NCBI GenBank assembly: GCA_002005505.1
Contig: MVGU01000981.1
Location: 151,501 to 215,500, forward strand
Length of the DNA: 64,000 bases
Direction: 5' to 3'
Source: Botryococcus braunii
Taxonomy: Eukaryota; Chlorophyta; Trebouxiophyceae
The notes beneath the pieces are model-generated. The model was not told the origin of the DNA. It saw only the letters and a program-made list of their open reading frames with translations, and made no database searches. A program made the position numbers and the translations under genes. Below, in pieces: positions 1-64,000 of the stretch. Numbering within the stretch: position 1 is the stretch's first letter; every line of letters begins with the position of its first letter.

Positions 1-2
1 AA

Positions 3-158
3 TACCTTGTGCGATGGAAAGGTTACACGCCCGACGACGATACGTGGGAACCACTCACGAATTTTACGCGCTGCCGCCAGCAAGTGGAGCAGTACAGAGG
101 GAGTCACGGGTTGCCTCCATTGCCTCCCAGGGGCACAATCCCTCGGATTCGCCCTTAG
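3..158 (+). CDS. G1 Gypsy Pol C-terminus, chromodomain (partial)
   Basis: The open frame entering from the left edge ends at TAG 156-158. Its first residues read YLVRWKGYTPDDDTWEP, the second half of a chromodomain (the aromatic-cage W-K-G-Y and W-E-P motif). Chromodomains at the integrase C-terminus mark chromoviruses and are thought to steer integration to marked chromatin. After the motif come about 30 residues including a run of Pro and Arg. Only the last 51 codons are in the window, so the state of the rest is unknown. The call is firm for the domain, inferred for the element type. Confidence 0.85.
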   Translation, partial: YLVRWKGYTPDDDTWEPLTNFTRCRQQVEQYRGSHGLPPLPPRGTIPRIRP

Positions 159-682
159 GCCCCGTCGACCGGTTGGCCCTCCTTGGAGGGGTCTCTCTGT
201 ATGGCCATATGGACTGTGGATAGGCTAGGGTAAGGCTGCCTTACCCGGTAGGGTGGACCATGGGTCCCTTACCTGGATAGATCATTGTGCACATTAGGCT
301 CGACATGGCCGCCTCACTTCATTGCCACTGGACATGGAACTTTGGACTCTGGAACTTTGGACTCGACCTTGGTTTGAACCTCACTTGACCTTTGCCTTAT
401 GGACTTGTGGACTTCTCGACTTATGAACTTCTGGACTTTTGGCTCTCCGTGGACTTAGCTGTTTCCTCCGTTTCGTCTTTTGTCATGTTTGTCATGAATG
501 ATACTTATTCTTATTTCTATATGGTGGGGACCCCGATACGCAGCGATCGGCTGGGGTCTGGCAACACGGGAGGCGGGTTGCCCGTAGGTAGTGTTCTGAG
601 TCTCCGCATGTTGGAAGGTCTTTTGTTGTTTTGTTGCGCTCTGCCTTCTGCGCGGGGACGCACAGGCATAGGGGGGGGAGTA
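159..682 (+). other. G1 3' untranslated region with GGACTT-type repeats and polypurine tract
   Basis: No coding frame is convincing. Between about 325 and 460 there are many imperfect copies of a GGACTT/GGAACTTT unit. A block at about 518-535 (TATATGGTGGGGACCCCG) recurs in inverse orientation at about 45320-45336 in the gag-only element. A G-rich polypurine tract lies at 670-680, two bases before the LTR. Confidence 0.6.
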
Positions 683-1173
683 TGTAGTGAGGTGACGCGT
701 GCGGTGCCGCGTCTGCGTACCTCATGCGGCTCGCCTTTCGAATTATGTGCAGGTCTTTCGAATTACGTGCACGCCTGCATGTGTGCGCATGTGTCTTCAC
801 GCACGTCGTACTACGAGAAGCTTCACAATATAGGATGTTCATGAAATGTCCAAAAGGATGCCCTCTCGTCATCCTTCTCGTGGTGCTCGGGAGAGCATCA
901 CATAGAAGGGCGATGTAGCCGGGTTCACACAAGTTGGACTCACACTTCGAGAGACACACTTATCTTTGGGGTCTGGATATATCTGTTGCATATTATATTG
1001 TATTGGCGTTGGCCATATTGTTTATTGGAGACTCGGAATCGCCTGCGTGAGGAGGAGCTGCGTATTGTAAGAGGAATCGGCGTCACGTTTACTGCCTCGC
1101 GGTGTCACCCCTTCCTTAAACCCTAGTATCTCTTATTATTAAACTTGCATACACGTCTCCCTTTGTTTCAACA
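683..1173 (+). repeat. G1 3' LTR (491 bp)
   Basis: Starts TGTAGTGAGG just after the polypurine tract and ends TTTCAACA, the usual TG...CA termini. The right boundary is fixed because Copia A1 sequence starts at 1174. There is no second copy in the window, so the left boundary rests on the polypurine tract. Confidence 0.75.
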
Positions 1174-4100
1174 CTCCCATGCATGGCCCACACTTGCGTG
1201 GCTGGCACCACATTGTCCTTGGGCATCACAAATTGAATTCTCATCTCTAACATGTCTCTCAGGCACTGAACAGGTCCCACCCGTACAGCTCATCTCACTT
1301 GGACCATCTGCAGTCTGATCAGAGACTGCCCCCCTCTCATCTCTTACAAGTGAAACAGGTCTCTCGGTGTCCTGCCCCAATTCCTGCGCTTCCCCTGGTC
1401 CCTGTGACTCTGTGTCACCTTCAGTCATCCCCTCTCGCTCACAGCTCTCTCCCTTATCCTGTGCCAGCAGGATATCTCGAGCCGCAGTTCGTTGCTCGTA
1501 GCGTTGAGCCCGCGACAGTCCGTCCGGAGGCGGAATGGTAGTAGCCGGATGAGTGTTACGCAGTGATTGCTGTACTCGCTCTAAGATCCGTTGGTGTTGC
1601 CCGCCGTCTGCACTTCCTCGCGCCAGTCGTTGAATTGCGTCCAGAGCCCCGGACTGATCCAAGTCCGGCTGCTGTTCTCCCGTGCTTGATTCGGGAGTCA
1701 CATTGAGAATGCCCTCCTCTTGGGAAAGCTTCCCCTGACTAGCAGGCTCAGTTGCAGCCTGGTCAGAGGGTACTGGGAAGGAGCTGTCAGGTCTACTGCT
1801 GGAGCATGGGCTGCTGACAGTCTGATTCTGCGTGCTGCGCTGTGGCAATGACACCACTGGGTTGCTGCTGTGCATTGGCCCTGGTAAGTCTTCAGGGTAT
1901 GAGAACTGCTGAGGCTGGTCAGGGAGAACTGCCATTCCCACCCGAGTAGCTCCTCGAATGTGTTTTACAAATTGGACATCTCTGCTCTCTCTCCATATCC
2001 CCCCTCCCATATAGACACGGTATGCCTTTGATGCTGGAGAGTAACCAGTGAACATCCCAGCCACAGCCTTTGGTGCAAATGCCCCCCTCTGCTGATCAGG
2101 AACGTGCACAAATGCAAGGCAACCCCATGTGCGCAGCAAGGATACATCTAGTTTATATCCCATGAACATTTCGCAGGGAGATAGGGGCCTGCCTGTGCTG
2201 GGTCCCATATTTAGGAGGGTGCAGGCTGTCTCCAGGGCTTCCTTCCACATAGCAGGGCTTGCTGCAGCAAAATTGAGGAGGGTCCTGGTGCGCTCCTTGA
2301 GGGTTCTGTTGGCTCTCTCAGCAACTCCATTCTGCTGAGGGGTATATGGGGCAGATGTCTCCAGCTTAGTGCCCTGGGATGCACAAAATTCTTTGAACTT
2401 GGCATTTAAGAACTCTGTGCCTCTGTCACTGCGGATGCACTTCACTGTAGTTTCCTTCTCAGTTTGCCAATACAAAATTAGGTCTCTGACAACAGCTCCA
2501 ATTACATCTTTTGACTTCACTGGCAGCACTGCCTTCCACCCAGATGCCTCATCAGTTACAGTTACCCAAAAGCGTTCCCCAGTAATGGCTGCTGGTGATA
2601 TGGGACCCACAGTGTCAATGTGGATTCTGTCAAGGGGTTTCTCAGCAGGTCTAGAGCTTTCACCAAATGGGGGACGTGCATGCTTCCCCTCAATGCATGC
2701 TTCACAGTACTTAGGACACTTTTCACAAGGGGACATTAAGGTGTCTAGACCAGTAACCAGTTGCTCACTGCTCAGGCGTTTCATCCATGGGTCTCCTGGG
2801 TGTCCCAATCTGCTGTGCCACAGAAAACGTTTGGCACAGTCATGGCTTTGACCTTTGAAGCATTTCTTCTTCAGGGCAGCTGTCACTGAATAAGGAACCT
2901 TCACTGGTGCTACTGGGAGGCAGTTGTGAATATAATAGAGGCCATTCTCTGGTTTCACAGGCATCTGCCAACCACTCGGTCCTGAGACAGCAGTGAATGC
3001 TCCCAGTCTATATGTACTGAACCGGATTCCATCACGCAGAGCAGCAGATACTGATAGAATATTGGTGGTGGCTGAGGGAACACACTGGACATGATGCAGC
3101 CACACTGGAATATGCTGAGAGGACATGAGACACACTGACCCAGTAGCAACAATACCCCCAGTGGCATCAGATGTAGCAAGCAGCAGTGGAATAGGGTGGT
3201 CATGTACTGTAGGGGCATGCAGCAGGGAAAGGTTGTTCACAAGATGTACAGACGCTCCACTGTCCACAAGCCACGACTGTTTGGACTGTTGGTGTTTACT
3301 GCCATCCAGCACATTATAAGATACCACGTATGGCATACCTTCTGAGGGAGGAGAAGGTGGGCCTGGAGGAGGGTGCAGCAGTGGGAACGCTCCAGTGCCT
3401 GGGAATGCATGCTGCACGCTTGGAGGTGGCTGGGGTGCACCAGGAAAAAGTCCTTGGGGCCACATGGCAGCAAGTTGCTGTACAGCTGCCACCACATTGC
3501 GTTGTGTCTCTGCATCCCTTTGACGTTTGCGACAGTCTCTCCAGAAATGGCCTTTCCTGTGGCAGTAGTTGCACGTGCCCCTCACTTCTCCCCTTGATTC
3601 TGTGTCCGCTGGCTGTCTGGAGGGATTGGCCCCGCTAGTGGAAGGGGCTGGAGCAGTCTCTAGTTGAGCAGGCATTGCTTTCATCACCATGGCAGGCTGT
3701 TCTCCATCATCGTTGTAGCCAGAAGCCTCTGCAGTGGTGGAAATGAGAGCTGCCAGTTCATCCAGGGGGTAAGCTACTGCAGTTGGTAACAGCCCGGGAG
3801 GATTAGCTGCTGCTGGCAGTCCCTGCACAATCTGAGTGGCCACATGACCATCCAAGAGGTCATGGCCGTTGCGTTTCAAGCAGCTTTTGAGATTTATCAT
3901 TCTAGACACATACTGAGAGATCGTTTCTCCACGTTTCATCCCTCTTGACATTTCCTTCAGCCAGTCTGCATTGGCTTGAATGTTGTAACCACCAACAAAT
4001 TTCTTGCAAATGAACAGATATGCATCATATGCTGACGGCTTACTTGACACTTCCCCTAACCATTCCTCTGGAACTGACTCATACAGCAGAAGCATTGCAG

Positions 4101-4386
4101 CCGCATTCTGGATAGTCCCAGGCATGGCTGACTGAATGGCAGGAAAAGAACCCTTAGCACTATTAGCCGCAGTGAAGGCATTGTCCCATACAACAAAATT
4201 TGTGCCATGACGATCCAGCTTAATATGCACCTTGACTTGGGTGGCTATGACCTTAGGAAGTACATCTCCCTCACCCTTTGATGTACTGGGTGTACATGGC
4301 TGTCGTGTGGGAGACGATGTAGACACCTCCTCTGTTGTGGGCTCCTCCTCTGATGGCTCCCTTGATTTAGATCTCTTCCTCGCCAT
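1174..4386 (-). CDS. A1 Copia Gag-Pol polyprotein (truncated: Gag, protease, integrase, linker)
   Basis: Single frame of about 1070 codons starting at ATG 4384-4386, 16 bases after the ORF0 stop. It holds a Gag of the Copia capsid type (residues about 50-200), a CCHC zinc knuckle CNYCHRKGHFWRDC (about 271-284), aspartic protease WLVDSGAS (about 371), the pre-integrase zinc region (HSRLGH...CEKC...C), and a DDE integrase with D in IHIDTVGP (about 587), D in RSDRGTEF (about 652) and E in NGVAERANR. A cysteine-containing linker follows and is cut at HAWEC by G1. RT and RNase H are missing from the window. No stop or shift seen up to the cut, so this copy is younger than A2. Confidence 0.9.
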
Positions 4387-4402
4387 GTTGCTCGAATGTC
4401 AC

Positions 4403-4927
4403 TCAGTCTTCGTTAGGTTCTGAACGCTGCGAATCCCCGTCTTCGTCTCCGTTATCTGGGTCCGTGCACCACTCCTCTGGGCTGAATCCTTTTCTGCTGC
4501 CCAAAAGGGAAAGTAGGAAGTCCTCGTCAAGAGTGGCGAGAGCACACTCCACTGCTGTGTAGGCTGCCCTTTCTTCCCAGTATTCGGGTTTGCTGGGTCC
4601 TCCGATCTGTTGTAGATGCCGTTCAAATAATGCTCGCGTGACGAAGCCTGGATCCGCGTTGATGAATGAACACTCCCACGCAGTTTCTTTGTAGGCTGGG
4701 TATGCAGAGAAACGTCGTCTGAACCACTGAGGCTGTTCGACTTTACCCAGTCCGTACGCGCGGCTGACAAAATCCTTCACCAGGAATGCTCGTTCTTCTG
4801 GTGTTCTCGGTCCCGTATCTCCTCCAGCTCGCCTCAGGCTATCGTATGTAGGTGGTGAAGGAGGTGGGGGTACAAATGGTCTTTTACCGCCAGTCGACAT
4901 CCTTCCGCTCTGCTTCGTTCGTCCCAT
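4403..4927 (-). CDS. A1 ORF0, conserved upstream protein of unknown function
   Basis: 174 codons between the primer site and gag. I do not recognise the family. The N-terminus is basic with a proline run (PPPPSPP), the middle is W/F/Y-rich (QWFRRRF, YPAYK, WECSFIN, PGFVTRALFERHLQ), and the C-terminus is acidic (DEDGDSQRSEPNED). Homologous ORFs occur at the same place in A2, B1, B3 and D. Near-identity with A2 and clear similarity with the diverged D copy show selection on the protein. No signal peptide, membrane span or zinc motif is visible. The gag ATG lies 16 bases after its stop, so both may be made from one RNA by reinitiation or leaky scanning. Confidence 0.8.
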   Translation of the reverse strand: MGRTKQSGRMSTGGKRPFVPPPPSPPTYDSLRRAGGDTGPRTPEERAFLVKDFVSRAYGLGKVEQPQWFRRRFSAYPAYKETAWECSFINADPGFVTRALFERHLQQIGGPSKPEYWEERAAYTAVECALATLDEDFLLSLLGSRKGFSPEEWCTDPDNGDEDGDSQRSEPNED

Positions 4928-4972
4928 CGTAGGCTCGGAACATACTCTCAGTTGCCCAGCTCAAGAGTTGGT

Positions 4973-4984
4973 GGGCCCATAACC
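4973..4984 (-). other. A1 primer-binding site (half tRNA-iMet type)
   Basis: Element-strand GGTTATGGGCCC (extending to ...CACC) abuts the LTR end. It is complementary to the anticodon arm of initiator tRNA-Met (GGGCCCAUAACC), not to a tRNA 3' end. This is the primer mode known from Drosophila copia and yeast Ty5. Confidence 0.85.
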
Positions 4985-5710
4985 TGTACAATTCTGGGCA
5001 TAATGTTCCCTGTATGTCCCGGCACGAAGGGTGTTAAGCTCGGTCGGGTCTCTTGCTGTGTGTAGGAGAGCAAGCAGAGCCCGACTATGTGTTGACACTT
5101 GTGGCAACTGATCAGAGATAAGCACCCGGAGTGCTCTTTCAGTCCCAAACAAGTCATTACATTGCTTCTTGCTCTCTCTCAACGCCAAGGAATTCAAACT
5201 ACCTCTTCTACGCATCGCCAGATAGTTCGCATTACCATTGTTCGATGAGCCAAGCATTAGCAACATTCTAATACGCTTATCTAGACCTCTTCCTAATCAA
5301 TTGTTCATGCAAGTTACTAAGATGCAGCACTTCACCTGTATGTCCCGGCACGAAGGGTGTTAAGCTCGGTCGGGTCTCTTGCTGTGTGTAGGAGAGCAAG
5401 CAGAGCCCGACTATGTGTTGACACTTGTGGCAACTGATCAGAGATAAGCACCCGGAGTGCTCTTTCAGTCCCAAACAAGTACCGAGCCCTTCATGCCTGC
5501 TGCCTATATCCTTTCTCGCAAGAACGCGTCAGATTGCATTACTCTCTTTCTCCGAAATGGAATCAGTCCAGATCAATTATGGCAGAACTCTAGAGTTCTG
5601 CCATCCCTTACTCAACCTCTAAGATTGTTCACAGTGATTGCTTTAGAGAAGCCTGGCCACTATTACTCTTCTGAGAGAAAGTCACTAATTGTTCTTTCAC
5701 TATTATAACA
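4985..5710 (-). repeat. A1 5' LTR, two-unit form (726 bp)
   Basis: TG...CA termini. In element orientation: TGTTATAATAG start at 5710; U3 with a perfect 22-bp palindrome at 5581-5602; TATA-like GGATATAGG at about 5503-5511; first 145-bp unit 5480-5336 ending CAG|GTGAA; spacer; second identical unit 5154-5010 ending CAG|GGAAC; U5 end TTGTACA at 4985. The interval 5335 to 5010 (326 bp) has GT...AG ends and a CTTAAC motif upstream of the acceptor. Confidence 0.85.
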
Positions 5711-5802
5711 CTTATGTTCTCAATGGACCCATATCCTAATAGTGCACACATGAAGATCACTTAAAGCACAAGGCATTCAATAATAATGTTCAGAACTCAA
5801 CA
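5711..5802 (-). repeat. C1 3' LTR fragment
   Basis: 92 bp identical in course to the start of the C-family LTR (compare 38943-39034), beginning TGTTGAGTTCTGAAC in element orientation. The remainder is separated by the A1 insertion and lies off-window. A polypurine GGCAAGGGGAAG precedes it at 5803-5814. Confidence 0.85.
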
Positions 5803-5822
5803 CTTCCCCTTGCCTGCATGCT

Positions 5823-5966
5823 TTAAGTGTATCTTCTCAAACCTAGTGAATCACGATGACCAACAAACACGGGCTTGGCAAGTGGCTTGGTCATAATGTC
5901 AGCCACATTGCGAGCAGATTCCACATAGAGGATATCTACCTGCCCAAGTGCCATAGCTTCCCTAGC
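5823..5966 (-). pseudogene. C1 Pol C-terminal piece (RNase H end)
   Basis: Last 47 codons of the C1 polyprotein plus stop, ending ...SLGLRRYT as in C2 (stop at 39055). It is separated from the rest of C1 pol at 27054 by the A2 insertion. Contains the VADIMTKPL motif typical of the Copia RNase H tail. Confidence 0.8.
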
Positions 5967-6366
5967 TGTTATAATAGTGAAAGAACAATTAGTGACTTTC
6001 CCTCAGAAGAGTAATAGTGGCCAGGCTTCTCTAAAGCAATCACTGTGAACAATCTTAGAGGTTGAGTAATGGATGGCAGAACTCTAGAGTTCTGCCATAA
6101 TTGATCTGGACTGATTCCACTTAGGAGAAAGAGAGCAATGCAATTTGACGCGTTCTTGCGAGAAAGGATATAGAAAGCAGGCATGAAGGGCTCGGCACTT
6201 GTTTGGGACTGAAAGAGCACTCCGGGTGCTTATCTCTGATCAGTTGCCACAAGTGTCAACACATAGTCGGGCTCTGCTTGCTCTCCTACACACAGCAAGA
6301 GACCCGACCGAGCTTAACACCCTTCGTGCCGGGACATACAGGGAACATTACGCCCAGAATTGTACA
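5967..6366 (+). repeat. A2 5' LTR, single-unit form (400 bp)
   Basis: TGTTATAATAG...TTGTACA. U3 carries the conserved block CTTTCCCTCAGAAGAGTAAT (about 5996-6015) and the palindrome at 6075-6096; TATA-like GGATATAG at about 6167; one 145-bp unit 6197-6341 running directly into GGAACATT. It lacks the interval present at 26696-27023 in its own 3' LTR. Confidence 0.88.
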
Positions 6367-6378
6367 GGTTATGGGCCC
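6367..6378 (+). other. A2 primer-binding site (half tRNA-iMet type)
   Basis: GGTTATGGGCCC, continuing CACC, directly after the LTR end. Fifteen bases are complementary to the plant-type tRNA-iMet anticodon arm as I recall it. Confidence 0.85.
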
Positions 6379-6423
6379 ACCAACTCTTGAGCTGGGCAAC
6401 TGAAAGTATGTTCCGAGCCTACG

Positions 6424-6948
6424 ATGGGACGAACGAAACAGAGCGGAAGGATGTCGACCGGCGGTAAAAGACCTTTTATTCCCCCACCTCCTTCACCACC
6501 TACATATGATAGCCTGAGGCGAGCTGGAGGAGATACGGGACCGAGAACACCAGAAGAACGAGCATTTCTAGTGAAGGATTTTGTCAGCCGCGCGTACGGA
6601 CTAGGCAAAGTCGAACAGCCTCAGTGGTTCAGACGACGATTCTCTGCTTACCCAGCCTACAAAGTAACTGCGTGGGAGTGTTCATTCATCAACGCGGATC
6701 CAGGCTTCGTCACGCGAGCATTATTTGAGCGGCATCTACAACAGATCGGAGGACCTAGCAAACCCGAGTATTGGGAAGAAAGGGCAGCCTACACAGCAGT
6801 GGAGTGTGCTCTCGCCACTCTTGACGAGGACTTCCTACTTTCCCTTCTGGGCAGCAGAAAAGGATTCAGCCCAGAGGAGTGGTGCACGGACACAGATAAC
6901 AGAGACGAAGACGGGGACTCGCAGCGTTCAGAACCTAACGCAGACTGA
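6424..6948 (+). CDS. A2 ORF0, conserved upstream protein of unknown function
   Basis: 174 codons, almost identical to the A1 copy (a few substitutions, for example VPPPP to IPPPP and PAYKE to PAYKV). It starts at an ATG 57 bases after the primer site and ends TGA 16 bases before the gag ATG at 6965. Basic, proline-rich N-terminus; conserved RTPEERAFLVKDFV and YPAYK-WE-SFIN core; acidic C-terminus. Function not recognised. It is open although the A2 gag-pol is broken by two nonsense codons and an insertion. Confidence 0.8.
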   Translation: MGRTKQSGRMSTGGKRPFIPPPPSPPTYDSLRRAGGDTGPRTPEERAFLVKDFVSRAYGLGKVEQPQWFRRRFSAYPAYKVTAWECSFINADPGFVTRALFERHLQQIGGPSKPEYWEERAAYTAVECALATLDEDFLLSLLGSRKGFSPEEWCTDTDNRDEDGDSQRSEPNAD

Positions 6949-6964
6949 GTGACATTCGAGCTAC

Positions 6965-7834
6965 ATGGCGAGAAAGAGATCTAAATCAAGGGAGACATCA
7001 CAGGAGGAGCCCACCACAGAGGAGGCGTCTACATCGTCTCCCACACGACAGGCGTGTACACCCAGCACATCAAAGGGCGAGGGAGATGTACTTCCCAAGG
7101 TCATAGCCACCCAAGTCAAAGTGCATATTAAACTGGATCGTCATGGCACAAATTTTGTGGTATGGGACAATGCCTTTACTGCTGCCAATAGTGCTAAGGG
7201 TTCTTTTCCTGCCATTCAGTCAGCCATGCCTGGGACTATCCATAATGCGGCTGCAATGCTTCTGCTGTATGAGTCAGTTCCAGAGGAATGGTTAGGAGAA
7301 GTGTCAAGTAAGCCGTCAGCATATGATGCATATCTGTTCATTTGCAAGAAATTTGTTGGTGGCTACAACACTCAAGCCAATGCAGACTGGCTGAAGGAAA
7401 TGTCAAGAGGGATGAGACGTGGAGAAACGATCTCTCAGTATGTGTCTAGAATGATAAATCTCAAAAGCTGCTTGAAACGCAACGGCCATGACCTCTTGGA
7501 TGGTCATGTGGCCACTCAGATAGTGCAGGGACTGCCAGCAGCAGCTAATCCTCCCGGGCTGTTACCCACTGCAGTAGCTTACCCCCTGGATGAACTGGCA
7601 GCTCTCATTTCCACCACTGCAGAGGCTTCTGGCTACAACGATGATAGAGAACAGCCTGCCATGGTGATGAAAGCAATGCCTGCTCAACTAGAGACTGCTC
7701 CAGCCCCTTCCACTAGCGGGGCCAATCCCTCCAGACAGCCAGCAGACACAGAATCAAGGGGAGAAGTGAGAGGCACTTGCAACTACTGCCACAGGAAAGG
7801 CCATTTCTGGAGAGACTGCCGCAAACGTCAAAGG
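6965..7834 (+). pseudogene. A2 Copia Gag, 5' part of interrupted Gag-Pol
   Basis: 290 codons of Gag: capsid-like region ([41 protein letters not shown]) and the CCHC knuckle CNYCHRKGHFWRDC. G2 is inserted a few codons after the knuckle (CRKRQR | DAETQRN). Frame resumes exactly at 21920 once G2 and one copy of AAAGG are removed. Nearly identical to A1 over this length. Confidence 0.9.
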
Positions 7835-8100
7835 TGTAACGGTCTCCTTCCATATTACTAAACCAGCCTTAGATAATATCTCGAAGCCGTCACATGCAGT
7901 GGCGGGAATATTGATAGCTGGTTGTACCGGAAGGTACCCTCATTGTTCGCGCCCCTAGGCAGGGACCAGGTCGGTGCTAGGAGGGAAGGACGAAGGAAGA
8001 CGGAGATATAATGATATTCATGTAACAAGCGATTGATCCACCTGTGTCTCGCCTGTGTCTCAAGCTCTTCTCTCTCTCTTACTTGCTTCCAGTACTTACA
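7835..8100 (+). repeat. G2 5' LTR (266 bp)
   Basis: Matches 21649-21914. TATA-like TATAATG at 8007. U5 ends in a pyrimidine-rich stretch (CTCTTCTCTCTCTCTTACTTGC) then AGTACTTACA. There is no internal duplication like that of the Copia LTRs. Confidence 0.93.
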
Positions 8101-8102
8101 AT

Positions 8103-8114
8103 TGGTATTCGGCG
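8103..8114 (+). other. G2 primer-binding site
   Basis: TGGTATTCGGCG, two bases after the LTR. It resembles the TGGTATCGGCGA site of G3, E and the gag-only element, with one extra T. TGG is the complement of a tRNA CCA end. The tRNA is probably initiator Met, but I infer that. Confidence 0.6.
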
Positions 8115-8116
8115 TG

Positions 8117-11100
8117 ATGGCGACGATCAATTCCGAGGCCAACACCACCTTTTCCGCTGAGTTTGTCGACGCTCTAGCAGCTATCTTTCAGAAGAGTGAA
8201 GTGAATTGTCCATTTAGGAATGACTTGCTTAACTTCATTCAAAATCCAGACGGCTATTCCAGCCACCACAAAGGGTTAATTCTAGCATGCGCAAACAATT
8301 CGCGCACGTTCAGTAGTTGGGTGCAAAACTTTGCATCATTAGGCACAGCTTTTGTGAACACCGACAAGAACGAAGAATTTCAGCGGACAGTTAACCGACA
8401 CTTTGACAACGTGGACGCTCTGAATTTCGCTGAATGGCTCGAGGAGTCGCAGCGGCTTTACGACCAGTGGGGCAGAAGCTCGACGGACAGGGACGACCTT
8501 GATCAAGGTCCTCATGAGGAAAGCCTTTCCCCTACCTCGCATGTTAATATGCCGGTGAATATGCCTGTACCCGCTGCTACGCCCATACCTATGGAGACGG
8601 AACCACTTGCACCGGTACCTGAGCTTTTAAACTTATTGACCAAGGAAGAGTTACTGACTGTTGCGCTAACGACTAAGCCTTCGGCTGTGTCAGCCAAAAC
8701 TTGGCTATCAATGACGACCGCAGAGCGAAAAATAATGATGACCGGCGCGGACGCCACCTCTGGTACTCCCCTACCTTCGCGCTTGATTGTGGAGTCTGTT
8801 GAACCAGTTGGAACATCTACTGTTTTCACGGGTCATAAGCCCAACAGTTTTTCAAAGAATAAATACAGTGATAAGATGTTGCCTCCGCCCGAAAAATTTA
8901 CGGGAGCACTCACGGGGGTATCCATATCTTTGTTTCTGAATCAGATGCATGTATATCTATCGACACAATTAGGAATATCAACACCCATTGAACACGAGTG
9001 GGGAACATTGCTTTTTAATCATTTGGGCGGTGATGCCCTCGACCTGGTGCACGCCAGGATGGAAGCCGTAAAGCGGCCTCTAACGTGGACAGAGACTTGT
9101 TCTCTGCTGGAAAATGCGTTTGTGGATCTCTCGCACAACGCAGTGTACTTGGGAGAACAGATTGACTCCCTTACTTATAAAGATTTTGAGAATAAGGGCG
9201 GGCTTATGGCGTTCTGCCACGCTTTCCAGTCTTTGGCCACAAAGCTGGGATCTCGGAGGTCTGACGAAGACCACATTAAACATTTGTATAATGTGTTACC
9301 TGGGCGCATGTGCGCCATGCTGACTGCCAAGTTTGATTTTTCCCAGCAGGTGAAACTAACCGATGTACTCCGTGCATTACGCACTTCAAGATTTGGCCTA
9401 GAGCATCCCAACAACAACACCATTAAGGCCAAGGACTCACGGATGAGTGCAGGGCGTTTTGGCTCAAACTCACGGGGAGGTTACACTCCTCGTGGCTCCT
9501 CCGCTAATCGGGGTGATGCCTACCACTATCGTGGGGGCTACAACAACAATCGCTCTTGGCAGCGTTCGAGCGACGCAAGAGGACCAACAACACCCAACAA
9601 TCATGGCAACTTCGCCAATAGCAACCAGGACAGCAACAAACGTCGCCGTACGGCTTTTGACTTCGTAAAGGATAACAAGGTGACTTCACTTTGTGATTTC
9701 AATGCACGATTGGAGCTACTTAACTCCACTGAACTCGCCTCAGAGTTTGAAGGTTCGTGTAACTTACCCTACTCGAGCGGGCTGCGGAAATCTATCTTAG
9801 ATCCCCACACGAGTAAGCAAGAGTTTCAAAGAACTCTCAACGAACAAAACCAATTCGTAGGTATGGGCGATAACTCCCAATTTTCTCGCGTGTTTGGGTC
9901 GAAACACGAACCTGCTTTTGATATGTCAGCTTCGGGCTATGTTGCAGGCCAACTCATAACGGTCAAACTTGACACTCAAGCATCAACATCATTTCTACCA
10001 AGCCACTTGGCGCGAGCAGCGGGAGTTTGCTTGGGCGCAACGGATAAGAGCACCTCTGCTTCAGTTGCAGACGGGCATCGCCTTAATGTTTATGGCATAT
10101 ATCAGTGCCCTTTCACACTTAATGGACATAATTTAAAAGCCCAATGTGTTGTTGCTGATCTACCGGGGGACGTTTTGTATTTGGGAAGAGATTGGTTGAC
10201 AACTATGGGAGCAAAACTCGACTTCATGGATGGTTCGTTTTCATTAAGCATTGGGAAAACCAAAGTAGAATTTCAAGCTGTTGAAGAACATTCAGATTCA
10301 AATCAGACGCTCCATGCCGTGTTGTGTTCATTACAGTTAAATGGTTCTGCAGACTTGAGCCAAAGGCTTGCGTCGGCTAACCCCTTGGTGGCCGAGATAC
10401 TGACTGAGTATCAGGACTTGTTTCCTGAGAGTTTACCTGCAGGGTTACCTCCATACAGAGGGACGCAACATGTAATTGATTTGGACCCAACGATCCCAAT
10501 AAAACCTGGCTACTTGCCACGCCACTCTCCAAAGGAGAAGCAAGCGATTGAAGCAACAATTGGACAGCTGTTGGCTTTGGGGCTAATTGAGGAGAGTACA
10601 AACCCATTTTCTGCACCTGTATTACTTGTCGAAAAGAAAGATGGTTCTTTTAGAATGGTTGTTGATTATAGGAGGTTGAACGCTGCAACAATAAAAAACA
10701 ATGCTCCGATCCCCCGCTTAGATGAAACATTGGATGAACTTGCGGGTGCTAAGTATTTCACGTCTTTAGATTTACATAGTGGGTATCATCAACTTAGAAT
10801 TTCTGATCAGGATGTCCCAAAAACATCATTCAAAACACACATGGGGCAGTTCCAGTTTAAAGTCTTACCATTTGGACTTTCTAATGCTCCTGCGACTTTT
10901 CAAACTGCAATGAATAAGGTATTTGCTAAGTACTTGCACAAGTTTGTCGTGATATATTTAGATGACATCATGATTTACAGTAAAACTAAAGAGGAGCACC
11001 TGCAACACTTGAAACTTGTCATGCAGTTATTGCGAGACAATCGGTTTTATTTGAAACTGTCAAAATGTTCCTTCATGGAGACATGGACACTGTTTTTGGG

Positions 11101-12608
11101 GTTTTATGTGGGGCCAGAGGGGATCAAACCTGACCCAGCAAAAGTGGCTGCAGTGCAAGCTTGGGCTACCCCAACTTCATTGACTGACGTTAGAGCCTTC
11201 CTGGGGCTCTGCAATTTTTTCAGACGTTTTGTGCAGGGATTTACAGCACTGGCCTTGCCACTGATTCACCTCACCAAGAAGGACGTCTCATTCAAGTGGA
11301 CTGCAGCATGCCAAGAGGGGTTTGAAGGGCTTAAGGCAGCACTCACAGAAGCGCCAGTACTTCAGGCGCCTGATCCCTCCCTTCCTTATACGTTAGTTAC
11401 TGATGCATCGGGATATGGGATGGGAGCTGTCTTAATGCAAAATAGTAAACCAATTGCCTATCTATCCAAGCGATTTTCTAGTGCTGAACTCAATTATTCT
11501 GTGTCTGAGCAAGAGCTCTGTGCCACAATTTATGCGTTAAAAACATGGAGACATTATTTGGAAGGTTGTGAAGGATTAACAATTATTACAGATCATCACC
11601 CAAACACATTCTTCCAAGGCACACCAGTGCTTAGTAGGAGGCAGGCCAGGTGGTATGAAACCCTTCAGAGATTTCATTTCACTTGGAAATATGAACCCGG
11701 GCACACGAACATTGCTGATCCATTGTCAAGGTGCTCAAACCTCTTACAGCAAGTGCAGGAACACACCCTGGCTGCTATGACACGGGCCCGCAACCGTGCA
11801 GCAGCAGCCTCGGAGCCGGCACCGGACAGACACCCACGGGAAGCACCGAGCGCCACCGAGACGGCGCCATTATTAATTATTAATAAAGATAAGTTCATTC
11901 CAACGCGGATTGTGCAAAGTTCTGTCCCCGGCCCTAGTTCCGTCCGTGACCTGCACGCAACGGATCTGCCGCCCGAGTCCCCAACCCAGACGGCTGTTCC
12001 TGAAAATGTTTCGCTTGATTCCGATGTAAATATGTCAAATGACATTGAAAAGTGCCCTGTCGGAATAATTCATTCCCACAGACAACCTTTTCCCCCTGAC
12101 CAGGACCTCCGAGGACCTCCTCTGCTAAACCAACTCAAACTCGCATATGAAGCAGACCCTAAGTTTTCTTTGAATACTTTTGTTGAAGATTTGAAGTTTC
12201 ATGATGGATTTTATTGGAAAAAGGTTGCACAAGGACACGAACGCATCCTGGTGCCTTCCAACTCAAAACTGAGAGAGGCTCTCATCTCTGCCTTCCAGGA
12301 TACCCCTTCCTATGGACATATGGGGGCCAAACGAACTGCTGAAATCATAAGAAGGCATTTTACCTGGCCAGGGATGCTTGGGGAGGTCAGGCGCTTCATC
12401 AAGAGCTGTGACTCTTGCCAACGCAACAAGCCAGATGCACCTGGTCAGAAGGGGCTACTTCAGCCACTCCCTATACCAGATAAGCCCTTTGATTCTCTTT
12501 CTTTTGATTTTATAACATGTCTCCCACCCACCAATGAGGGGCACAATGCCTTGCTGGTGGTGGTGGATCGCCTCACAAAGATGTGCAGACTTATTCCATG
12601 TGACTTTC
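8117..12608 (+). CDS. G2 Gypsy Gag-Pol, 5' part (Gag, protease, RT, RNase H, integrase start)
   Basis: The start is ATG 8117, the first after the primer site (the open frame extends upstream into the LTR). Gag ends in an Arg/Gly/Asn-rich tail (RFGSNSRGGYTPRGSS... about residues 450-520) and I find no CCHC knuckle. Protease-like LDTQAS (about 618) has Gln where Gly is usual. RT has VVIYLDDIMIYSK (about 945-957); RNase H has VTDASGYGMGAVLMQ (about 1094). Integrase has the HHCC zinc region (HMGAKRTAEIIRRHFTWPG, CDSCQ, about 1400-1436) and the first core Asp (SFDFIT). B1 interrupts the frame at 12608; it resumes at 19930 without loss. Confidence 0.93.
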
Positions 12609-13336
12609 TGTAAACTTCTGTGTTCGGCGTTCCCTGTATGACCCGGCACGAGGGTGTTAAGCCCGGCGACACTCTTGTTGTGCGTAGAGAAACAAGCAGT
12701 GTCGTCTGTGAATGAAGAGACTTGACTGGCAACAGTAAAGTAGCAAACACCCGAAGTGCTTTTGATGTCCCAATCAAGTCTTACAATGCTTATTGCTTTC
12801 TCTCGTCACTCGGCAATTCAAACTACTCTATCAACAATGTTACTGATAGTCTGCATTACCAATGTCCGATGAGCTAAGCAATTACACCTTTCTATTGTAC
12901 CTTATCTAGACCCTTCCTAAACCATTGTTCATGTTCATATGATGTCCTGACAGCAGTTTACCTGTATGACCCGGCACGAGGGTGTTAAGCCCGGCGACAC
13001 TCTTGTTGTGCGTAGAGAAACAAGCAGTGTCGTCTGTGAATGAAGAGACTTGACTGGCAACAGTAAAGTAGCAAACACCCGAAGTGCTTTTGATGTCCCA
13101 ATCAAGTGCCTCAATCCTTCGAGCCAGGAGCATATAGCCTTTCGAGCAAACCGTGTCCGGTTACCTCATCCTTTCTTATTAACGTGCAATTGGTCTAGAT
13201 CGGGTCTGGCAGAACTCCTGGGTTCTGCCACTGATTACTCATTCTACTAACTGTTCTCTCTGGTAATGGAATATGATCTGGCCACTATTACTCTTCTGAG
13301 GGAAAGGCACCACAATGTTCTGTCACTATTATAACA
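12609..13336 (-). repeat. B1 3' LTR, two-unit form (728 bp)
   Basis: Element orientation: TGTTATAATAG start at 13336; inverted repeat GGCAGAAC-N6-GTTCTGCC at 13208-13229; TATATG at about 13136; first 146-bp unit 13107-12962 ending CAG|GTAAAC; spacer; second identical unit 12779-12634 ending CAG|GGAACG. The interval 12961 to 12634 is 328 bp with GT...AG ends. Polypurine tract AAAAGGCAAGGGGAAG adjoins at 13337-13352. Confidence 0.92.
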
Positions 13337-13354
13337 CTTCCCCTTGCCTTTTCC

Positions 13355-16300
13355 TCACAAAAACTTGGCCAACCCCAGAGCCTCACGATGTCCCTGAAAC
13401 ACCTGCCTTGTCAAAGGCTTCGTGAATATATCTGCTACATTCCTTGCAGAAGGAACGTATTTTACATCCACCTGACCCAATGCAATAGCTTCCCGTGCAA
13501 AATGGAAGCTGATTGCGATGTGCTTGGTATGCTTAGAAAACACTGGATTTCTGAGATGATTGATGCATCCCTGATTATCACAGTGGATCTTCACAATCCA
13601 TGGAGAAATCCCAATTTCCTCCAGGAATCCCTTCATCCAATTTGCCTCTTTGACAGCTGCACTTGCTGCCATAAACTCAGCCTCTACAGTGGATGTGGCC
13701 ACTGCAGACTGCTTTTTGCTTCCCCAAACTACTGCTCCTCCAAACACACGAATTACGTAACCAGTAGTGGAAAACCTGTGATCCTGATCACCACCATAAT
13801 CTGCATCTACAAAGCCCTCCAGCTCTGTATCCTTTCCTCCAAGTACTAACACAAGATCCCTAGTAGCCATCAGATATTTCAACACTCTGATGGCTTCATT
13901 CCAGTGAGCAGTGGTGGGAGTAATCCTATACCTGGAAAGCACTCCCACAGCCTGGGAAATATCAGGCCTTGTGGTGTTGGCAATGTACAACAGTGACCCA
14001 ACCAGTTCACAATATCTGTGACCTGGTGGTAAGGGACTCCCAGCTCCAATACTGGCACTGTTGTCCTTAGACATAGGTCGCTGTGTGGCCACAAAATCCT
14101 TAGTCATAGGGGTGTCAGGCCCCACAGACTCCAGATCCAGCCCAAATTTCTCAACTAGGGCATCTATCTTTGGGATGCAACTCAAGGAAATCAACCCTTT
14201 TTCTCTATCTCTCATCACTTGACAGCCCAAGAAATCTTTCACCTCTCCTAGATCATGAATGGTGAACTCCTGCTTCAGCAACCCTTTCACTCTCTCAATC
14301 TCACTCATGCCCTTCGAAACTATCAATAGATCATCAACATAAATCAACACAAAGGACTTCCCTCCATCCACAGAACATTTCACATAGACCCCAGCATCAC
14401 TCTTGCACACCTCATACCCCATGGTATGTAGCTTCTCATTAAGGGTCTTATGCCATGCCCTTGGAGCTTGCTTCAGGCCATACAGTGCCTTCTTCAAGCG
14501 ACACACAGTGTTCCCATCCCCATTCTCAAACCCAGGAGGTTGTGTGACATAGACCTCCTCCTCTAATTCACCATTTAAAAAATGCAGTCTTGACATCCAC
14601 CTGGTGAATTTCAAGACCCTCCTGTGCAGCTACTGACAGCAACGCTCTTCTAGACCCATAACTGCTGGTGGGAGCAAATACCTCCATTACATCCACTCCT
14701 GGAATTTGCCTACACCCTTGAGCCACTAGCCTAGCCTTGAATCTAAGCACATTACCGTGAGCATCCATTTTCACTGAGAAAATCCAGTGAACTGGGATGA
14801 CTTTGTGACCACGAGGTCTTGGAACAAACTCCATCACCTCATGAGCATCTAAGGAGTTTTGCTCCTCCTGCATCGCAGCCTTCCAATATTCCCACTGTGG
14901 GGACTGCTGGGCTTCCTTTAAACTGGAAGGCACACTAATCTTCCCAAATCGCACACCAGTGTGCTTCCCCTGATCTTGCTTACTCTTACTCTCACAATCA
15001 CCCACTACTCTTTCGCTGAATATCGCCGCACTGCAGGTGGGGACTGTGGGCAGCGATCCAGACCCCCCTCTCTGACCTTTCTCTCTCTTAGACTCACAAC
15101 TTGCCCTCTCAAGCTTGCTGCCAGTCACTCTCACATCATCCTCCCAAACACAGGTACCTCTCGGAAAGCTCTTGTAATTGGGTGAATTCTCGCACTGTCT
15201 AGGCTTCCGATTCACCTCCTCAGACACACTCTCACATGGCTGACGGTTTGCAGTCCCGTCTGGACTCTCACAGGCATTTGAACCACACTGCATTGCATGA
15301 GCTCTTGGTCTGTCTTGAGACTGTGCCCATGTCTCTCTCTCTCTCTGTCTGCTCCCTGCCAAACATGAGCGCTGCCCAGCAGCACACTCACAAGCATAGC
15401 CCACACTTGCGTGGCTGGCACCACATTGTCTCTGGGCATTACAACCAGGGCTCCCATCACTAACAATTTCCTCAGGCACTGAGCAGGTCCCACCCAGGCA
15501 ACTCAGCTCACTTGGACCATTTTCAGTCTCATCAGAGACTGTCCCCCTCTCATCGCTCACATGTGATGCAGGTCTCTCAGGATCCTGACCTCTTTCCTGC
15601 ACTTCCCCTGGTCCCTGTGACTCGGTGTCACATTCAGTCAACCCCACTCGCTCACAGCTCTCTCCCTTCTCCTGTGCCAGCAGGAGCTCTCGAGCAGCAG
15701 TGCGCTGCTCATAACGTTGTGATCTTGTCAATCCATCTGGCTGCTGGCCTTCGTTATCAGACTGCGGATCTCGGAGTGTCTGCTGTGCTCGCCCCAGACA
15801 CCGTTGGTGTTCTCCACTGTGGGGATTCCCTCTTGCCATTTGATGAAGAGTCTCCAACATGCCGGACTGGTCCAGGTCCAGCGGATGAGTTCCTCCCGGT
15901 GATCCAGTGGCAAGATCTGAGGCACCTTCCTCCGGGAGGCACTTCCCCTGACAGTCAGGCTCGGTTGCAGCCTTGTCAGGGGCGTCTGGGAGGGTGCTGT
16001 CTGGTCTGTTGCTGGAGCAGGGTCTGCTGATCATGCTATCTTGAGTGTGGGGCTGGATGTGACCAGCAGGAAGTTCACTATCCCACTGCTGGAGGTGCAG
16101 ACCTTCAGGATACGAAAACATCTGTGGCTGTCCAGGCAGAATGTGTATTCCTACTCTGGAGGCCCCCCGAATGTGCTCCACAAATTCCACATCTCTGCTC
16201 TCCCGCCAGACCCCTCCTCCTAGATAGATTCGATATGCCTTGGACACTGGTGAATATCCAGTGAACATCCCGGGTACTGCCTTAGGAGCAAATACACCCC

Positions 16301-18590
16301 TCTGCTGGTCTGGAACATGCACGAATGCCAGACATCCCCAGGTACGTAGAAGGGAGACATCAGGTTTGTATCCCATAAACATTTCACAGGGGGTAAGAGG
16401 CCTGCCTGAGCTGGGTCCCATGTTCAGAAGGGTGCAGGCTGTCTCCAGTGCCTCTTTCCACATCACAGGACTGGCTGCTGCAAAGTTGAGAAGTGTCCTG
16501 GTTCGCTCCTTGAGGGTTCTGTTGGCCCGCTCTGCTATTCCATTCTGTTGCGGGGTATATGGTGCTGACATCTCCAACTTAGTGCCCTGAGATGCACAGA
16601 ACTCCTTGAATTTGGCATTAATAAATTCAGTGCCCCTGTCACATCGAATGCATTTCACAGTGGTCCTTCGTTCTGTCTGCCAAAACAGGACAAGGTCCCT
16701 GACAACCGCTCCGATAACATCCTTTGATTTAACTGGCAAGGCTGCTTTCCATCCTGATGCTTCGTCAACTACTGTCACCCAAAACCGTTCTCCAGTGATT
16801 GCAGCTGGAGATATGGGACCCACAGTATCAATGTGAATTCTGTCAAGGGGGTTCACTGCAGGTCTGGAACTTTCCCCAAACGGTGGGCGTGCATGCTTCC
16901 CCTCAATACAAGCTTCACAGTACTTGGGGCATTTTTCACAAGGGGGGAGATGTGTGTCTAGGCCAGTGACTAATTGCTCGCTGCTCAGCCGTAGCATCCA
17001 TGTTTCTCCAGGGTGTCCCAGTCTGCTGTGCCACAGGAACCGTCTAGTGCAGTCGTGCTTCAGGCTTTTCTTACATTTTCTCTTCAGGGCAGCTGTTACT
17101 GGGCATGGGGGTTTCCTTGCAGTCACAGGCAAACAGTTGTGTACATAATACAGACCATTCTCTGCACTCACTGGCATCCTCCACCCATTTGGGCCTGTCA
17201 CTGCTGTAAAGCTGCCCACACCGTCTGTGGCAAGGCAGGCACCATCACGAAGGGCAGCAGATACTGACAGGATATTGGTCGTAGCTGATGGAACACACTG
17301 CACATGATGCAGCCACAGTGGTACGTGCTGTGAGGATAATAGACAAACTGAGCCAGTGGCAATGATTTCTCCTGTTGCGTCTGAAGTGGCAAGTTGAAGG
17401 GGAATAGGTTTGGTATGTACAGTGGGGGCATGCAGCAGGGACAGGCTGTTCACAAGGTGCACTGACGCTCCACTATCCACAAGCCAAGACTGTTTGGACT
17501 GTCTATTGTGGTGAGAGACCAGCACATTGTAGGACACTACGTATGGCATACCTTCTGAAGGGGGAGAGGGAGGACCATGTGGTGGATGCAACAGTGGGAA
17601 TGCTCCAGCTCCCGGGAAGGCATGCTGCACAGTTGGGGTTGGCTGAGGTGCTCCAGGAAATTGCCCCTGAGGCCACATGCCAGCCAGCTGCTGTACAGCT
17701 GCAACTACGTTCCTCTGGGTGTCTGCGTCCCTCTGCCTCTTGCGGCAGTCTCGCCAGAAGTGTCCCCTTTTGTGGCAGTAGTTGCAGGTCCCCCTTACCT
17801 CTCCCTTTGCTTCCCCCTCTGCAGGCTGCTTGGGTTGGTTCAGCGCACATGCTGTTGGAGCAGGTACAGGGGCAGGTGGGATAGGCTGAGCCATCATGAC
17901 CACTGCCTGTTGCTCCCCATCATCATCATACCCTGAGGCCTCTGCTGTGGTGGAGATTAGGTCTGCCAGCTGATCCAAAGGCTGAGCAACTGCTGTGGGT
18001 AGCAATCCTGGTGGGTTGGCTGCTGCTGGAAGTCCCTGCACTATCTGGGTTGCCACGTGACCATCCAGGAGATCGTGTCCATTACGTTTCAGGCAGCTCT
18101 TCAGGTTGATCATCCTGGATACATACTGGGATATAGTCTCACCTCTCTTCATGCCCCTTGCCATCTCCTTCAGCCAGTCTGCATTGGCCTGGGGATTGTG
18201 TCCCCCAACAAATTTCTTGCAGATAAAAACATACGCATCATAAGCAGAGGGCTTGCTAGATAGCTCCCCCAACCATTCCTCTGGCACAGACTCATACAGC
18301 AGGAGCATTGCAGCCGCATTATGGATAGTCCCAGGCATGGCAGACTGAATGGCAAGTAAGGAACCTTTAGCACTATTGGCCGCAGTGAAAGCATTATCCC
18401 ACACCACAAAGTTCTGGCCCTTACGTAGCAGTTTTATATGTACCTTGACCTGAGTGGCAATGACTGTGGGAAGGGCGTCTCCTTCCCCTCTGGAGGTGCT
18501 GGGAGTGCAAGGCTCCCTGGTAGGGGTTGATGTGGACTCCTCTCCTGCTGACTTAGATTCTGAGCTGGTGCTGGTACCCTTCTTCTTCAT
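13355..18590 (-). CDS. B1 Copia Gag-Pol polyprotein, full length with one frameshift
   Basis: Starts ATG 18588-18590, 15 bases after the ORF0 stop. Gag capsid-like region, CCHC knuckle [14 protein letters not shown] (about residue 268), protease WLVDSGAS (about 370), pre-integrase zinc region, DDE integrase ([25 protein letters not shown]). Then comes a roughly 250-residue linker with about 17 cysteines, RT with [12 protein letters not shown] and RNase H ([37 protein letters not shown]). In the run at about 14576-14581 there are six T on the element strand where A2 has five (25075-25079), shifting frame in TAFLNGE at the start of RT. The frame is otherwise open on both sides: a recent mutation, a sequencing error or, less likely, a slippery site. 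Confidence 0.92.
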
Positions 18591-18605
18591 GCTGTTCGGA
18601 CTCTG

Positions 18606-19130
18606 TCAATCGTCGCTCCTTTCTGACAATCGGGAGTCTCCGTCCTCGTCCTCACTGTCGTCCTCTGTAACCCACTCGTCTACGTGAAATTCTCCCTCGC
18701 CGTAGAGAATTAGATGATCAATGAAGTCGTCTCCCAGGCTGCTCAAAGCTAGCTCAATCGCTGCGTAGGCGGCTTTCTCCGTCCAATAAGCTTCGTGCGA
18801 TGGACCTCCCGTTAGCTGTAAGCACCTCTCAAAAATTGCTCGTGTCAAATATCCTGGGTCTCCGTTGATGAATGAGATTTCCCAGACAGTGAATTTATAG
18901 GCTGGATAAATCGGAAAACGCTCTCGGAACCACTGAGGAGGCGCGAGTGCTCCCCGTCCGTGTGCTTCGTGGACGAAGTCCTTCACCAGGAATGCTCGTT
19001 CTTCTATCGTCCGTGGGCCTTTCTCTCCTCCTGCCTTTCTTCGCTCGTTATACGTTGGAGGAGGAGGTGGAGGTGGAGGAGGTCTACTTCCGCCCGTGCT
19101 CATACGTCCGGTTGGTCTCTTTTGCGCCAT
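18606..19130 (-). CDS. B1 ORF0, conserved upstream protein of unknown function
   Basis: 174 codons, starting MAQKRPTGRMSTGG, followed by a run of prolines. The shared core RTIEERAFLVKDFV, PPQWFRERF, YPAYKFTVWEISFIN, PGYLTRAIFERCLQ and YWTEKAAYAAIELAL aligns to family A with many replacements but no gaps to speak of. The C-terminus is acidic and ends ERSDD. Same position as in A, between primer site and gag, with 15 bases to the gag ATG. Function not recognised. Confidence 0.8.
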   Translation of the reverse strand: MAQKRPTGRMSTGGSRPPPPPPPPPTYNERRKAGGEKGPRTIEERAFLVKDFVHEAHGRGALAPPQWFRERFPIYPAYKFTVWEISFINGDPGYLTRAIFERCLQLTGGPSHEAYWTEKAAYAAIELALSSLGDDFIDHLILYGEGEFHVDEWVTEDDSEDEDGDSRLSERSDD

Positions 19131-19184
19131 CGCAGACGACTATGCCCAAGTCATACATTTTTCATGCCTCAGCAGAAAAGTGGT

Positions 19185-19196
19185 GGGCCCATAACC
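19185..19196 (-). other. B1 primer-binding site (half tRNA-iMet type)
   Basis: Element strand GGTTATGGGCCC continuing CACCAC, directly after U5. By my recollection of plant initiator tRNA-Met the match to the anticodon arm is 17 bases. Confidence 0.85.
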
Positions 19197-19924
19197 TGTA
19201 AACTTCTGTGTTCGGCGTTCCCTGTATGACCCGGCACGAGGGTGTTAAGCCCGGCGACACTCTTGTTGTGCGTAGAGAAACAAGCAGTGTCGTCTGTGAA
19301 TGAAGAGACTTGACTGGCAACGGTAAAGTAGCAAACACCCGAAGTGCTTTTGATGTCCCAATCAAGTCTTACAATGCTTATTGCTTTCTCTCGTCACTCG
19401 GCAATTCAAACTACTCTATCAACAATGTTACTGATAGTCTGCATTACCAATGTCCGATGAGCTAAGCAATTACACCTTTCTATTGTACCTTATCTAGACC
19501 CTTCCTAAACCATTGTTCATGTTCATATGATGTCCTGACAGCAGTTTACCTGTATGACCCGGCACGAGGGTGTTAAGCCCGGCGACACTCTTGTTGTGCG
19601 TAGAGAAACAAGCAGTGTCGTCTGTGAATGAAGAGACTTGACTGGCAACAGTAAAGTAGCAAACACCCGAAGTGCTTTTGATGTCCCAATCAAGTGCCTC
19701 AATCCTTCGAGCCAGGAGCATATAGCCTTTCGAGCAAACCGTGTCCGGTTACCTCATCCTTTCTTATTAACGTGCAATTGGTCTAGATCGGGTCTGGCAG
19801 AACTCCTGGGTTCTGCCACTGATTACTCATTCTACTAACTGTTCTCTCTGGTAATGGAATATGATCTGGCCACTATTACTCTTCTGAGGGAAAGGCACCA
19901 CAATGTTCTGTCACTATTATAACA
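19197..19924 (-). repeat. B1 5' LTR, two-unit form (728 bp)
   Basis: Same layout as the 3' copy shifted by 6588: inverted repeat 19796-19817; first unit 19695-19550 ending CAG|GTAAAC; second unit 19367-19222 ending CAG|GGAACG. The one difference I saw is in the second unit (A to G at about 19322, CAACGGTAAAG). Confidence 0.92.
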
Positions 19925-19929
19925 CTTTC

Positions 19930-20966
19930 ACTGCACGGCGCAAGATGTTGCGCAGCTTTTATTGACTTATGTTTTTAGTATATTTGGGATTCCAGAAACC
20001 CTCATTTCTGACAGAGACCCCCGTTTCACATCACAATGGTTCCAAGCATGGTGCTTGCAGATGGGAGTGAAACAGTGCATGTCATCCCCATACCATCCTC
20101 AAACGGATGGCCAAACAGAACGAATGAACAGAGTAGTGGAGGACATGCTTAGGCATTTTGTTAACCCACGTGGTTCGGACTGGGATCAATTCATCCCTGC
20201 TGCACAGCTGGCCATTAACAATGCATTCCAAGAGTCGGTGAAGTCCACCCCCTTCTTTTTGAATTTCGGCAGACACCCACGAGTCCCTGAGTCCCTTGCA
20301 TGTCACTTACCTTCCCCTCCTATCAGTGATAACCCACCAGCCCTGCCCAACCCCAACTTGTCATCTGCCAAAATGTCTTCTGGGCCCATGAACGTGCACT
20401 TGCATGATGCCACATTAACGCTTCAAGCTGCTGTAAACCGTCATTCAGCTTGGGAAGAGGCAAAAAATAATATCAAAGTGGCACAAGAAGCTCAGAAAAA
20501 GTATTATGACAAGGGCAGGAAACAACTGGACTTAAAGGAAGGTGACCAAGTCCTGTATTCCACCAAGAACGCAGGACTGAAAACAACACTCTGCCGAAAA
20601 CTTTTACCCAAATGGGTGGGTCCTTTCAAAGTGTTGAAAGTCGTCAATGAAGTTGCATTCAAACTGGATTTTCCACCTCACCTGAAGTGGCATAATGTCG
20701 TACATGTATCTTCATTAAGAAAGTATGTACAAGGTCGACGGAAACCCCCTCCTTTGCCCATCGTGATAGATGGAGAAATCAATTATATTGTGGAAAGCAT
20801 TCTGGCACACCAGAGAACCGGCTCTCGCAAGGGCAAACCTTTGTACAAGTATCTCATCAAGTGGGAGGGATATGACCCCACTTACAACTCATGGGAACCC
20901 GAAAGCAACCTGGTGGGGACGTGTGACGGCCCCCTCTCCATCTACAAGTCTACCCACAGTCTCTGA
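19930..20966 (+). CDS. G2 Gypsy Pol, 3' part (integrase core and chromodomain)
   Basis: Continues the frame of 8117-12608 across B1 (CDF | HCTAQDVAQ); joined length is 1843 codons including stop. Integrase core LISDRDPRFTSQWF and YHPQTDGQTERMNR supply the second Asp and the Glu. Near the end the chromodomain reads YIVESILAHQ...YLIKWEGYDPTYNSWEPESNL (about residues 1785-1830). No stop or shift is seen, so G2 coding capacity is lost only through the B1 insertion. Confidence 0.93.
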
Positions 20967-21648
20967 CTTGTCAGGGAAGGGGGGCTGGCGGTGCAAGAGG
21001 TGGGCTGGCACAAGTCTCTCCTGGGTGAACTGGGGGACTTAGCCAAAACTTGGGCTCAGTTACTCTACTAACCATGGGGCCCTTATGGGGGGTCACATGG
21101 GTCGTCACGTGATACCATTGGACTTTTATGGGGAAGTTCTTTGGTTGCTCACGTGACATTGTTTTGGGAAGTTCAGGGGACGCCTTGACTTCCAAGAAAG
21201 CTCCGTCGATGACGCGCTTTAAGCGGCAGCCTGGCCAGCTGCCCTTGCACGCCCACCGCCCAAGTGGCGCCCGGGGCAAGTGCGGTCCTTCGTAGTGACG
21301 AGGACATTGGGGGGTCGATATTTACCGCGAAGTTTTCTGGGCGACCGACTGATCAACGGTCTGCAGCCTTGGGAATTTCGGGAATTCCGGTAGATGGAGA
21401 TCCCAGTATATCTGATAGCCCTGAATTTGGGCTTATTTTCTGGCATTTCGCAGACACTTGCACCTGAATCCACGGTATGGGACGTGGAGGACGGTAGCAG
21501 TAGAAATTTGATTGAAGAAGAAGAAAGATATAAATTGAATTGATTGACTTACTCCTTGAGCTTACCTAATCCTCCCTCTCTAGTTGCCACTTGGTGTCCT
21601 ACGCCTATGATATTTCTTGCAGGGGGTCGCATTTTAGGGGGGGGGAGA
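20967..21648 (+). other. G2 3' untranslated region and polypurine tract
   Basis: About 680 bp without a convincing frame. It ends in an A/G-rich tract with a run of G (about 21636-21648) directly before the 3' LTR, the plus-strand primer. Nothing else recognised. Confidence 0.75.
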
Positions 21649-21914
21649 TGTAACGGTCTCCTTCCATATTACTAAACCAGCCTTAGATAATATCTCGAAG
21701 CCGTCACATGCAGTGGCGGGAATATTGATAGCTGGTTGTACCGGAAGGTACCCTCATTGTTCGCGCCCCTAGGCAGGGACCAGGTCGGTGCTAGGAGGGA
21801 AGGACGAAGGAAGACGGAGATATAATGATATTCATGTAACAAGCGATTGATCCACCTGTGTCTCGCCTGTGTCTCAAGCTCTTCTCTCTCTCTTACTTGC
21901 TTCCAGTACTTACA
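21649..21914 (+). repeat. G2 3' LTR (266 bp)
   Basis: Same length and, as far as I compared, same sequence as the 5' LTR at 7835-8100. Flanked on the right by AAAGG. Confidence 0.93.
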
Positions 21915-21919
21915 AAAGG

Positions 21920-24900
21920 GATGCAGAGACACAACGCAATGTGGTGGCAGCTGTACAGCAACTTGCTGCCATGTGGCCCCAAGGACAGTTTCCTGGTGCA
22001 CCCCAGTCACCTCCGAGCGTGCAGCATGCATTCCCAGGCACTGGAGCGTTCCCACTGCTGCACCCTCCTCCAGGCCCACCTTCTCCTCCCTCAGAAGGTA
22101 TGCCATACGTGGTATCTTATAATGTGCTGGATGGCAGTAAACACCAACAGTCCAAACAGTCGTGGCTTGTGGACAGTGGAGCGTCTGTACATCTTGTGAA
22201 CAACCTTTCCCTGCTGCATGCCCCTACAGTACATGACCACCCTATTCCACTGCTGCTTGCTACATCTGATGCCACTGGGGGTATTGTTGCTAATGGGTCA
22301 GTGTGTCTCATGTCCTCTCAGCATATTCCAGTGTGGCTGCATCATGTCCAGTGTGTTCCCTCAGCCACCACCAATATTCTATCAGTATCTGCTGCTCTGC
22401 GTGATGGAATCCGGTTCAGTACAGATAGACTGGGAGCATTCACTGCTGTCTCAGGACCGAGTGGTTGGCAGATGCCTGTGAAACCAGAGAATGGCCTCTA
22501 TTATATTCACAACTGCCTCCCAGTAGCACCAGTGAAGGTTCCTTATTCAGTGACAGCTGCTCTGAAGAAGAAATGCTCCAAAGGTCAAAGCCATGACTGT
22601 GCCAAACGTTTCCTGTGGCACAGCAGATTGGGACACCCAGGAGACCCATGGATGAAACGCCTGAGCAGTGAGCAACTGGTTACTGGTCTAGACACCTTAA
22701 TGTCCCCTTGTGAAAAGTGTCCTAAGTACTGTGAAGCATGCATTGAGGGGAAGCATGCACGTCCCCCATTTGGTGAAAGCTCTAGACCTGCTGAGAAACC
22801 CCTTGACAGAATCCACATTGACACTGTGGGTCCCATATCACCAGCAGCTATTACTGGGGAACGCTTTTGGGTAACTGTAACTGATGAGGCATCTGGGTGG
22901 AAGGCAGTGCTGCCAGTGAAGTCAAAAGATGTAATTGGAGCTGTTGTCAGAGACCTAATTTTGTATTGGCAAACTGAGAAGGAAACTACAGTGAAGTGCA
23001 TCCGCAGTGACAGAGGCACAGAGTTCTTAAATACCAAGTTCAAGGAATTTTGTGCATCCCAGGGCACTAAGCTGGAGACATCTGCCCCATATACCCCTCA
23101 GCAGAATGGAGTTGCTGAGAGAGCCAACAGAACCCTCAAGGAGCGCACCAGGACCCTCCTCAATTTTGCTGCAGCAAGCCCTGTTATGTGGAAGGAAGCC
23201 CTGGAGTCAGCCTGCACCCTCCTAAATATGGGACCCAGCACAAGCAGGCCCCTATCTCCCTGCGAAATGTTCATGGGATATAAACCAGATGTATCCTTGC
23301 TGCGCACATGGGGATGCCTTGCATTTGTGCACGTTCCTGATCAGCAGAGGGGGGCATTTGCACCAAAGGCTGTGGCTGGGATGTTCACGGGTTACTCTCC
23401 AGTATCAAAGGCATACCGTGTCTATATGGGAGGGGGGATCTGGAGAGAGAGCAGAGATGTCCAATTTGTGGAACACATTCGAGGAGCTACTCGGGTGGGA
23501 ATGGCAGTTCTCCCTGACCAGCCTCAGCAGTTCTCATACCCTGAAGACTTACCAGGGCAAATGCACAGCAGCAACCCAGTGGTGTCATTGCCACAGCGCA
23601 GCACGCAGAATCAAACTGTCAGCAGCCCATGCTCCAGCAGTAGACCTGCCAGCAACTTCCCAGTACCCTCTGACCAGGCTGCAACTGAGCCTGCTAGTCA
23701 GGGGAAGCCTTCCCAAGAGGAGGGCATTCTCAATGTGACTCCCGAATCAAGCACGGGAGAACAGCAGCCGGACTTGGATCAGTCCGGGGCTCTGGACGCA
23801 ATTCAACGACTGGCGCGAGGAAGTTCGGACAGCGGGCAACACCAATGGATATTAGAGCGAGCACAGCAGTCACTGCGTAACACTCATCCGGCAACGACCA
23901 TTCCGCCTCCGGACGGACTGTCGCGGGCTCAACGCTATGAGCAACGAACTGCGGCTCGAGATATCCTGCTGGCACAGGATAAGGGAGAGAGCTGTGAGCG
24001 AGAGGGGATGACTGAAGGTGACACAGAGTCACAGGGACCAGGGGAAGCGCAGGAATTGGGGCAGGACACCGAGAGACCTGTTTCACTTGTAAGAGATGAG
24101 AGGGGGGCAGTCTCTGGTCAGACTGCAGATGGTCCAAGTTAGATGAGCTGTATGGGTGGGACCTGCTCAGTGCCTGAGAGACATGTTAGAGATGAGAATT
24201 CAATCTGTGATGCCCAAGGACAATGTGGTGCCAGCCACGCAAGTGTGGGCCATGCATGGGAGTGTGCTGCTGGGCCTGCGCCCCAGCGCTCATGTCTAAG
24301 AGGGAGCAGACAGAGAGAGAGAGAGACATGGGCACAGCATCAAGACAGACCAAGAGCTCATGCAATGCAGAGTGGTTCAAATGCCTGTGAGAGTCCTGAC
24401 GGGACTGCAGACCGTCAGCCATGTGAGAGTGTGTCTGAGGAGGTGAATCGGAAGCCCAGACAGTGTGAGAATTCCCCCAATTACAAGAGCTTTCCGAGAG
24501 GTACCTGTGTTTGGGAGGATGATGTTAGAGTGTCTGACAGCAAGCTTGAGAGGGCAAGCTGTGAGTCTAAGAGAGAGAAAGAGCAGAGGGGGAGGTGTGG
24601 ATCTTTGCCCACAGTCCCCACATGCAGTGCGGCAACATTCAGCGAAAGAGTAGTGGGTGACAGTGAGTGTGAGAGTAAGCAAGATCAGGGGAAGCACACT
24701 GGGGTGAGATTTGGGAAGATTAGTGTGCCTTCCAGTCTAAAGGAGGCCAAGCAGTCCCCACAGTGGGAATATTGGAAGGCTGCTATGCAGGAAGAGCAAA
24801 ATTCATTAGATGCTCATGAGGTGATGGAGTTTGTTCCGAGACCTCGTGGCCACAAAGTAATCCCAGTTCACTGGATTTTTCCAGTGAAAATGGATGCTCA

Positions 24901-26302
24901 TGGTAATGTGCTGAGGTTCAAGGCTAGGCTAGTGGCTCAAGGGTGTAGGCAAATTCCAGGAGTGGATGTAATGGAGGTATTTGCTCCCACCAGCAGTTAT
25001 GGGTCTAGGAGAGCTTTGCTGTCAGTGGCTGCACAAGAGGGTCTTGAAATCCACCAGGTGGATGTCAAGACTGCATTTTTAAATGGTGAATTAGAGGAGG
25101 AGGTCTATGTCACACAACCTCCTGGGTTTGAAAATGGGGATGGGAACACAGTGTGTCGCTTGAAGAAGGCACTGTATGGCCTGAAACAAGCTCCAAGGGC
25201 ATGGCATAAGACCCTCAATGAAAAGCTCCATACCATGGGGTATGAGGTGTGCAAGAGTGATGCTGGTGTCTATGTGAAATGTTCTGTGGATGGAGGAAAA
25301 TCCTTTGTGCTGATTTATGTTGATGATCTATTGATAGTTTCCAAGGGCATGGGTGAGATTGAGAGAGTGAAAGGGTTGCTTAAGCATGAGTTCACCATTC
25401 ATGATCTAGGAGTGGTGAAAGATTTCTTGGGCTGCCAAGTGATGAGAGATAGAGAGAAAGGGTTGATTTCATTGAGCTGCATTCCCAAGATTGATGCACT
25501 CATTGAGAAATTTGGGCTGGATCTGGAGTCTGTGGGGCCTGACACCCCTATGACTAAGGATTTTGTGGCCACACAGCAACCTGTGTCTAAGGACAACAGT
25601 GCCAGCATTGGAGCTGGGAGTCCCTTGCCACCAGGTCATAGATATTGTGAACTGGTTGGGTCACTGTTGTACATTGCCAACACCACTAGGCCTGATATTT
25701 CCCAGGCTGTAGGAGTGCTCTCCAGGTATAGGATTACTCCCACTACTGCTCACTGGAATGAAGCCATCAGAGTGTTGAAATATCTGAAGGCTACCAGGGA
25801 TCTTGTTCTAGTACTTGGAGGGAAGGACACAGAGCTGGAGGGCTTTGTTGATGCAGATTATGGTGGTGATCAGGATCATCGGTTTTCCACTACTGGTTAC
25901 GTAATTCGTGTGTTCGGAGGAGCTGTAGTTTGGGGAAGCAAGAAGCAGTCTGCAGTGGCCACCTCCACTGTAGAGGCTGAGTTTATGGCGGCAAGTGCAG
26001 CTGTCAAAGAGGCAAATTGAATGAAGGGATTCCTGGAAGAAATTGGTATTTCTCCTTGGATTGTGAAGATCCACTGTGATAATCAGGGATGCATCAATCA
26101 TCTCAGAAATCCAGTGTTCTCTAAGCATACCAAGCACATTGCAATCAGCTTTCATTTTGCTCGGGAAGCTATTGCATTGGGACAGGTGGATGTGAAATAC
26201 GTTCCTTCTGCTAGGAATGTGGCAGATATATTTACCAAGCCTTTGACAAGGCAGGTATTTCAGGGCCATCGTGAGGCTCTAGGACTGGCCAAGTTTTTGT
26301 GA
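21920..26302 (+). pseudogene. A2 Copia Pol (protease, integrase, linker, RT, RNase H), two nonsense codons
   Basis: Continues the A2 Gag frame (joined 1751 codons). Protease WLVDSGAS, integrase [16 protein letters not shown] and NGVAERANR are intact. Stop TAG at 24140-24142 replaces a Glu codon (A1: GPSEMSC) in the linker. RT has [12 protein letters not shown]; a second stop TGA at 26018-26020 replaces Trp of KEANWMKGF in RNase H. The C-terminus (VADIFTKPL...LAKFL, stop 26300-26302) is otherwise intact. The linker holds one cysteine-rich module (ACESPDGTA... RQCENSPNY...[10 protein letters not shown], about 24382-24530). The two stops are single-base changes consistent with decay after insertion. 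Confidence 0.9.
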
Positions 26303-26320
26303 GGAAAAGTCAAGGGGAAG

Positions 26321-27048
26321 TGTTATAATAGTGAAAGAACAATTAGTGACTTTCCCTCAGAAGAGTAATAGTGGCCAGGCTTCTCTAAAGCAATCACTGT
26401 GAACAATCTTAGAGTTTGAGTAATGGATGGCAGAACTCTAGAGTTCTGCCATAATTGATCTGGACTGATTCCACTTAGGAGAAAGAGAGCAATGCAATTT
26501 GACGCGTTCTTGCGAGAAAGGATATAGGCAGCAGGCATGAAGGGCTCGGCACTTGTTTGGGACTGAAAGAGCACTCCGGGTGCTTATCTCTGATCAGTTG
26601 CCACAAGTGTCAACACATAGTCGGGCTCTGCTTGCTCTCCTACACACAGCAAGAGACCCGACCGAGCTTAACACCCTTCGTGCCGGGACATACAGGTGAA
26701 GTGCTGCATCTTAGTGTAACTTGCATGGACAATTGATTAGGAAGAGGTCTAGATAAGCGTATTAGAATGTTGCTAATGCTTGGCTCATCGAACAATGGTA
26801 ATACGAACTATCTGTCGATGCGTAGAAGAGGTAGTTTGAATTCCTTGGCGTTGAGAGAGAGCAAGAAGCAATGTAATGACTTGTTTGGGACTGAAAGAGC
26901 ACTCCGGGTGCTTATCTCTGATCAGTTGCCACAAGTGTCAACACATAGTCGGGCTCTGCTTGCTCTCCTACACACAGCAAGAGACCCGACCGAGCTTAAC
27001 ACCCTTCGTGCCGGGACATACAGGGAACATTACGCCCAGAATTGTACA
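26321..27048 (+). repeat. A2 3' LTR, two-unit form (728 bp)
   Basis: Preceded by the polypurine tract GGAAAAGTCAAGGGGAAG. TGTTATAATAG start; palindrome 26429-26450; GATATAGG at 26521-26528; first 145-bp unit 26551-26695 ending CAG|GTGAAG; spacer 26696-26878; second identical unit 26879-27023 ending CAG|GGAACA; ends TTGTACA. Compare the 400-bp 5' LTR, which lacks 26696-27023. Confidence 0.92.
26696..27023 (+). promoter_or_regulatory. Putative LTR-borne intron (family A reference copy)
   Basis: Begins GTGAAG after CAG and ends ACATACAG before GG. A CTTAAC branch-point-like motif lies about 33 nt upstream of the end. The interval equals spacer plus second unit, so its removal leaves one unit joined to U5, exactly the form of the A2 5' LTR. 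Splicing is inferred from sequence only. Confidence 0.5.
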
Positions 27049-27053
27049 CTAGC

Positions 27054-30000
27054 GTAGTGGAAGCTTACTGCAACGTGCTTTGTGAATTTGGAATACAGGG
27101 GGTTCCGTAAATTAGAAATGCATCCTTGGTTGTCACAGAAAATTTTGACCCTCCAAGGTGCAGCCCCTATCTCTTCCAAGAAGCCCCTTAGCCAGTTGGC
27201 TTCCTTCACAATATGGCCAGCTGCCATAAACTCAGCTTGCACAGTTGAGGTAGCAACTGAGCTCTGCTTCTTGCTTCCCCAAACCACGGCACTACCATAG
27301 ACTGATAGAACATAGCCAGTGGTGGAATACCTGTGGTCCAGGTCCCCAGCATAGTCGGCATCAACATAGCCTTCTAGCTCAGGGCCCTTTCCACCCAGAG
27401 TAAGAGCTAACTCTCTGGTATCTCTCAAGTACTTCAGCACTCGAATGGCCTCATTCCAGTGTGAGGTAGTGGGTGTCATTCTATACCTTGACAACACTCC
27501 AACAGCCTGAGAAATGTCAGGCCGGGTCGTATTGGCTATGTACAGTAACGATCCAATTAACTCGCAGTATCGATGACCAGGTGGCAGAGGGGTACCAGCC
27601 CCATGTGACATACCATCTGAGGACTCGGGTCTGCTGCTAGCCACGAAGTCCTTGGACATGGGGGTATCAACCCCACGTCCATCATCAGCAACGCCAAACT
27701 TCTCCACAAGAGCATGTATCTTGGGAGTGCAACTCATGGAAATAGTGCCCTGAACTCTATTGCGTAGGACCTGACACCCCAGGAAATCATTCACCTCTCC
27801 CAAATCATGGATGGTGAAGTCCTTCTTCAATAACTCTTTCCCCCACTCAATCTCTGCAACCACTCTGGCAACTATGAAAAGATCATCGACATAAACAAGA
27901 ATAAACGACAGATTACCATCAGGGGCCCTCCTGATGTATACCCCAGCGTCGCTCTTGCACACACTATACCCCATCACGCTCAACTTGTCGCTCAAGGTCT
28001 TGTGCCAAGCCCGTGGGGCTTGCTTAAGACCGTAGAGTGCCTTCCTGAGCTTGCACACAACTCTCGTGTTGCCATTCTCAAATCCTGGTGGTTGGGTCAC
28101 ATAGACCTCTTCCTCCAACTCCCCATTGAGAAAAGCTGTCTTGATATCCACTTAGTGGATCTCAAGATTTTGTGTGGCAGCCACTGCCAGCACAGCTCTC
28201 CTAGCACCATAGCTGCTGGTAGGTGCAAAAACCTCACCAACATCTATACCAGGAATCTGTCTGCAACCCTGGGCAACCAATCTTGCTTTAAACCGAGTGA
28301 CATTCCCATGTGCATCGTTTTTTGTAGAAAAAATCCAATGAACAGGGATAACTTTCTGCCCATGGGGTCTTTCCACATACTGCATAACCTCATGGGTGTC
28401 TAAAGACTCCATCTCCTCTTGCATTGCCTGCTGCCAAAACTCCCACTGAGCTGAGCGCTGGGCTTCCCTCAAGTTTGAGGGCACGTGAACTTTTCCCAAC
28501 CTGACAGAAGGTACACTCTGTACCTTATGCTGTGGTGCAGCAGGGCTGTCAGCCTTACTGGTGGTGTTCCCTTCTCTCTCTCTCTCAGGGATGGTCTTGG
28601 GCCCAAAAACAGACCTTTGGTCACTGGGAATGTGCAGATGGGCTACACAGCCAAACGTGCGCAGCACTAACACATCAGGTTTGACACCAAAGAATAATTC
28701 CATGGGGGTCAGGGACCTGCCTGAAGTAGGACCCACATTGTAGAGGAGGGTAGCTGTCTCAAGCGCCTCCTTCCAAAGGGAAGGGTCTGCTGCAGCATGG
28801 ACCAACAGAGTCCTTGTTCGCTCCTTCAGGGTCCTATTCATCCTCTCCGCCACCCCATTCTGCTGAGGCGTGTAGGGCGCTGAGGACTCCATCTGAGTGC
28901 CCTGCTGAGCACAAAATTCTTTGAATTGCTGGTTCAGGAACTCTGAACCCCTGTCACTCCTCACACACTTCACAACCGTGCCTCGTTGGGTCTGCCAAAA
29001 ACGGAGCAGGTCTATCACAGCCTTTGGGATGCAATCCTTTGACTTCACAGGCAGGGAGGCAACTTGGTGTGAACTTTCATCCACTACAGTGACCCAATAT
29101 CGTTCACCTGTGATGGCAGGAGGTGATATGGGACCCACAGTATCCACATGGACTCTATCGAGTGGGTGATGTGCAGGCCTGGAAGATACAGGGAAAGGAG
29201 GTCTGGAGTGTTTCCCTTGTATACACGATTCACAGTGCTTGGGGCACTCAGAGCAGGGAGCAAGGGAGATATTGATTCCTGTAACCAGATCTTCCTTGGA
29301 GAACCTCTGCATGCTGCTGGCACCAGGATGACCTAACCTAGCATGCCACAGAGATCTCTCGCTACACACGTGTCCTTTCCTAAGATGAGACGCCTCAGCC
29401 ATGTGATCAGTATGTCTGCAGCCAACTTGCTGCCCTCTGACAGGACTAACAAACTCCAAAAAAAACAGACCTCGTGCGCGGGTGATATCTCCACACCACC
29501 CTTCAGGTCCCTTCATGGCTGTGTAACCACCTGCAGTGTCAGTCAGGAAAGATGCTCCATCCTGAATTGCACCAGTGACTGAAATGAGGTTGGTATGCGC
29601 AGAAGGAACACACTGCACATTGTGCAGCCAGAATACTTCGTGCCTTGCATTCACAAGGCATACAGACCCAGATGCAATGATTCCTCCCTTGGCGTCTGAG
29701 GTTGCCAAGTGCAGAGGAAGAGGCTGTCTATGCATAACTGGATTATGGAGCAATGAGAGATCATTGACTATATGCACAGAGGCACCACTATCTATTAACC
29801 AAGATGTGCTGCTAGCTCCATGCGATGTTGGGGCAAGCACATTGAGAGAGATAAGCATCGCCTCACCAGAAGGAGGGGGTGGAGGTGGTAAATGCCACCC
29901 CGGAAACGTGTGTTGACTTGTTGGATAGTTATATGCTGAAGGTGGTCCAGGGCTGGAAGCGGATGAAGGCGGGCCACCCCGGCCAAATCCATGGTCCCAC

Positions 30001-31079
30001 CAGGCTTGAGGAGACGACTGTGGGCCTCCCAAGCCCCAGTAAGCTGCAGGCCCAACGCTTGCCGCTTGCATGTTTTGATGCAGAGCCTGCAGCTGCCTGA
30101 GCGGTCCGCAGTCAGTCATGAAGTGGCCCTTTGCCTTGCAGAAGTGGCATGTAAGCTCCTCTCTGGGCCTTCTTGCCCTGCCAGGTCCACGCCCCCTGCC
30201 ACCAAAAGTAGTTGCAGAGGGGCCAGCGGGAGGCTGTTCGTTTGCTGGTAGTGCTGCTCCAACTCCCGGTACTGCTCCCACTCCTGGTGCAGCTCCAGCG
30301 CTTGATGACGCTCCAGCTACCCCCCCAGAGGGACCAGCCACTGCTGCAGCTGCCATGGCCTGAGGTGTTCCCTCTGCTGGTGGGTCCTTGTACCCACGGC
30401 TGGCTGCGGCGCGCAGGATTCTTTGAATCAGCTCCAATGGCGGCTTGTCGGTTGCCATAACCTCCAGGGACTCGAGCCTCAGCACAGGAGGGAGGCCCTT
30501 CACCATCAGCTCCCCAACATTGTGGTCCAAGAGGATGAACGCGTTGTTTCTGAGACTTGTAGCCAGATCCATCATTCTGTAGAGGTAGACCTTGAGTGTC
30601 TCCCCTGTCTTGATGCCCTGCTCCATTTCCTTGTACCACTCAAGGTTGATGTCTTGGTTGCTCCCTCCAGTGTGACTGTTCTTCACCCACGTGATGAAGT
30701 CGAACGCTGCTTTGTGGCATGAGATCTGAGAATGCCAGATGACTGGAACTGACTGGATCAGCCACTGCTTGATGGCTGAGTTCTCCACCGACCCTGGCAT
30801 TGGCCTCTCCAAAGCCGCTCTGACCCCCTTGGTGTTTGCGCACGCCTCCAAAGCTTCATACCAAAATTCAAAATTGCGCCCTCCATCATCAAGCATGACA
30901 GTCATCTTTGGATTAGAGGTATTGGGGATGTAGGCTGCCTTGTCAATCTCCACCTTTAGTTCTGCAGTGGCTGATTGTGTCCCGGTCATAGACTGCCCTG
31001 GAGTGGCCCCACTGACTTCTCCAGGTTGAGACATTGCTGTTTCACTGCTACTTTCCTTTTCTTTGCCCCTTTTTGTCAT
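27054..31079 (-). pseudogene. C1 Copia Gag-Pol (main part), nonsense codon and internal deletion
   Basis: Starts ATG 31077-31079 (MTKRGKEK). Gag with an Ala/Pro/Gly-rich stretch, CCHC knuckle CHFCKAKGHFMTDC, protease WLIDSGASVHIVN, integrase VHVDTVGP, RSDRGSEF and NGVAERMNR. At about 28586 the integrase C-terminus and linker (about 1.04 kb present in C2 at about 40737-41780) are missing, with the frame kept: KTIP joins a run of Glu-Arg. A stop at 28152-28154 (CAA to TAA, EIHQVDIKTAF) splits off RT ([10 protein letters not shown]) and RNase H ([11 protein letters not shown]). The last 47 codons are at 5823-5966. Confidence 0.9.
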
Positions 31080-31286
31080 ACTATTGTCACATCACCAGCC
31101 AAACGTACTCATAAACTTCTGGAATGCAGCAATACCCTACAATTCCCTCCATGTCATGGAAATTTACCAGCCAGTCTTGCACAGTAGTAGCAGATATGTT
31201 CCCCTCAGAAGTTTGCGCCGGAGTCCGGCCCGACTCACTCAGTGCTTCTAGACAACGTCTATGAATGATAAAGCACAGCTAAAACT

Positions 31287-31370
31287 TCAATTATGAATTT
31301 CCCAGAAAGGTAAACTGTGAGTAAGATAATGGTCCTGGTACACTCGAGTTCCCTTGCGCCGCTGCGCCAT
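31287..31370 (-). pseudogene. Possible ORF0 remnant in the C1 leader
   Basis: A 27-codon frame starting MAQRRKGTRV and ending LPFWEIHN then TGA, in the position of ORF0. The first residues resemble B1 ORF0 (MAQKRP) and PFWEIHN resembles its TVWEISFIN. A second open stretch in another frame follows up to about 31095. The same leader is present in C2 (54025-54402). It may be a decayed ORF0 or unrelated. Confidence 0.3.
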
Positions 31371-31457
31371 GCTCGAGCTCCTTTGTTGACGCTTACGTCT
31401 GACCCATCCGTAGACGACCTTCACTCCTGCTTTTACTTGGCTCAGCTGGAAGGGCGT

Positions 31458-31486
31458 GGGCCCATAACCTGTGAAAGGTTATGGGC
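31458..31486 (-). other. C1 primer-binding site with U5/PBS inverted repeat
   Basis: Primer site GGTTATGGGCCC on the element strand at 31469-31458. The last bases of U5 (31486-31477) read GCCCATAACC, the exact complement of the first ten PBS bases, separated by 7 bases (31476-31470). In RNA this would pair the primer site with U5. Confidence 0.75.
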
Positions 31487-32162
31487 AATCGGCTTTCCCT
31501 GTACAAAGCAGACAGGTCGTCAATAGACGAAGTTACTCCAGCTACAGTCCGTACGACTGTCTGCTGAGTGCCACACACAACTGTCGGACAAGACTAGCAT
31601 CTGGTGATGCCCAGCATCTTTCACAACCAGTTGGTTACATCATTATCTTGTACACAAGCACCGATCAAGCAATCACTAGATAAGGCTCTAGACGGCTACG
31701 TTCAAGTACATGCCTGTACTCCCTGAAGTCACTGTCCCTTATCTGTTTGAGTAACTACAGGGTACACTAAGCTTGTTCACTCTCACAATAGCAACAATGA
31801 TACAACACACACTGCCGCACCGTACCTGTACAAAGCAGACAGGTCGTCAATAGACGAAGTTACTCCAGCTACAGTCCGTACGACTGTCTGCTGAGTGCCA
31901 CACACAACTGTCGGACAAGACTAGCATCTGGTGATGCCCAGCATCTTTCACAACCAGTTGGTATTCACTCCGGTGGGGCAGCCTTAAGAGTTCATCCGAC
32001 AAACGTGTGATCTAGATAGGATTGTACCTTATGTTCGAAAACGTCCAGAATCTGCCGTGTCTCTAGGTACCTTATGTTCTCAATGGACCCATATCCTAAT
32101 AGTGCACACATGAAGATCACTTAAAGCACAAGGCATTCAATAATAATGTTCAGAACTCAACA
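31470..32162 (-). repeat. C1 5' LTR, two-unit form (693 bp)
   Basis: Starts TGTTGAGTTC at 32162. First unit 31962-31826 (137 bp) ending CAG|GTACGG; second unit 31635-31499 ending CAG|GGAAAG; interval 31825 to 31499 is 327 bp. No clear TATA; a TTAAGG lies about 25 bases before the first unit. The unit has hairpins GATGC-TGG-GCATC near its start and ACAGTC-GTACG-GACTGT further on. Confidence 0.88.
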
Positions 32163-35100
32163 TCTACCACTGGCTACTGGGGGCATGATCCCCATTTCAC
32201 TATCTGCCTCAACGCTGAACCAAATTTCTAATCCAACCTTGGTTCAGCCAGCTAGTGTGCAGGTACCATCCAACTTTGGAGTGTCAATGTCAGCTTCAGC
32301 AATTCCAGCTGGAGGCCCTCCTGGTGGTGGCTACCCATACAGCTCAGGCAGTGGTCCTCCTGGAGGTGGGCCACCATACAGTGGGGGTCCCCCTGGAGGA
32401 GCAAGTTCGATTTGGCATCCTCCACCAGTCTCAGGCAACTACCCGCAATACCCTGTCTATCCGGGCTCCGGTGGGAATGTTCCTGGTGGCTTTGGTGGGG
32501 GTGGTCCTGGTGGTCCTGGAGGACCAGGCGGTCCTGGTGGTCCAGGCGGTCCTGGTGGACCAGGTGGTGGTGGTTGGGGTGGTCCTCCTCATAGTCAGGG
32601 GCCACCATATAGTGCTGGGCAAGGTCAATTTCCAAGCGTAGGTATTCCTGGTCTGCCCACCATAAATCCAACCACTGGTCCTTCGTTTTCTTCTCATCAG
32701 AAGTTAACTGTAAAGATAGAGCTAGTCAAGTTAAATGATACCAATTGGTTGACATGGACAAAGCAAGTGTATGCTATGCTGTGGGAAATGAATGTCAACT
32801 ACTGTGTTCATGATGATTATCAGGGAGCTTATGATGATTTCAAAGCTCAAACTATTATCACTCAAGCATGTACTGAGCAATATTCTGTTCAGATTACTGA
32901 CTTGACAAGTGCTTACCATATGTGGAACAAGCTGCTGCAGGTGTTTAACGCTAGAGCAGCAGCTAGGCTGATGAGCCTCCACAGGGAGCAAAAGTTATTT
33001 GCCATGAAGCTAGGTGAAAAACCATCTGACTACGTGTTAAGGTGCAGGAAAATTGCAAACAACCTCAAATCACTAGGAGAGCAATGTTTTGAGGTTTGCC
33101 AGTGCTCCATGATCATTGAAGGCCTCACTGAAGAGTATGAGGTAGATAGGCGTTTACAGCTGTCTGTGTGCAACAACTATCCAAATGTGCACCAACTCCA
33201 GCATGTTCTTGAGTTAACATATATGGACCTTCAAGCAAAGAAGCCATATAATCCTCCAAACACCTCAAACCCCAAACCTTATAGGAATCAAGGTGGGGGT
33301 GGTCAGCCTGCAGGCAGGCAAGGTGGTTCAGGTGGGGCTGGTCCAGGTGCTCACCAGGCAGAAGTGCCTAAAAATACTAACCGTGAAAATTCAGGGACAG
33401 GGCAACCTGCGTTTCAACAGCAGGGAAGGCCTGTACTAATTTGCCAGTACTGCAGGAATCCAGGACACACCAAGTCAACGTGTCCTAAGCTTGCAGCACA
33501 CGAGAGGAGGGCACAAACTAATTGTGTACAAAGGGATACAGTAATTTCCCATCCTTCTCTACCTGCTTGGCTTATAGATTCAGGGTCAACTGATCACATT
33601 TCTCCTTCAAGTGACAATATGATAAATTATGTCAAGTTTGATGTGCCACAACGTCTGATTGTGGCAAATGGCAAGTCAGAGGAAATTATAGGAGAAGGTT
33701 CCATGCAAGTGTTCCTCGAGTCTGGCAGTTCCTTGTTCCTGCACAATGTCAAGCATGTTCCCTCTAGCAAGAAGTATCTTCTATCCGTGGGCAAAGATTA
33801 ATTAGATGGTATCAATGTCAATATTATGGGTATCGAGTGTTACCTTACAGATTCTAATGGGTACCATTTGGGAAATGCTGAGCATGCTTTCCCTTATCAG
33901 TGGCTGGTGGACTTAGCTCTACCAGACAAGCATGTTTCTTTTCATCCAGAAACTAAGTTTGTGGAGGCATGCAATGTTCAGGTGCTTCACAGGGATGTAG
34001 ACCTGTGGCATCAGAGGCTGGGGCACTTGTCTCCAGCCTATATGGTAAGAATGATGAAGGGAAAAATGGTCAAGGGAATGAAACTCCCCTCTTCTGATTT
34101 CTCCAATTCTATTGGTACAAAAGGTGTCTGCAGTGCCTGCTTGCATGGGAAACAAACTGTGCAACCTTTTAAACCAACAGGCACTGCTTGCACTAGTAAA
34201 CTAGAGGTTGTGCATATGGACCTTATGGGTCCAGTCTCACCAGAAACTTATGATGATGAGAAGTATGCACTTAATGTCTTAGATGAATTTTCTGAGATGT
34301 CAGCAACCATTCTACTCAAGTCAGAAGCAGATGCATCAAGAGAGGCAGTTAATTTATTGACTGAGTGGCAGACCCAGCACGAGTGCAAGGTTAAGTTTAT
34401 CAGGACCGACAATGGTACTGAGTTTTCTGGTTTAGAAAAGTTCTGCAGGAAAAATGGTGCAGTCCACCAAAAGACTGCACCATATGCCCATCAACAAAAT
34501 GGGAAAATTGAGAGGCTGAACAGGACTCTGCAGGAGAAAGCAAGAGCCATGCTGACTGCCTCGAGCCTACCTCCAGAATATTGGGGTGACTCTCTCTTAA
34601 CTGCAAACTATGTTAGGAATTTGTCTGCAGTTTCAAATCATGATAAGACCCCATTTGAGATGTGGTTTGGCACTGTTCCTGATGTCAGTCACTTACGTGT
34701 TTTTGGGAGCAAGTGTCATGTCGTGATTGAAAAGTCCAAAAGGGATGGTAAATTTAGCCCTGTCAGTAAGGAGGGTATTTTCTTGGGCTATGATGGGCAC
34801 AGCAAGAATTATCGTGTTCTCATAGATTCCAAAGTCACAGTGTGTGCAAGACAATTTGTCAAGTTTGAGGAGGCTTTGTCTGATGATGATGAAATGCCTG
34901 ATCTCCTTGATGTGGTGAATGAAGAAGAGGATTTTCCTGTAGATTCTGAAACTGCAATCAATGGAGAAGATGTGCATGAAACTTCTGAAGATTTGTCTCC
35001 TGTTTCTTTTGCCCCTTTGGGCACTGATCCAAGTGTCATAAGGTTTGATCAATTAAACCTTGAAAGGGCTAAGTTCATAAGTCAAGATAATGCTAACCTT

Positions 35101-35574
35101 GGGGAAAATCAGGGCACTGCAGATCCTGAATCCCATGGCTCGGACCCGCGTCCCGTTCAGGATGTTCCACAAGTGGTCCTCCAACAAGGTATAGTTAATG
35201 AGGCTCCTGATGTCCAACTTGAGCCTGTTGAGTTTGATTTTCGAGGTGCTGGTGTTTCACACTCACCTGCTGGTCTCTTTGGGGGTAGATATCCTGACAG
35301 AGTTAGGAATACAGTACTCCAAAATGAAGCAAATTTAGCTGAAATTTTCAGTGGTTATGTGCAAGTTCAAAAAGACACACTGATTATTGAGCCAGCAAAA
35401 TATATTGATGCAATAAATTCACCCGAGAGTGACAAGTGGGTTAGTGCAATGCAAGATGAAATGAATTCATTGAAGGCATTAGGCACTTGGTCATATGTTG
35501 TTGCAGATTTCTTCACCAAGGTACTTTCCAAGGTCATTTTTGCCAAGCTTAGAGCAATGGCAGGTATTAAATAA
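32163..35574 (+). pseudogene. E1 Copia Gag-protease-integrase fused to RNase H tail (RT deleted)
   Basis: Enters in Gag. A collagen-like GGP-repeat (about 32480-32580) precedes a capsid-like region (WLTWTKQVYAMLWEMN). CCHC knuckle CQYCRNPGHTKSTC (33443-33484), protease WLIDSGSTDHIS, nonsense TAA at 33799-33801, pre-integrase HQRLGHL...CSACLHGKQ, integrase VVHMDLMGP, RTDNGTEF and NGKIERLNR. Shortly after the first RT residues (WVSAMQDEMNSLKALGTWSYV) the frame runs into VADFFTKVLSKVIFAKL, the last part of RNase H, and ends at 35574. RT and most of RNase H are therefore removed in frame near 35490-35505. The copy cannot be autonomous. Confidence 0.88.
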
Positions 35575-35642
35575 GTTGTGACCTACCTTCAAACAATATT
35601 TCTGAGAGATGTTTCTCCCTACACCCTCCCCTCATGTGTAGG

Positions 35643-36549
35643 TGTTAGAAAAATGGACACTAACATGTATACCTTAGGTATTTCTTCAACATGTTGGGTC
35701 ATTTCATATTAGCATGTTTGTGAGCCACATCAATTCATTTCAAGGGTTTGTAATACTTATAATACATATAAACAATAAGGTACAGTCATATCTCACTTGG
35801 GTGTGTTCGTACTGTATGGTACTTTAAGGGTAAAAGACACTCATAGTGGTTTATAGAGGCCCTGGTACAATTTCGGCCTGTTTTCTGCCAGTTTTCTACG
35901 AAGGTATACTTGTTCCGGATCTCATCGATCGTGAGACTTTAAGTCCTGCGGTCTTTGGTGTTTGATTCGAGGTTCGTGTCGGTGGTGAGTTAAAGTTCCG
36001 GGTCACTTAGATTCGAGACTATCATCGACCGAGATTCGCACTGTTCATCGACGACTATGTCGAATCATGAGGTACATTGAAATTCCAGTGCATAGTACTG
36101 ATGGCATGCAAACTTGATCGTGCCCGTACGCTTTTAAGATCTGGAGTTGCAAACCTGTCAGGAGGCTAATAAATGTTTAGTCTCCCTAGTTAGTATAAAT
36201 AGGAAGTGCTCAAAGGGTCAGTCAGTCTTGAGTTCCCTTATCAAGCTCCTGTCCCGTTTGCTTGGTCGTGTTTCGTCCACTTCTACAAGCTTTTGTTTGG
36301 GTACAGTTCACTTACTCTAAAAGAGTGTGAGTTACAGGTAATTGCAACATCATTAGATTAGTTGTTATTGTAACAAGTCTTGAGTTCCCTTATCAAGCTC
36401 CTGTCCCGTTTGCTTGGTCGTGTTTCGTCCACTTCTACAAGCTTTTGTTTGGGTACAGTTCACTTACTCTAAAAGAGTGTGAGTCACAGGGATTTATGTT
36501 CCAATTCCAAATTCTACAAATTCTGTTTTGATGATGCCATTATGCTAAA
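35643..36549 (+). repeat. E LTR shared by E1 and E2 (approximate ends), two-unit form
   Basis: Begins about TGTTAGAAAA (35643) and ends before the primer site at 36550; neither end is confirmed by a second copy and no polypurine tract is clear. TATAAAT at 36194-36200. A 114-bp unit 36224-36337 ends CAG|GTAATT; after 38 bp it recurs at 36376-36489, ending CAG|GGATTT. The unit starts 30 bases after the TATA box, where transcription should begin. Confidence 0.65.
36338..36489 (+). promoter_or_regulatory. Putative LTR-borne intron (family E, 152 bp)
   Basis: GTAATT start after CAG, CTTAC branch-like motif about 30 nt before the end, and CACAG|GG acceptor. Same logic as in families A-D although the sequences are unrelated. 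Removal leaves a single unit joined to the leader. Inferred from sequence only. Confidence 0.5.
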
Positions 36550-36903
36550 TGGTATCGGCGATTAAATCGCTTATGGTATTATCGTCTCCCGGCGCACGGG
36601 ATCTTTCTACGTAAAGAAGCCTCGCAGCTTTCTACGTTCTGCTTTTTATAGCACTCTTTTAAGACTTAACCAGCACCTAAACCTGCACGGGGTCTACGCA
36701 GACCACCGTGTCAGGTAGAAGGACTCTAGCTGTCTTCTGGTGGGTTACTCTGGTTGGACTTCTCGATTGTCTAAGCCCTTGTGGCTGAGGCAGTGGGAGA
36801 GAAGTTGGTTATTGGTGGTGGCAGCTTTCCTTTGGGAAGGCTGGGGTGGTCGCTGGAGAGCTCTACCTATTAGAGCTTGTGCTGACTACGTTCTTTTCAC
36901 GCA
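36550..36903 (+). other. E2 primer-binding site (36550-36561) and 5' leader
   Basis: TGGTATCGGCGA, identical to the site of G3 and the gag-only element, so E uses a tRNA 3' end and not the half-tRNA mode of A-D. The rest of the leader up to the ATG at 36904 holds no convincing frame. Confidence 0.65.
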
Positions 36904-38132
36904 ATGAGTGGTACATATACTGTGCCACCCTATGCTAACGTCGAAGAATCTTATGAAGTACCCATTGTCATTGAGGATGATCCCTCAAACGTTTATAACA
37001 ATGCAAGCTTCGAACAATCTTATTCTACTCAAGGAGACTCAAGGGGCTACACCTCTAGTGCAGGTGCAGGTGCCAACAGCTCAACGGAGGACAGTGAAGC
37101 TGAGGGGCGCCACGCAGGGGAGGTAAGTGATGAGTATCTATACGGGGATTATGATCACTCAGAGTCTCTTCCTGCTGACCTTGCTGGTCAACCTCTAGCT
37201 GTATCTGCTCCTGCTGTAAGCTCAGGCATCTCTCCTCCTAGTGGTATGCCTTCCAACCTCCCTTTAGATCCTAGCAGTGTCAGAAGAGCAGTCAGGATTA
37301 ATCCTGTTCCTGTTTCAAGCGCTCCTAGGGTTCTGCGCAGACCTTCACAGTCTGCAGTTTCAGGGTCCAGGACACTTACTAGTGGTCCTTTACAAGTTCC
37401 CGTTTCACAATATCCTGCTGTGACAGTCCAGCCAGCTAGTGTTCCAGTTATTACTAGTGGCGCAATAGTTCCAGCAACATCAGTAGCTAGTGCACAGGCA
37501 ACTGTTTATCTACCACTGGCTACTGGGGGCATGATCCCCATTTCACTACCTGCCTCAACGCTGAACCAAATTTCTAATCCAACCTTGGTTCAGCCAGCTA
37601 GTGTGCAGGTACCATCCAACTTTGGAGTGTCAACGTCAGCTTCAGCAATTCCAGCTGGAGGCCCTCCTGGTGGTGGCTACCCATACAGCTAAGGCAGTGG
37701 TCCTCCTGGAGGTGGGCCACCATACAGTGGGGGTCCCCCTGGAGGAGCAAGTTCGATTTGGCATCCTCCACCAGTCTCAGGCAACTACCCGCAATACCCT
37801 GTCTATCCGGGCTCTGGTGGGAATGTTCCTGGTGGCTTTGGTGGGGATGGTCCTGGTGGTCCTGGAGGACCAGGCGGTCCTGGTGGTCCAGGCGGTCCTG
37901 GTGGACCAGGTGGTGGTGGTTGGGGTGGTCCTCCTCATAGTCAGGGGCCACCATATAGTGCTAGGCAAGGTCAATTTCCAAACGTAGGTATTCCTGGTCT
38001 GCCCACCATAAATCCAACCACTGGTCCTTCGTTTTCTTCTCATCAGAAGTTAACTCCAAAGATAGAGCTGGTCAAGTTAAATGATACCAATTGGTTGACA
38101 TGGACAAAGCAAGTGTATGCTATGCTGTGGGA
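36904..38132 (+). pseudogene. E2 Copia Gag N-terminal part, nonsense codon, cut by B3
   Basis: Starts MSGTYTVPPYANVEESYEVP; the first 260 residues are Ser/Pro/Val-rich and of low complexity. TAA at 37690-37692 replaces the Ser codon seen in E1 (YPYSSGSG). The frame then continues through the GGP-repeat to WLTWTKQVYAMLWEI, where B3 is inserted (target about GAAAT). It supplies the Gag N-terminus not visible for E1. Confidence 0.85.
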
Positions 38133-38340
38133 AATTGTTATAATAGTGACTGAACATTTTGGTGCCTTTCCCTCAGAAGAGTAATAGTGGCCAGATCAGC
38201 TCCAATTACCAGTGAGACCACTTATTAAAGTGAGTAATAGGTGGCAGAACCTAGGAGTTCTGCCAGAACCAATCTAAACCAATTGCACGTTAATAAGAGA
38301 GGATGAGGTAATCAGACACGGTTTGCTCGAAAGGATATAT
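38133..38340 (+). repeat. B3 5' LTR, first part (U3)
   Basis: TGTTATAATAGTGAC start as in B1; conserved block CTTTCCCTCAGAAGAGTAAT (about 38166-38185); inverted repeat GGCAGAAC-N6-GTTCTGCC at 38243-38264; ends in GGATATAT, the TATA region into which C2 inserted. Confidence 0.88.
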
Positions 38341-39034
38341 TGTGAAAGGTTATGGGCAATCGGCTTTCCCTGTACAAAGCAGACAGGTCGTCAATAGACG
38401 AAGTTACTCCAGCTACAGTCCGTACGACTGTCTGCTGAGTGCCACACACAACTGTAGGACAAGACTAGCATCTGGTGATGCCCAGCATCTTTCACAACCA
38501 GTTCCGTTACATCATTATCTTGTACACAAGCACCGATCAAGCAATCACTAGATAAGGCTCTAGACGGCTACGTTCAAGTACATGCCTATACTCCCTGAAG
38601 TCACTGTCCCTTATCTGTTTGAGTGACTACAGGGTACACTAAGCTTGTTCACTCTCACAATAGCAACAATGATACAACACACACTGCCGCACCGTACCTG
38701 TACAAAGCAGACAGGTCGTCAATAGACGAAGTTACTCCAGCTACAGTCCGTACGACTGTCTGCTGAGTGCCACACACAACTGTAGGACAAGACTAGCATC
38801 TGGTGATGCCCAGCATCTTTCACAACCAGTTGGTATTCACTCCGGTGGGGCAGCCTTAAGAGTTCATCCGACAAACGTGTGATCTAGATAGGATTGTACC
38901 TTATGTTCGAAAACGTCCAGAATCTGCCGTGTCTCAAGGTACCTTATGTTCTCAATGGACCCATATCCTAATAGTGCACACATGAAGATCACTTAAAGCA
39001 CAAGGCATTCAATAATAATGTTCAGAACTCAACA
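38341..39034 (-). repeat. C2 3' LTR, two-unit form (694 bp)
   Basis: First unit 38834-38698 ending CAG|GTACGG; second unit 38503-38370 ending CAG|GGAAAG; interval 38697 to 38370 is 328 bp. At the outer edge the two units differ (TTGGT against TTCCG). Polypurine tract GGCAAGGGGAAG adjoins at 39035-39046. Confidence 0.9.
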
Positions 39035-39054
39035 CTTCCCCTTGCCTGCATGCT

Positions 39055-42000
39055 TTAAGTGTATCTTCTCAAACCTAGTGAATCACGATGACCAACAAAC
39101 ACGGGCTTGGCAAGTGGCTTGGTCATAATGTCAGCCACATTGCGAGCAGATTCCACATAGAGGATATCTAACTGCCCAAGTGCCATAGCTTCCCTAGCGT
39201 AGTGGAAGCTTACTGCAACGTGCTTTGTGAATTTGGAATACAGGGGGTTCCGTAAATTAGAAATGCATCCTTGGTTGTCACAGAAAATTTTGACCCTCCA
39301 AGGTGCAGCCCCTATCTCTTCCAAGAAGCCCCTTAGCCAGTTGGCTTCCTTCACAATATGGCCAGCTGCCATAAACTCAGCTTGCACAGTTGAGGTAGCA
39401 ACTGAGCTCTGCTTCTTGCTTCCCCAAACCACGGCACTACCATAGACTGATAGAACATAGCCAGTGGTGGAATACCTGTGGTCCAGGTCCCCAGCATAGT
39501 CGGCATCAACATAGCCTTCTAGCTCATGGCCCTTTCCACCCAGAGTAAGAGCTAACTCTCTGGTATCTCTCAAGTACTTCAGCACTCGAATGGCCTCATT
39601 CCAGTGTGAGGTAGTGGGTGTCATTCTATACCTTGACAACACTCCAACAGCCTGAGAAATGTCAGGCCGGGTCGTATTGGCTATGTACAGTAACGATCCA
39701 ATTAACTCGCAGTATCGATGACCAGGTGGCAGAGGGGTACCAGCCCCATGTGACATACCATCTGAGGACTCGGGTCTGCTGCTAGCCACGAAGTCCTTGG
39801 ACATGGGGGTATCAACCCCACGTCCATCATCAGCAACGCCAAACTTCTCCACAAGAGCATCAATCTTAGGAGTGCAACTCATGGAAATAGTGCCCTGAAC
39901 TCTATTGCGTAGGACCTGACACCCCAGGAAATCATTCACCTCTCCCAAATCATGGATGGTGAAGTCCTTCTTCAATAACTCTTTCCCCCACTCAATCTCT
40001 GCAACCACTCTGGCAACTATGAGAAGATCATCGACATAAACAAGAATAAACGACAGATTACCATCAGGGGCCCTCCTGATGTATACCCCAGCGTCGCTCT
40101 TGCACACACTATACCCCATCACGCTCAACTTGTCGCTCAAGGTCTTGTGCCAAGCCCGTGGGGCTTGCTTAAGACCGTAGAGTGCCTTCCTGAGCTTGCA
40201 CACAACTCTCGTGTTGCCATTCTCAAATCCTGGTGGTTGGGTCACATAGACCTCTTCCTCCAACTCCCCATTGAGAAAAGCTGTCTTGATATCCACTTGG
40301 TGGATCTCAAGATTTTGTGTGGCAGCCACTGCCAGCACAGCTCTCCTAGCACCATAGCTGCTGGTAGGTGCAAAAACCTCACCAACATCTATATCAGGAA
40401 TCTGTCTGCAACCCTGGGCAACCAATCTTGCTTTAAACCGAGTGACATTCCCATGTGCATCGTTTTTTGTAGAAAAAATCCAATGAACAGGGATAACTTT
40501 CTGCGCATGGGGTCTTTCCACATACTGCATAACCTCATGGGTGTCTAAAGACTCCATCTCCTCTTGCATTGCCTGCTGCCAAAACTCCCACTGAGGTGAG
40601 CGCTGGGCTTCCCTCAAGTTTGAGGGCACGTGAACTTTTCCCAACCTGACAGAAGGTACACTCTGTACCTTATGCTGTGGTGCAGCAGGGCTGTCAGCCT
40701 TACTGGTGCTGTTCCCTTCTCTCTCTCTCTCTCTCCCTGGTTGCCAGAATAAGGTACATTATGTACCTTATGCTGGGACTGGGCAGTACTGCCGGGATTA
40801 TCTGATTCCTTCTCAAGTCTCTCTCTCTCTCCTTGACTACTGGACTCATGTGCAGCACCCTTACATTCTCGCACCTTCCGCAATGCAGAGGGGAGCAGCA
40901 GCTCTCTCTCTCTCCTGGACTCACACTTGGGCACACTACCCAGACTTGCCTGAGCTGCGCCTACAATGTCAGCCTGAACACCATAAGCATGACTAGCCAG
41001 TGACTGGGATTGGGCACCAGCTTCCCCTACTGCTGGCATGTCTAACCCACTGCTCTCATCTCTTACATCTGCACCGAACATAGCCTCGACTGTCTCAACC
41101 TGCCCCTGCATATCAGGGAGACCAACCATGTTTGGCTCACTCACAATTGCCTGACCTGGGTCAGGGGCATGCAATGGGATGTCAGAATGCTCTCTCCTAG
41201 CCACGCGCTGTACATAACGCTGCTCCCTTGTAAGGGTGGTCCCTGGAGGAAGAGGAATTTGTGACTTCCCCTGCATTCGCAACCCCTCTTGTACCTTCTG
41301 CATTTTTTCTACCTGGAATTGAGTTTCTACACCCCCCCCTGGCCAGATTCTGCATATGCTCAAGCACCGACCACGAGTGCTGAGATGGTTCTGGGGTCCC
41401 AACAGTAGAATCCAGGCTGGTGGGGGTTCCTTGGTCATGTGCTGCTATGGTCCCGTCTCCAGACTGATCCCCAGCACAAAGTCCAGAGGTCCCAGGAGCC
41501 CCAGTGGAAAGCGTCTCCACTCCATGGTCATCCTCCTCATCCCAGAACGTGGGTGGAGCAGCAGAGGGAATTGCTTGAGGCGTTGCCAGATTCTCACTGC
41601 CAAGGGGGGGTGATATCCTAGAATCATAGACAGACCCAGGCTGGACCTTTGATAGACCCACTCTCTCAGCCCCCCTCAAGTGCTCGATAAAGCTGACGTC
41701 CCTACTCTCCTTCCACACTCCATTCCCCACGTACACACGATACGCTTTAGACTGGGGACAATAACCAGTAAACATCCCAGGGATGGTCTTGGGCCCAAAA
41801 ACAGACCTTTGGCCACTGGGAATGTGCACATGGGCGACACAGCCAAACGTGCGCAGCACAGACACATCAGGTTTGACACCAAAGAATAATTCCATGGGGG
41901 TCAGGGACCTGCCTGAAGTAGGACCCACATTGTAGAGGAGGGTAGCTGTCTCAAGCGCCTCCTTCCAAAGGGAAGGGTTTGCTGTAGCATGGACCAACAG

Positions 42001-42324
42001 AGTCCTTGTTCGCTCCTTCAGGGTCCTATTCATCCTCTCCGCCACCCCATTCTGCTGAGGCGTGTAGGGCGCTGAGGACTCCATCTTAGTGCCCTGCTGA
42101 GCACAAAACTCTTTGAATTGCTGGTTCAGGAACTCTGAACCCCTGTCAGTCCTCACACACTTCACACCCGTGCCTCGTTGGGTCTGCCAAAAACGGAGCA
42201 GGTCTATCACAGCCTTTGGGATGCAATCCTTTGACTTCACAGGCAGGGAGGCAACTTGGTGTGAACTTTCATCCACTACAGTGACCCAATATCGTTCACC
42301 TGTGATGGCAGGAGGTGATATGGG
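39055..42324 (-). pseudogene. C2 Copia Pol (integrase, linker, RT, RNase H), frameshifted
   Basis: Continues C2 Gag-Pol from 52078. Integrase core (RTDRGSEF, NGVAERMNR) and C-terminal part (GPKTIPGMFTGY) are open down to about 41335, where a run of eight C (eight G on the element strand) shifts the frame. The linker then reads LTREQRYVQRVARREHSD in another frame, and a CT dinucleotide run at about 40719-40736 returns it. RT ([10 protein letters not shown]) and RNase H ([20 protein letters not shown]) are open to the stop at 39055. Both shifts lie in simple repeats, so slippage or sequencing error is likely. Confidence 0.88.
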
Positions 42325-43019
42325 TGTTAGGTTATGGGCTTGGCGTATTCCTGTGTGGTGGCAGCACGGAGGGTGTTAGACCAGTGTCGGCTCTACTGTG
42401 CGAAGAGAAGTAGAGAAGGAGACACTGTCAATCAAGGACTGATTGGCAACGTGAGTGAAGCACCCGAAGTGCTGTGATAGTCCCAATCAAGTCTATTACA
42501 ACATGCACTCTATCACTCTCGTAACAACGGAATTCAAACTACCCTAGTCTGTTCTCACTCAGTTATGGGCAGTCTCATTGTCCGATGAACAGAAAGTCAA
42601 GCACATACACCTAACATGATAAACTAAAAGCATTCAGAGCCTCAAACAAGCTATCCTAACTACACACACATTACCTGTGTGGTGGCAGCACGGAGGGTGT
42701 TAGACCAGTGTCGGCTCTACTGTGCGAAGAGAAGTAGAGAAGGAGACACTGTCAATCAAGGACTGATTGGCAACGTGAGTGAAGCACCCGAAGTGCTGTG
42801 ATAGTCCCAATCAAGTGCCTTGCCTTGCTGCGCAGCCACCACTACCTTCTTGCAACAAACGTGTGTGTAACTTGCGTTATCGCTATCCACATTCAAATGT
42901 ACATAACCTAGTGCTGAGTCACGTCTCTGCCCTATTTGTCTTGTATTATTGTCTCTGGCGGAATTGCCAATATTACTCCTCTGAGGGAAAGGCACTAAAT
43001 ATTATTATCTATTACAACA
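42325..43019 (-). repeat. D 3' LTR, two-unit form (695 bp)
   Basis: First 142-bp unit 42816-42675 ending CAG|GTAATG; second identical unit 42492-42351 ending CAG|GAATAC; interval 42674 to 42351 is 324 bp. CTAAC lies about 30 nt upstream of each CAG. The U3 block CTTTCCCTCAGAGGAGTAAT is shared with A and B; no clear TATA. Polypurine tract AAAAGGCAAGGGGAAG adjoins. Confidence 0.9.
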
Positions 43020-43037
43020 CTTCCCCTTGCCTTTTCC

Positions 43038-44987
43038 TCACAGAAACTTAGCAAGTCCCAGTGAGTTACGATGACCCTGAAACACCACCTTAACCAGTGG
43101 CTTGGTAAAGATGTCAGCTATGTTTCTAGCAGATTGAACATATTTAAAGTCAACCTGCCCCTTTGCAATTGCTTCACGTGCAAAATGACAGCTTATTGCA
43201 ATGTGTTTTGTGTGTTTTGAATACACAGGATTCCTCAGGTGATTGATGCACCCTTGGTTATCACAATGGATCTTCACTATCCAAGGCAATACTCCAATTT
43301 CCTCCAGGAATCCTCTCAACCAGTTAGCCTCCTTCACTACAGCACTTGCTGCCATGAACTCAGCTTCTACTGTTGATGTGGCTACAGCAGATTGCTTCTT
43401 GCTCCCCCACACCACAGCACCTCCAAATACAGTAAGGACAAAACCGGTGGTGGAAAACCGGTGGTCTTGATCACCCCCATAATCTGCATCAACATATCCC
43501 TCCAACTCTGTTTCTTTTCCACCAAGGATCAGAACCAGGTCTCGGGTTCCCTTGAGATATTTAAGCACACGGACTGCCTCATTCCAGTGTGCTGTGGTGG
43601 GGGACATACGATACCGAGACAACACTCCTACAGCCTGAGCTATATCAGGACGAGTTGTGTTTGCTATATACAGTAGGTATCCTACGAGCTCGCAATAACG
43701 ATGCCCGGGAGGAAGGAGACTCCCAGCACCAATACTATTACTCCCATCCTTGGGAGCTGGCATTTGAGACATCACAAAATCTTTTGTCATTGGGGTGTCT
43801 GGCCCAACTGACTCAAGATCTAAGCCAAACTTCTCCACGAGTGCATCTATTTTGGGAATGCAGCTCAAGGAGATTAGCCCTTTTTCTCTATCTCTTGTTA
43901 CCTGACATCCCAAGAAGTCTTTCACCTCTCCCAAATCATGAATGGTGAATTCCTTCTTGAGAAGTCCTTTTACTCTCTCAACCTCTGACATTCCTTTGGA
44001 CACAATCAGGAGATCATCAACATATATCAGCACATAGGATTTACCACCATCCTCGGAGCATTTCACATACACACCAGCATCACTCATACACACCTCATAC
44101 CCCATGATTTCCAGCTTCTCATTCAGGGTTTTATGCCAAGCACGAGGAGCTTGCTTCAGGCCATACAGGGCCTTCTTCAAGCGACACACAGTATTGCGAT
44201 CACCATTCTCAAAGCCTGGAGGTTGTGTGACGTACACTTCCTCCTCCAATTCTCCATTTAGGAAGGCAGTCTTGACATCTACCTGATGAATTTCAAGCCC
44301 CTCTCTGGCAGCAACTGCCAGTAATGCTCTCCTGGCCCCATAGCTGCTGGTTGGAGCAAATACCTCCATGACATCTACTCCAGGGATTTGCCTGCATCCC
44401 TGTGCTACTAATCTAGCCTTAAATCTCACCACATTTCCATGAGCATCCATCTTCACTGAGAGATCCAATGCACAGGAATTACTTTGTGACCATGAGGTCT
44501 TGGAACATACTCCATAACCTCATGGGTATCAAGTGAATTCTGTTCTTCTTGCATGGCTGCCTTCCAATATTCTCACTGTGGGGACATCTGAGCCTCTCTT
44601 AAATTAGAGGGAACATGAATCTTGCCAAATCTTACACCAGTGTGCTTCCCCTCATTTTCCTGACTCTCTGGAGACTTGTCACTTGCAACATCTGAACCCA
44701 CTACTCTTCCACTGACACTCGCCGCACTACAGCTAGCAATTCTCTCAGCAGTGTCTGGGTTCTCTCTCATTCTTCTCCCTCTGGAGGATTCACACTGTGC
44801 ACTGCTCAGCTTAGTGCTCCTCACACTCCCATCCTCTTCCCAAGCACAGGTACCTCCCAAGAAGCCTTTGTAATCAGGATACTTTCCACACTGTCTGGGC
44901 TTCTGGTTCACCTCCACATTCACACTCTTACATGCCACTTGGGGCTCAGGCTCCAAGGGTCTCTCACAGGCAGTTGAGGAGGAGCAC
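43038..44987 (-). pseudogene. D Copia Pol, 3' part (linker end, RT, RNase H)
   Basis: Continues from 47324. The first about 140 codons carry the second copy of the cysteine module (ACKSVNVEVNQKPRQC...GTCAWEEDGSVR). TGA at 44574-44576 replaces Trp (PQWEYWK), and one base is missing near 44460 (WIFSVKMD context), shifting frame. RT ([12 protein letters not shown]) and RNase H ([26 protein letters not shown] IADIFTKPL) are open to the stop at 43038. Confidence 0.88.
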
Positions 44988-45191
44988 TGTAACAGGGAAA
45001 ATCACACAATGGCACGGAGACCAAGAAATAGCAATAAGAGTCTGTTACAAACAGACGGCATCCACCTCATGCTCTATCTTCTCTTGTGTCTTCTTCTCGT
45101 TCCTTATGCTCGCGACACTAGGGGCACATTCGAGACACCTACAACGCGTACACGCGCTACCAAACCGCTAGGGACCAAAACACCTATTACA
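44988..45191 (-). repeat. Gag-only element 3' LTR (204 bp)
   Basis: Same as 47115-47318 over all the bases I compared; flanked left by AGCAC. Confidence 0.93.
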
Positions 45192-46289
45192 TCCTCCCCC
45201 CCTTATTGTGAGCGTCCTCGCTCACCGAGCAATATGAGACACGGATAGAACAGACGGGCCACGCCCAAATTTGGGCATCCGCCACTCCCGTCAGACCCCG
45301 GCCTTCTGCCGTCTATGCGGGGTCCCCACCATATAACAACAATACAGACAAACAAGGCAGGCACACATGCAAGCAAGTCCCGTCCAAGTCCGAGTCCAAG
45401 TCCAGCTTACACAAACAACTCCATGACATGACAAGCATAAAACATCTTAACCGGTTCAATCAAGCATTAATTATCCTCCTGGATGGATCCCATTGTCACT
45501 GCTGGGGCACATTCATCTCATCCACCAGGCATGCACAGACTAGGGGCGACTCCCTCGTTGGCCCAGCCCGTTTCCATTCGTCTTCGGGAGTCTTAACTCC
45601 TGGAGAACCCCTCTTCGGCGACTCCGTTGGCACACATAGAGCCTTCCCCCAGTGACTAAGGGATGCCAGAGGGCCCACCCGACCTGCCAAGCCCCTCCCG
45701 TAAGGACTTGTGGTTTAACCCCAGGAGCCCCACTAGCCCCCTTAGAACATCGACGTACGCATGCGTAACTAGTGTTAAGCTTGTTTGGTACCCCACTGAA
45801 CAAAACCACAAGGGTCACCGAGTAGCAGGGGCCCCTACTCCCAGTGCATCGTAAAGCCCTGACACGGAGAGAAACTCCCCGGGTACCTGCTGAAGGAGAA
45901 CTGAATGACGAGCACGCAGAACCCCTCCTGCCACCGCAGTGCAGTTGGCATTTTAGCAGGCACCTGTGAGGGTGCAAAACACCCTTTGTCAGTATGGCTA
46001 GACTCCGCCCCTGCGTACTTGCTCAGTGAAGTAAGGGTTAAGAAAAAGTATGAGAGAGAGACTCCTCTAGTCTAGGGATAAAACTAACTCTGTCCTCGTC
46101 GATGCTTCAGGCCCCTAAATCCTACGGGACGTGCCCAAGGCCTACCTTTCGACACGGGTCCGGCCTCCCCATGCACAGGTCAGCATGCAGCAATCACAAG
46201 CAAGGCAACCCTGAGCTCCCATTCGCTCAGACCATGCTGACAAGTGCATGAATCAACACAGAGCAATATCAGAACAAATACTTACCATA
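45192..46289 (-). other. Gag-only element 3' non-coding region
   Basis: About 1.1 kb with no recognisable protein. It has GGACTT-like repeats (about 45381-45413, inverse) and a GGGGTCCCCACCATATA block (about 45320-45336) shared with the G1 3' region, so the autonomous partner is probably a G1-like Gypsy. Confidence 0.55.
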
Positions 46290-47000
46290 TTACCAACGCT
46301 TCTTCTTGAGGCCAGTCTGATCAAAGTAATCTTTTGAGGGGCAGACACTCTGCTTATGCCCAAAGCCAGTACACTTATGACAACGCAGCACATAAGGTAT
46401 CTCTGTGTCTGCTCGGCGCTTGAAGTTTACCGCTGCAACTGCCAAATCTGACACATCGACGACGGGAGGCGACACGACAAGCGTCTCTGCATTTTTCTTG
46501 TCTGCAATGTGCTGTGTCTTCACTTCAGCTGATACCCCTGCGTCATACCGAGCTGTATACTGAAGAAGAGCTGCCAAAGTCTGAAAGTCTTCTCCTGTGG
46601 CCGGGTTAAGGGTGACTGCACTCTTCAGGTAGGGGGCCAGCCCCTTTTTGAAGAGGTGGACCTGGTCTTGAGCCGAGATAGTGTACTCCGTCGAAACATC
46701 CCCTACCAAAGACATGAATTCCTGCGTGTACTCCTCAAGGGTACCCGCCATTGACGCAGAATCTAGCTTATGCCGTGCAGTGCGTGCATGATCAGCGGAG
46801 TCGTACACCATTGCCATGGTTCGCTTAAAAGGAGGCCACGAAACTCGGTCTGCAGGTTCCATAGACATTGCAAAAGATAACCATGTTTTGGTCGGCCCGG
46901 CACTAAGCCGCTGAACCGCCGTATGAACCTTGTTTTCCTCCGAGGTTTTGTTGAGCGTGAAATACGACTGAGCAACCCCAACCCAATGGTGAAAAGTCAT
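46290..47000 (-). CDS. Gag of the gag-only element (Gypsy type, CCHC)
   Basis: 236 codons from ATG 46998-47000; the open frame extends upstream to 47132, but that part spans the primer site and LTR. Capsid core (EEYTQEFMSLVGDV, DQVHLFKKGL, VTLNPATGEDF, ARYDAGV) is clearly homologous to G3 Gag (VERYIERFMSLLADV, DQLHLFTKGL, CTVNPATGSPF). Near the C-terminus is a canonical knuckle CHKCTGFGHKQSVC, then a basic tail KKKRW. Shorter than G3 Gag (412) because the N-terminal extension is absent. The frame is open, which suggests Gag itself is kept functional while pol is supplied in trans. Confidence 0.85.
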   Translation of the reverse strand: MTFHHWVGVAQSYFTLNKTSEENKVHTAVQRLSAGPTKTWLSFAMSMEPADRVSWPPFKRTMAMVYDSADHARTARHKLDSASMAGTLEEYTQEFMSLVGDVSTEYTISAQDQVHLFKKGLAPYLKSAVTLNPATGEDFQTLAALLQYTARYDAGVSAEVKTQHIADKKNAETLVVSPPVVDVSDLAVAAVNFKRRADTEIPYVLRCHKCTGFGHKQSVCPSKDYFDQTGLKKKRW

Positions 47001-47114
47001 CAACGAAGGCTCCAAAATACGAAGTTTACCCACGATTGAAACGGAAAGACAAAACAAAACGCACAAAGGTCGACTACAATCCGACGATCGGCAACCAGTC
47101 GCCGATACCAGAAA

Positions 47115-47318
47115 TGTAACAGGGAAAATCACACAATGGCACGGAGACCAAGAAATAGCAATAAGAGTCTGTTACAAACAGACGGCATCCACCTCATGCT
47201 CTATCTTCTCTTGTGTCTTCTTCTCGTTCCTTATGCTCGCGACACTAGGGGCACATTCGAGACACCTACAACGCGTACACGCGCTACCAAACCGCTAGGG
47301 ACCAAAACACCTATTACA
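47115..47318 (-). repeat. Gag-only element 5' LTR (204 bp)
   Basis: Flanked right by AGCAC (47319-47323). Four bases separate it from the primer site at 47099-47110. Confidence 0.93.
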
Positions 47319-47323
47319 AGCAC

Positions 47324-50300
47324 TGTTCAGTGCTGAGCTTCCCCTCATCCTCATATTGGGAGAGTCCGGAACTCTCACACTTTGTCACTTCAGGATGTGA
47401 CCTCTCGTCCCTCACAGGATCCTCCCATGCACAGGTACCTCTCAGCTTGCACTGGTAATTTGGCACACTCTCACATTGTCTGTGCAGCTGATTCACCTCC
47501 TCATCATGTCTCTTACATGGGTACTGGGAGGCTGTCCCAGTACTGCTCTCACATGCATTACTGACTTTTCCTGAGAAGTTAGAGATGCACTTCTCAGTTC
47601 TGTGGCTGTCACCACTTTCCCTCCCCTGTTCACGTGGCAGGAGAAGGGAGCCAGTCTCTCTCAAATCAGATTCATCCCTTACAAACATCTCATTCACTGG
47701 ACAGGACCCTTCCATGCAACTCAGCTCCCCGGGACCATTTTCAGCCGAGTTTGTGGCTGCTCCTCTCACAGCACTAACATTCAGAACAGGTCTCTCATGG
47801 TGAAGTCCCTCTGCCTGCACTTCCCCTGGTCCCAGTGACAGTGTGTCACTTTCAGTAATCCCCTCTTCTCCCTTGCACTCTCCCACCTCCTGTGACAGCA
47901 GGAGTTCCTTAGTTTGAGTACGTTGCTCAAGCCTTTGAGCCCGGGTTAAACCACTCGAAGGTAAATTAGAATTCTTCAGTGCGGCAGGCCTCAGCAACTC
48001 CTGGGCTCGCAGCATTTGTTGCTGTTGTTCGTTGTCAGGAAGAGTGCCACGAGCCAGCTCCAGTGCTGCTTCAGTGGTCTGTTGGATGTTCTGCGGGTCT
48101 CCCTCTCTTCGATGATCAGGGTCGGGCTCAGCCTTCTCAGGGGGTCCTTGGCCGTCTGGAACAGTGGTCTGCTGTAGATTAGGAGCTGGTTCTGCCTCGC
48201 ATTCTGCTTCCTGAGTCTCTGCCTCAGCAGACCTTGGACTGGGAGAGATAACTGACACAGGGAACTGACGGGAAGCATGGTTTTCAGAGGGACTGGGGCA
48301 CTGGAACTCCAGGGATTGGGTTGGAAGTTCACTCATGCCAACTCTGGAGGCTCCCCTGAGATGTTTCACAAAGACAACATCCCTACTCTCTCTCCATACC
48401 CCTCCCCCCATGTATATGCGGTAGGCTTTGGAAGATGCAGAATATCCTGTGAGCATGCCTGGAGCAGTTTTGGGGGCAAATACAGGTCTCTGTACGTCTG
48501 GTACGTGGACATAAGCCAAGCAGCCCCAAGTGCGCAGAAGTGACACATCTGGCTTGTAGCCCCAAAATAATTCAAGAGGAGTAAGGTTCCTGCCAGAACA
48601 AGGGCCCATATTGAGTAGGGTACAAGCTGTCTCGAGCGCCTCCTTCCAGAGGGTTGGGCTTGCTGCTGCGAAGGCAAGGATAGTCCGGGTTCTCTCCTTC
48701 AGCGTGCGGTTTGCTCGTTCTGCTACTCCATTTTGCTGTGGGGTGTAGGGGGCTGAGGTCTCCAGCTTAGTTCCTTGAGATGCACAGAACTCCTTGAACT
48801 TGGCGTTAATAAATTCTGTGCCCCGATCACATCTGATGCACTTCACTGTCGTTTTCCTTTGGGTTTGCCAATATACCAAAAGGTCTCTGACTGCAGCACT
48901 TATGGTGTCCTTGGATTTAACTGGAATGACAGCTTTCCACTGTGAGGATTCATCCACCACTGTAACCCACAGACGTTCCCCAGTAATGGCTGCAGGAGTG
49001 ATGGGACCCACTGTGTCAATGTGCACTCTGTCAAGGGGTTCAAGGGCAGGTCTGCTGCTAGTCCCGAAAGAGGGTCTGGCTGTCTTTCCCTCAATACATG
49101 CCTCACAGTGCACTGGACAATTATCACAAGGAAAGAGGGAAGTGTCAATTCCAGTCACCAGTTCTTCCTTTGCAAGGCGCTGCATCCATGGTTCTCCTGG
49201 GTGTCCCATCCTGCTGTGCCACAAGTAGCGTCTGGAGCAGTTGTGAGACGTGTTGCTGGATTTTGAGGTCTTGGCTGCATTGACAGTCAGCTTGGGGTGA
49301 CTGCTTCCCCTGACTGCCACTAAATGATGGATATAGTACAGGCCCGTTTCAGCAACAACCGAAACCCTCCAACTGTTTGGACCACTGACATGCACGAATG
49401 CCCCAACACTGTCTGTGTGGAATACTGCACCATCCCTTAAGGCAGCTGAGACAGACAGGATATTTGTACTGGCTGAAGGAACACATTGCACGTGGTGAAT
49501 CCAAAAAGGAATGCCTTGGGGGCTTAAGACACAGACTGATCCAGAGGCAATAATGCTCCCAGTAGCATCAGATGTAGCTAGATGCAACGGAATTGGTTTG
49601 GAATGAACAGTGGGATTATGCAGAAGGGCTGGATCATTCACAAGGTGGACTGATGCTCCACTATCCACCAGCCAGGAGTGCAGAGGGGGTTTGCGCAAGG
49701 TCCGGTCCAAGATATTGTGGGACACTGCATAGTGCCTACCTTCAGGTGGGGGAGGAGGAGGAGCAGGCGGTTGGAACCAGGCAGGAAATGCATCTGCCTG
49801 AGGGTGAGCCATCTGAGCAGCAGGTGGAGGAAGACCTCCCATAAGTGGCTGCCCCTGGGTCCACATACCCTGCAGCTGCTGCACTGCTGCCACAACGTTT
49901 CTCTGGGTCTCCTCATCTCTGTGTCGCTTACGGCAATCCCTCCAGTAATGCCCCTTTTTAATGCAATACTTGCACACTCCTCTGGTATCAGACTGTCCGG
50001 TTGAGGGCGAAGGACTGGCTCCACTGAATGCTCCAGGGGTGCTGACTCTGTTGCTGCCTTGAGGAACAGCCAAAACTCGTGGCTGACGTGGGGCAGTCTC
50101 ATCAAACCCCAGAGCGACGGCTGTGGTCCTCAGCAGGCCTCCCAGCTTGTTGAGTGGGGTCCCTGCTGCTGTTGACAGGCTGCCTGTCTCCTTGGCTGCT
50201 TCCGGTAGACCCTGCACAATTTGGGTAGCTACAAAGCTATCCAGAAGAGGATGATTATTCCTCTGAAGACATGCCTTCAGATTCAGCATGCGACTCACAT

Positions 50301-50772
50301 ATTGGGAAATGGTCTCGTCGTGCTTCATCCCCTGACTCATTTCCAACAGCCAGTCCATGTTGGCTTGGAGATTATAACCCCCAATGAACTTCCTACAGAT
50401 ATATTCATATGCAACATATGCAGAGGATAAATCAGACAATTCCCCGTGCCACTCTTCTGGTACAGATTCATACAGCAACAGCAGTGCTGCAGCATCATGC
50501 GTGGTCCCAGGCATGTCCTCAAGTACTGCAGGCAGTGATCCCTTGGCCTCATTTGCTGCAAGGTACGCATTCTTCCAAATCATAATGTTGTGTCCCTTTT
50601 CTTTTAGCTTGATATGTACCTTCACAAGTGTAGGAATCACCTTTGGCAACTCATCACCTTCTCCCCTAGACGTGCTGGGAGTGCAAGGCTCTCTCACAGG
50701 TGTTGAGGTAGTGGTCTCACTCACAGACGCAGAGCTTCCACTAGATGACTGACTCTTCTTCTTAGAAGTCAT
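47324..50772 (-). CDS. D Copia Gag-Pol, 5' part (Gag, protease, integrase, linker)
   Basis: I choose ATG 50770-50772 (MTSKKKSQSS) because it aligns with the A and B Gag starts; an in-frame ATG at 50802 is closer to the ORF0 stop. CCHC knuckle CKYCIKKGHYWRDC (about residue 265), protease WLVDSGAS (about 367), integrase VHIDTVGP (about 583), [17 protein letters not shown] and GMLTGYSASSKAYRIYMGGG. The linker contains the first cysteine module (ACESSTGTA...RQCESVPNY...GTCAWEDPVR) and is cut by the gag-only element at STEQ|C. No stop in this part (about 1150 codons). Confidence 0.9.
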
Positions 50773-50813
50773 AGTGTACACACTAAATGTCATAGTGTGC
50801 ACACTTAAACCAC

Positions 50814-51311
50814 TTACTCCACAATGCCTTCAAGGTCTGAATCAGTTTCCCACTCAGACTCGTCACGAATGTTAGGGATCAGCAAATCTTGAAAGGCCTT
50901 CACTGGAATAGTTGCCAGTGCAGACTCAACAGCCAAATATGCAGTGTGCTCAGCAAATTCTTGCTCTCTGTTGAGCCACTTCGTTACACTACAATACCTC
51001 CGAAATTTCTCTTTGGTGATGAAACCTGGTTCCAAATTAACGAATGATTGCTCCCAAGGAGTGAACTTGTATGCTGGATACGTGGGAAATCTTGAACCAA
51101 ACCACGCTGGCAGAGGGAGAGGTCGTCCAACGTACAGATGAAACACGTAGTCTTTTACAATGGCAGCCCGTTCGTCAGGAGTCCGATCTCCTTGCTGTCC
51201 TCCGTTTCTGATTCTATCGTTGTACGAAAGCGGACCGGTTCTTAACCGAACAGGAACGTTGACGTTGGTAGTTTTGCGAGCAGTCTGCTTCGGTCTGCGG
51301 CGCTTGGCCAT
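50814..51311 (-). CDS. D ORF0, conserved upstream protein of unknown function
   Basis: 165 codons from ATG 51309-51311 (MAKRRRPKQTAR); the frame extends 14 codons further upstream. Most diverged ORF0 here, lacking the proline run, but it keeps RTPDERAAIVKDYV, PAWFGSRFPTYPAYKFTPWEQSFVN, PGFITKEKFRR and an acidic end (EWETDSDLEGIVE). It lies between primer site and gag as in A and B; 41 bases separate its stop from the chosen gag ATG. Conservation of W/F/Y positions across A, B and D argues for a real protein. Function not recognised. Confidence 0.78.
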   Translation of the reverse strand: MAKRRRPKQTARKTTNVNVPVRLRTGPLSYNDRIRNGGQQGDRTPDERAAIVKDYVFHLYVGRPLPLPAWFGSRFPTYPAYKFTPWEQSFVNLEPGFITKEKFRRYCSVTKWLNREQEFAEHTAYLAVESALATIPVKAFQDLLIPNIRDESEWETDSDLEGIVE

Positions 51312-51365
51312 ACAGCTTCTCGTCTCCGATTCTTGAGCCAGCCACACACTCAACGAGAGAGTGGT

Positions 51366-51392
51366 GGGCCCATAACCTGTTAGGTTATGGGC
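51366..51392 (-). other. D primer-binding site with U5/PBS inverted repeat
   Basis: Primer site GGTTATGGGCCC (continuing CACCAC) at 51377-51366. U5 end 51392-51383 reads GCCCATAACC, complementary to the first ten PBS bases, with a 5-base loop (51382-51378). Confidence 0.75.
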
Positions 51393-52072
51393 TTGGCGTA
51401 TTCCTGTGTGGTGGCAGCACGGAGGGTGTTAGACCAGTGTCGGCTCTACTGTGCGAAGAGAAGTAGAGAAGGAGACACTGTCAATCAAGGACTGATTGGC
51501 AACGTGAGTGAAGCACCCGAAGTGCTGTGATAGTCCCAATCAAGTCTATTACAACATGCACTCTATCACTCTCGTAACAACGGAATTCAAACTACCCTAG
51601 TCTGTTCTCACTCAGTTATGGGCAGTCTCATTGTCCGATGAACGGAAAGTCAAGCACATACACCTAACATGATAAACTAAAAGCATTCAGAGCCTCAAAC
51701 AAGCTATCCTAACTACACACACATTACCTGTGTGGTGGCAGCACGGAGGGTGTTAGACCAGTGTCGGCTCTACTGTGCGAAGAGAAGTAGAGAAGGAGAC
51801 ACTGTCAATCAAGGACTGATTGGCAACGTGAGTGAAGCACCCGAAGTGCTGTGATAGTCCCAATCAAGTGCCTTGCCTTGCTGCGCAGCCACCACTACCT
51901 TCTTGCAACAAACGTGTGTGTAACTTGCGTTATCGCTATCCACATTCAAATGTACATAACCTAGTGCTGAGTCACGTCTCTGCCCTATTTGTCTTGTATT
52001 ATTGTCTCTGGCGGAATTGCCAATATTACTCCTCTGAGGGAAAGGCACTAATTATTATTATCTATTACAACA
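51378..52072 (-). repeat. D 5' LTR, two-unit form (695 bp)
   Basis: First unit 51869-51728 ending CAG|GTAATG; second unit 51545-51404 ending CAG|GAATAC; interval 324 bp. The spacing is identical to the 3' copy. Confidence 0.92.
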
Positions 52073-52077
52073 ATGGG

Positions 52078-54024
52078 ACCCACAGTATCCACATGGACTC
52101 TATCGAGTGGGTTATGTGCAGGCCTGGAAGATACAGGGAAAGGAGGTCTGGAGTGTTTCCCTTGTATACACGATTCACATTGCTTGGGGCACTCAGAGCA
52201 GGGAGCAAGGGAGATATTGATTCCTGTAACCAGATCTTCCTTGGAGAACCTCTGCATGCTGCTGGCACCAGGATGACCTAACCTAGCATGCCATAGAGAT
52301 CTCTCGCTACACACGTGTCCTTTCCTAAGATGAGACGCCTCAGCCATGTGATCAATATGTCTGCAGCCAACTTGCTGCCCTCTGACAGGACTAACAAACT
52401 CCAAAAAAAACAGACCTCGTGCGCGGGTGATATCTCCACACCACCCTTCAGGTCCCTTCATGGCTGTGTAACCACCTGCAGTGTCAGTCAGGAAAGATGC
52501 TCCATCCTGAATTGTACCGGTGACTGAAATGAGGTTGGTATGCGCAGAAGGAACACACTGCACATTGTGCAGCCAGAATACTTCGTGCCTTGCATTCACA
52601 AGGCATACAGACCCAGATGCAATGATTCCTCCCTTGGCGTCTGAGGTTGCCAAGTGCAGAGGAAGAGGCTGTCCATGCATAACTGGATAATGGAGCAATG
52701 AGAGATCATTGACTATATGCTCAGAGGCACCACTATCTATTAACCAAGATGTGCTGCTAGCTCCATGCGAAGTTGGGGCAAGCACATTGAGAGAGATAAA
52801 CATCGCCTCACCAGAAGGAGGGGGTGGAGGTGGTAAATGCCACCCCGGAAACGTGTGTTGACTTGTTGGATAGTTATATGCTGAAGGTAGTCCAGGGCTG
52901 GAAGCGGATGAAGGCGGGCCACCCCGGCCAGATCCATGGTCCCACCAGGCTTGAGGAGACGACTGTGGGCCTCCCTGGCCCCAGTAAGCTGCAGGCCCAA
53001 CGCTTGCCGCTTGCATGTTTTGATGCAGAGCCTGCAGCTGCCTGAGCGGTCCGCAGTCAGTCATGAAGTGGCCCTTTGCCTTGCAGAAGTGGCATGTAAG
53101 CTCCTCTCTGGGCCTTCTTGCCCTGCCAGGTCCACGCCCCCTGCCACCAAAAGTAGTTGCAGAGGGGCCAGCGGGAGGCTGTTCGTTTGCTGGTAGTGCT
53201 GCTCCAACTCCCGGTACTGCTCCCACTCCTGGTGCAGCTCCAGCGCTTGATGACGCTCCAGCTACCCCCCCAGAGGGACCAGCCACTGCTGCAGCTGCCA
53301 TGGCCTGAGGTGTTCCCTCTGCAGGTGGGTCCTTGTACCCACGGCTGGCTGCGGCGCGCAGGGTTCTTTGAATCAGCTCCAATGGCGGCTTGTCAGTTGC
53401 CATAACCTCCAGGGACTCGAGCCTCAGCACAGGAGGGAGGCCCTTCACCATCAGCTCCCCAACATTGTGGTCCAAGAGGATGAACGCGTTGTTTCTGAGA
53501 CTTGTAGCCAGATCCATCATTCTGTAGAGGTAGACCTTGAGTGTCTCCCCTGTCTTGATGCCCTGCTCCATTTCCTTGTACCACTCAAGGTTGATGTCTT
53601 GGTTGCTCCCTCCAGTGTGACTGTTCTTCACCCACGTGATGAAGTCGAACGCTGCTTTGTGGCATGAGATCTGAGAATGCCAGATGACTGGAACTGATTG
53701 GATCAGCCACTGCTTGATGGCTGAGTTCTCCACCGACCCTGGCATTGGCCTCTCCAAAGCCGCTCTGACCCCCTTGGTGTTTGCGCACGCCTCCAAAGCT
53801 TCATACCAAAATTCAAAATTGCGCCCTCCATCATCAAGCATGACAGTCATCTTTGGATTAGAGGTATTGGGGATGTAGGCTGCCTTGTCAATCTCCACCT
53901 TTGGTTCTGCAGTGGCTGATTGTGTCCCGGTCATAGACTACCCTGGAGTGGCCCCACTGACTTCTCCAGGTTGAGACATTGCTGTTTCACTGCTACTTTC
54001 CTTTTCTTTGCCCCTTTTTGTCAT
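52078..54024 (-). pseudogene. C2 Copia Gag-protease-integrase start, nonsense codon
   Basis: ATG at 54022-54024 (MTKRGKEK as in C1). TAG at 53935-53937 replaces Gln (PGQSMTGTQ); the frame then stays open to the D insertion. CCHC knuckle CHFCKAKGHFMTDC, Pro/Gly/Ala-rich spacer, protease WLIDSGASEHIVN (Val to Glu relative to C1), pre-integrase HARLGHPG...CSECPKQCESC, and RVHVDTVGPI at the D junction. Confidence 0.9.
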
Positions 54025-54414
54025 ACTATTGTCACTTCACCAGCCAAACTTACTCATAAACTTCTGGAATGCAGCAATACCCTACAATTCCCTCCATGTC
54101 ATGGAAATTTACCAGCCAGTCTTGCACAGTAGTAGCAGATATGTTCCCCTCAGAAGTTTGCGCCGGAGTCCGGCCCGACTCACTCAGTGCTTCTAGACAA
54201 CGTCTATGAATGATAAAGCACAGCTAGAACTTCAATTATGAATTTCCCAGAAAGGTAAACTGTGAGTAAGATAACGGTCCTGGTACACTCGAGTTCCCTT
54301 GCGCCGCTGCGCCATGCTCGAGCTCCTTTGTTGACGCTTACGTCTGACCCATCCGTAGACGACCTTCACTCCTGCTTTTACTTGGCTCAGCTGGAAGGGC
54401 GTGGGCCCATAACC
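54025..54414 (-). other. C2 leader with primer-binding site (54403-54414)
   Basis: Same as the C1 leader: half tRNA-iMet primer site next to the LTR, with the U5 arm GCCCATAACC at 54431-54422 forming a 10-bp inverted repeat. The short MAQRRK frame is present; no full ORF0. Confidence 0.7.
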
Positions 54415-55108
54415 TGTGAAAGGTTATGGGCAATCGGCTTTCCCTGTACAAAGCAGATAGGTCGTCAATAGACGAAGTTACTCCAGCTACAGTCCGTACG
54501 ACTGTCTGCTGAGTGCCCCACACAACTGTAGGACAAGACTAGCATCTGGTGATGCCCAGCATCTTTCACAACCAGTTCCGTTACATCATTATCTTGTACA
54601 CAAGCACCGATCAAGCAATCACTAGATAAGGCTCTAGACGGCTACGTTCAAGTACATGCCTATACTCCCTGAAGTCACTGTCCCTTATCTGTTTGAGTGA
54701 CTACAGGGTACACTAAGCTTGTTCACTCTCACAATAGCAACAATGATACAACACACACTGCCGCACCGTACCTGTACAAAGCAGACAGGTCGTCAATAGA
54801 CGAAGTTACTCCAGCTACAGTCCGTACGACTGTCTGCTGAGTGCCACACACAACTGTAGGACAAGACTAGCATCTGGTACTGCCCAGCATCTTTCACAAC
54901 CAGTTGGTATTCACTCCGGTGGGGCAGCCTTAAGAGTTCATCCGACAAACGTGTGATCTAGATAGGATTGTACCTTATGTTCGAAAACGTCCAGAATCTG
55001 CCGTGTCTCAAGGTACCTTATGTTCTCAATGGACCCATATCCTAATAGTGCACACATGAAGATCACTTAAAGCACAAGGCATTCAATAATAATGTTCAGA
55101 ACTCAACA
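54415..55108 (-). repeat. C2 5' LTR, two-unit form (694 bp)
   Basis: First unit 54908-54772 ending CAG|GTACGG; second unit 54577-54444 ending CAG|GGAAAG; interval 54771 to 54444. Flanked right by TATAT. Confidence 0.9.
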
Positions 55109-55113
55109 TATAT

Positions 55114-55304
55114 GCTCCTCGAAGGGTTGAGGCACTTGATTGGGACATCAAAAGCACTTCGGGTGTTTGCTACTTCACTGTTGCCAGTCAAGTCATCGCA
55201 TTCACAGTCGACACTGCTTGTTACTCGACACACAACAAGAGTGTCGCCGGGCTAAACACCCTCGTGCCGGGTCATACAGGGAACGCCGAACTCAGAAGTT
55301 TACA
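55114..55304 (+). repeat. B3 5' LTR, second part, single-unit form
   Basis: With 38133-38340 this gives a 399-bp LTR. One 146-bp unit 55134-55279 runs straight into GGAACGCC; the GTAAAC...CAG interval of B1 is absent. Ends AGTTTACA. Confidence 0.85.
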
Positions 55305-55316
55305 GGTTATGGGCCC
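55305..55316 (+). other. B3 primer-binding site (half tRNA-iMet type)
   Basis: GGTTATGGGCCC continuing CACGAC; match to the initiator tRNA anticodon arm is about 14 bases. Confidence 0.83.
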
Positions 55317-55370
55317 ACGACTTTTCTGCTGAGGCATGAAAAATGTATGACTTGGGCACAGTAGTCTGCG

Positions 55371-55895
55371 ATGGCGCGAAAGAGACCAACCGGACGTATG
55401 AGCACGGGCGGAAGTAGACCTCCTCCACCTCCACCTCCTCCTCCAACATATAACGAGCGAAGAAAGGCAGGAGGAGAGAAAGGACCACGGACGATAGAAG
55501 AACGAGCATTCCTGGTGAAGGACTTCGTCCACGAAGCTCACGGACGGGGAGCACTCACACCCCCTCAGTGGTTCCGAGAACATTTTCCGACATATCCAGC
55601 TTATAAATTCACTGTTTGGGAAATCTCATTCATCAACGGAGAGCCAGGATATCTGACACGAGCAATTTTTGAGAGGTGCTTACAGCAAACGGGAGGTCCA
55701 TCGCACGAAGCTTATTGGACAGAGAAAGCCGCCTACGCAGCGATTGAGCTAGCTTTGAGCAGCCTGGGAGACGACTTCATTGATCGTCTAATTCTCTACG
55801 GCGAGGGCGAATTTCACGTGGACGAGTGGGTCACAGAGGACGACAGTGAGGACGAGGACGGAGACTCCAGACTGTCAGAAAGGAGCGACGACTGA
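55371..55895 (+). CDS. B3 ORF0, conserved upstream protein of unknown function
   Basis: 174 codons, close to B1 ORF0 (for example RERFPIYP to REHFPTYP, HLILYGEG to RLILYGEG). Fully open although the gag-pol behind it has two shifts and at least two stops. The gag ATG follows 15 bases after the stop. Proline run, aromatic core and acidic ERSDD end as in B1. Function not recognised. Confidence 0.78.
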   Translation: MARKRPTGRMSTGGSRPPPPPPPPPTYNERRKAGGEKGPRTIEERAFLVKDFVHEAHGRGALTPPQWFREHFPTYPAYKFTVWEISFINGEPGYLTRAIFERCLQQTGGPSHEAYWTEKAAYAAIELALSSLGDDFIDRLILYGEGEFHVDEWVTEDDSEDEDGDSRLSERSDD

Positions 55896-55910
55896 CAGGG
55901 TCCCAACAGC

Positions 55911-58439
55911 ATGAAGAAGAAGGGTACCAGCACCAGCTCAGAATCTAAGTCAGCAGGAGAGGAGTCCACATCAACTCCTACCAGGGAGCCTTGCACTCCC
56001 AGCACCTCCAGAGGGGAAGGAGACACCCTTCCCAAGGTCATTGCCACTCAGGTCAAGGTACATATAAAACTGCTACGTAAGGGCCAGAACTTTGTGGTGT
56101 GGGACAATGCTTTCACTGCAGCAAATGATGCCAAAGGTTCGTTGCCAGCCATTCAACAAGCTATGCCTGGGACTACCCACAATGCAGCAGCATTGTTGCT
56201 GCTGTATGAATCAGTACCAGAAGACTGGTTGGGGGAGCTGTCAAGTAAGCCATCGGCATATGACGCATATGTGTATATTTGTAGGAAGTTTGTGGGAGGC
56301 TACAATACTCAGGCCAATGCTGACTGGTTAAAGGAGATGTCCCGTGGCATGAAACAAGGTGAAACCATTTCCCAGTATGTCAATAGGATTATCAATCTGA
56401 AAGGTTGCTTGAAACGAAATGGACATGATCTTCTAGATGGGCACGTGGCCACACAGATTGTGCAGGGCCTGCCAGCAGCTGCCAACCCCCTGGACTACTG
56501 CCTACAGCCGTTGCTTATCCCTTGGACCAACTAGCAGACCTCATCTCCACCACAGCAGAAGCAACGGGCTACGATGATGACCCAGATCTGCCTGCAGTGG
56601 TCATGACTGCACAACCAGTGCAGGCTGCTGCAGCCCCTGCCCCTACTGCATGTGCTTTGACTCAGACCAGACAGCCTGCAGACACAGAGACCAAGGTGGA
56701 AGTACGTGGTACATGCAACTACTGCCACAAAAGGGGACACTTCTGGAGAGACTGCCGCAAGAGACAGAGGGACGCCGAAACCCAGAGGAATGTGGTAGCA
56801 GCAGTGCAGCAACTGGCAGGCATGTGGCCCCAAGGTCAGTTTCCTGGAGGACCCCAGCCCCCACCAGCAGTCCAGCATGTCTTCGCAGCAGTGGGAGCGT
56901 TCCCACTGCTGCACCCACCACCTGGTCCACCTTCTCCCCCACCTGAAGGTATGCCACACGTGGTATCCTATAATGTTCTCAAACCATGCAAGGGGAGAAT
57001 TTCCAAACAGTCATGGTTGGCAGACAGTGGAGCGTCAGTCCATCTTGTCAATGATCTGTCACTGTTACATGCTCCCACGGTCCATGCTGCTCCTATCCCT
57101 CTGCAGCTGGCCACGTCTGATGCAACAGGAGGAATTATTGCCACTGGATCAATCTGCCTATTGAACCTATCCCGCTGTGGCTGCATCATGTCCAGTGTGT
57201 TCCCTCTGCAACGATGAACATCTTGTCTGTTTCTGCTGCCCTTCGTGATGGAGCTTGCTTTACCACAGACAGCATGGGTGCTTTTACCACAGTCTCTGGC
57301 CCGAATGGCTGGAAGATGCCCGTTAGAGCAGAAAAAGGTCTTTATTATATACATGACTGATTATCTGTTCCCCCAGTACAATGGTTGTTACCAGTGGCAG
57401 CTGCAGTGAAGAGCAAATCCAAGAAGAACCTGCAGCATGATTGTGCGAAACGCTTTCTGTGGCACAGCAGAATGGGACATCCGGGTGAACCATGGATGCA
57501 GCGCCTGAGCAATGAACAGCTGGTCACAGGCATTGATACCTCCCTGTCATCCTGTGAGAACTGTCCAAAGTATTGTGAAGCATGCATTGAGGGGAAGCAC
57601 ACCCGTCCTCCCTTTGGTGAAAGTTCCAGGCCTGCAATAAATCCTCTTGACAGAATCCATATTGACACTGTGGGCCCCATTTCACCAGCAGCCATCTCTG
57701 GGGAACGTTTTTGGGTGACTGTAGCTGATGAGGCATCTGGATGGAAGGCTGTCCTACCAGTAAAGTCAAAGGATGTAATTGCCTCAGTTGTCAGGGACCT
57801 GATCCTATTTTGGCAGACAGAAAGAGGGACAGCTGTCAAGTGCATTCGGTGTGACAGAGGCACAGAATTTATTAATTCCAGATTCAAGGAGTTCTGTGCA
57901 TCTCAGGGCACTAAGCTGGAGATGTCTGCCCCCTACACACCCCAGCAGAACGGGATAGCAGAGCGAGCCAACAGGACCTTGAAGGAGCGAACCAGAACCC
58001 TCCTCAATTTTGCTGGTGCCAGCCCAGTCATGTAGAAAGAGGCCCTAGAAACAGCCTGCATCCTCCTGAATATGGGACCCAGTACAGGCAGGCCTCTCAC
58101 TCCTTGTGAATTATTCATGGGATACAAGCCAGATGTGTCACTTCTTCGTACGTGGGGATGCCTGGCATTTGTGCATGTGCCCGATCAGCAGAGGGGGGTA
58201 TTTGCACCAAAGGCTGTGCCTGGCATGTTCACTGGCTGTTCCCCAGTGTCCAAGGCATATCGTATTTATCTGGGAGGGGGGGTCTGGAGAGAGAGCAGAG
58301 ATGTCCAATTTGTGGAACACATCCGAGGAGCCTCTCGGGTGGGAATGTCTACCCTCCCTGACCAGCCACTACAGTTCACGTATCCTGAGGATTTGCCAGC
58401 TCAGCAGCATATCAGCGACCCGACAGTCTCCTCACCTCA
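55911..58439 (+). pseudogene. B3 Copia Gag-Pol, decayed and cut by G3
   Basis: Starts [12 protein letters not shown] as B1. Shift near 56488 (AAANPP lost bases), CCHC knuckle [14 protein letters not shown] in the next frame, protease [11 protein letters not shown] (usual Val replaced by Ala), shift near 57160-57172, TGA at 57358-57360, integrase [16 protein letters not shown] and [12 protein letters not shown] at 58033-58035 (Trp of MWKEA). Linker starts and is cut at 58439 by G3. The amount of decay fits B3 being older than A1, B1 or G3. Confidence 0.9.
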
Positions 58440-58915
58440 TGTGATGGAATGTAGGGATTTCCCGGCATTTCTGGACATTTCCCTTACCCCCTAGCCTAGG
58501 CGCACATGTAGCGCACATGTCGTACGAGCAACGCGAGTACGCACGTGCCTAGCGTCTAGCCTTGGCTTCCTAGCCGTCGAATTCCATTGGATAGTTATGG
58601 ACGTTACTCTCATAGTAGGATTCTAGGATATTTTCTAGATACTATTGTAGAGGTTTGGTGGACTAGTGCGCTACCATTGGAGGAACGTGAACACACGATC
58701 ACGAACCACGGGAAGGAACGGATAGAGACGTAAGCCACGGGAAGACACGCACTCAGGTAATCTGGAAGCTTAGTAGACCACAAGTAGGGAGTGGAAGCTC
58801 CGTGAGGTGGGGGTTACTTGTAATTGGAAAGAGCGTCCAACTTGTCGGCCATCCGGCCTTGTCTCTCTCTCTCTCACAACTTGGAAATTCTCTCTAACTT
58901 GTGCATTCTACTACA
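58440..58915 (+). repeat. G3 5' LTR (about 476 bp)
   Basis: The start is either TGTGATGG (58440) or TGATGG (58442); the end CTACTACA at 58915 is two bases before the primer site. Without the 3' copy the left boundary is uncertain by about two bases. No internal duplication seen. Confidence 0.8.
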
Positions 58916-58917
58916 TC

Positions 58918-58929
58918 TGGTATCGGCGA
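58918..58929 (+). other. G3 primer-binding site
   Basis: TGGTATCGGCGA, complementary to a tRNA 3' end UCGCCGAUACCA. An A1:U72 pair would fit an initiator tRNA-Met, but this is inferred. Confidence 0.7.
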
Positions 58930-59033
58930 GATGCCGAATTGTTCTCTGCAAGTCTTTCGCGTGGTGGAAGGAGGAAAGTCGTAGGAGGGAGATCGTTCGA
59001 TGGAAGGTCCTAACTCTCATATGTGGGCCGTAG

Positions 59034-60272
59034 ATGTCACCGCCCACTTCTGGGAAGTTTAAAAACCTTTCTTCGGAAGAAAGAGAATTTTTGGAAGCGT
59101 TGGAAAGCTCAGGGGAGCTGGTAGAGGACTTGATGGAGGGGGCATCTCGCGATCCGTCGCCCGCTCCGTCCACACCAAAGACAAAGAAGATCAAGTTAAC
59201 CAATAAAATAAAGGAGCAGTTATTTTTGGAATTTAAGGAAAAGCTTCTTGCCGAAAGGCAAGTTGGAGGGGATGGGGTGGAGGAGACTCCTCGCCCTAGT
59301 GGACAAGTAAGAGCAACTCCTCCTTCTTTGTTTTCGGGAAAGAGGGGATCTTTTTGCTATTTTGCAAGGAAGTTGGAAGGCTATGCAAAACTAACCAATG
59401 TGCCTGCAGGAAAGTGGGTGGCCTTGGGAGTGCAATTGATGGAAGAAAGACCTACAAAAGTTTGGGACACACATGTAAGGAAACTAGAAAAGGAAGGGAT
59501 ACATGAGCATACATTAGAATGGAAGGATTTTAAAACTTTTATGGTTAAAAGATATGATTCCACAGACACAGTGGCCATTGCCAGGGCAAAATTAGACAAA
59601 GTCTTTCAAGGAAATGAGACTGTCGAGAGATATATTGAAAGATTTATGTCTCTCTTAGCAGATGTAGAGGTTGACTATCAAATAGCCATGCAAGACCAGT
59701 TACATCTTTTTACCAAGGGTCTTAATACTCCTCTCAAACTTGCATGCACTGTGAACCCTGCAACAGGCAGTCCTTTCACTGATCTGGAAGACATTTGCAC
59801 TTATGTTGTTAAATATGAGGCAAGTCTCAAAAGCACATATGTGGATGCACAGGGACCCAAGAGGAAGAGGGTCTACACCCAGACACCTCAAGTGGCAGCA
59901 GGAGTGGTGGAACAACAGCCCCCTGCACCACCTTCCTTGGGTTTGGTGGGAGCACCCCCTTTTGGGTCCGGGAGAAAAATTGATTCTAGAACCTCTATTC
60001 CAAAGGATAGGGAATGCTATTTTTGTCATAAACTAGGCCGCGAGTCATGGCAGTGTGTTGCTAAAAAGCAATATCTAGCTGCCAAAGCTCAAGCTAGTGG
60101 GCACACCCCATCAAATTTTCAGCCTGGATTCTATCCGAGGCAAGGAAACAATCAACCAGTGGCAGCACCACTGCAAGGTGTTCCACCTCCCTCACACATT
60201 GGGCCTAAGGGATTTAACAAGGGAAAACATTGGAAAGGGAAAGGGAAGGGCAAGGGCCCTAAACAAGATTAG
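59034..60272 (+). CDS. G3 Gag
   Basis: 412 codons, first good ATG after the leader. A charged N-terminal region (EEREFLEALESS, PKTKKIKLTNKIKEQLFLEF) precedes the Gypsy capsid core (SLFSGKRGSFCYFARKLEGYA, RYIERFMSLLADV, DQLHLFTKGL, NPATGSPF). The knuckle position reads CYFCHKLGRESWQC: spacing is right, but the His is Arg (codon CGC). The C-terminus is Lys/Gly-rich (GKHWKGKGKGKG). It ends TAG 60270-60272 and pol begins at an ATG two bases later in the -1 frame. Clear homology to the Gag at 46290-47000. Confidence 0.9.
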   Translation: MSPPTSGKFKNLSSEEREFLEALESSGELVEDLMEGASRDPSPAPSTPKTKKIKLTNKIKEQLFLEFKEKLLAERQVGGDGVEETPRPSGQVRATPPSLFSGKRGSFCYFARKLEGYAKLTNVPAGKWVALGVQLMEERPTKVWDTHVRKLEKEGIHEHTLEWKDFKTFMVKRYDSTDTVAIARAKLDKVFQGNETVERYIERFMSLLADVEVDYQIAMQDQLHLFTKGLNTPLKLACTVNPATGSPFTDLEDICTYVVKYEASLKSTYVDAQGPKRKRVYTQTPQVAAGVVEQQPPAPPSLGLVGAPPFGSGRKIDSRTSIPKDRECYFCHKLGRESWQCVAKKQYLAAKAQASGHTPSNFQPGFYPRQGNNQPVAAPLQGVPPPSHIGPKGFNKGKHWKGKGKGKGPKQD

Positions 60273-60274
60273 TC

Positions 60275-63200
60275 ATGAATGAAATTTGTTTTTCATATTT
60301 AACTTTTCTTGTTCAGAAGTCCTTGGGAAGTTGGAATACACCTCTGATTGTTCCTGGCAAACACAAAGCTGAGACTTGTATTGAATCTTTTCTTGCTGAA
60401 CGAAAAGAAAATTCACAAGTCAGTGCATGCTTTGTGATAGGCCAGAAGGTGTGGAAAAGTAGGAGTTTCTTTTTGCGGTTACGCTCTCGCGCAAACCTGA
60501 AAATTCTTGCTAGGGGCGCAAAAGGGGAATGCTTTTCTTTTCAAGGGCAGCAATGTACATTTCCTTTTTCCTTTGTTTTAGCTTATGCAGCACCCAAAGC
60601 ATCTTGTCAGTTGGGTTCAACGTCAAGTGCTGCACCTCTTAACCTCACATTTCCTGTCATGACAAGGGGACAACAATGTAAAGCTTTAATGGACACCGGG
60701 GCCACACACTCTTTTGTCCGGGAAAAAGTTTTGCACGGTTTGAGGTATAACAAGAGGACTTCACCCGTCACACTTGCTGATGGGACAGTAACACACACAA
60801 ATGGGAAAGTGGATTTGAGTGTCCGGTTTGCTCCATCTATCATTACGAGACACTCCTTTCTTGTGTGTGACTCAATAATGGAAGGAATTGACATTATTTT
60901 GGTACAGGATTGGCTAGCACCACGACATGCTAATGTTAATGTGAGAGCTGGCAAGGCTCATATTAGACACAATAACAAATGGGTCTTGTTAAACAAACAT
61001 GGCAAAGGCTTGGGAAAGACGTTGGGATGGGGAATCAAATTAGGAAACACCAGGAAAGGGAAACGGGATCATTGGAAAACCTGCTTGTTCAATGTCATGG
61101 CCAAGGATGAACATGTTGGTTGGGATGAACAGGAAGAGATGCCACCTTGGGTGGACATGGACGACCCCTCGACGGAGTCATCCGGGACTTCCTTACACAA
61201 CTCTGCGCCGGGGGATACCTCGGGCACGGACCCGGATATGGAGAGTTGCCTAGAAGTGGAGAAGGAAGTGGAAGAGGAAGAGGAAAGGGAAGAGGAAAAG
61301 GAAGAGGAAGAGGGAGAATCCAAGGTCACCACGGGTAAGCCTTCGGACCCTCTAGAGGAAATTTGTGCTAAAAAGCCTGAGCGGCTAGCACACTTGCTCC
61401 GGGAGTACAAGGACATTTTTCCAAATGGGCTACCAGGACTACCCCCACACCGACAAGTCTATCACACTATTAATGTGCAGGAAGGAATAACTCCTCCAAA
61501 CCGTCCTGCTTACCGCTTGTCCGTGGAAGAAACTGAGGAATGTGAGCGAACTGTGGATGAACTACTTTCTAAGGGACACATACGCCCCTCATGTTCACCA
61601 TATGCTTCACCGGTCTTGTTTGTGAGGAAGAAGGAGGGCACATACCGAATGGTTATAGACTACAGGGCATTAAATAAAATCACCATTCATGATAGGTACC
61701 CTCTCCCTCGCATAGACGACTTGCTTGATAAACTTAAAGGTGCTAAGATTTTCTCAAGTCTGGACCTCCTCAGTGGTTATCATCAAGTAAGGCTAAAGGA
61801 GGAAGACATTCCTAAAACAGCGTTTCGTACACCCTTTGGGCTGAATGAGTTCTTAGTGCTTCCTTTTGGACTCACCAACGCCCCCGCTACCTTTCAACGC
61901 CTAATGAATGAAATCTTTCATGATTTCATAAGGGAAGGGTTTGTGGTAGTGTACCTTGACGATGTTCTAATTTTCAGTCGGGATGAAGAGGAGCATTATG
62001 CTCATCTTCGGAAGGTGTTCCAACGCCTTCGGGAAAAGGAATTGTTTGCAAAACTTGCCAAATGTGAATTCTTATGCTCAGAACTCAAATACCTCGGGCA
62101 TATCATTGGCAAGGATGGACTGAAAGTGGACCCCCAAAAGGTGGAGGTAGTCAAGGATTGGCCCACACCCCAAAACGTCACCGACGTGCGTAGATTTTTG
62201 GGGCTTGCAAATTATTTTCGAAAATTTATTCAGGGGTTCAGCTCACTTGCTGCACCTTTGACTAAACTGTCCAGTAGCAAAAGTTCTTGGACTTGGGGAA
62301 AGGAGCAAGATGAGGCCCTTGCGGCTCTCAAGGATGCATTAATACAGGCACCCATACTATCACTGCCAGACCTTCGTAAACCCTTCCAGGTAATTTGTGA
62401 TGCGAGTGATTTTGGGGTTGGCGCTGTACTATTGCAGGAAGGTCGAGTCATTGCTTATTACAGTAAGAAGCTCAATAGTGCAGAAAGGAACTATTCTGCA
62501 ACTGAGAGGGAGTTACTTGCTGTAGTGTATGCCTTTACTGAATGGAGATGTTATGTCCTAGGGAAACAAGTCACTGTCACCACAGACCATAAGTGTAACA
62601 CTTTTCTTCAGCAACAAGTTGGTTTAAGCCCTCGGAGGGCACGGTGGGCTGAGAAGTTGCAGGAGTTCAACATTCTTTGGGTTTGGGAGCCTGGAAAGAC
62701 TAACGTTGCGGATGCGTTGTCCAGGAACCCAGTCCTCCAGGGACAGCTCCAGGGACAACAGCAGCGCAACGTCTCCACGGAGCCCAACCCCGGGAAGGGG
62801 ATCAATGCAACCTCGATGGATGGGGACGGGAGGGCCCGCTCGGGCTCCATCACCCTCGGGTCTGACGGGTGTGACACCTTCTTGGAATTGTTGAAGGGTG
62901 CTTACGCACATGATTCGTGGTTGGGAACAAGGGCAAATAGGAGAAAAGTTCACTTTACGGACGGGGTTTGGGAATTTGGAAGGGAGGGAAGAAAATATGT
63001 GCCTGCATTTTATGAAGTCCGGGATAAGGAAGGTCCAGTTGCTAGGAATCTGCGGCAGGACATATTGAAAGCTTTGCATGAACCTCCTTCTGTTGGTCAT
63101 CCAGGCTTTGCGAAGATGTATGATCTAGTGAAGCGGGACTGGTGGTGGCCGGGAATGGCGGAGGATGTGCGGGAGTATGTGAAGTATTGTGATTCATGCC

Positions 63201-64000
63201 AGCGGGTGAAGGCCTCAAACCAGTTACCCGCAGGACTCTTACACCCTTTACAAATCCCCACAAGGAAATGGCAAAGCATCTCAATGGATTTCATCACGGG
63301 ACTGCCTAAAAGCAAACACGGGCATAACGCAATATGGGTAGTGGTTGACAGGTTGAGCAAATGTGCCCACTTTGCCCCTACCACTACCAATGCAGATGCT
63401 TATGAAGTTGCTGTTCTGATGAGGGATAAAGTATGGAAGTATCACGGTTTCCCTGAGGAAATTGTTTCGGACCGAGATCCTCGGTTTGTGAATAATTTCA
63501 TGAACACACTTCTAAGTCTGACGGGGTGCAAGCCGGCTCAAACTACGGCATATCATCCTCAGTCAGATGGTCAAACGGAACGGGTGAATAGGATCTTGGA
63601 AGATTTTCTGAAACACTATGTCAAGGATAACCCAAAGGAGTGGGAGGATTACCTTTCAGTGGCGGAATTTGCCTACAACAACTCTTGGCAAACTTCCCTA
63701 AACTCCACACCCTTCAGGTTAACATATGGGCAAGATCCAAATATACCGTTTGCGGTGGGACACATGGAGGGCACTAAGGTGGATAGGGCTGATCTCTTCA
63801 TGAGAAAAATGCAAGACAAAATCACCCTTGCAAGGAAGTGTTTGCGTGCAGCTCAAGACCGTCAGACGGCCTATGCCAACCGGCATAGGAGGGAGGCCAT
63901 CTACCAGGAAGGGGACTATGTCCTCCTTTCAAACCGTGCGGCCCCCACGCTAACTTCAAACAGATTCAGCAAGCTGCAGCCCAGGCACGTGGGACCCTTC
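60275..64000 (+). CDS. G3 Pol (protease, RT, RNase H, integrase), open to window end
   Basis: ATG 60275 then 1242 codons without a stop up to the window edge, -1 frame relative to gag. Protease LMDTGATHSFV (about residue 138), a Glu-rich acidic spacer (about 326-348), RT with MVIDYRALNK and VVVYLDDVLIF (about 557-567), RNase H CDASDFGVGAVLL (about 708) and TTDHKCNTF, integrase zinc region GHPGFAKMYDL...YCDSCQ (about 941-975), core MDFITGLP, SDRDPRF and YHPQSDGQTERVNR. The frame continues into the region where a chromodomain would be expected. The start follows the gag stop TAG by two bases (TC), suggesting reinitiation instead of frameshifting. Confidence 0.93.
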   Translation, partial: MNEICFSYLTFLVQKSLGSWNTPLIVPGKHKAETCIESFLAERKENSQVSACFVIGQKVWKSRSFFLRLRSRANLKILARGAKGECFSFQGQQCTFPFSFVLAYAAPKASCQLGSTSSAAPLNLTFPVMTRGQQCKALMDTGATHSFVREKVLHGLRYNKRTSPVTLADGTVTHTNGKVDLSVRFAPSIITRHSFLVCDSIMEGIDIILVQDWLAPRHANVNVRAGKAHIRHNNKWVLLNKHGKGLGKTLGWGIKLGNTRKGKRDHWKTCLFNVMAKDEHVGWDEQEEMPPWVDMDDPSTESSGTSLHNSAPGDTSGTDPDMESCLEVEKEVEEEEEREEEKEEEEGESKVTTGKPSDPLEEICAKKPERLAHLLREYKDIFPNGLPGLPPHRQVYHTINVQEGITPPNRPAYRLSVEETEECERTVDELLSKGHIRPSCSPYASPVLFVRKKEGTYRMVIDYRALNKITIHDRYPLPRIDDLLDKLKGAKIFSSLDLLSGYHQVRLKEEDIPKTAFRTPFGLNEFLVLPFGLTNAPATFQRLMNEIFHDFIREGFVVVYLDDVLIFSRDEEEHYAHLRKVFQRLREKELFAKLAKCEFLCSELKYLGHIIGKDGLKVDPQKVEVVKDWPTPQNVTDVRRFLGLANYFRKFIQGFSSLAAPLTKLSSSKSSWTWGKEQDEALAALKDALIQAPILSLPDLRKPFQVICDASDFGVGAVLLQEGRVIAYYSKKLNSAERNYSATERELLAVVYAFTEWRCYVLGKQVTVTTDHKCNTFLQQQVGLSPRRARWAEKLQEFNILWVWEPGKTNVADALSRNPVLQGQLQGQQQRNVSTEPNPGKGINATSMDGDGRARSGSITLGSDGCDTFLELLKGAYAHDSWLGTRANRRKVHFTDGVWEFGREGRKYVPAFYEVRDKEGPVARNLRQDILKALHEPPSVGHPGFAKMYDLVKRDWWWPGMAEDVREYVKYCDSCQRVKASNQLPAGLLHPLQIPTRKWQSISMDFITGLPKSKHGHNAIWVVVDRLSKCAHFAPTTTNADAYEVAVLMRDKVWKYHGFPEEIVSDRDPRFVNNFMNTLLSLTGCKPAQTTAYHPQSDGQTERVNRILEDFLKHYVKDNPKEWEDYLSVAEFAYNNSWQTSLNSTPFRLTYGQDPNIPFAVGHMEGTKVDRADLFMRKMQDKITLARKCLRAAQDRQTAYANRHRREAIYQEGDYVLLSNRAAPTLTSNRFSKLQPRHVGPF

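Follow-up and report, generated by a model that had tools for sequence, protein, structure and literature searches.

How could an intron persist in an element that is copied through its own spliced RNA? Copying by way of spliced RNA should remove introns, and processed copies are recognised in this manner. The question is raised by a 64,000-nucleotide stretch of the genome of Botryococcus braunii (the window, in what follows), which is a nest of LTR retrotransposons in which two-unit LTRs of Ty1/copia elements contain one segment twice in direct orientation. Such a two-unit LTR has the order U3 - unit 1 - spacer - unit 2 - U5, and the spacer and unit 2 together have the ends of an intron. On the sequence comparisons presented here, it is probable that these elements carry, wholly within the LTR, a leader intron that reverse transcription through spliced RNA rebuilds. 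The LTRs of the window are listed below, with predicted introns.

26321..27048, plus strand: family A two-unit LTR, the 3' LTR, with AAGGGGAAG directly before it; U3 26321-26550, unit 1 26551-26695, U5 27024-27048; predicted intron 26696-27023, consisting of spacer 26696-26878 and unit 2 26879-27023
5967..6366, plus strand: family A one-unit LTR, the 5' LTR of the same insertion as 26321; unit 6197-6341; primer site from 6367
4985..5710, minus strand: second family A two-unit LTR; unit 1 5336-5480, unit 2 5010-5154, predicted intron 5010-5335
12609..13336, minus strand: family B 3' LTR; unit 1 12962-13107, unit 2 12634-12779, predicted intron 12634-12961
19197..19924, minus strand: family B 5' LTR; unit 1 19550-19695, unit 2 19222-19367, predicted intron 19222-19549
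31470..32162, minus strand: family C 5' LTR (C1); unit 1 31826-31959, unit 2 31499-31632, predicted intron 31499-31825
38341..39034, minus strand: family C 3' LTR; unit 1 38698-38831, unit 2 38370-38503, predicted intron 38370-38697
54415..55108, minus strand: family C 5' LTR; unit 1 54772-54905, unit 2 54444-54577, predicted intron 54444-54771
42325..43019, minus strand: family D 3' LTR; unit 1 42675-42816, unit 2 42351-42492, predicted intron 42351-42674
51378..52072, minus strand: family D 5' LTR; unit 1 51728-51869, unit 2 51404-51545, predicted intron 51404-51727
35643..36518, plus strand: family E LTR, with its ends inferred; unit 1 36224-36337, unit 2 36376-36489, predicted intron 36338-36489
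55110..55304, plus strand: B-like one-unit 5' LTR, its U3 truncated by a family C insertion; unit 55134-55279; primer site from 55305

The assignment to Ty1/copia is based on the reading frame of family B, in which the integrase lies upstream of RVT_2 (gag_pre-integrs 523-571, rve 586-685, SH3_retrovirus 745-812, RVT_2 1256-1343), and the frames of D and E that were scanned also contain gag_pre-integrs, rve and SH3. The LTRs have TG...CA ends, the primer site GGTTATGGGCCC stands directly 3' of the 5' LTRs in families A, B, C and D and in two further families, F and G, from outside the window, and the polypurine tract AAGGGGAAG stands directly 5' of the 3' LTRs in A-D and G; in family E neither a primer site nor a polypurine tract was identified, and the LTR ends were taken from TG...CA. 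The positions of these two sites place families B, C and D and the first A copy on the minus strand. The primer site presumably fits the anticodon half of the initiator tRNA-Met, as in Drosophila copia. Among the elements of the window, the result for target-site duplication covers the A insertion 5967-27048, which is flanked by the short duplication CTAGC, before 5967 and after 27048. A Penelope-like element (a PLE-type reverse transcriptase with GIY-YIG endonuclease, and pLTRs) was considered and is ruled out by the copia-type RVT_2, rve and gag-pre-integrase of family B. Searches of IMG/VR for related elements returned one 39% fragment in one case and none in another.

The sequence-only reading had listed ten intervals as apparent introns flanked by direct repeats of 114-146 bp. 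All ten are GT...AG on the strand of the element, and all have the form CAG/GT...CAG/G; the unit lengths are likewise confirmed, at 145 bases in A, 146 in B, 134 in C, 142 in D and 114 in E. The U5 that follows is only 25-29 bases long (in E by its inferred end). Predicted introns measure 328 bases in A (326 in the first copy), 328 in B, 327-328 in C, 324 in D and 152 in E. The constancy of length that had been claimed, 324-328 bp, holds in A-D and breaks down in families F and G, with periods of 333 and 482; GT...AG with plausible donor and acceptor context is found in these two families also. Towards the 3' end of the predicted intron, the branch-like motifs reported earlier for A, B, D and E (CTTAAC, CTAAC or CTTAC) were found in all four, starting 27-29 nt before the intron end, while family C has instead TTGAC at 25 and GTAAC at 38 nt.

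At the opposite edge, the TATA-like box said to lie 28-30 bases 5' of unit 1 in A, B and E is clear in all three; C and F have TTAA only, a weak TATA-like box, 28-29 bp 5' of unit 1. By eye, no TATA-like box is visible 5' of the unit in the reference LTRs of D and G, nor before unit 2 in any of the seven reference LTRs. Unit 1 starts with A after C or T in 7/7 of these LTRs, and the base preceding unit 2 is G in six and A in E; both units end in CAG, and the next bases are GTR in the case of unit 1 and G in that of unit 2. The first copy of family C (C1, 31470-32162) has ACC before unit 2, as before unit 1, where the other two copies (C2 and C3) have CGG; this could be what a transcript begun three bases upstream would write, and plain mutation also fits. 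These positions support a reading of the unit as an exon 1, extending from a start-site-like position to a splice donor and copied in front of the acceptor. The tract edges fall at start-site-like and splice sites, and a cDNA of a spliced leader would give both, where a duplication of DNA has no reason to.

Folding predicted for the RNA of five units (A, B, B-like, D and L019) places a stem at the very 5' end, beginning with base 1, and its outermost pair is kept in four of the five. A second hairpin (columns 76-114) has 13 pairs, of which six are kept by two-sided changes among these five A/B/D-type units and six are lost in one or more of the sequences, chiefly in D, with a small covariation term (-0.16); the analysis uses five sequences with their relatedness uncontrolled. 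On this folding model, the leader RNA that the unit encodes may be structured.

Further evidence comes from the way in which the two units change. Within the reference LTRs they do not differ in A, B, C, D, F and G and differ by one base in E, yet between related families the units differ by 24-32%, the strong divergence that had been noted at the outset. A set of 44 unit pairs was compared against one reference per family; it comprises the A loci (selected by exact unit 1), four small A loci from a search with the spacer, one further A LTR of the window and 13 pairs of families B-G, and excludes the cut-off pair of L019. Variants that distinguish insertions sit in both units (59G>A in A, 48T>G in C, 66del and 85A>G in F, 53C>A and 110G>C in G). 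Bases at which the two units of an LTR disagree are private changes, apart from two exceptional or doubtful cases: in an old G copy (L032:4129-4760) only one of the units carries 110G>C, an insertion-variable site, and the units of L019 differ at one of 29 visible bases, unit 2 matching related one-unit LTRs.

A comparison of 29 LTRs from 21 A insertions points the same way. In the 183-base spacer 15 variants, and in U3 13, are common to at least two insertions; in unit 2 of the same LTRs one variant is common to insertions, and it is also in unit 1, while seven are singletons. No insertion-shared variant of unit 2 that unit 1 lacks was found in this set, and mutation does reach unit 2, given the seven singletons, one of which is a gap at the last base. 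Constraint may be stronger on the unit than on the spacer, and the loci L001-L030 were chosen by exact unit 1, so that this test is mostly preselected. LTRs were paired into insertions by our own judgement, and the count drops L017 (the same place as 26321 in the window), L015 (which has no full U3) and L003, whose downstream flank shares its first 40 bases with that of L013 and which is probably the L013 insertion again, represented on another contig; L016, L018, L024 and L026 stand outside the set, having one unit, being cut off or being the window's own copies. When L003 is retained the set holds 30 LTRs, 22 insertions and 17 spacer variants; Fisher's test of shared against single variants, spacer against unit 2, gives p = 0.03, and the expectation based on rates is 15 inherited unit-2 variants, a figure that includes two within one insertion.

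More weight is carried by site 59 across the genome, because that test is unselected, in contrast to the A loci picked by exact unit 1 and open to the effect of constraint. Among the 83 two-unit LTRs recovered with exact anchors, 67 have G in both units and 16 have A in both, with no G/A and no A/G; the exact patterns miss L008, which has 59G>T in unit 2. If the units were inherited separately, a single lineage would have had to undergo the same change two times and leave no intermediate behind. The two units are homogenised on the time-scale of replication. The earlier proposal of a self-duplicating leader intron is supported in that both units are kept alike by copying, as seen in the co-variation, in site 59 and in the A insertions; for the two refinements offered with it, a recursive splice point and, in particular, a regulated intron, nothing in the analysis provides support.

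Of the routes that could homogenise the units, the one that fits best, we infer, leads through spliced RNA. In the 5' LTR, transcription would begin where unit 1 does, on its first base, as the tract edge, the pyrimidine-A start and the TATA-like boxes suggest, and the junctions indicate that the leader would be spliced from CAG/GT at the end of unit 1 to CAG/G at the end of unit 2. The spliced product would consist of exon 1 (that is, the unit), 25-29 nt of U5 and the primer site. The synthesis of a minus-strand strong-stop cDNA is established biology of LTR elements, and on the spliced RNA this cDNA would comprise U5 and unit 1. At the first strand transfer its unit would anneal to unit 2 of an unspliced 3' LTR, which would require the RNA to reach at least into unit 2 of that LTR, and extension through the spacer, unit 1 and U3 would then yield a progeny LTR with both units and the intron. 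In every cycle unit 2 would thus be rewritten from unit 1, if the direction of copying is as proposed. Landing on unit 1 would give a one-unit LTR, and an unspliced strong-stop landing on unit 2 would give one with three units.

Both by-products expected from such mis-landing exist. The genome-wide survey for paired units envisaged in the sequence-only reading was carried out on the 176 Mb assembly with exact A/B-type junctions and returned 383 two-unit LTRs (U3-unit-GT), 41 one-unit LTRs (U3-unit-GG) and two three-unit places (spacer-unit-GT), counts which may include some insertions twice, on separate contigs, and which miss copies with changed anchors or in N stretches. Both three-unit places matched again with a longer spacer end. 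In the window, the insertion 5967-27048 has a one-unit 5' LTR and a two-unit 3' LTR whose difference is exactly the predicted intron and a few substitutions; at 5967..6366 U3, one unit and U5 are joined exactly as expected of the spliced form. One-unit LTRs equal the predicted spliced product, and ordinary deletion between direct repeats could also make them.

Several one-unit LTRs occur in pairs 6.3-6.6 kb apart (e.g., on C5, C44, C153, C162 and C477), which look like elements with both LTRs of the one-unit type. Spacings of neighbouring places in the C/F group fall into two classes about 328 bases apart: 22 same-strand neighbour pairs among the matches listed, taken by eye and excluding a pair on C113 that is separated by 691 bases, comprise 14 at 5977-6053, seven at 6312-6361 and one at 5083. 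Spacing only was used for this group, whose junction pattern (203 places) does not separate one-unit LTRs from second units that follow C. One-unit elements therefore seem to propagate on their own, judging by these spacings, and the existence of several elements whose LTRs both appear to have one unit would mean that the intron is not essential for transposition. Such dispensability is allowed by the spliced-RNA model and left unexplained by it. A bias of one-unit LTRs towards the 5' position was considered, the first three having been 5' LTRs (5967, L026 and the B-like 55110); it is contradicted by the symmetric elements and by an element on C16 that has, by position, a two-unit 5' and a one-unit 3' LTR, the reverse of the A element in the window. 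On C415 and C721, one-unit A-type LTRs repeat at a spacing of about 3.75 kb, where 6.3 kb is usual, and may represent a tandem array of a non-autonomous derivative with one unit.

The main rival to the route through spliced RNA is template jumping on unspliced RNA, in which the enzyme would jump from unit 2 to unit 1 during strong-stop synthesis and the shortened cDNA would land on unit 2 of the 3' LTR. This is an unlikely explanation, although it needs nothing beyond known switching between direct repeats and predicts the same start edge (the RNA 5' end), the 41 one-unit LTRs and concerted evolution; asymmetric LTRs are also known to arise in retroviruses (PMC9278108, in excerpt). What it leaves unexplained is the other edge, that is, the form CAG/GT...CAG/G in 10/10 intervals of the window and the branch-like motif in A, B, D and E. 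Moreover, a jump would rewrite only the 5' part of unit 2, so that inherited differences near its 3' end should persist, and none are seen in the 21 A insertions, most of them loci chosen by exact unit 1.

It is distinctly improbable that the units are homogenised on the chromosome after insertion, by gene conversion or unequal recombination between them and with no role for RNA. LTRs with one, two and three units, all of which are seen, would indeed be produced in this way, but reciprocal exchange predicts equal gains and losses where one-unit and three-unit LTRs stand at 41 to 2, the old copy at L032:4129-4760 retains differences between its units, so that conversion is not evident on a resident copy, and the edges would have no reason to match start-site-like and splice sites. 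Weakest of all, with hardly any probability left to it, is an old tandem duplication that made a spliceable intron, its units alike through strong selection on both or through recency: tandem duplication has been reported to give rise to introns (PMC4974935, in excerpt) and the unit may be a structured leader under selection, but selection does not make two copies change alike, the joint change of alleles in both units already contradicts it, related families have diverged where the units of one LTR have not, and the duplication looks older than the families.

This last point rests on the relations between families. Units are 76% identical between A and B, 68% between A and D, 73% between B and D and 76% between C and F; A, B and D are thus mutually related, C is related to F, and G and E lie hardly above the level of shuffled sequences, so that the arrangement occurs in about four groups. 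The spacers of A, B and D align at 59-73% identity (shuffled units give about 50%), and because they remain alignable the pairing of units seems to predate the separation of these three families. Tandem duplication as the creator of the intron, as first suggested, may therefore account for its origin at most.

Families F and G come from a sample made up of one 10 kb stretch from each of contigs 1-20, always at the same contig position, in which 45,279 of 200,000 bases are N. The sample added three clear paired-unit LTRs with the same junctions, in L044 (family F) and in L032 and L036 (family G), and one decayed paired-unit LTR, the old G copy already mentioned. L019 contains another two-unit LTR of A/B-like type, truncated within unit 2, with the donor GTT and not GTR. 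Nine LTRs of the window and the sample are followed by exact GGTTATGGGCCC, seven with two units and two with one. In L033, at 2805-3186, there is also a 78% repeat with GTACAGG.

From the combined sequence evidence we lean towards a broader statement, namely that an LTR element replicates through spliced RNA and keeps its intron by means of a duplicate of the first exon upstream of the acceptor, an arrangement that would be heritable and self-restoring, would be long-lived in at least three or four copia groups and would have one-unit lineages as its escape products. To keep an intron by rewriting a copy of the first exon would be a new way for an element copied through RNA, and searches of the open-licence literature listed no report of an LTR element that regains its intron by way of a duplicated first exon.

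The known systems, here compared on the basis of portions of the cited reports, resemble the present elements in part. The barley Ty1/copia element BARE1 likewise has an intron, CAG/GT...CAG/GA, that is spliced, and it forms separate pools of RNA; this intron lies in the internal region, where gag ends, and only the unspliced RNA is held to replicate (PMC3735527), whereas in the present elements the intron would lie within the LTR and the spliced RNA would serve as template. In foamy viruses a splice donor lies in the R region of the LTR, the transcribed part near the RNA 5' end, but the one acceptor placed in that portion of the report lies in the gag frame and not in the LTR, and a duplicated R is not mentioned there (PMC3185757). 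In split-intron retroviral vectors a splice donor in the 3' LTR is copied to the 5' LTR by reverse transcription; these are engineered, their acceptor lies 3' of the packaging signal, and the portion cited describes neither a duplicated first exon nor an intron restored from spliced RNA (PMC3182074). Penelope-like elements keep introns through retrotransposition and are contrasted by the authors with all other types of retrotransposon in dispersing intron-containing genes; they belong to another class, and retention is attributed, hypothetically, to self-priming on an antisense template (PMC3846280). A tandem genomic duplication in a potato gene likewise creates an intron, as a single recent event for which the excerpt mentions no continuing homogenisation (PMC4974935).

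If the proposal is true, a spliced RNA that rebuilds its own intron breaks the rule of intron loss for LTR elements. The insertions would then be a natural record of which form of RNA is reverse-transcribed, with the start site and the splice site marked in genomic DNA alone, and where the first strand transfer chooses to land, an old question, would become testable from the sequences of insertions.

Some further features of these elements were observed. In the LTR end of C, D and F, GCCCATAACC (31470-31500, 51378-51400, 54415-54440 and L044:5910-5935) is complementary to GGTTATGGGC (primer site directly 3'), and a hairpin at this U5/primer junction, predicted from the sequence, could mask the primer site. 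The LTRs at 35643-36518 and in L022 have element sequence on both flanks, with the end of pol or a polypurine tract 5' and a primer site or gag-like frame 3', apparently as tandem elements that share one LTR; in the same context, 98.4% identity is shared by the copies at 32162-32789 and 37508-38135. Finally, the span of the split family A insertion contains, at 8015-12613, a Ty3/gypsy-like open frame of 1532 residues with RVT_1, RNase H and an H2C2 integrase.
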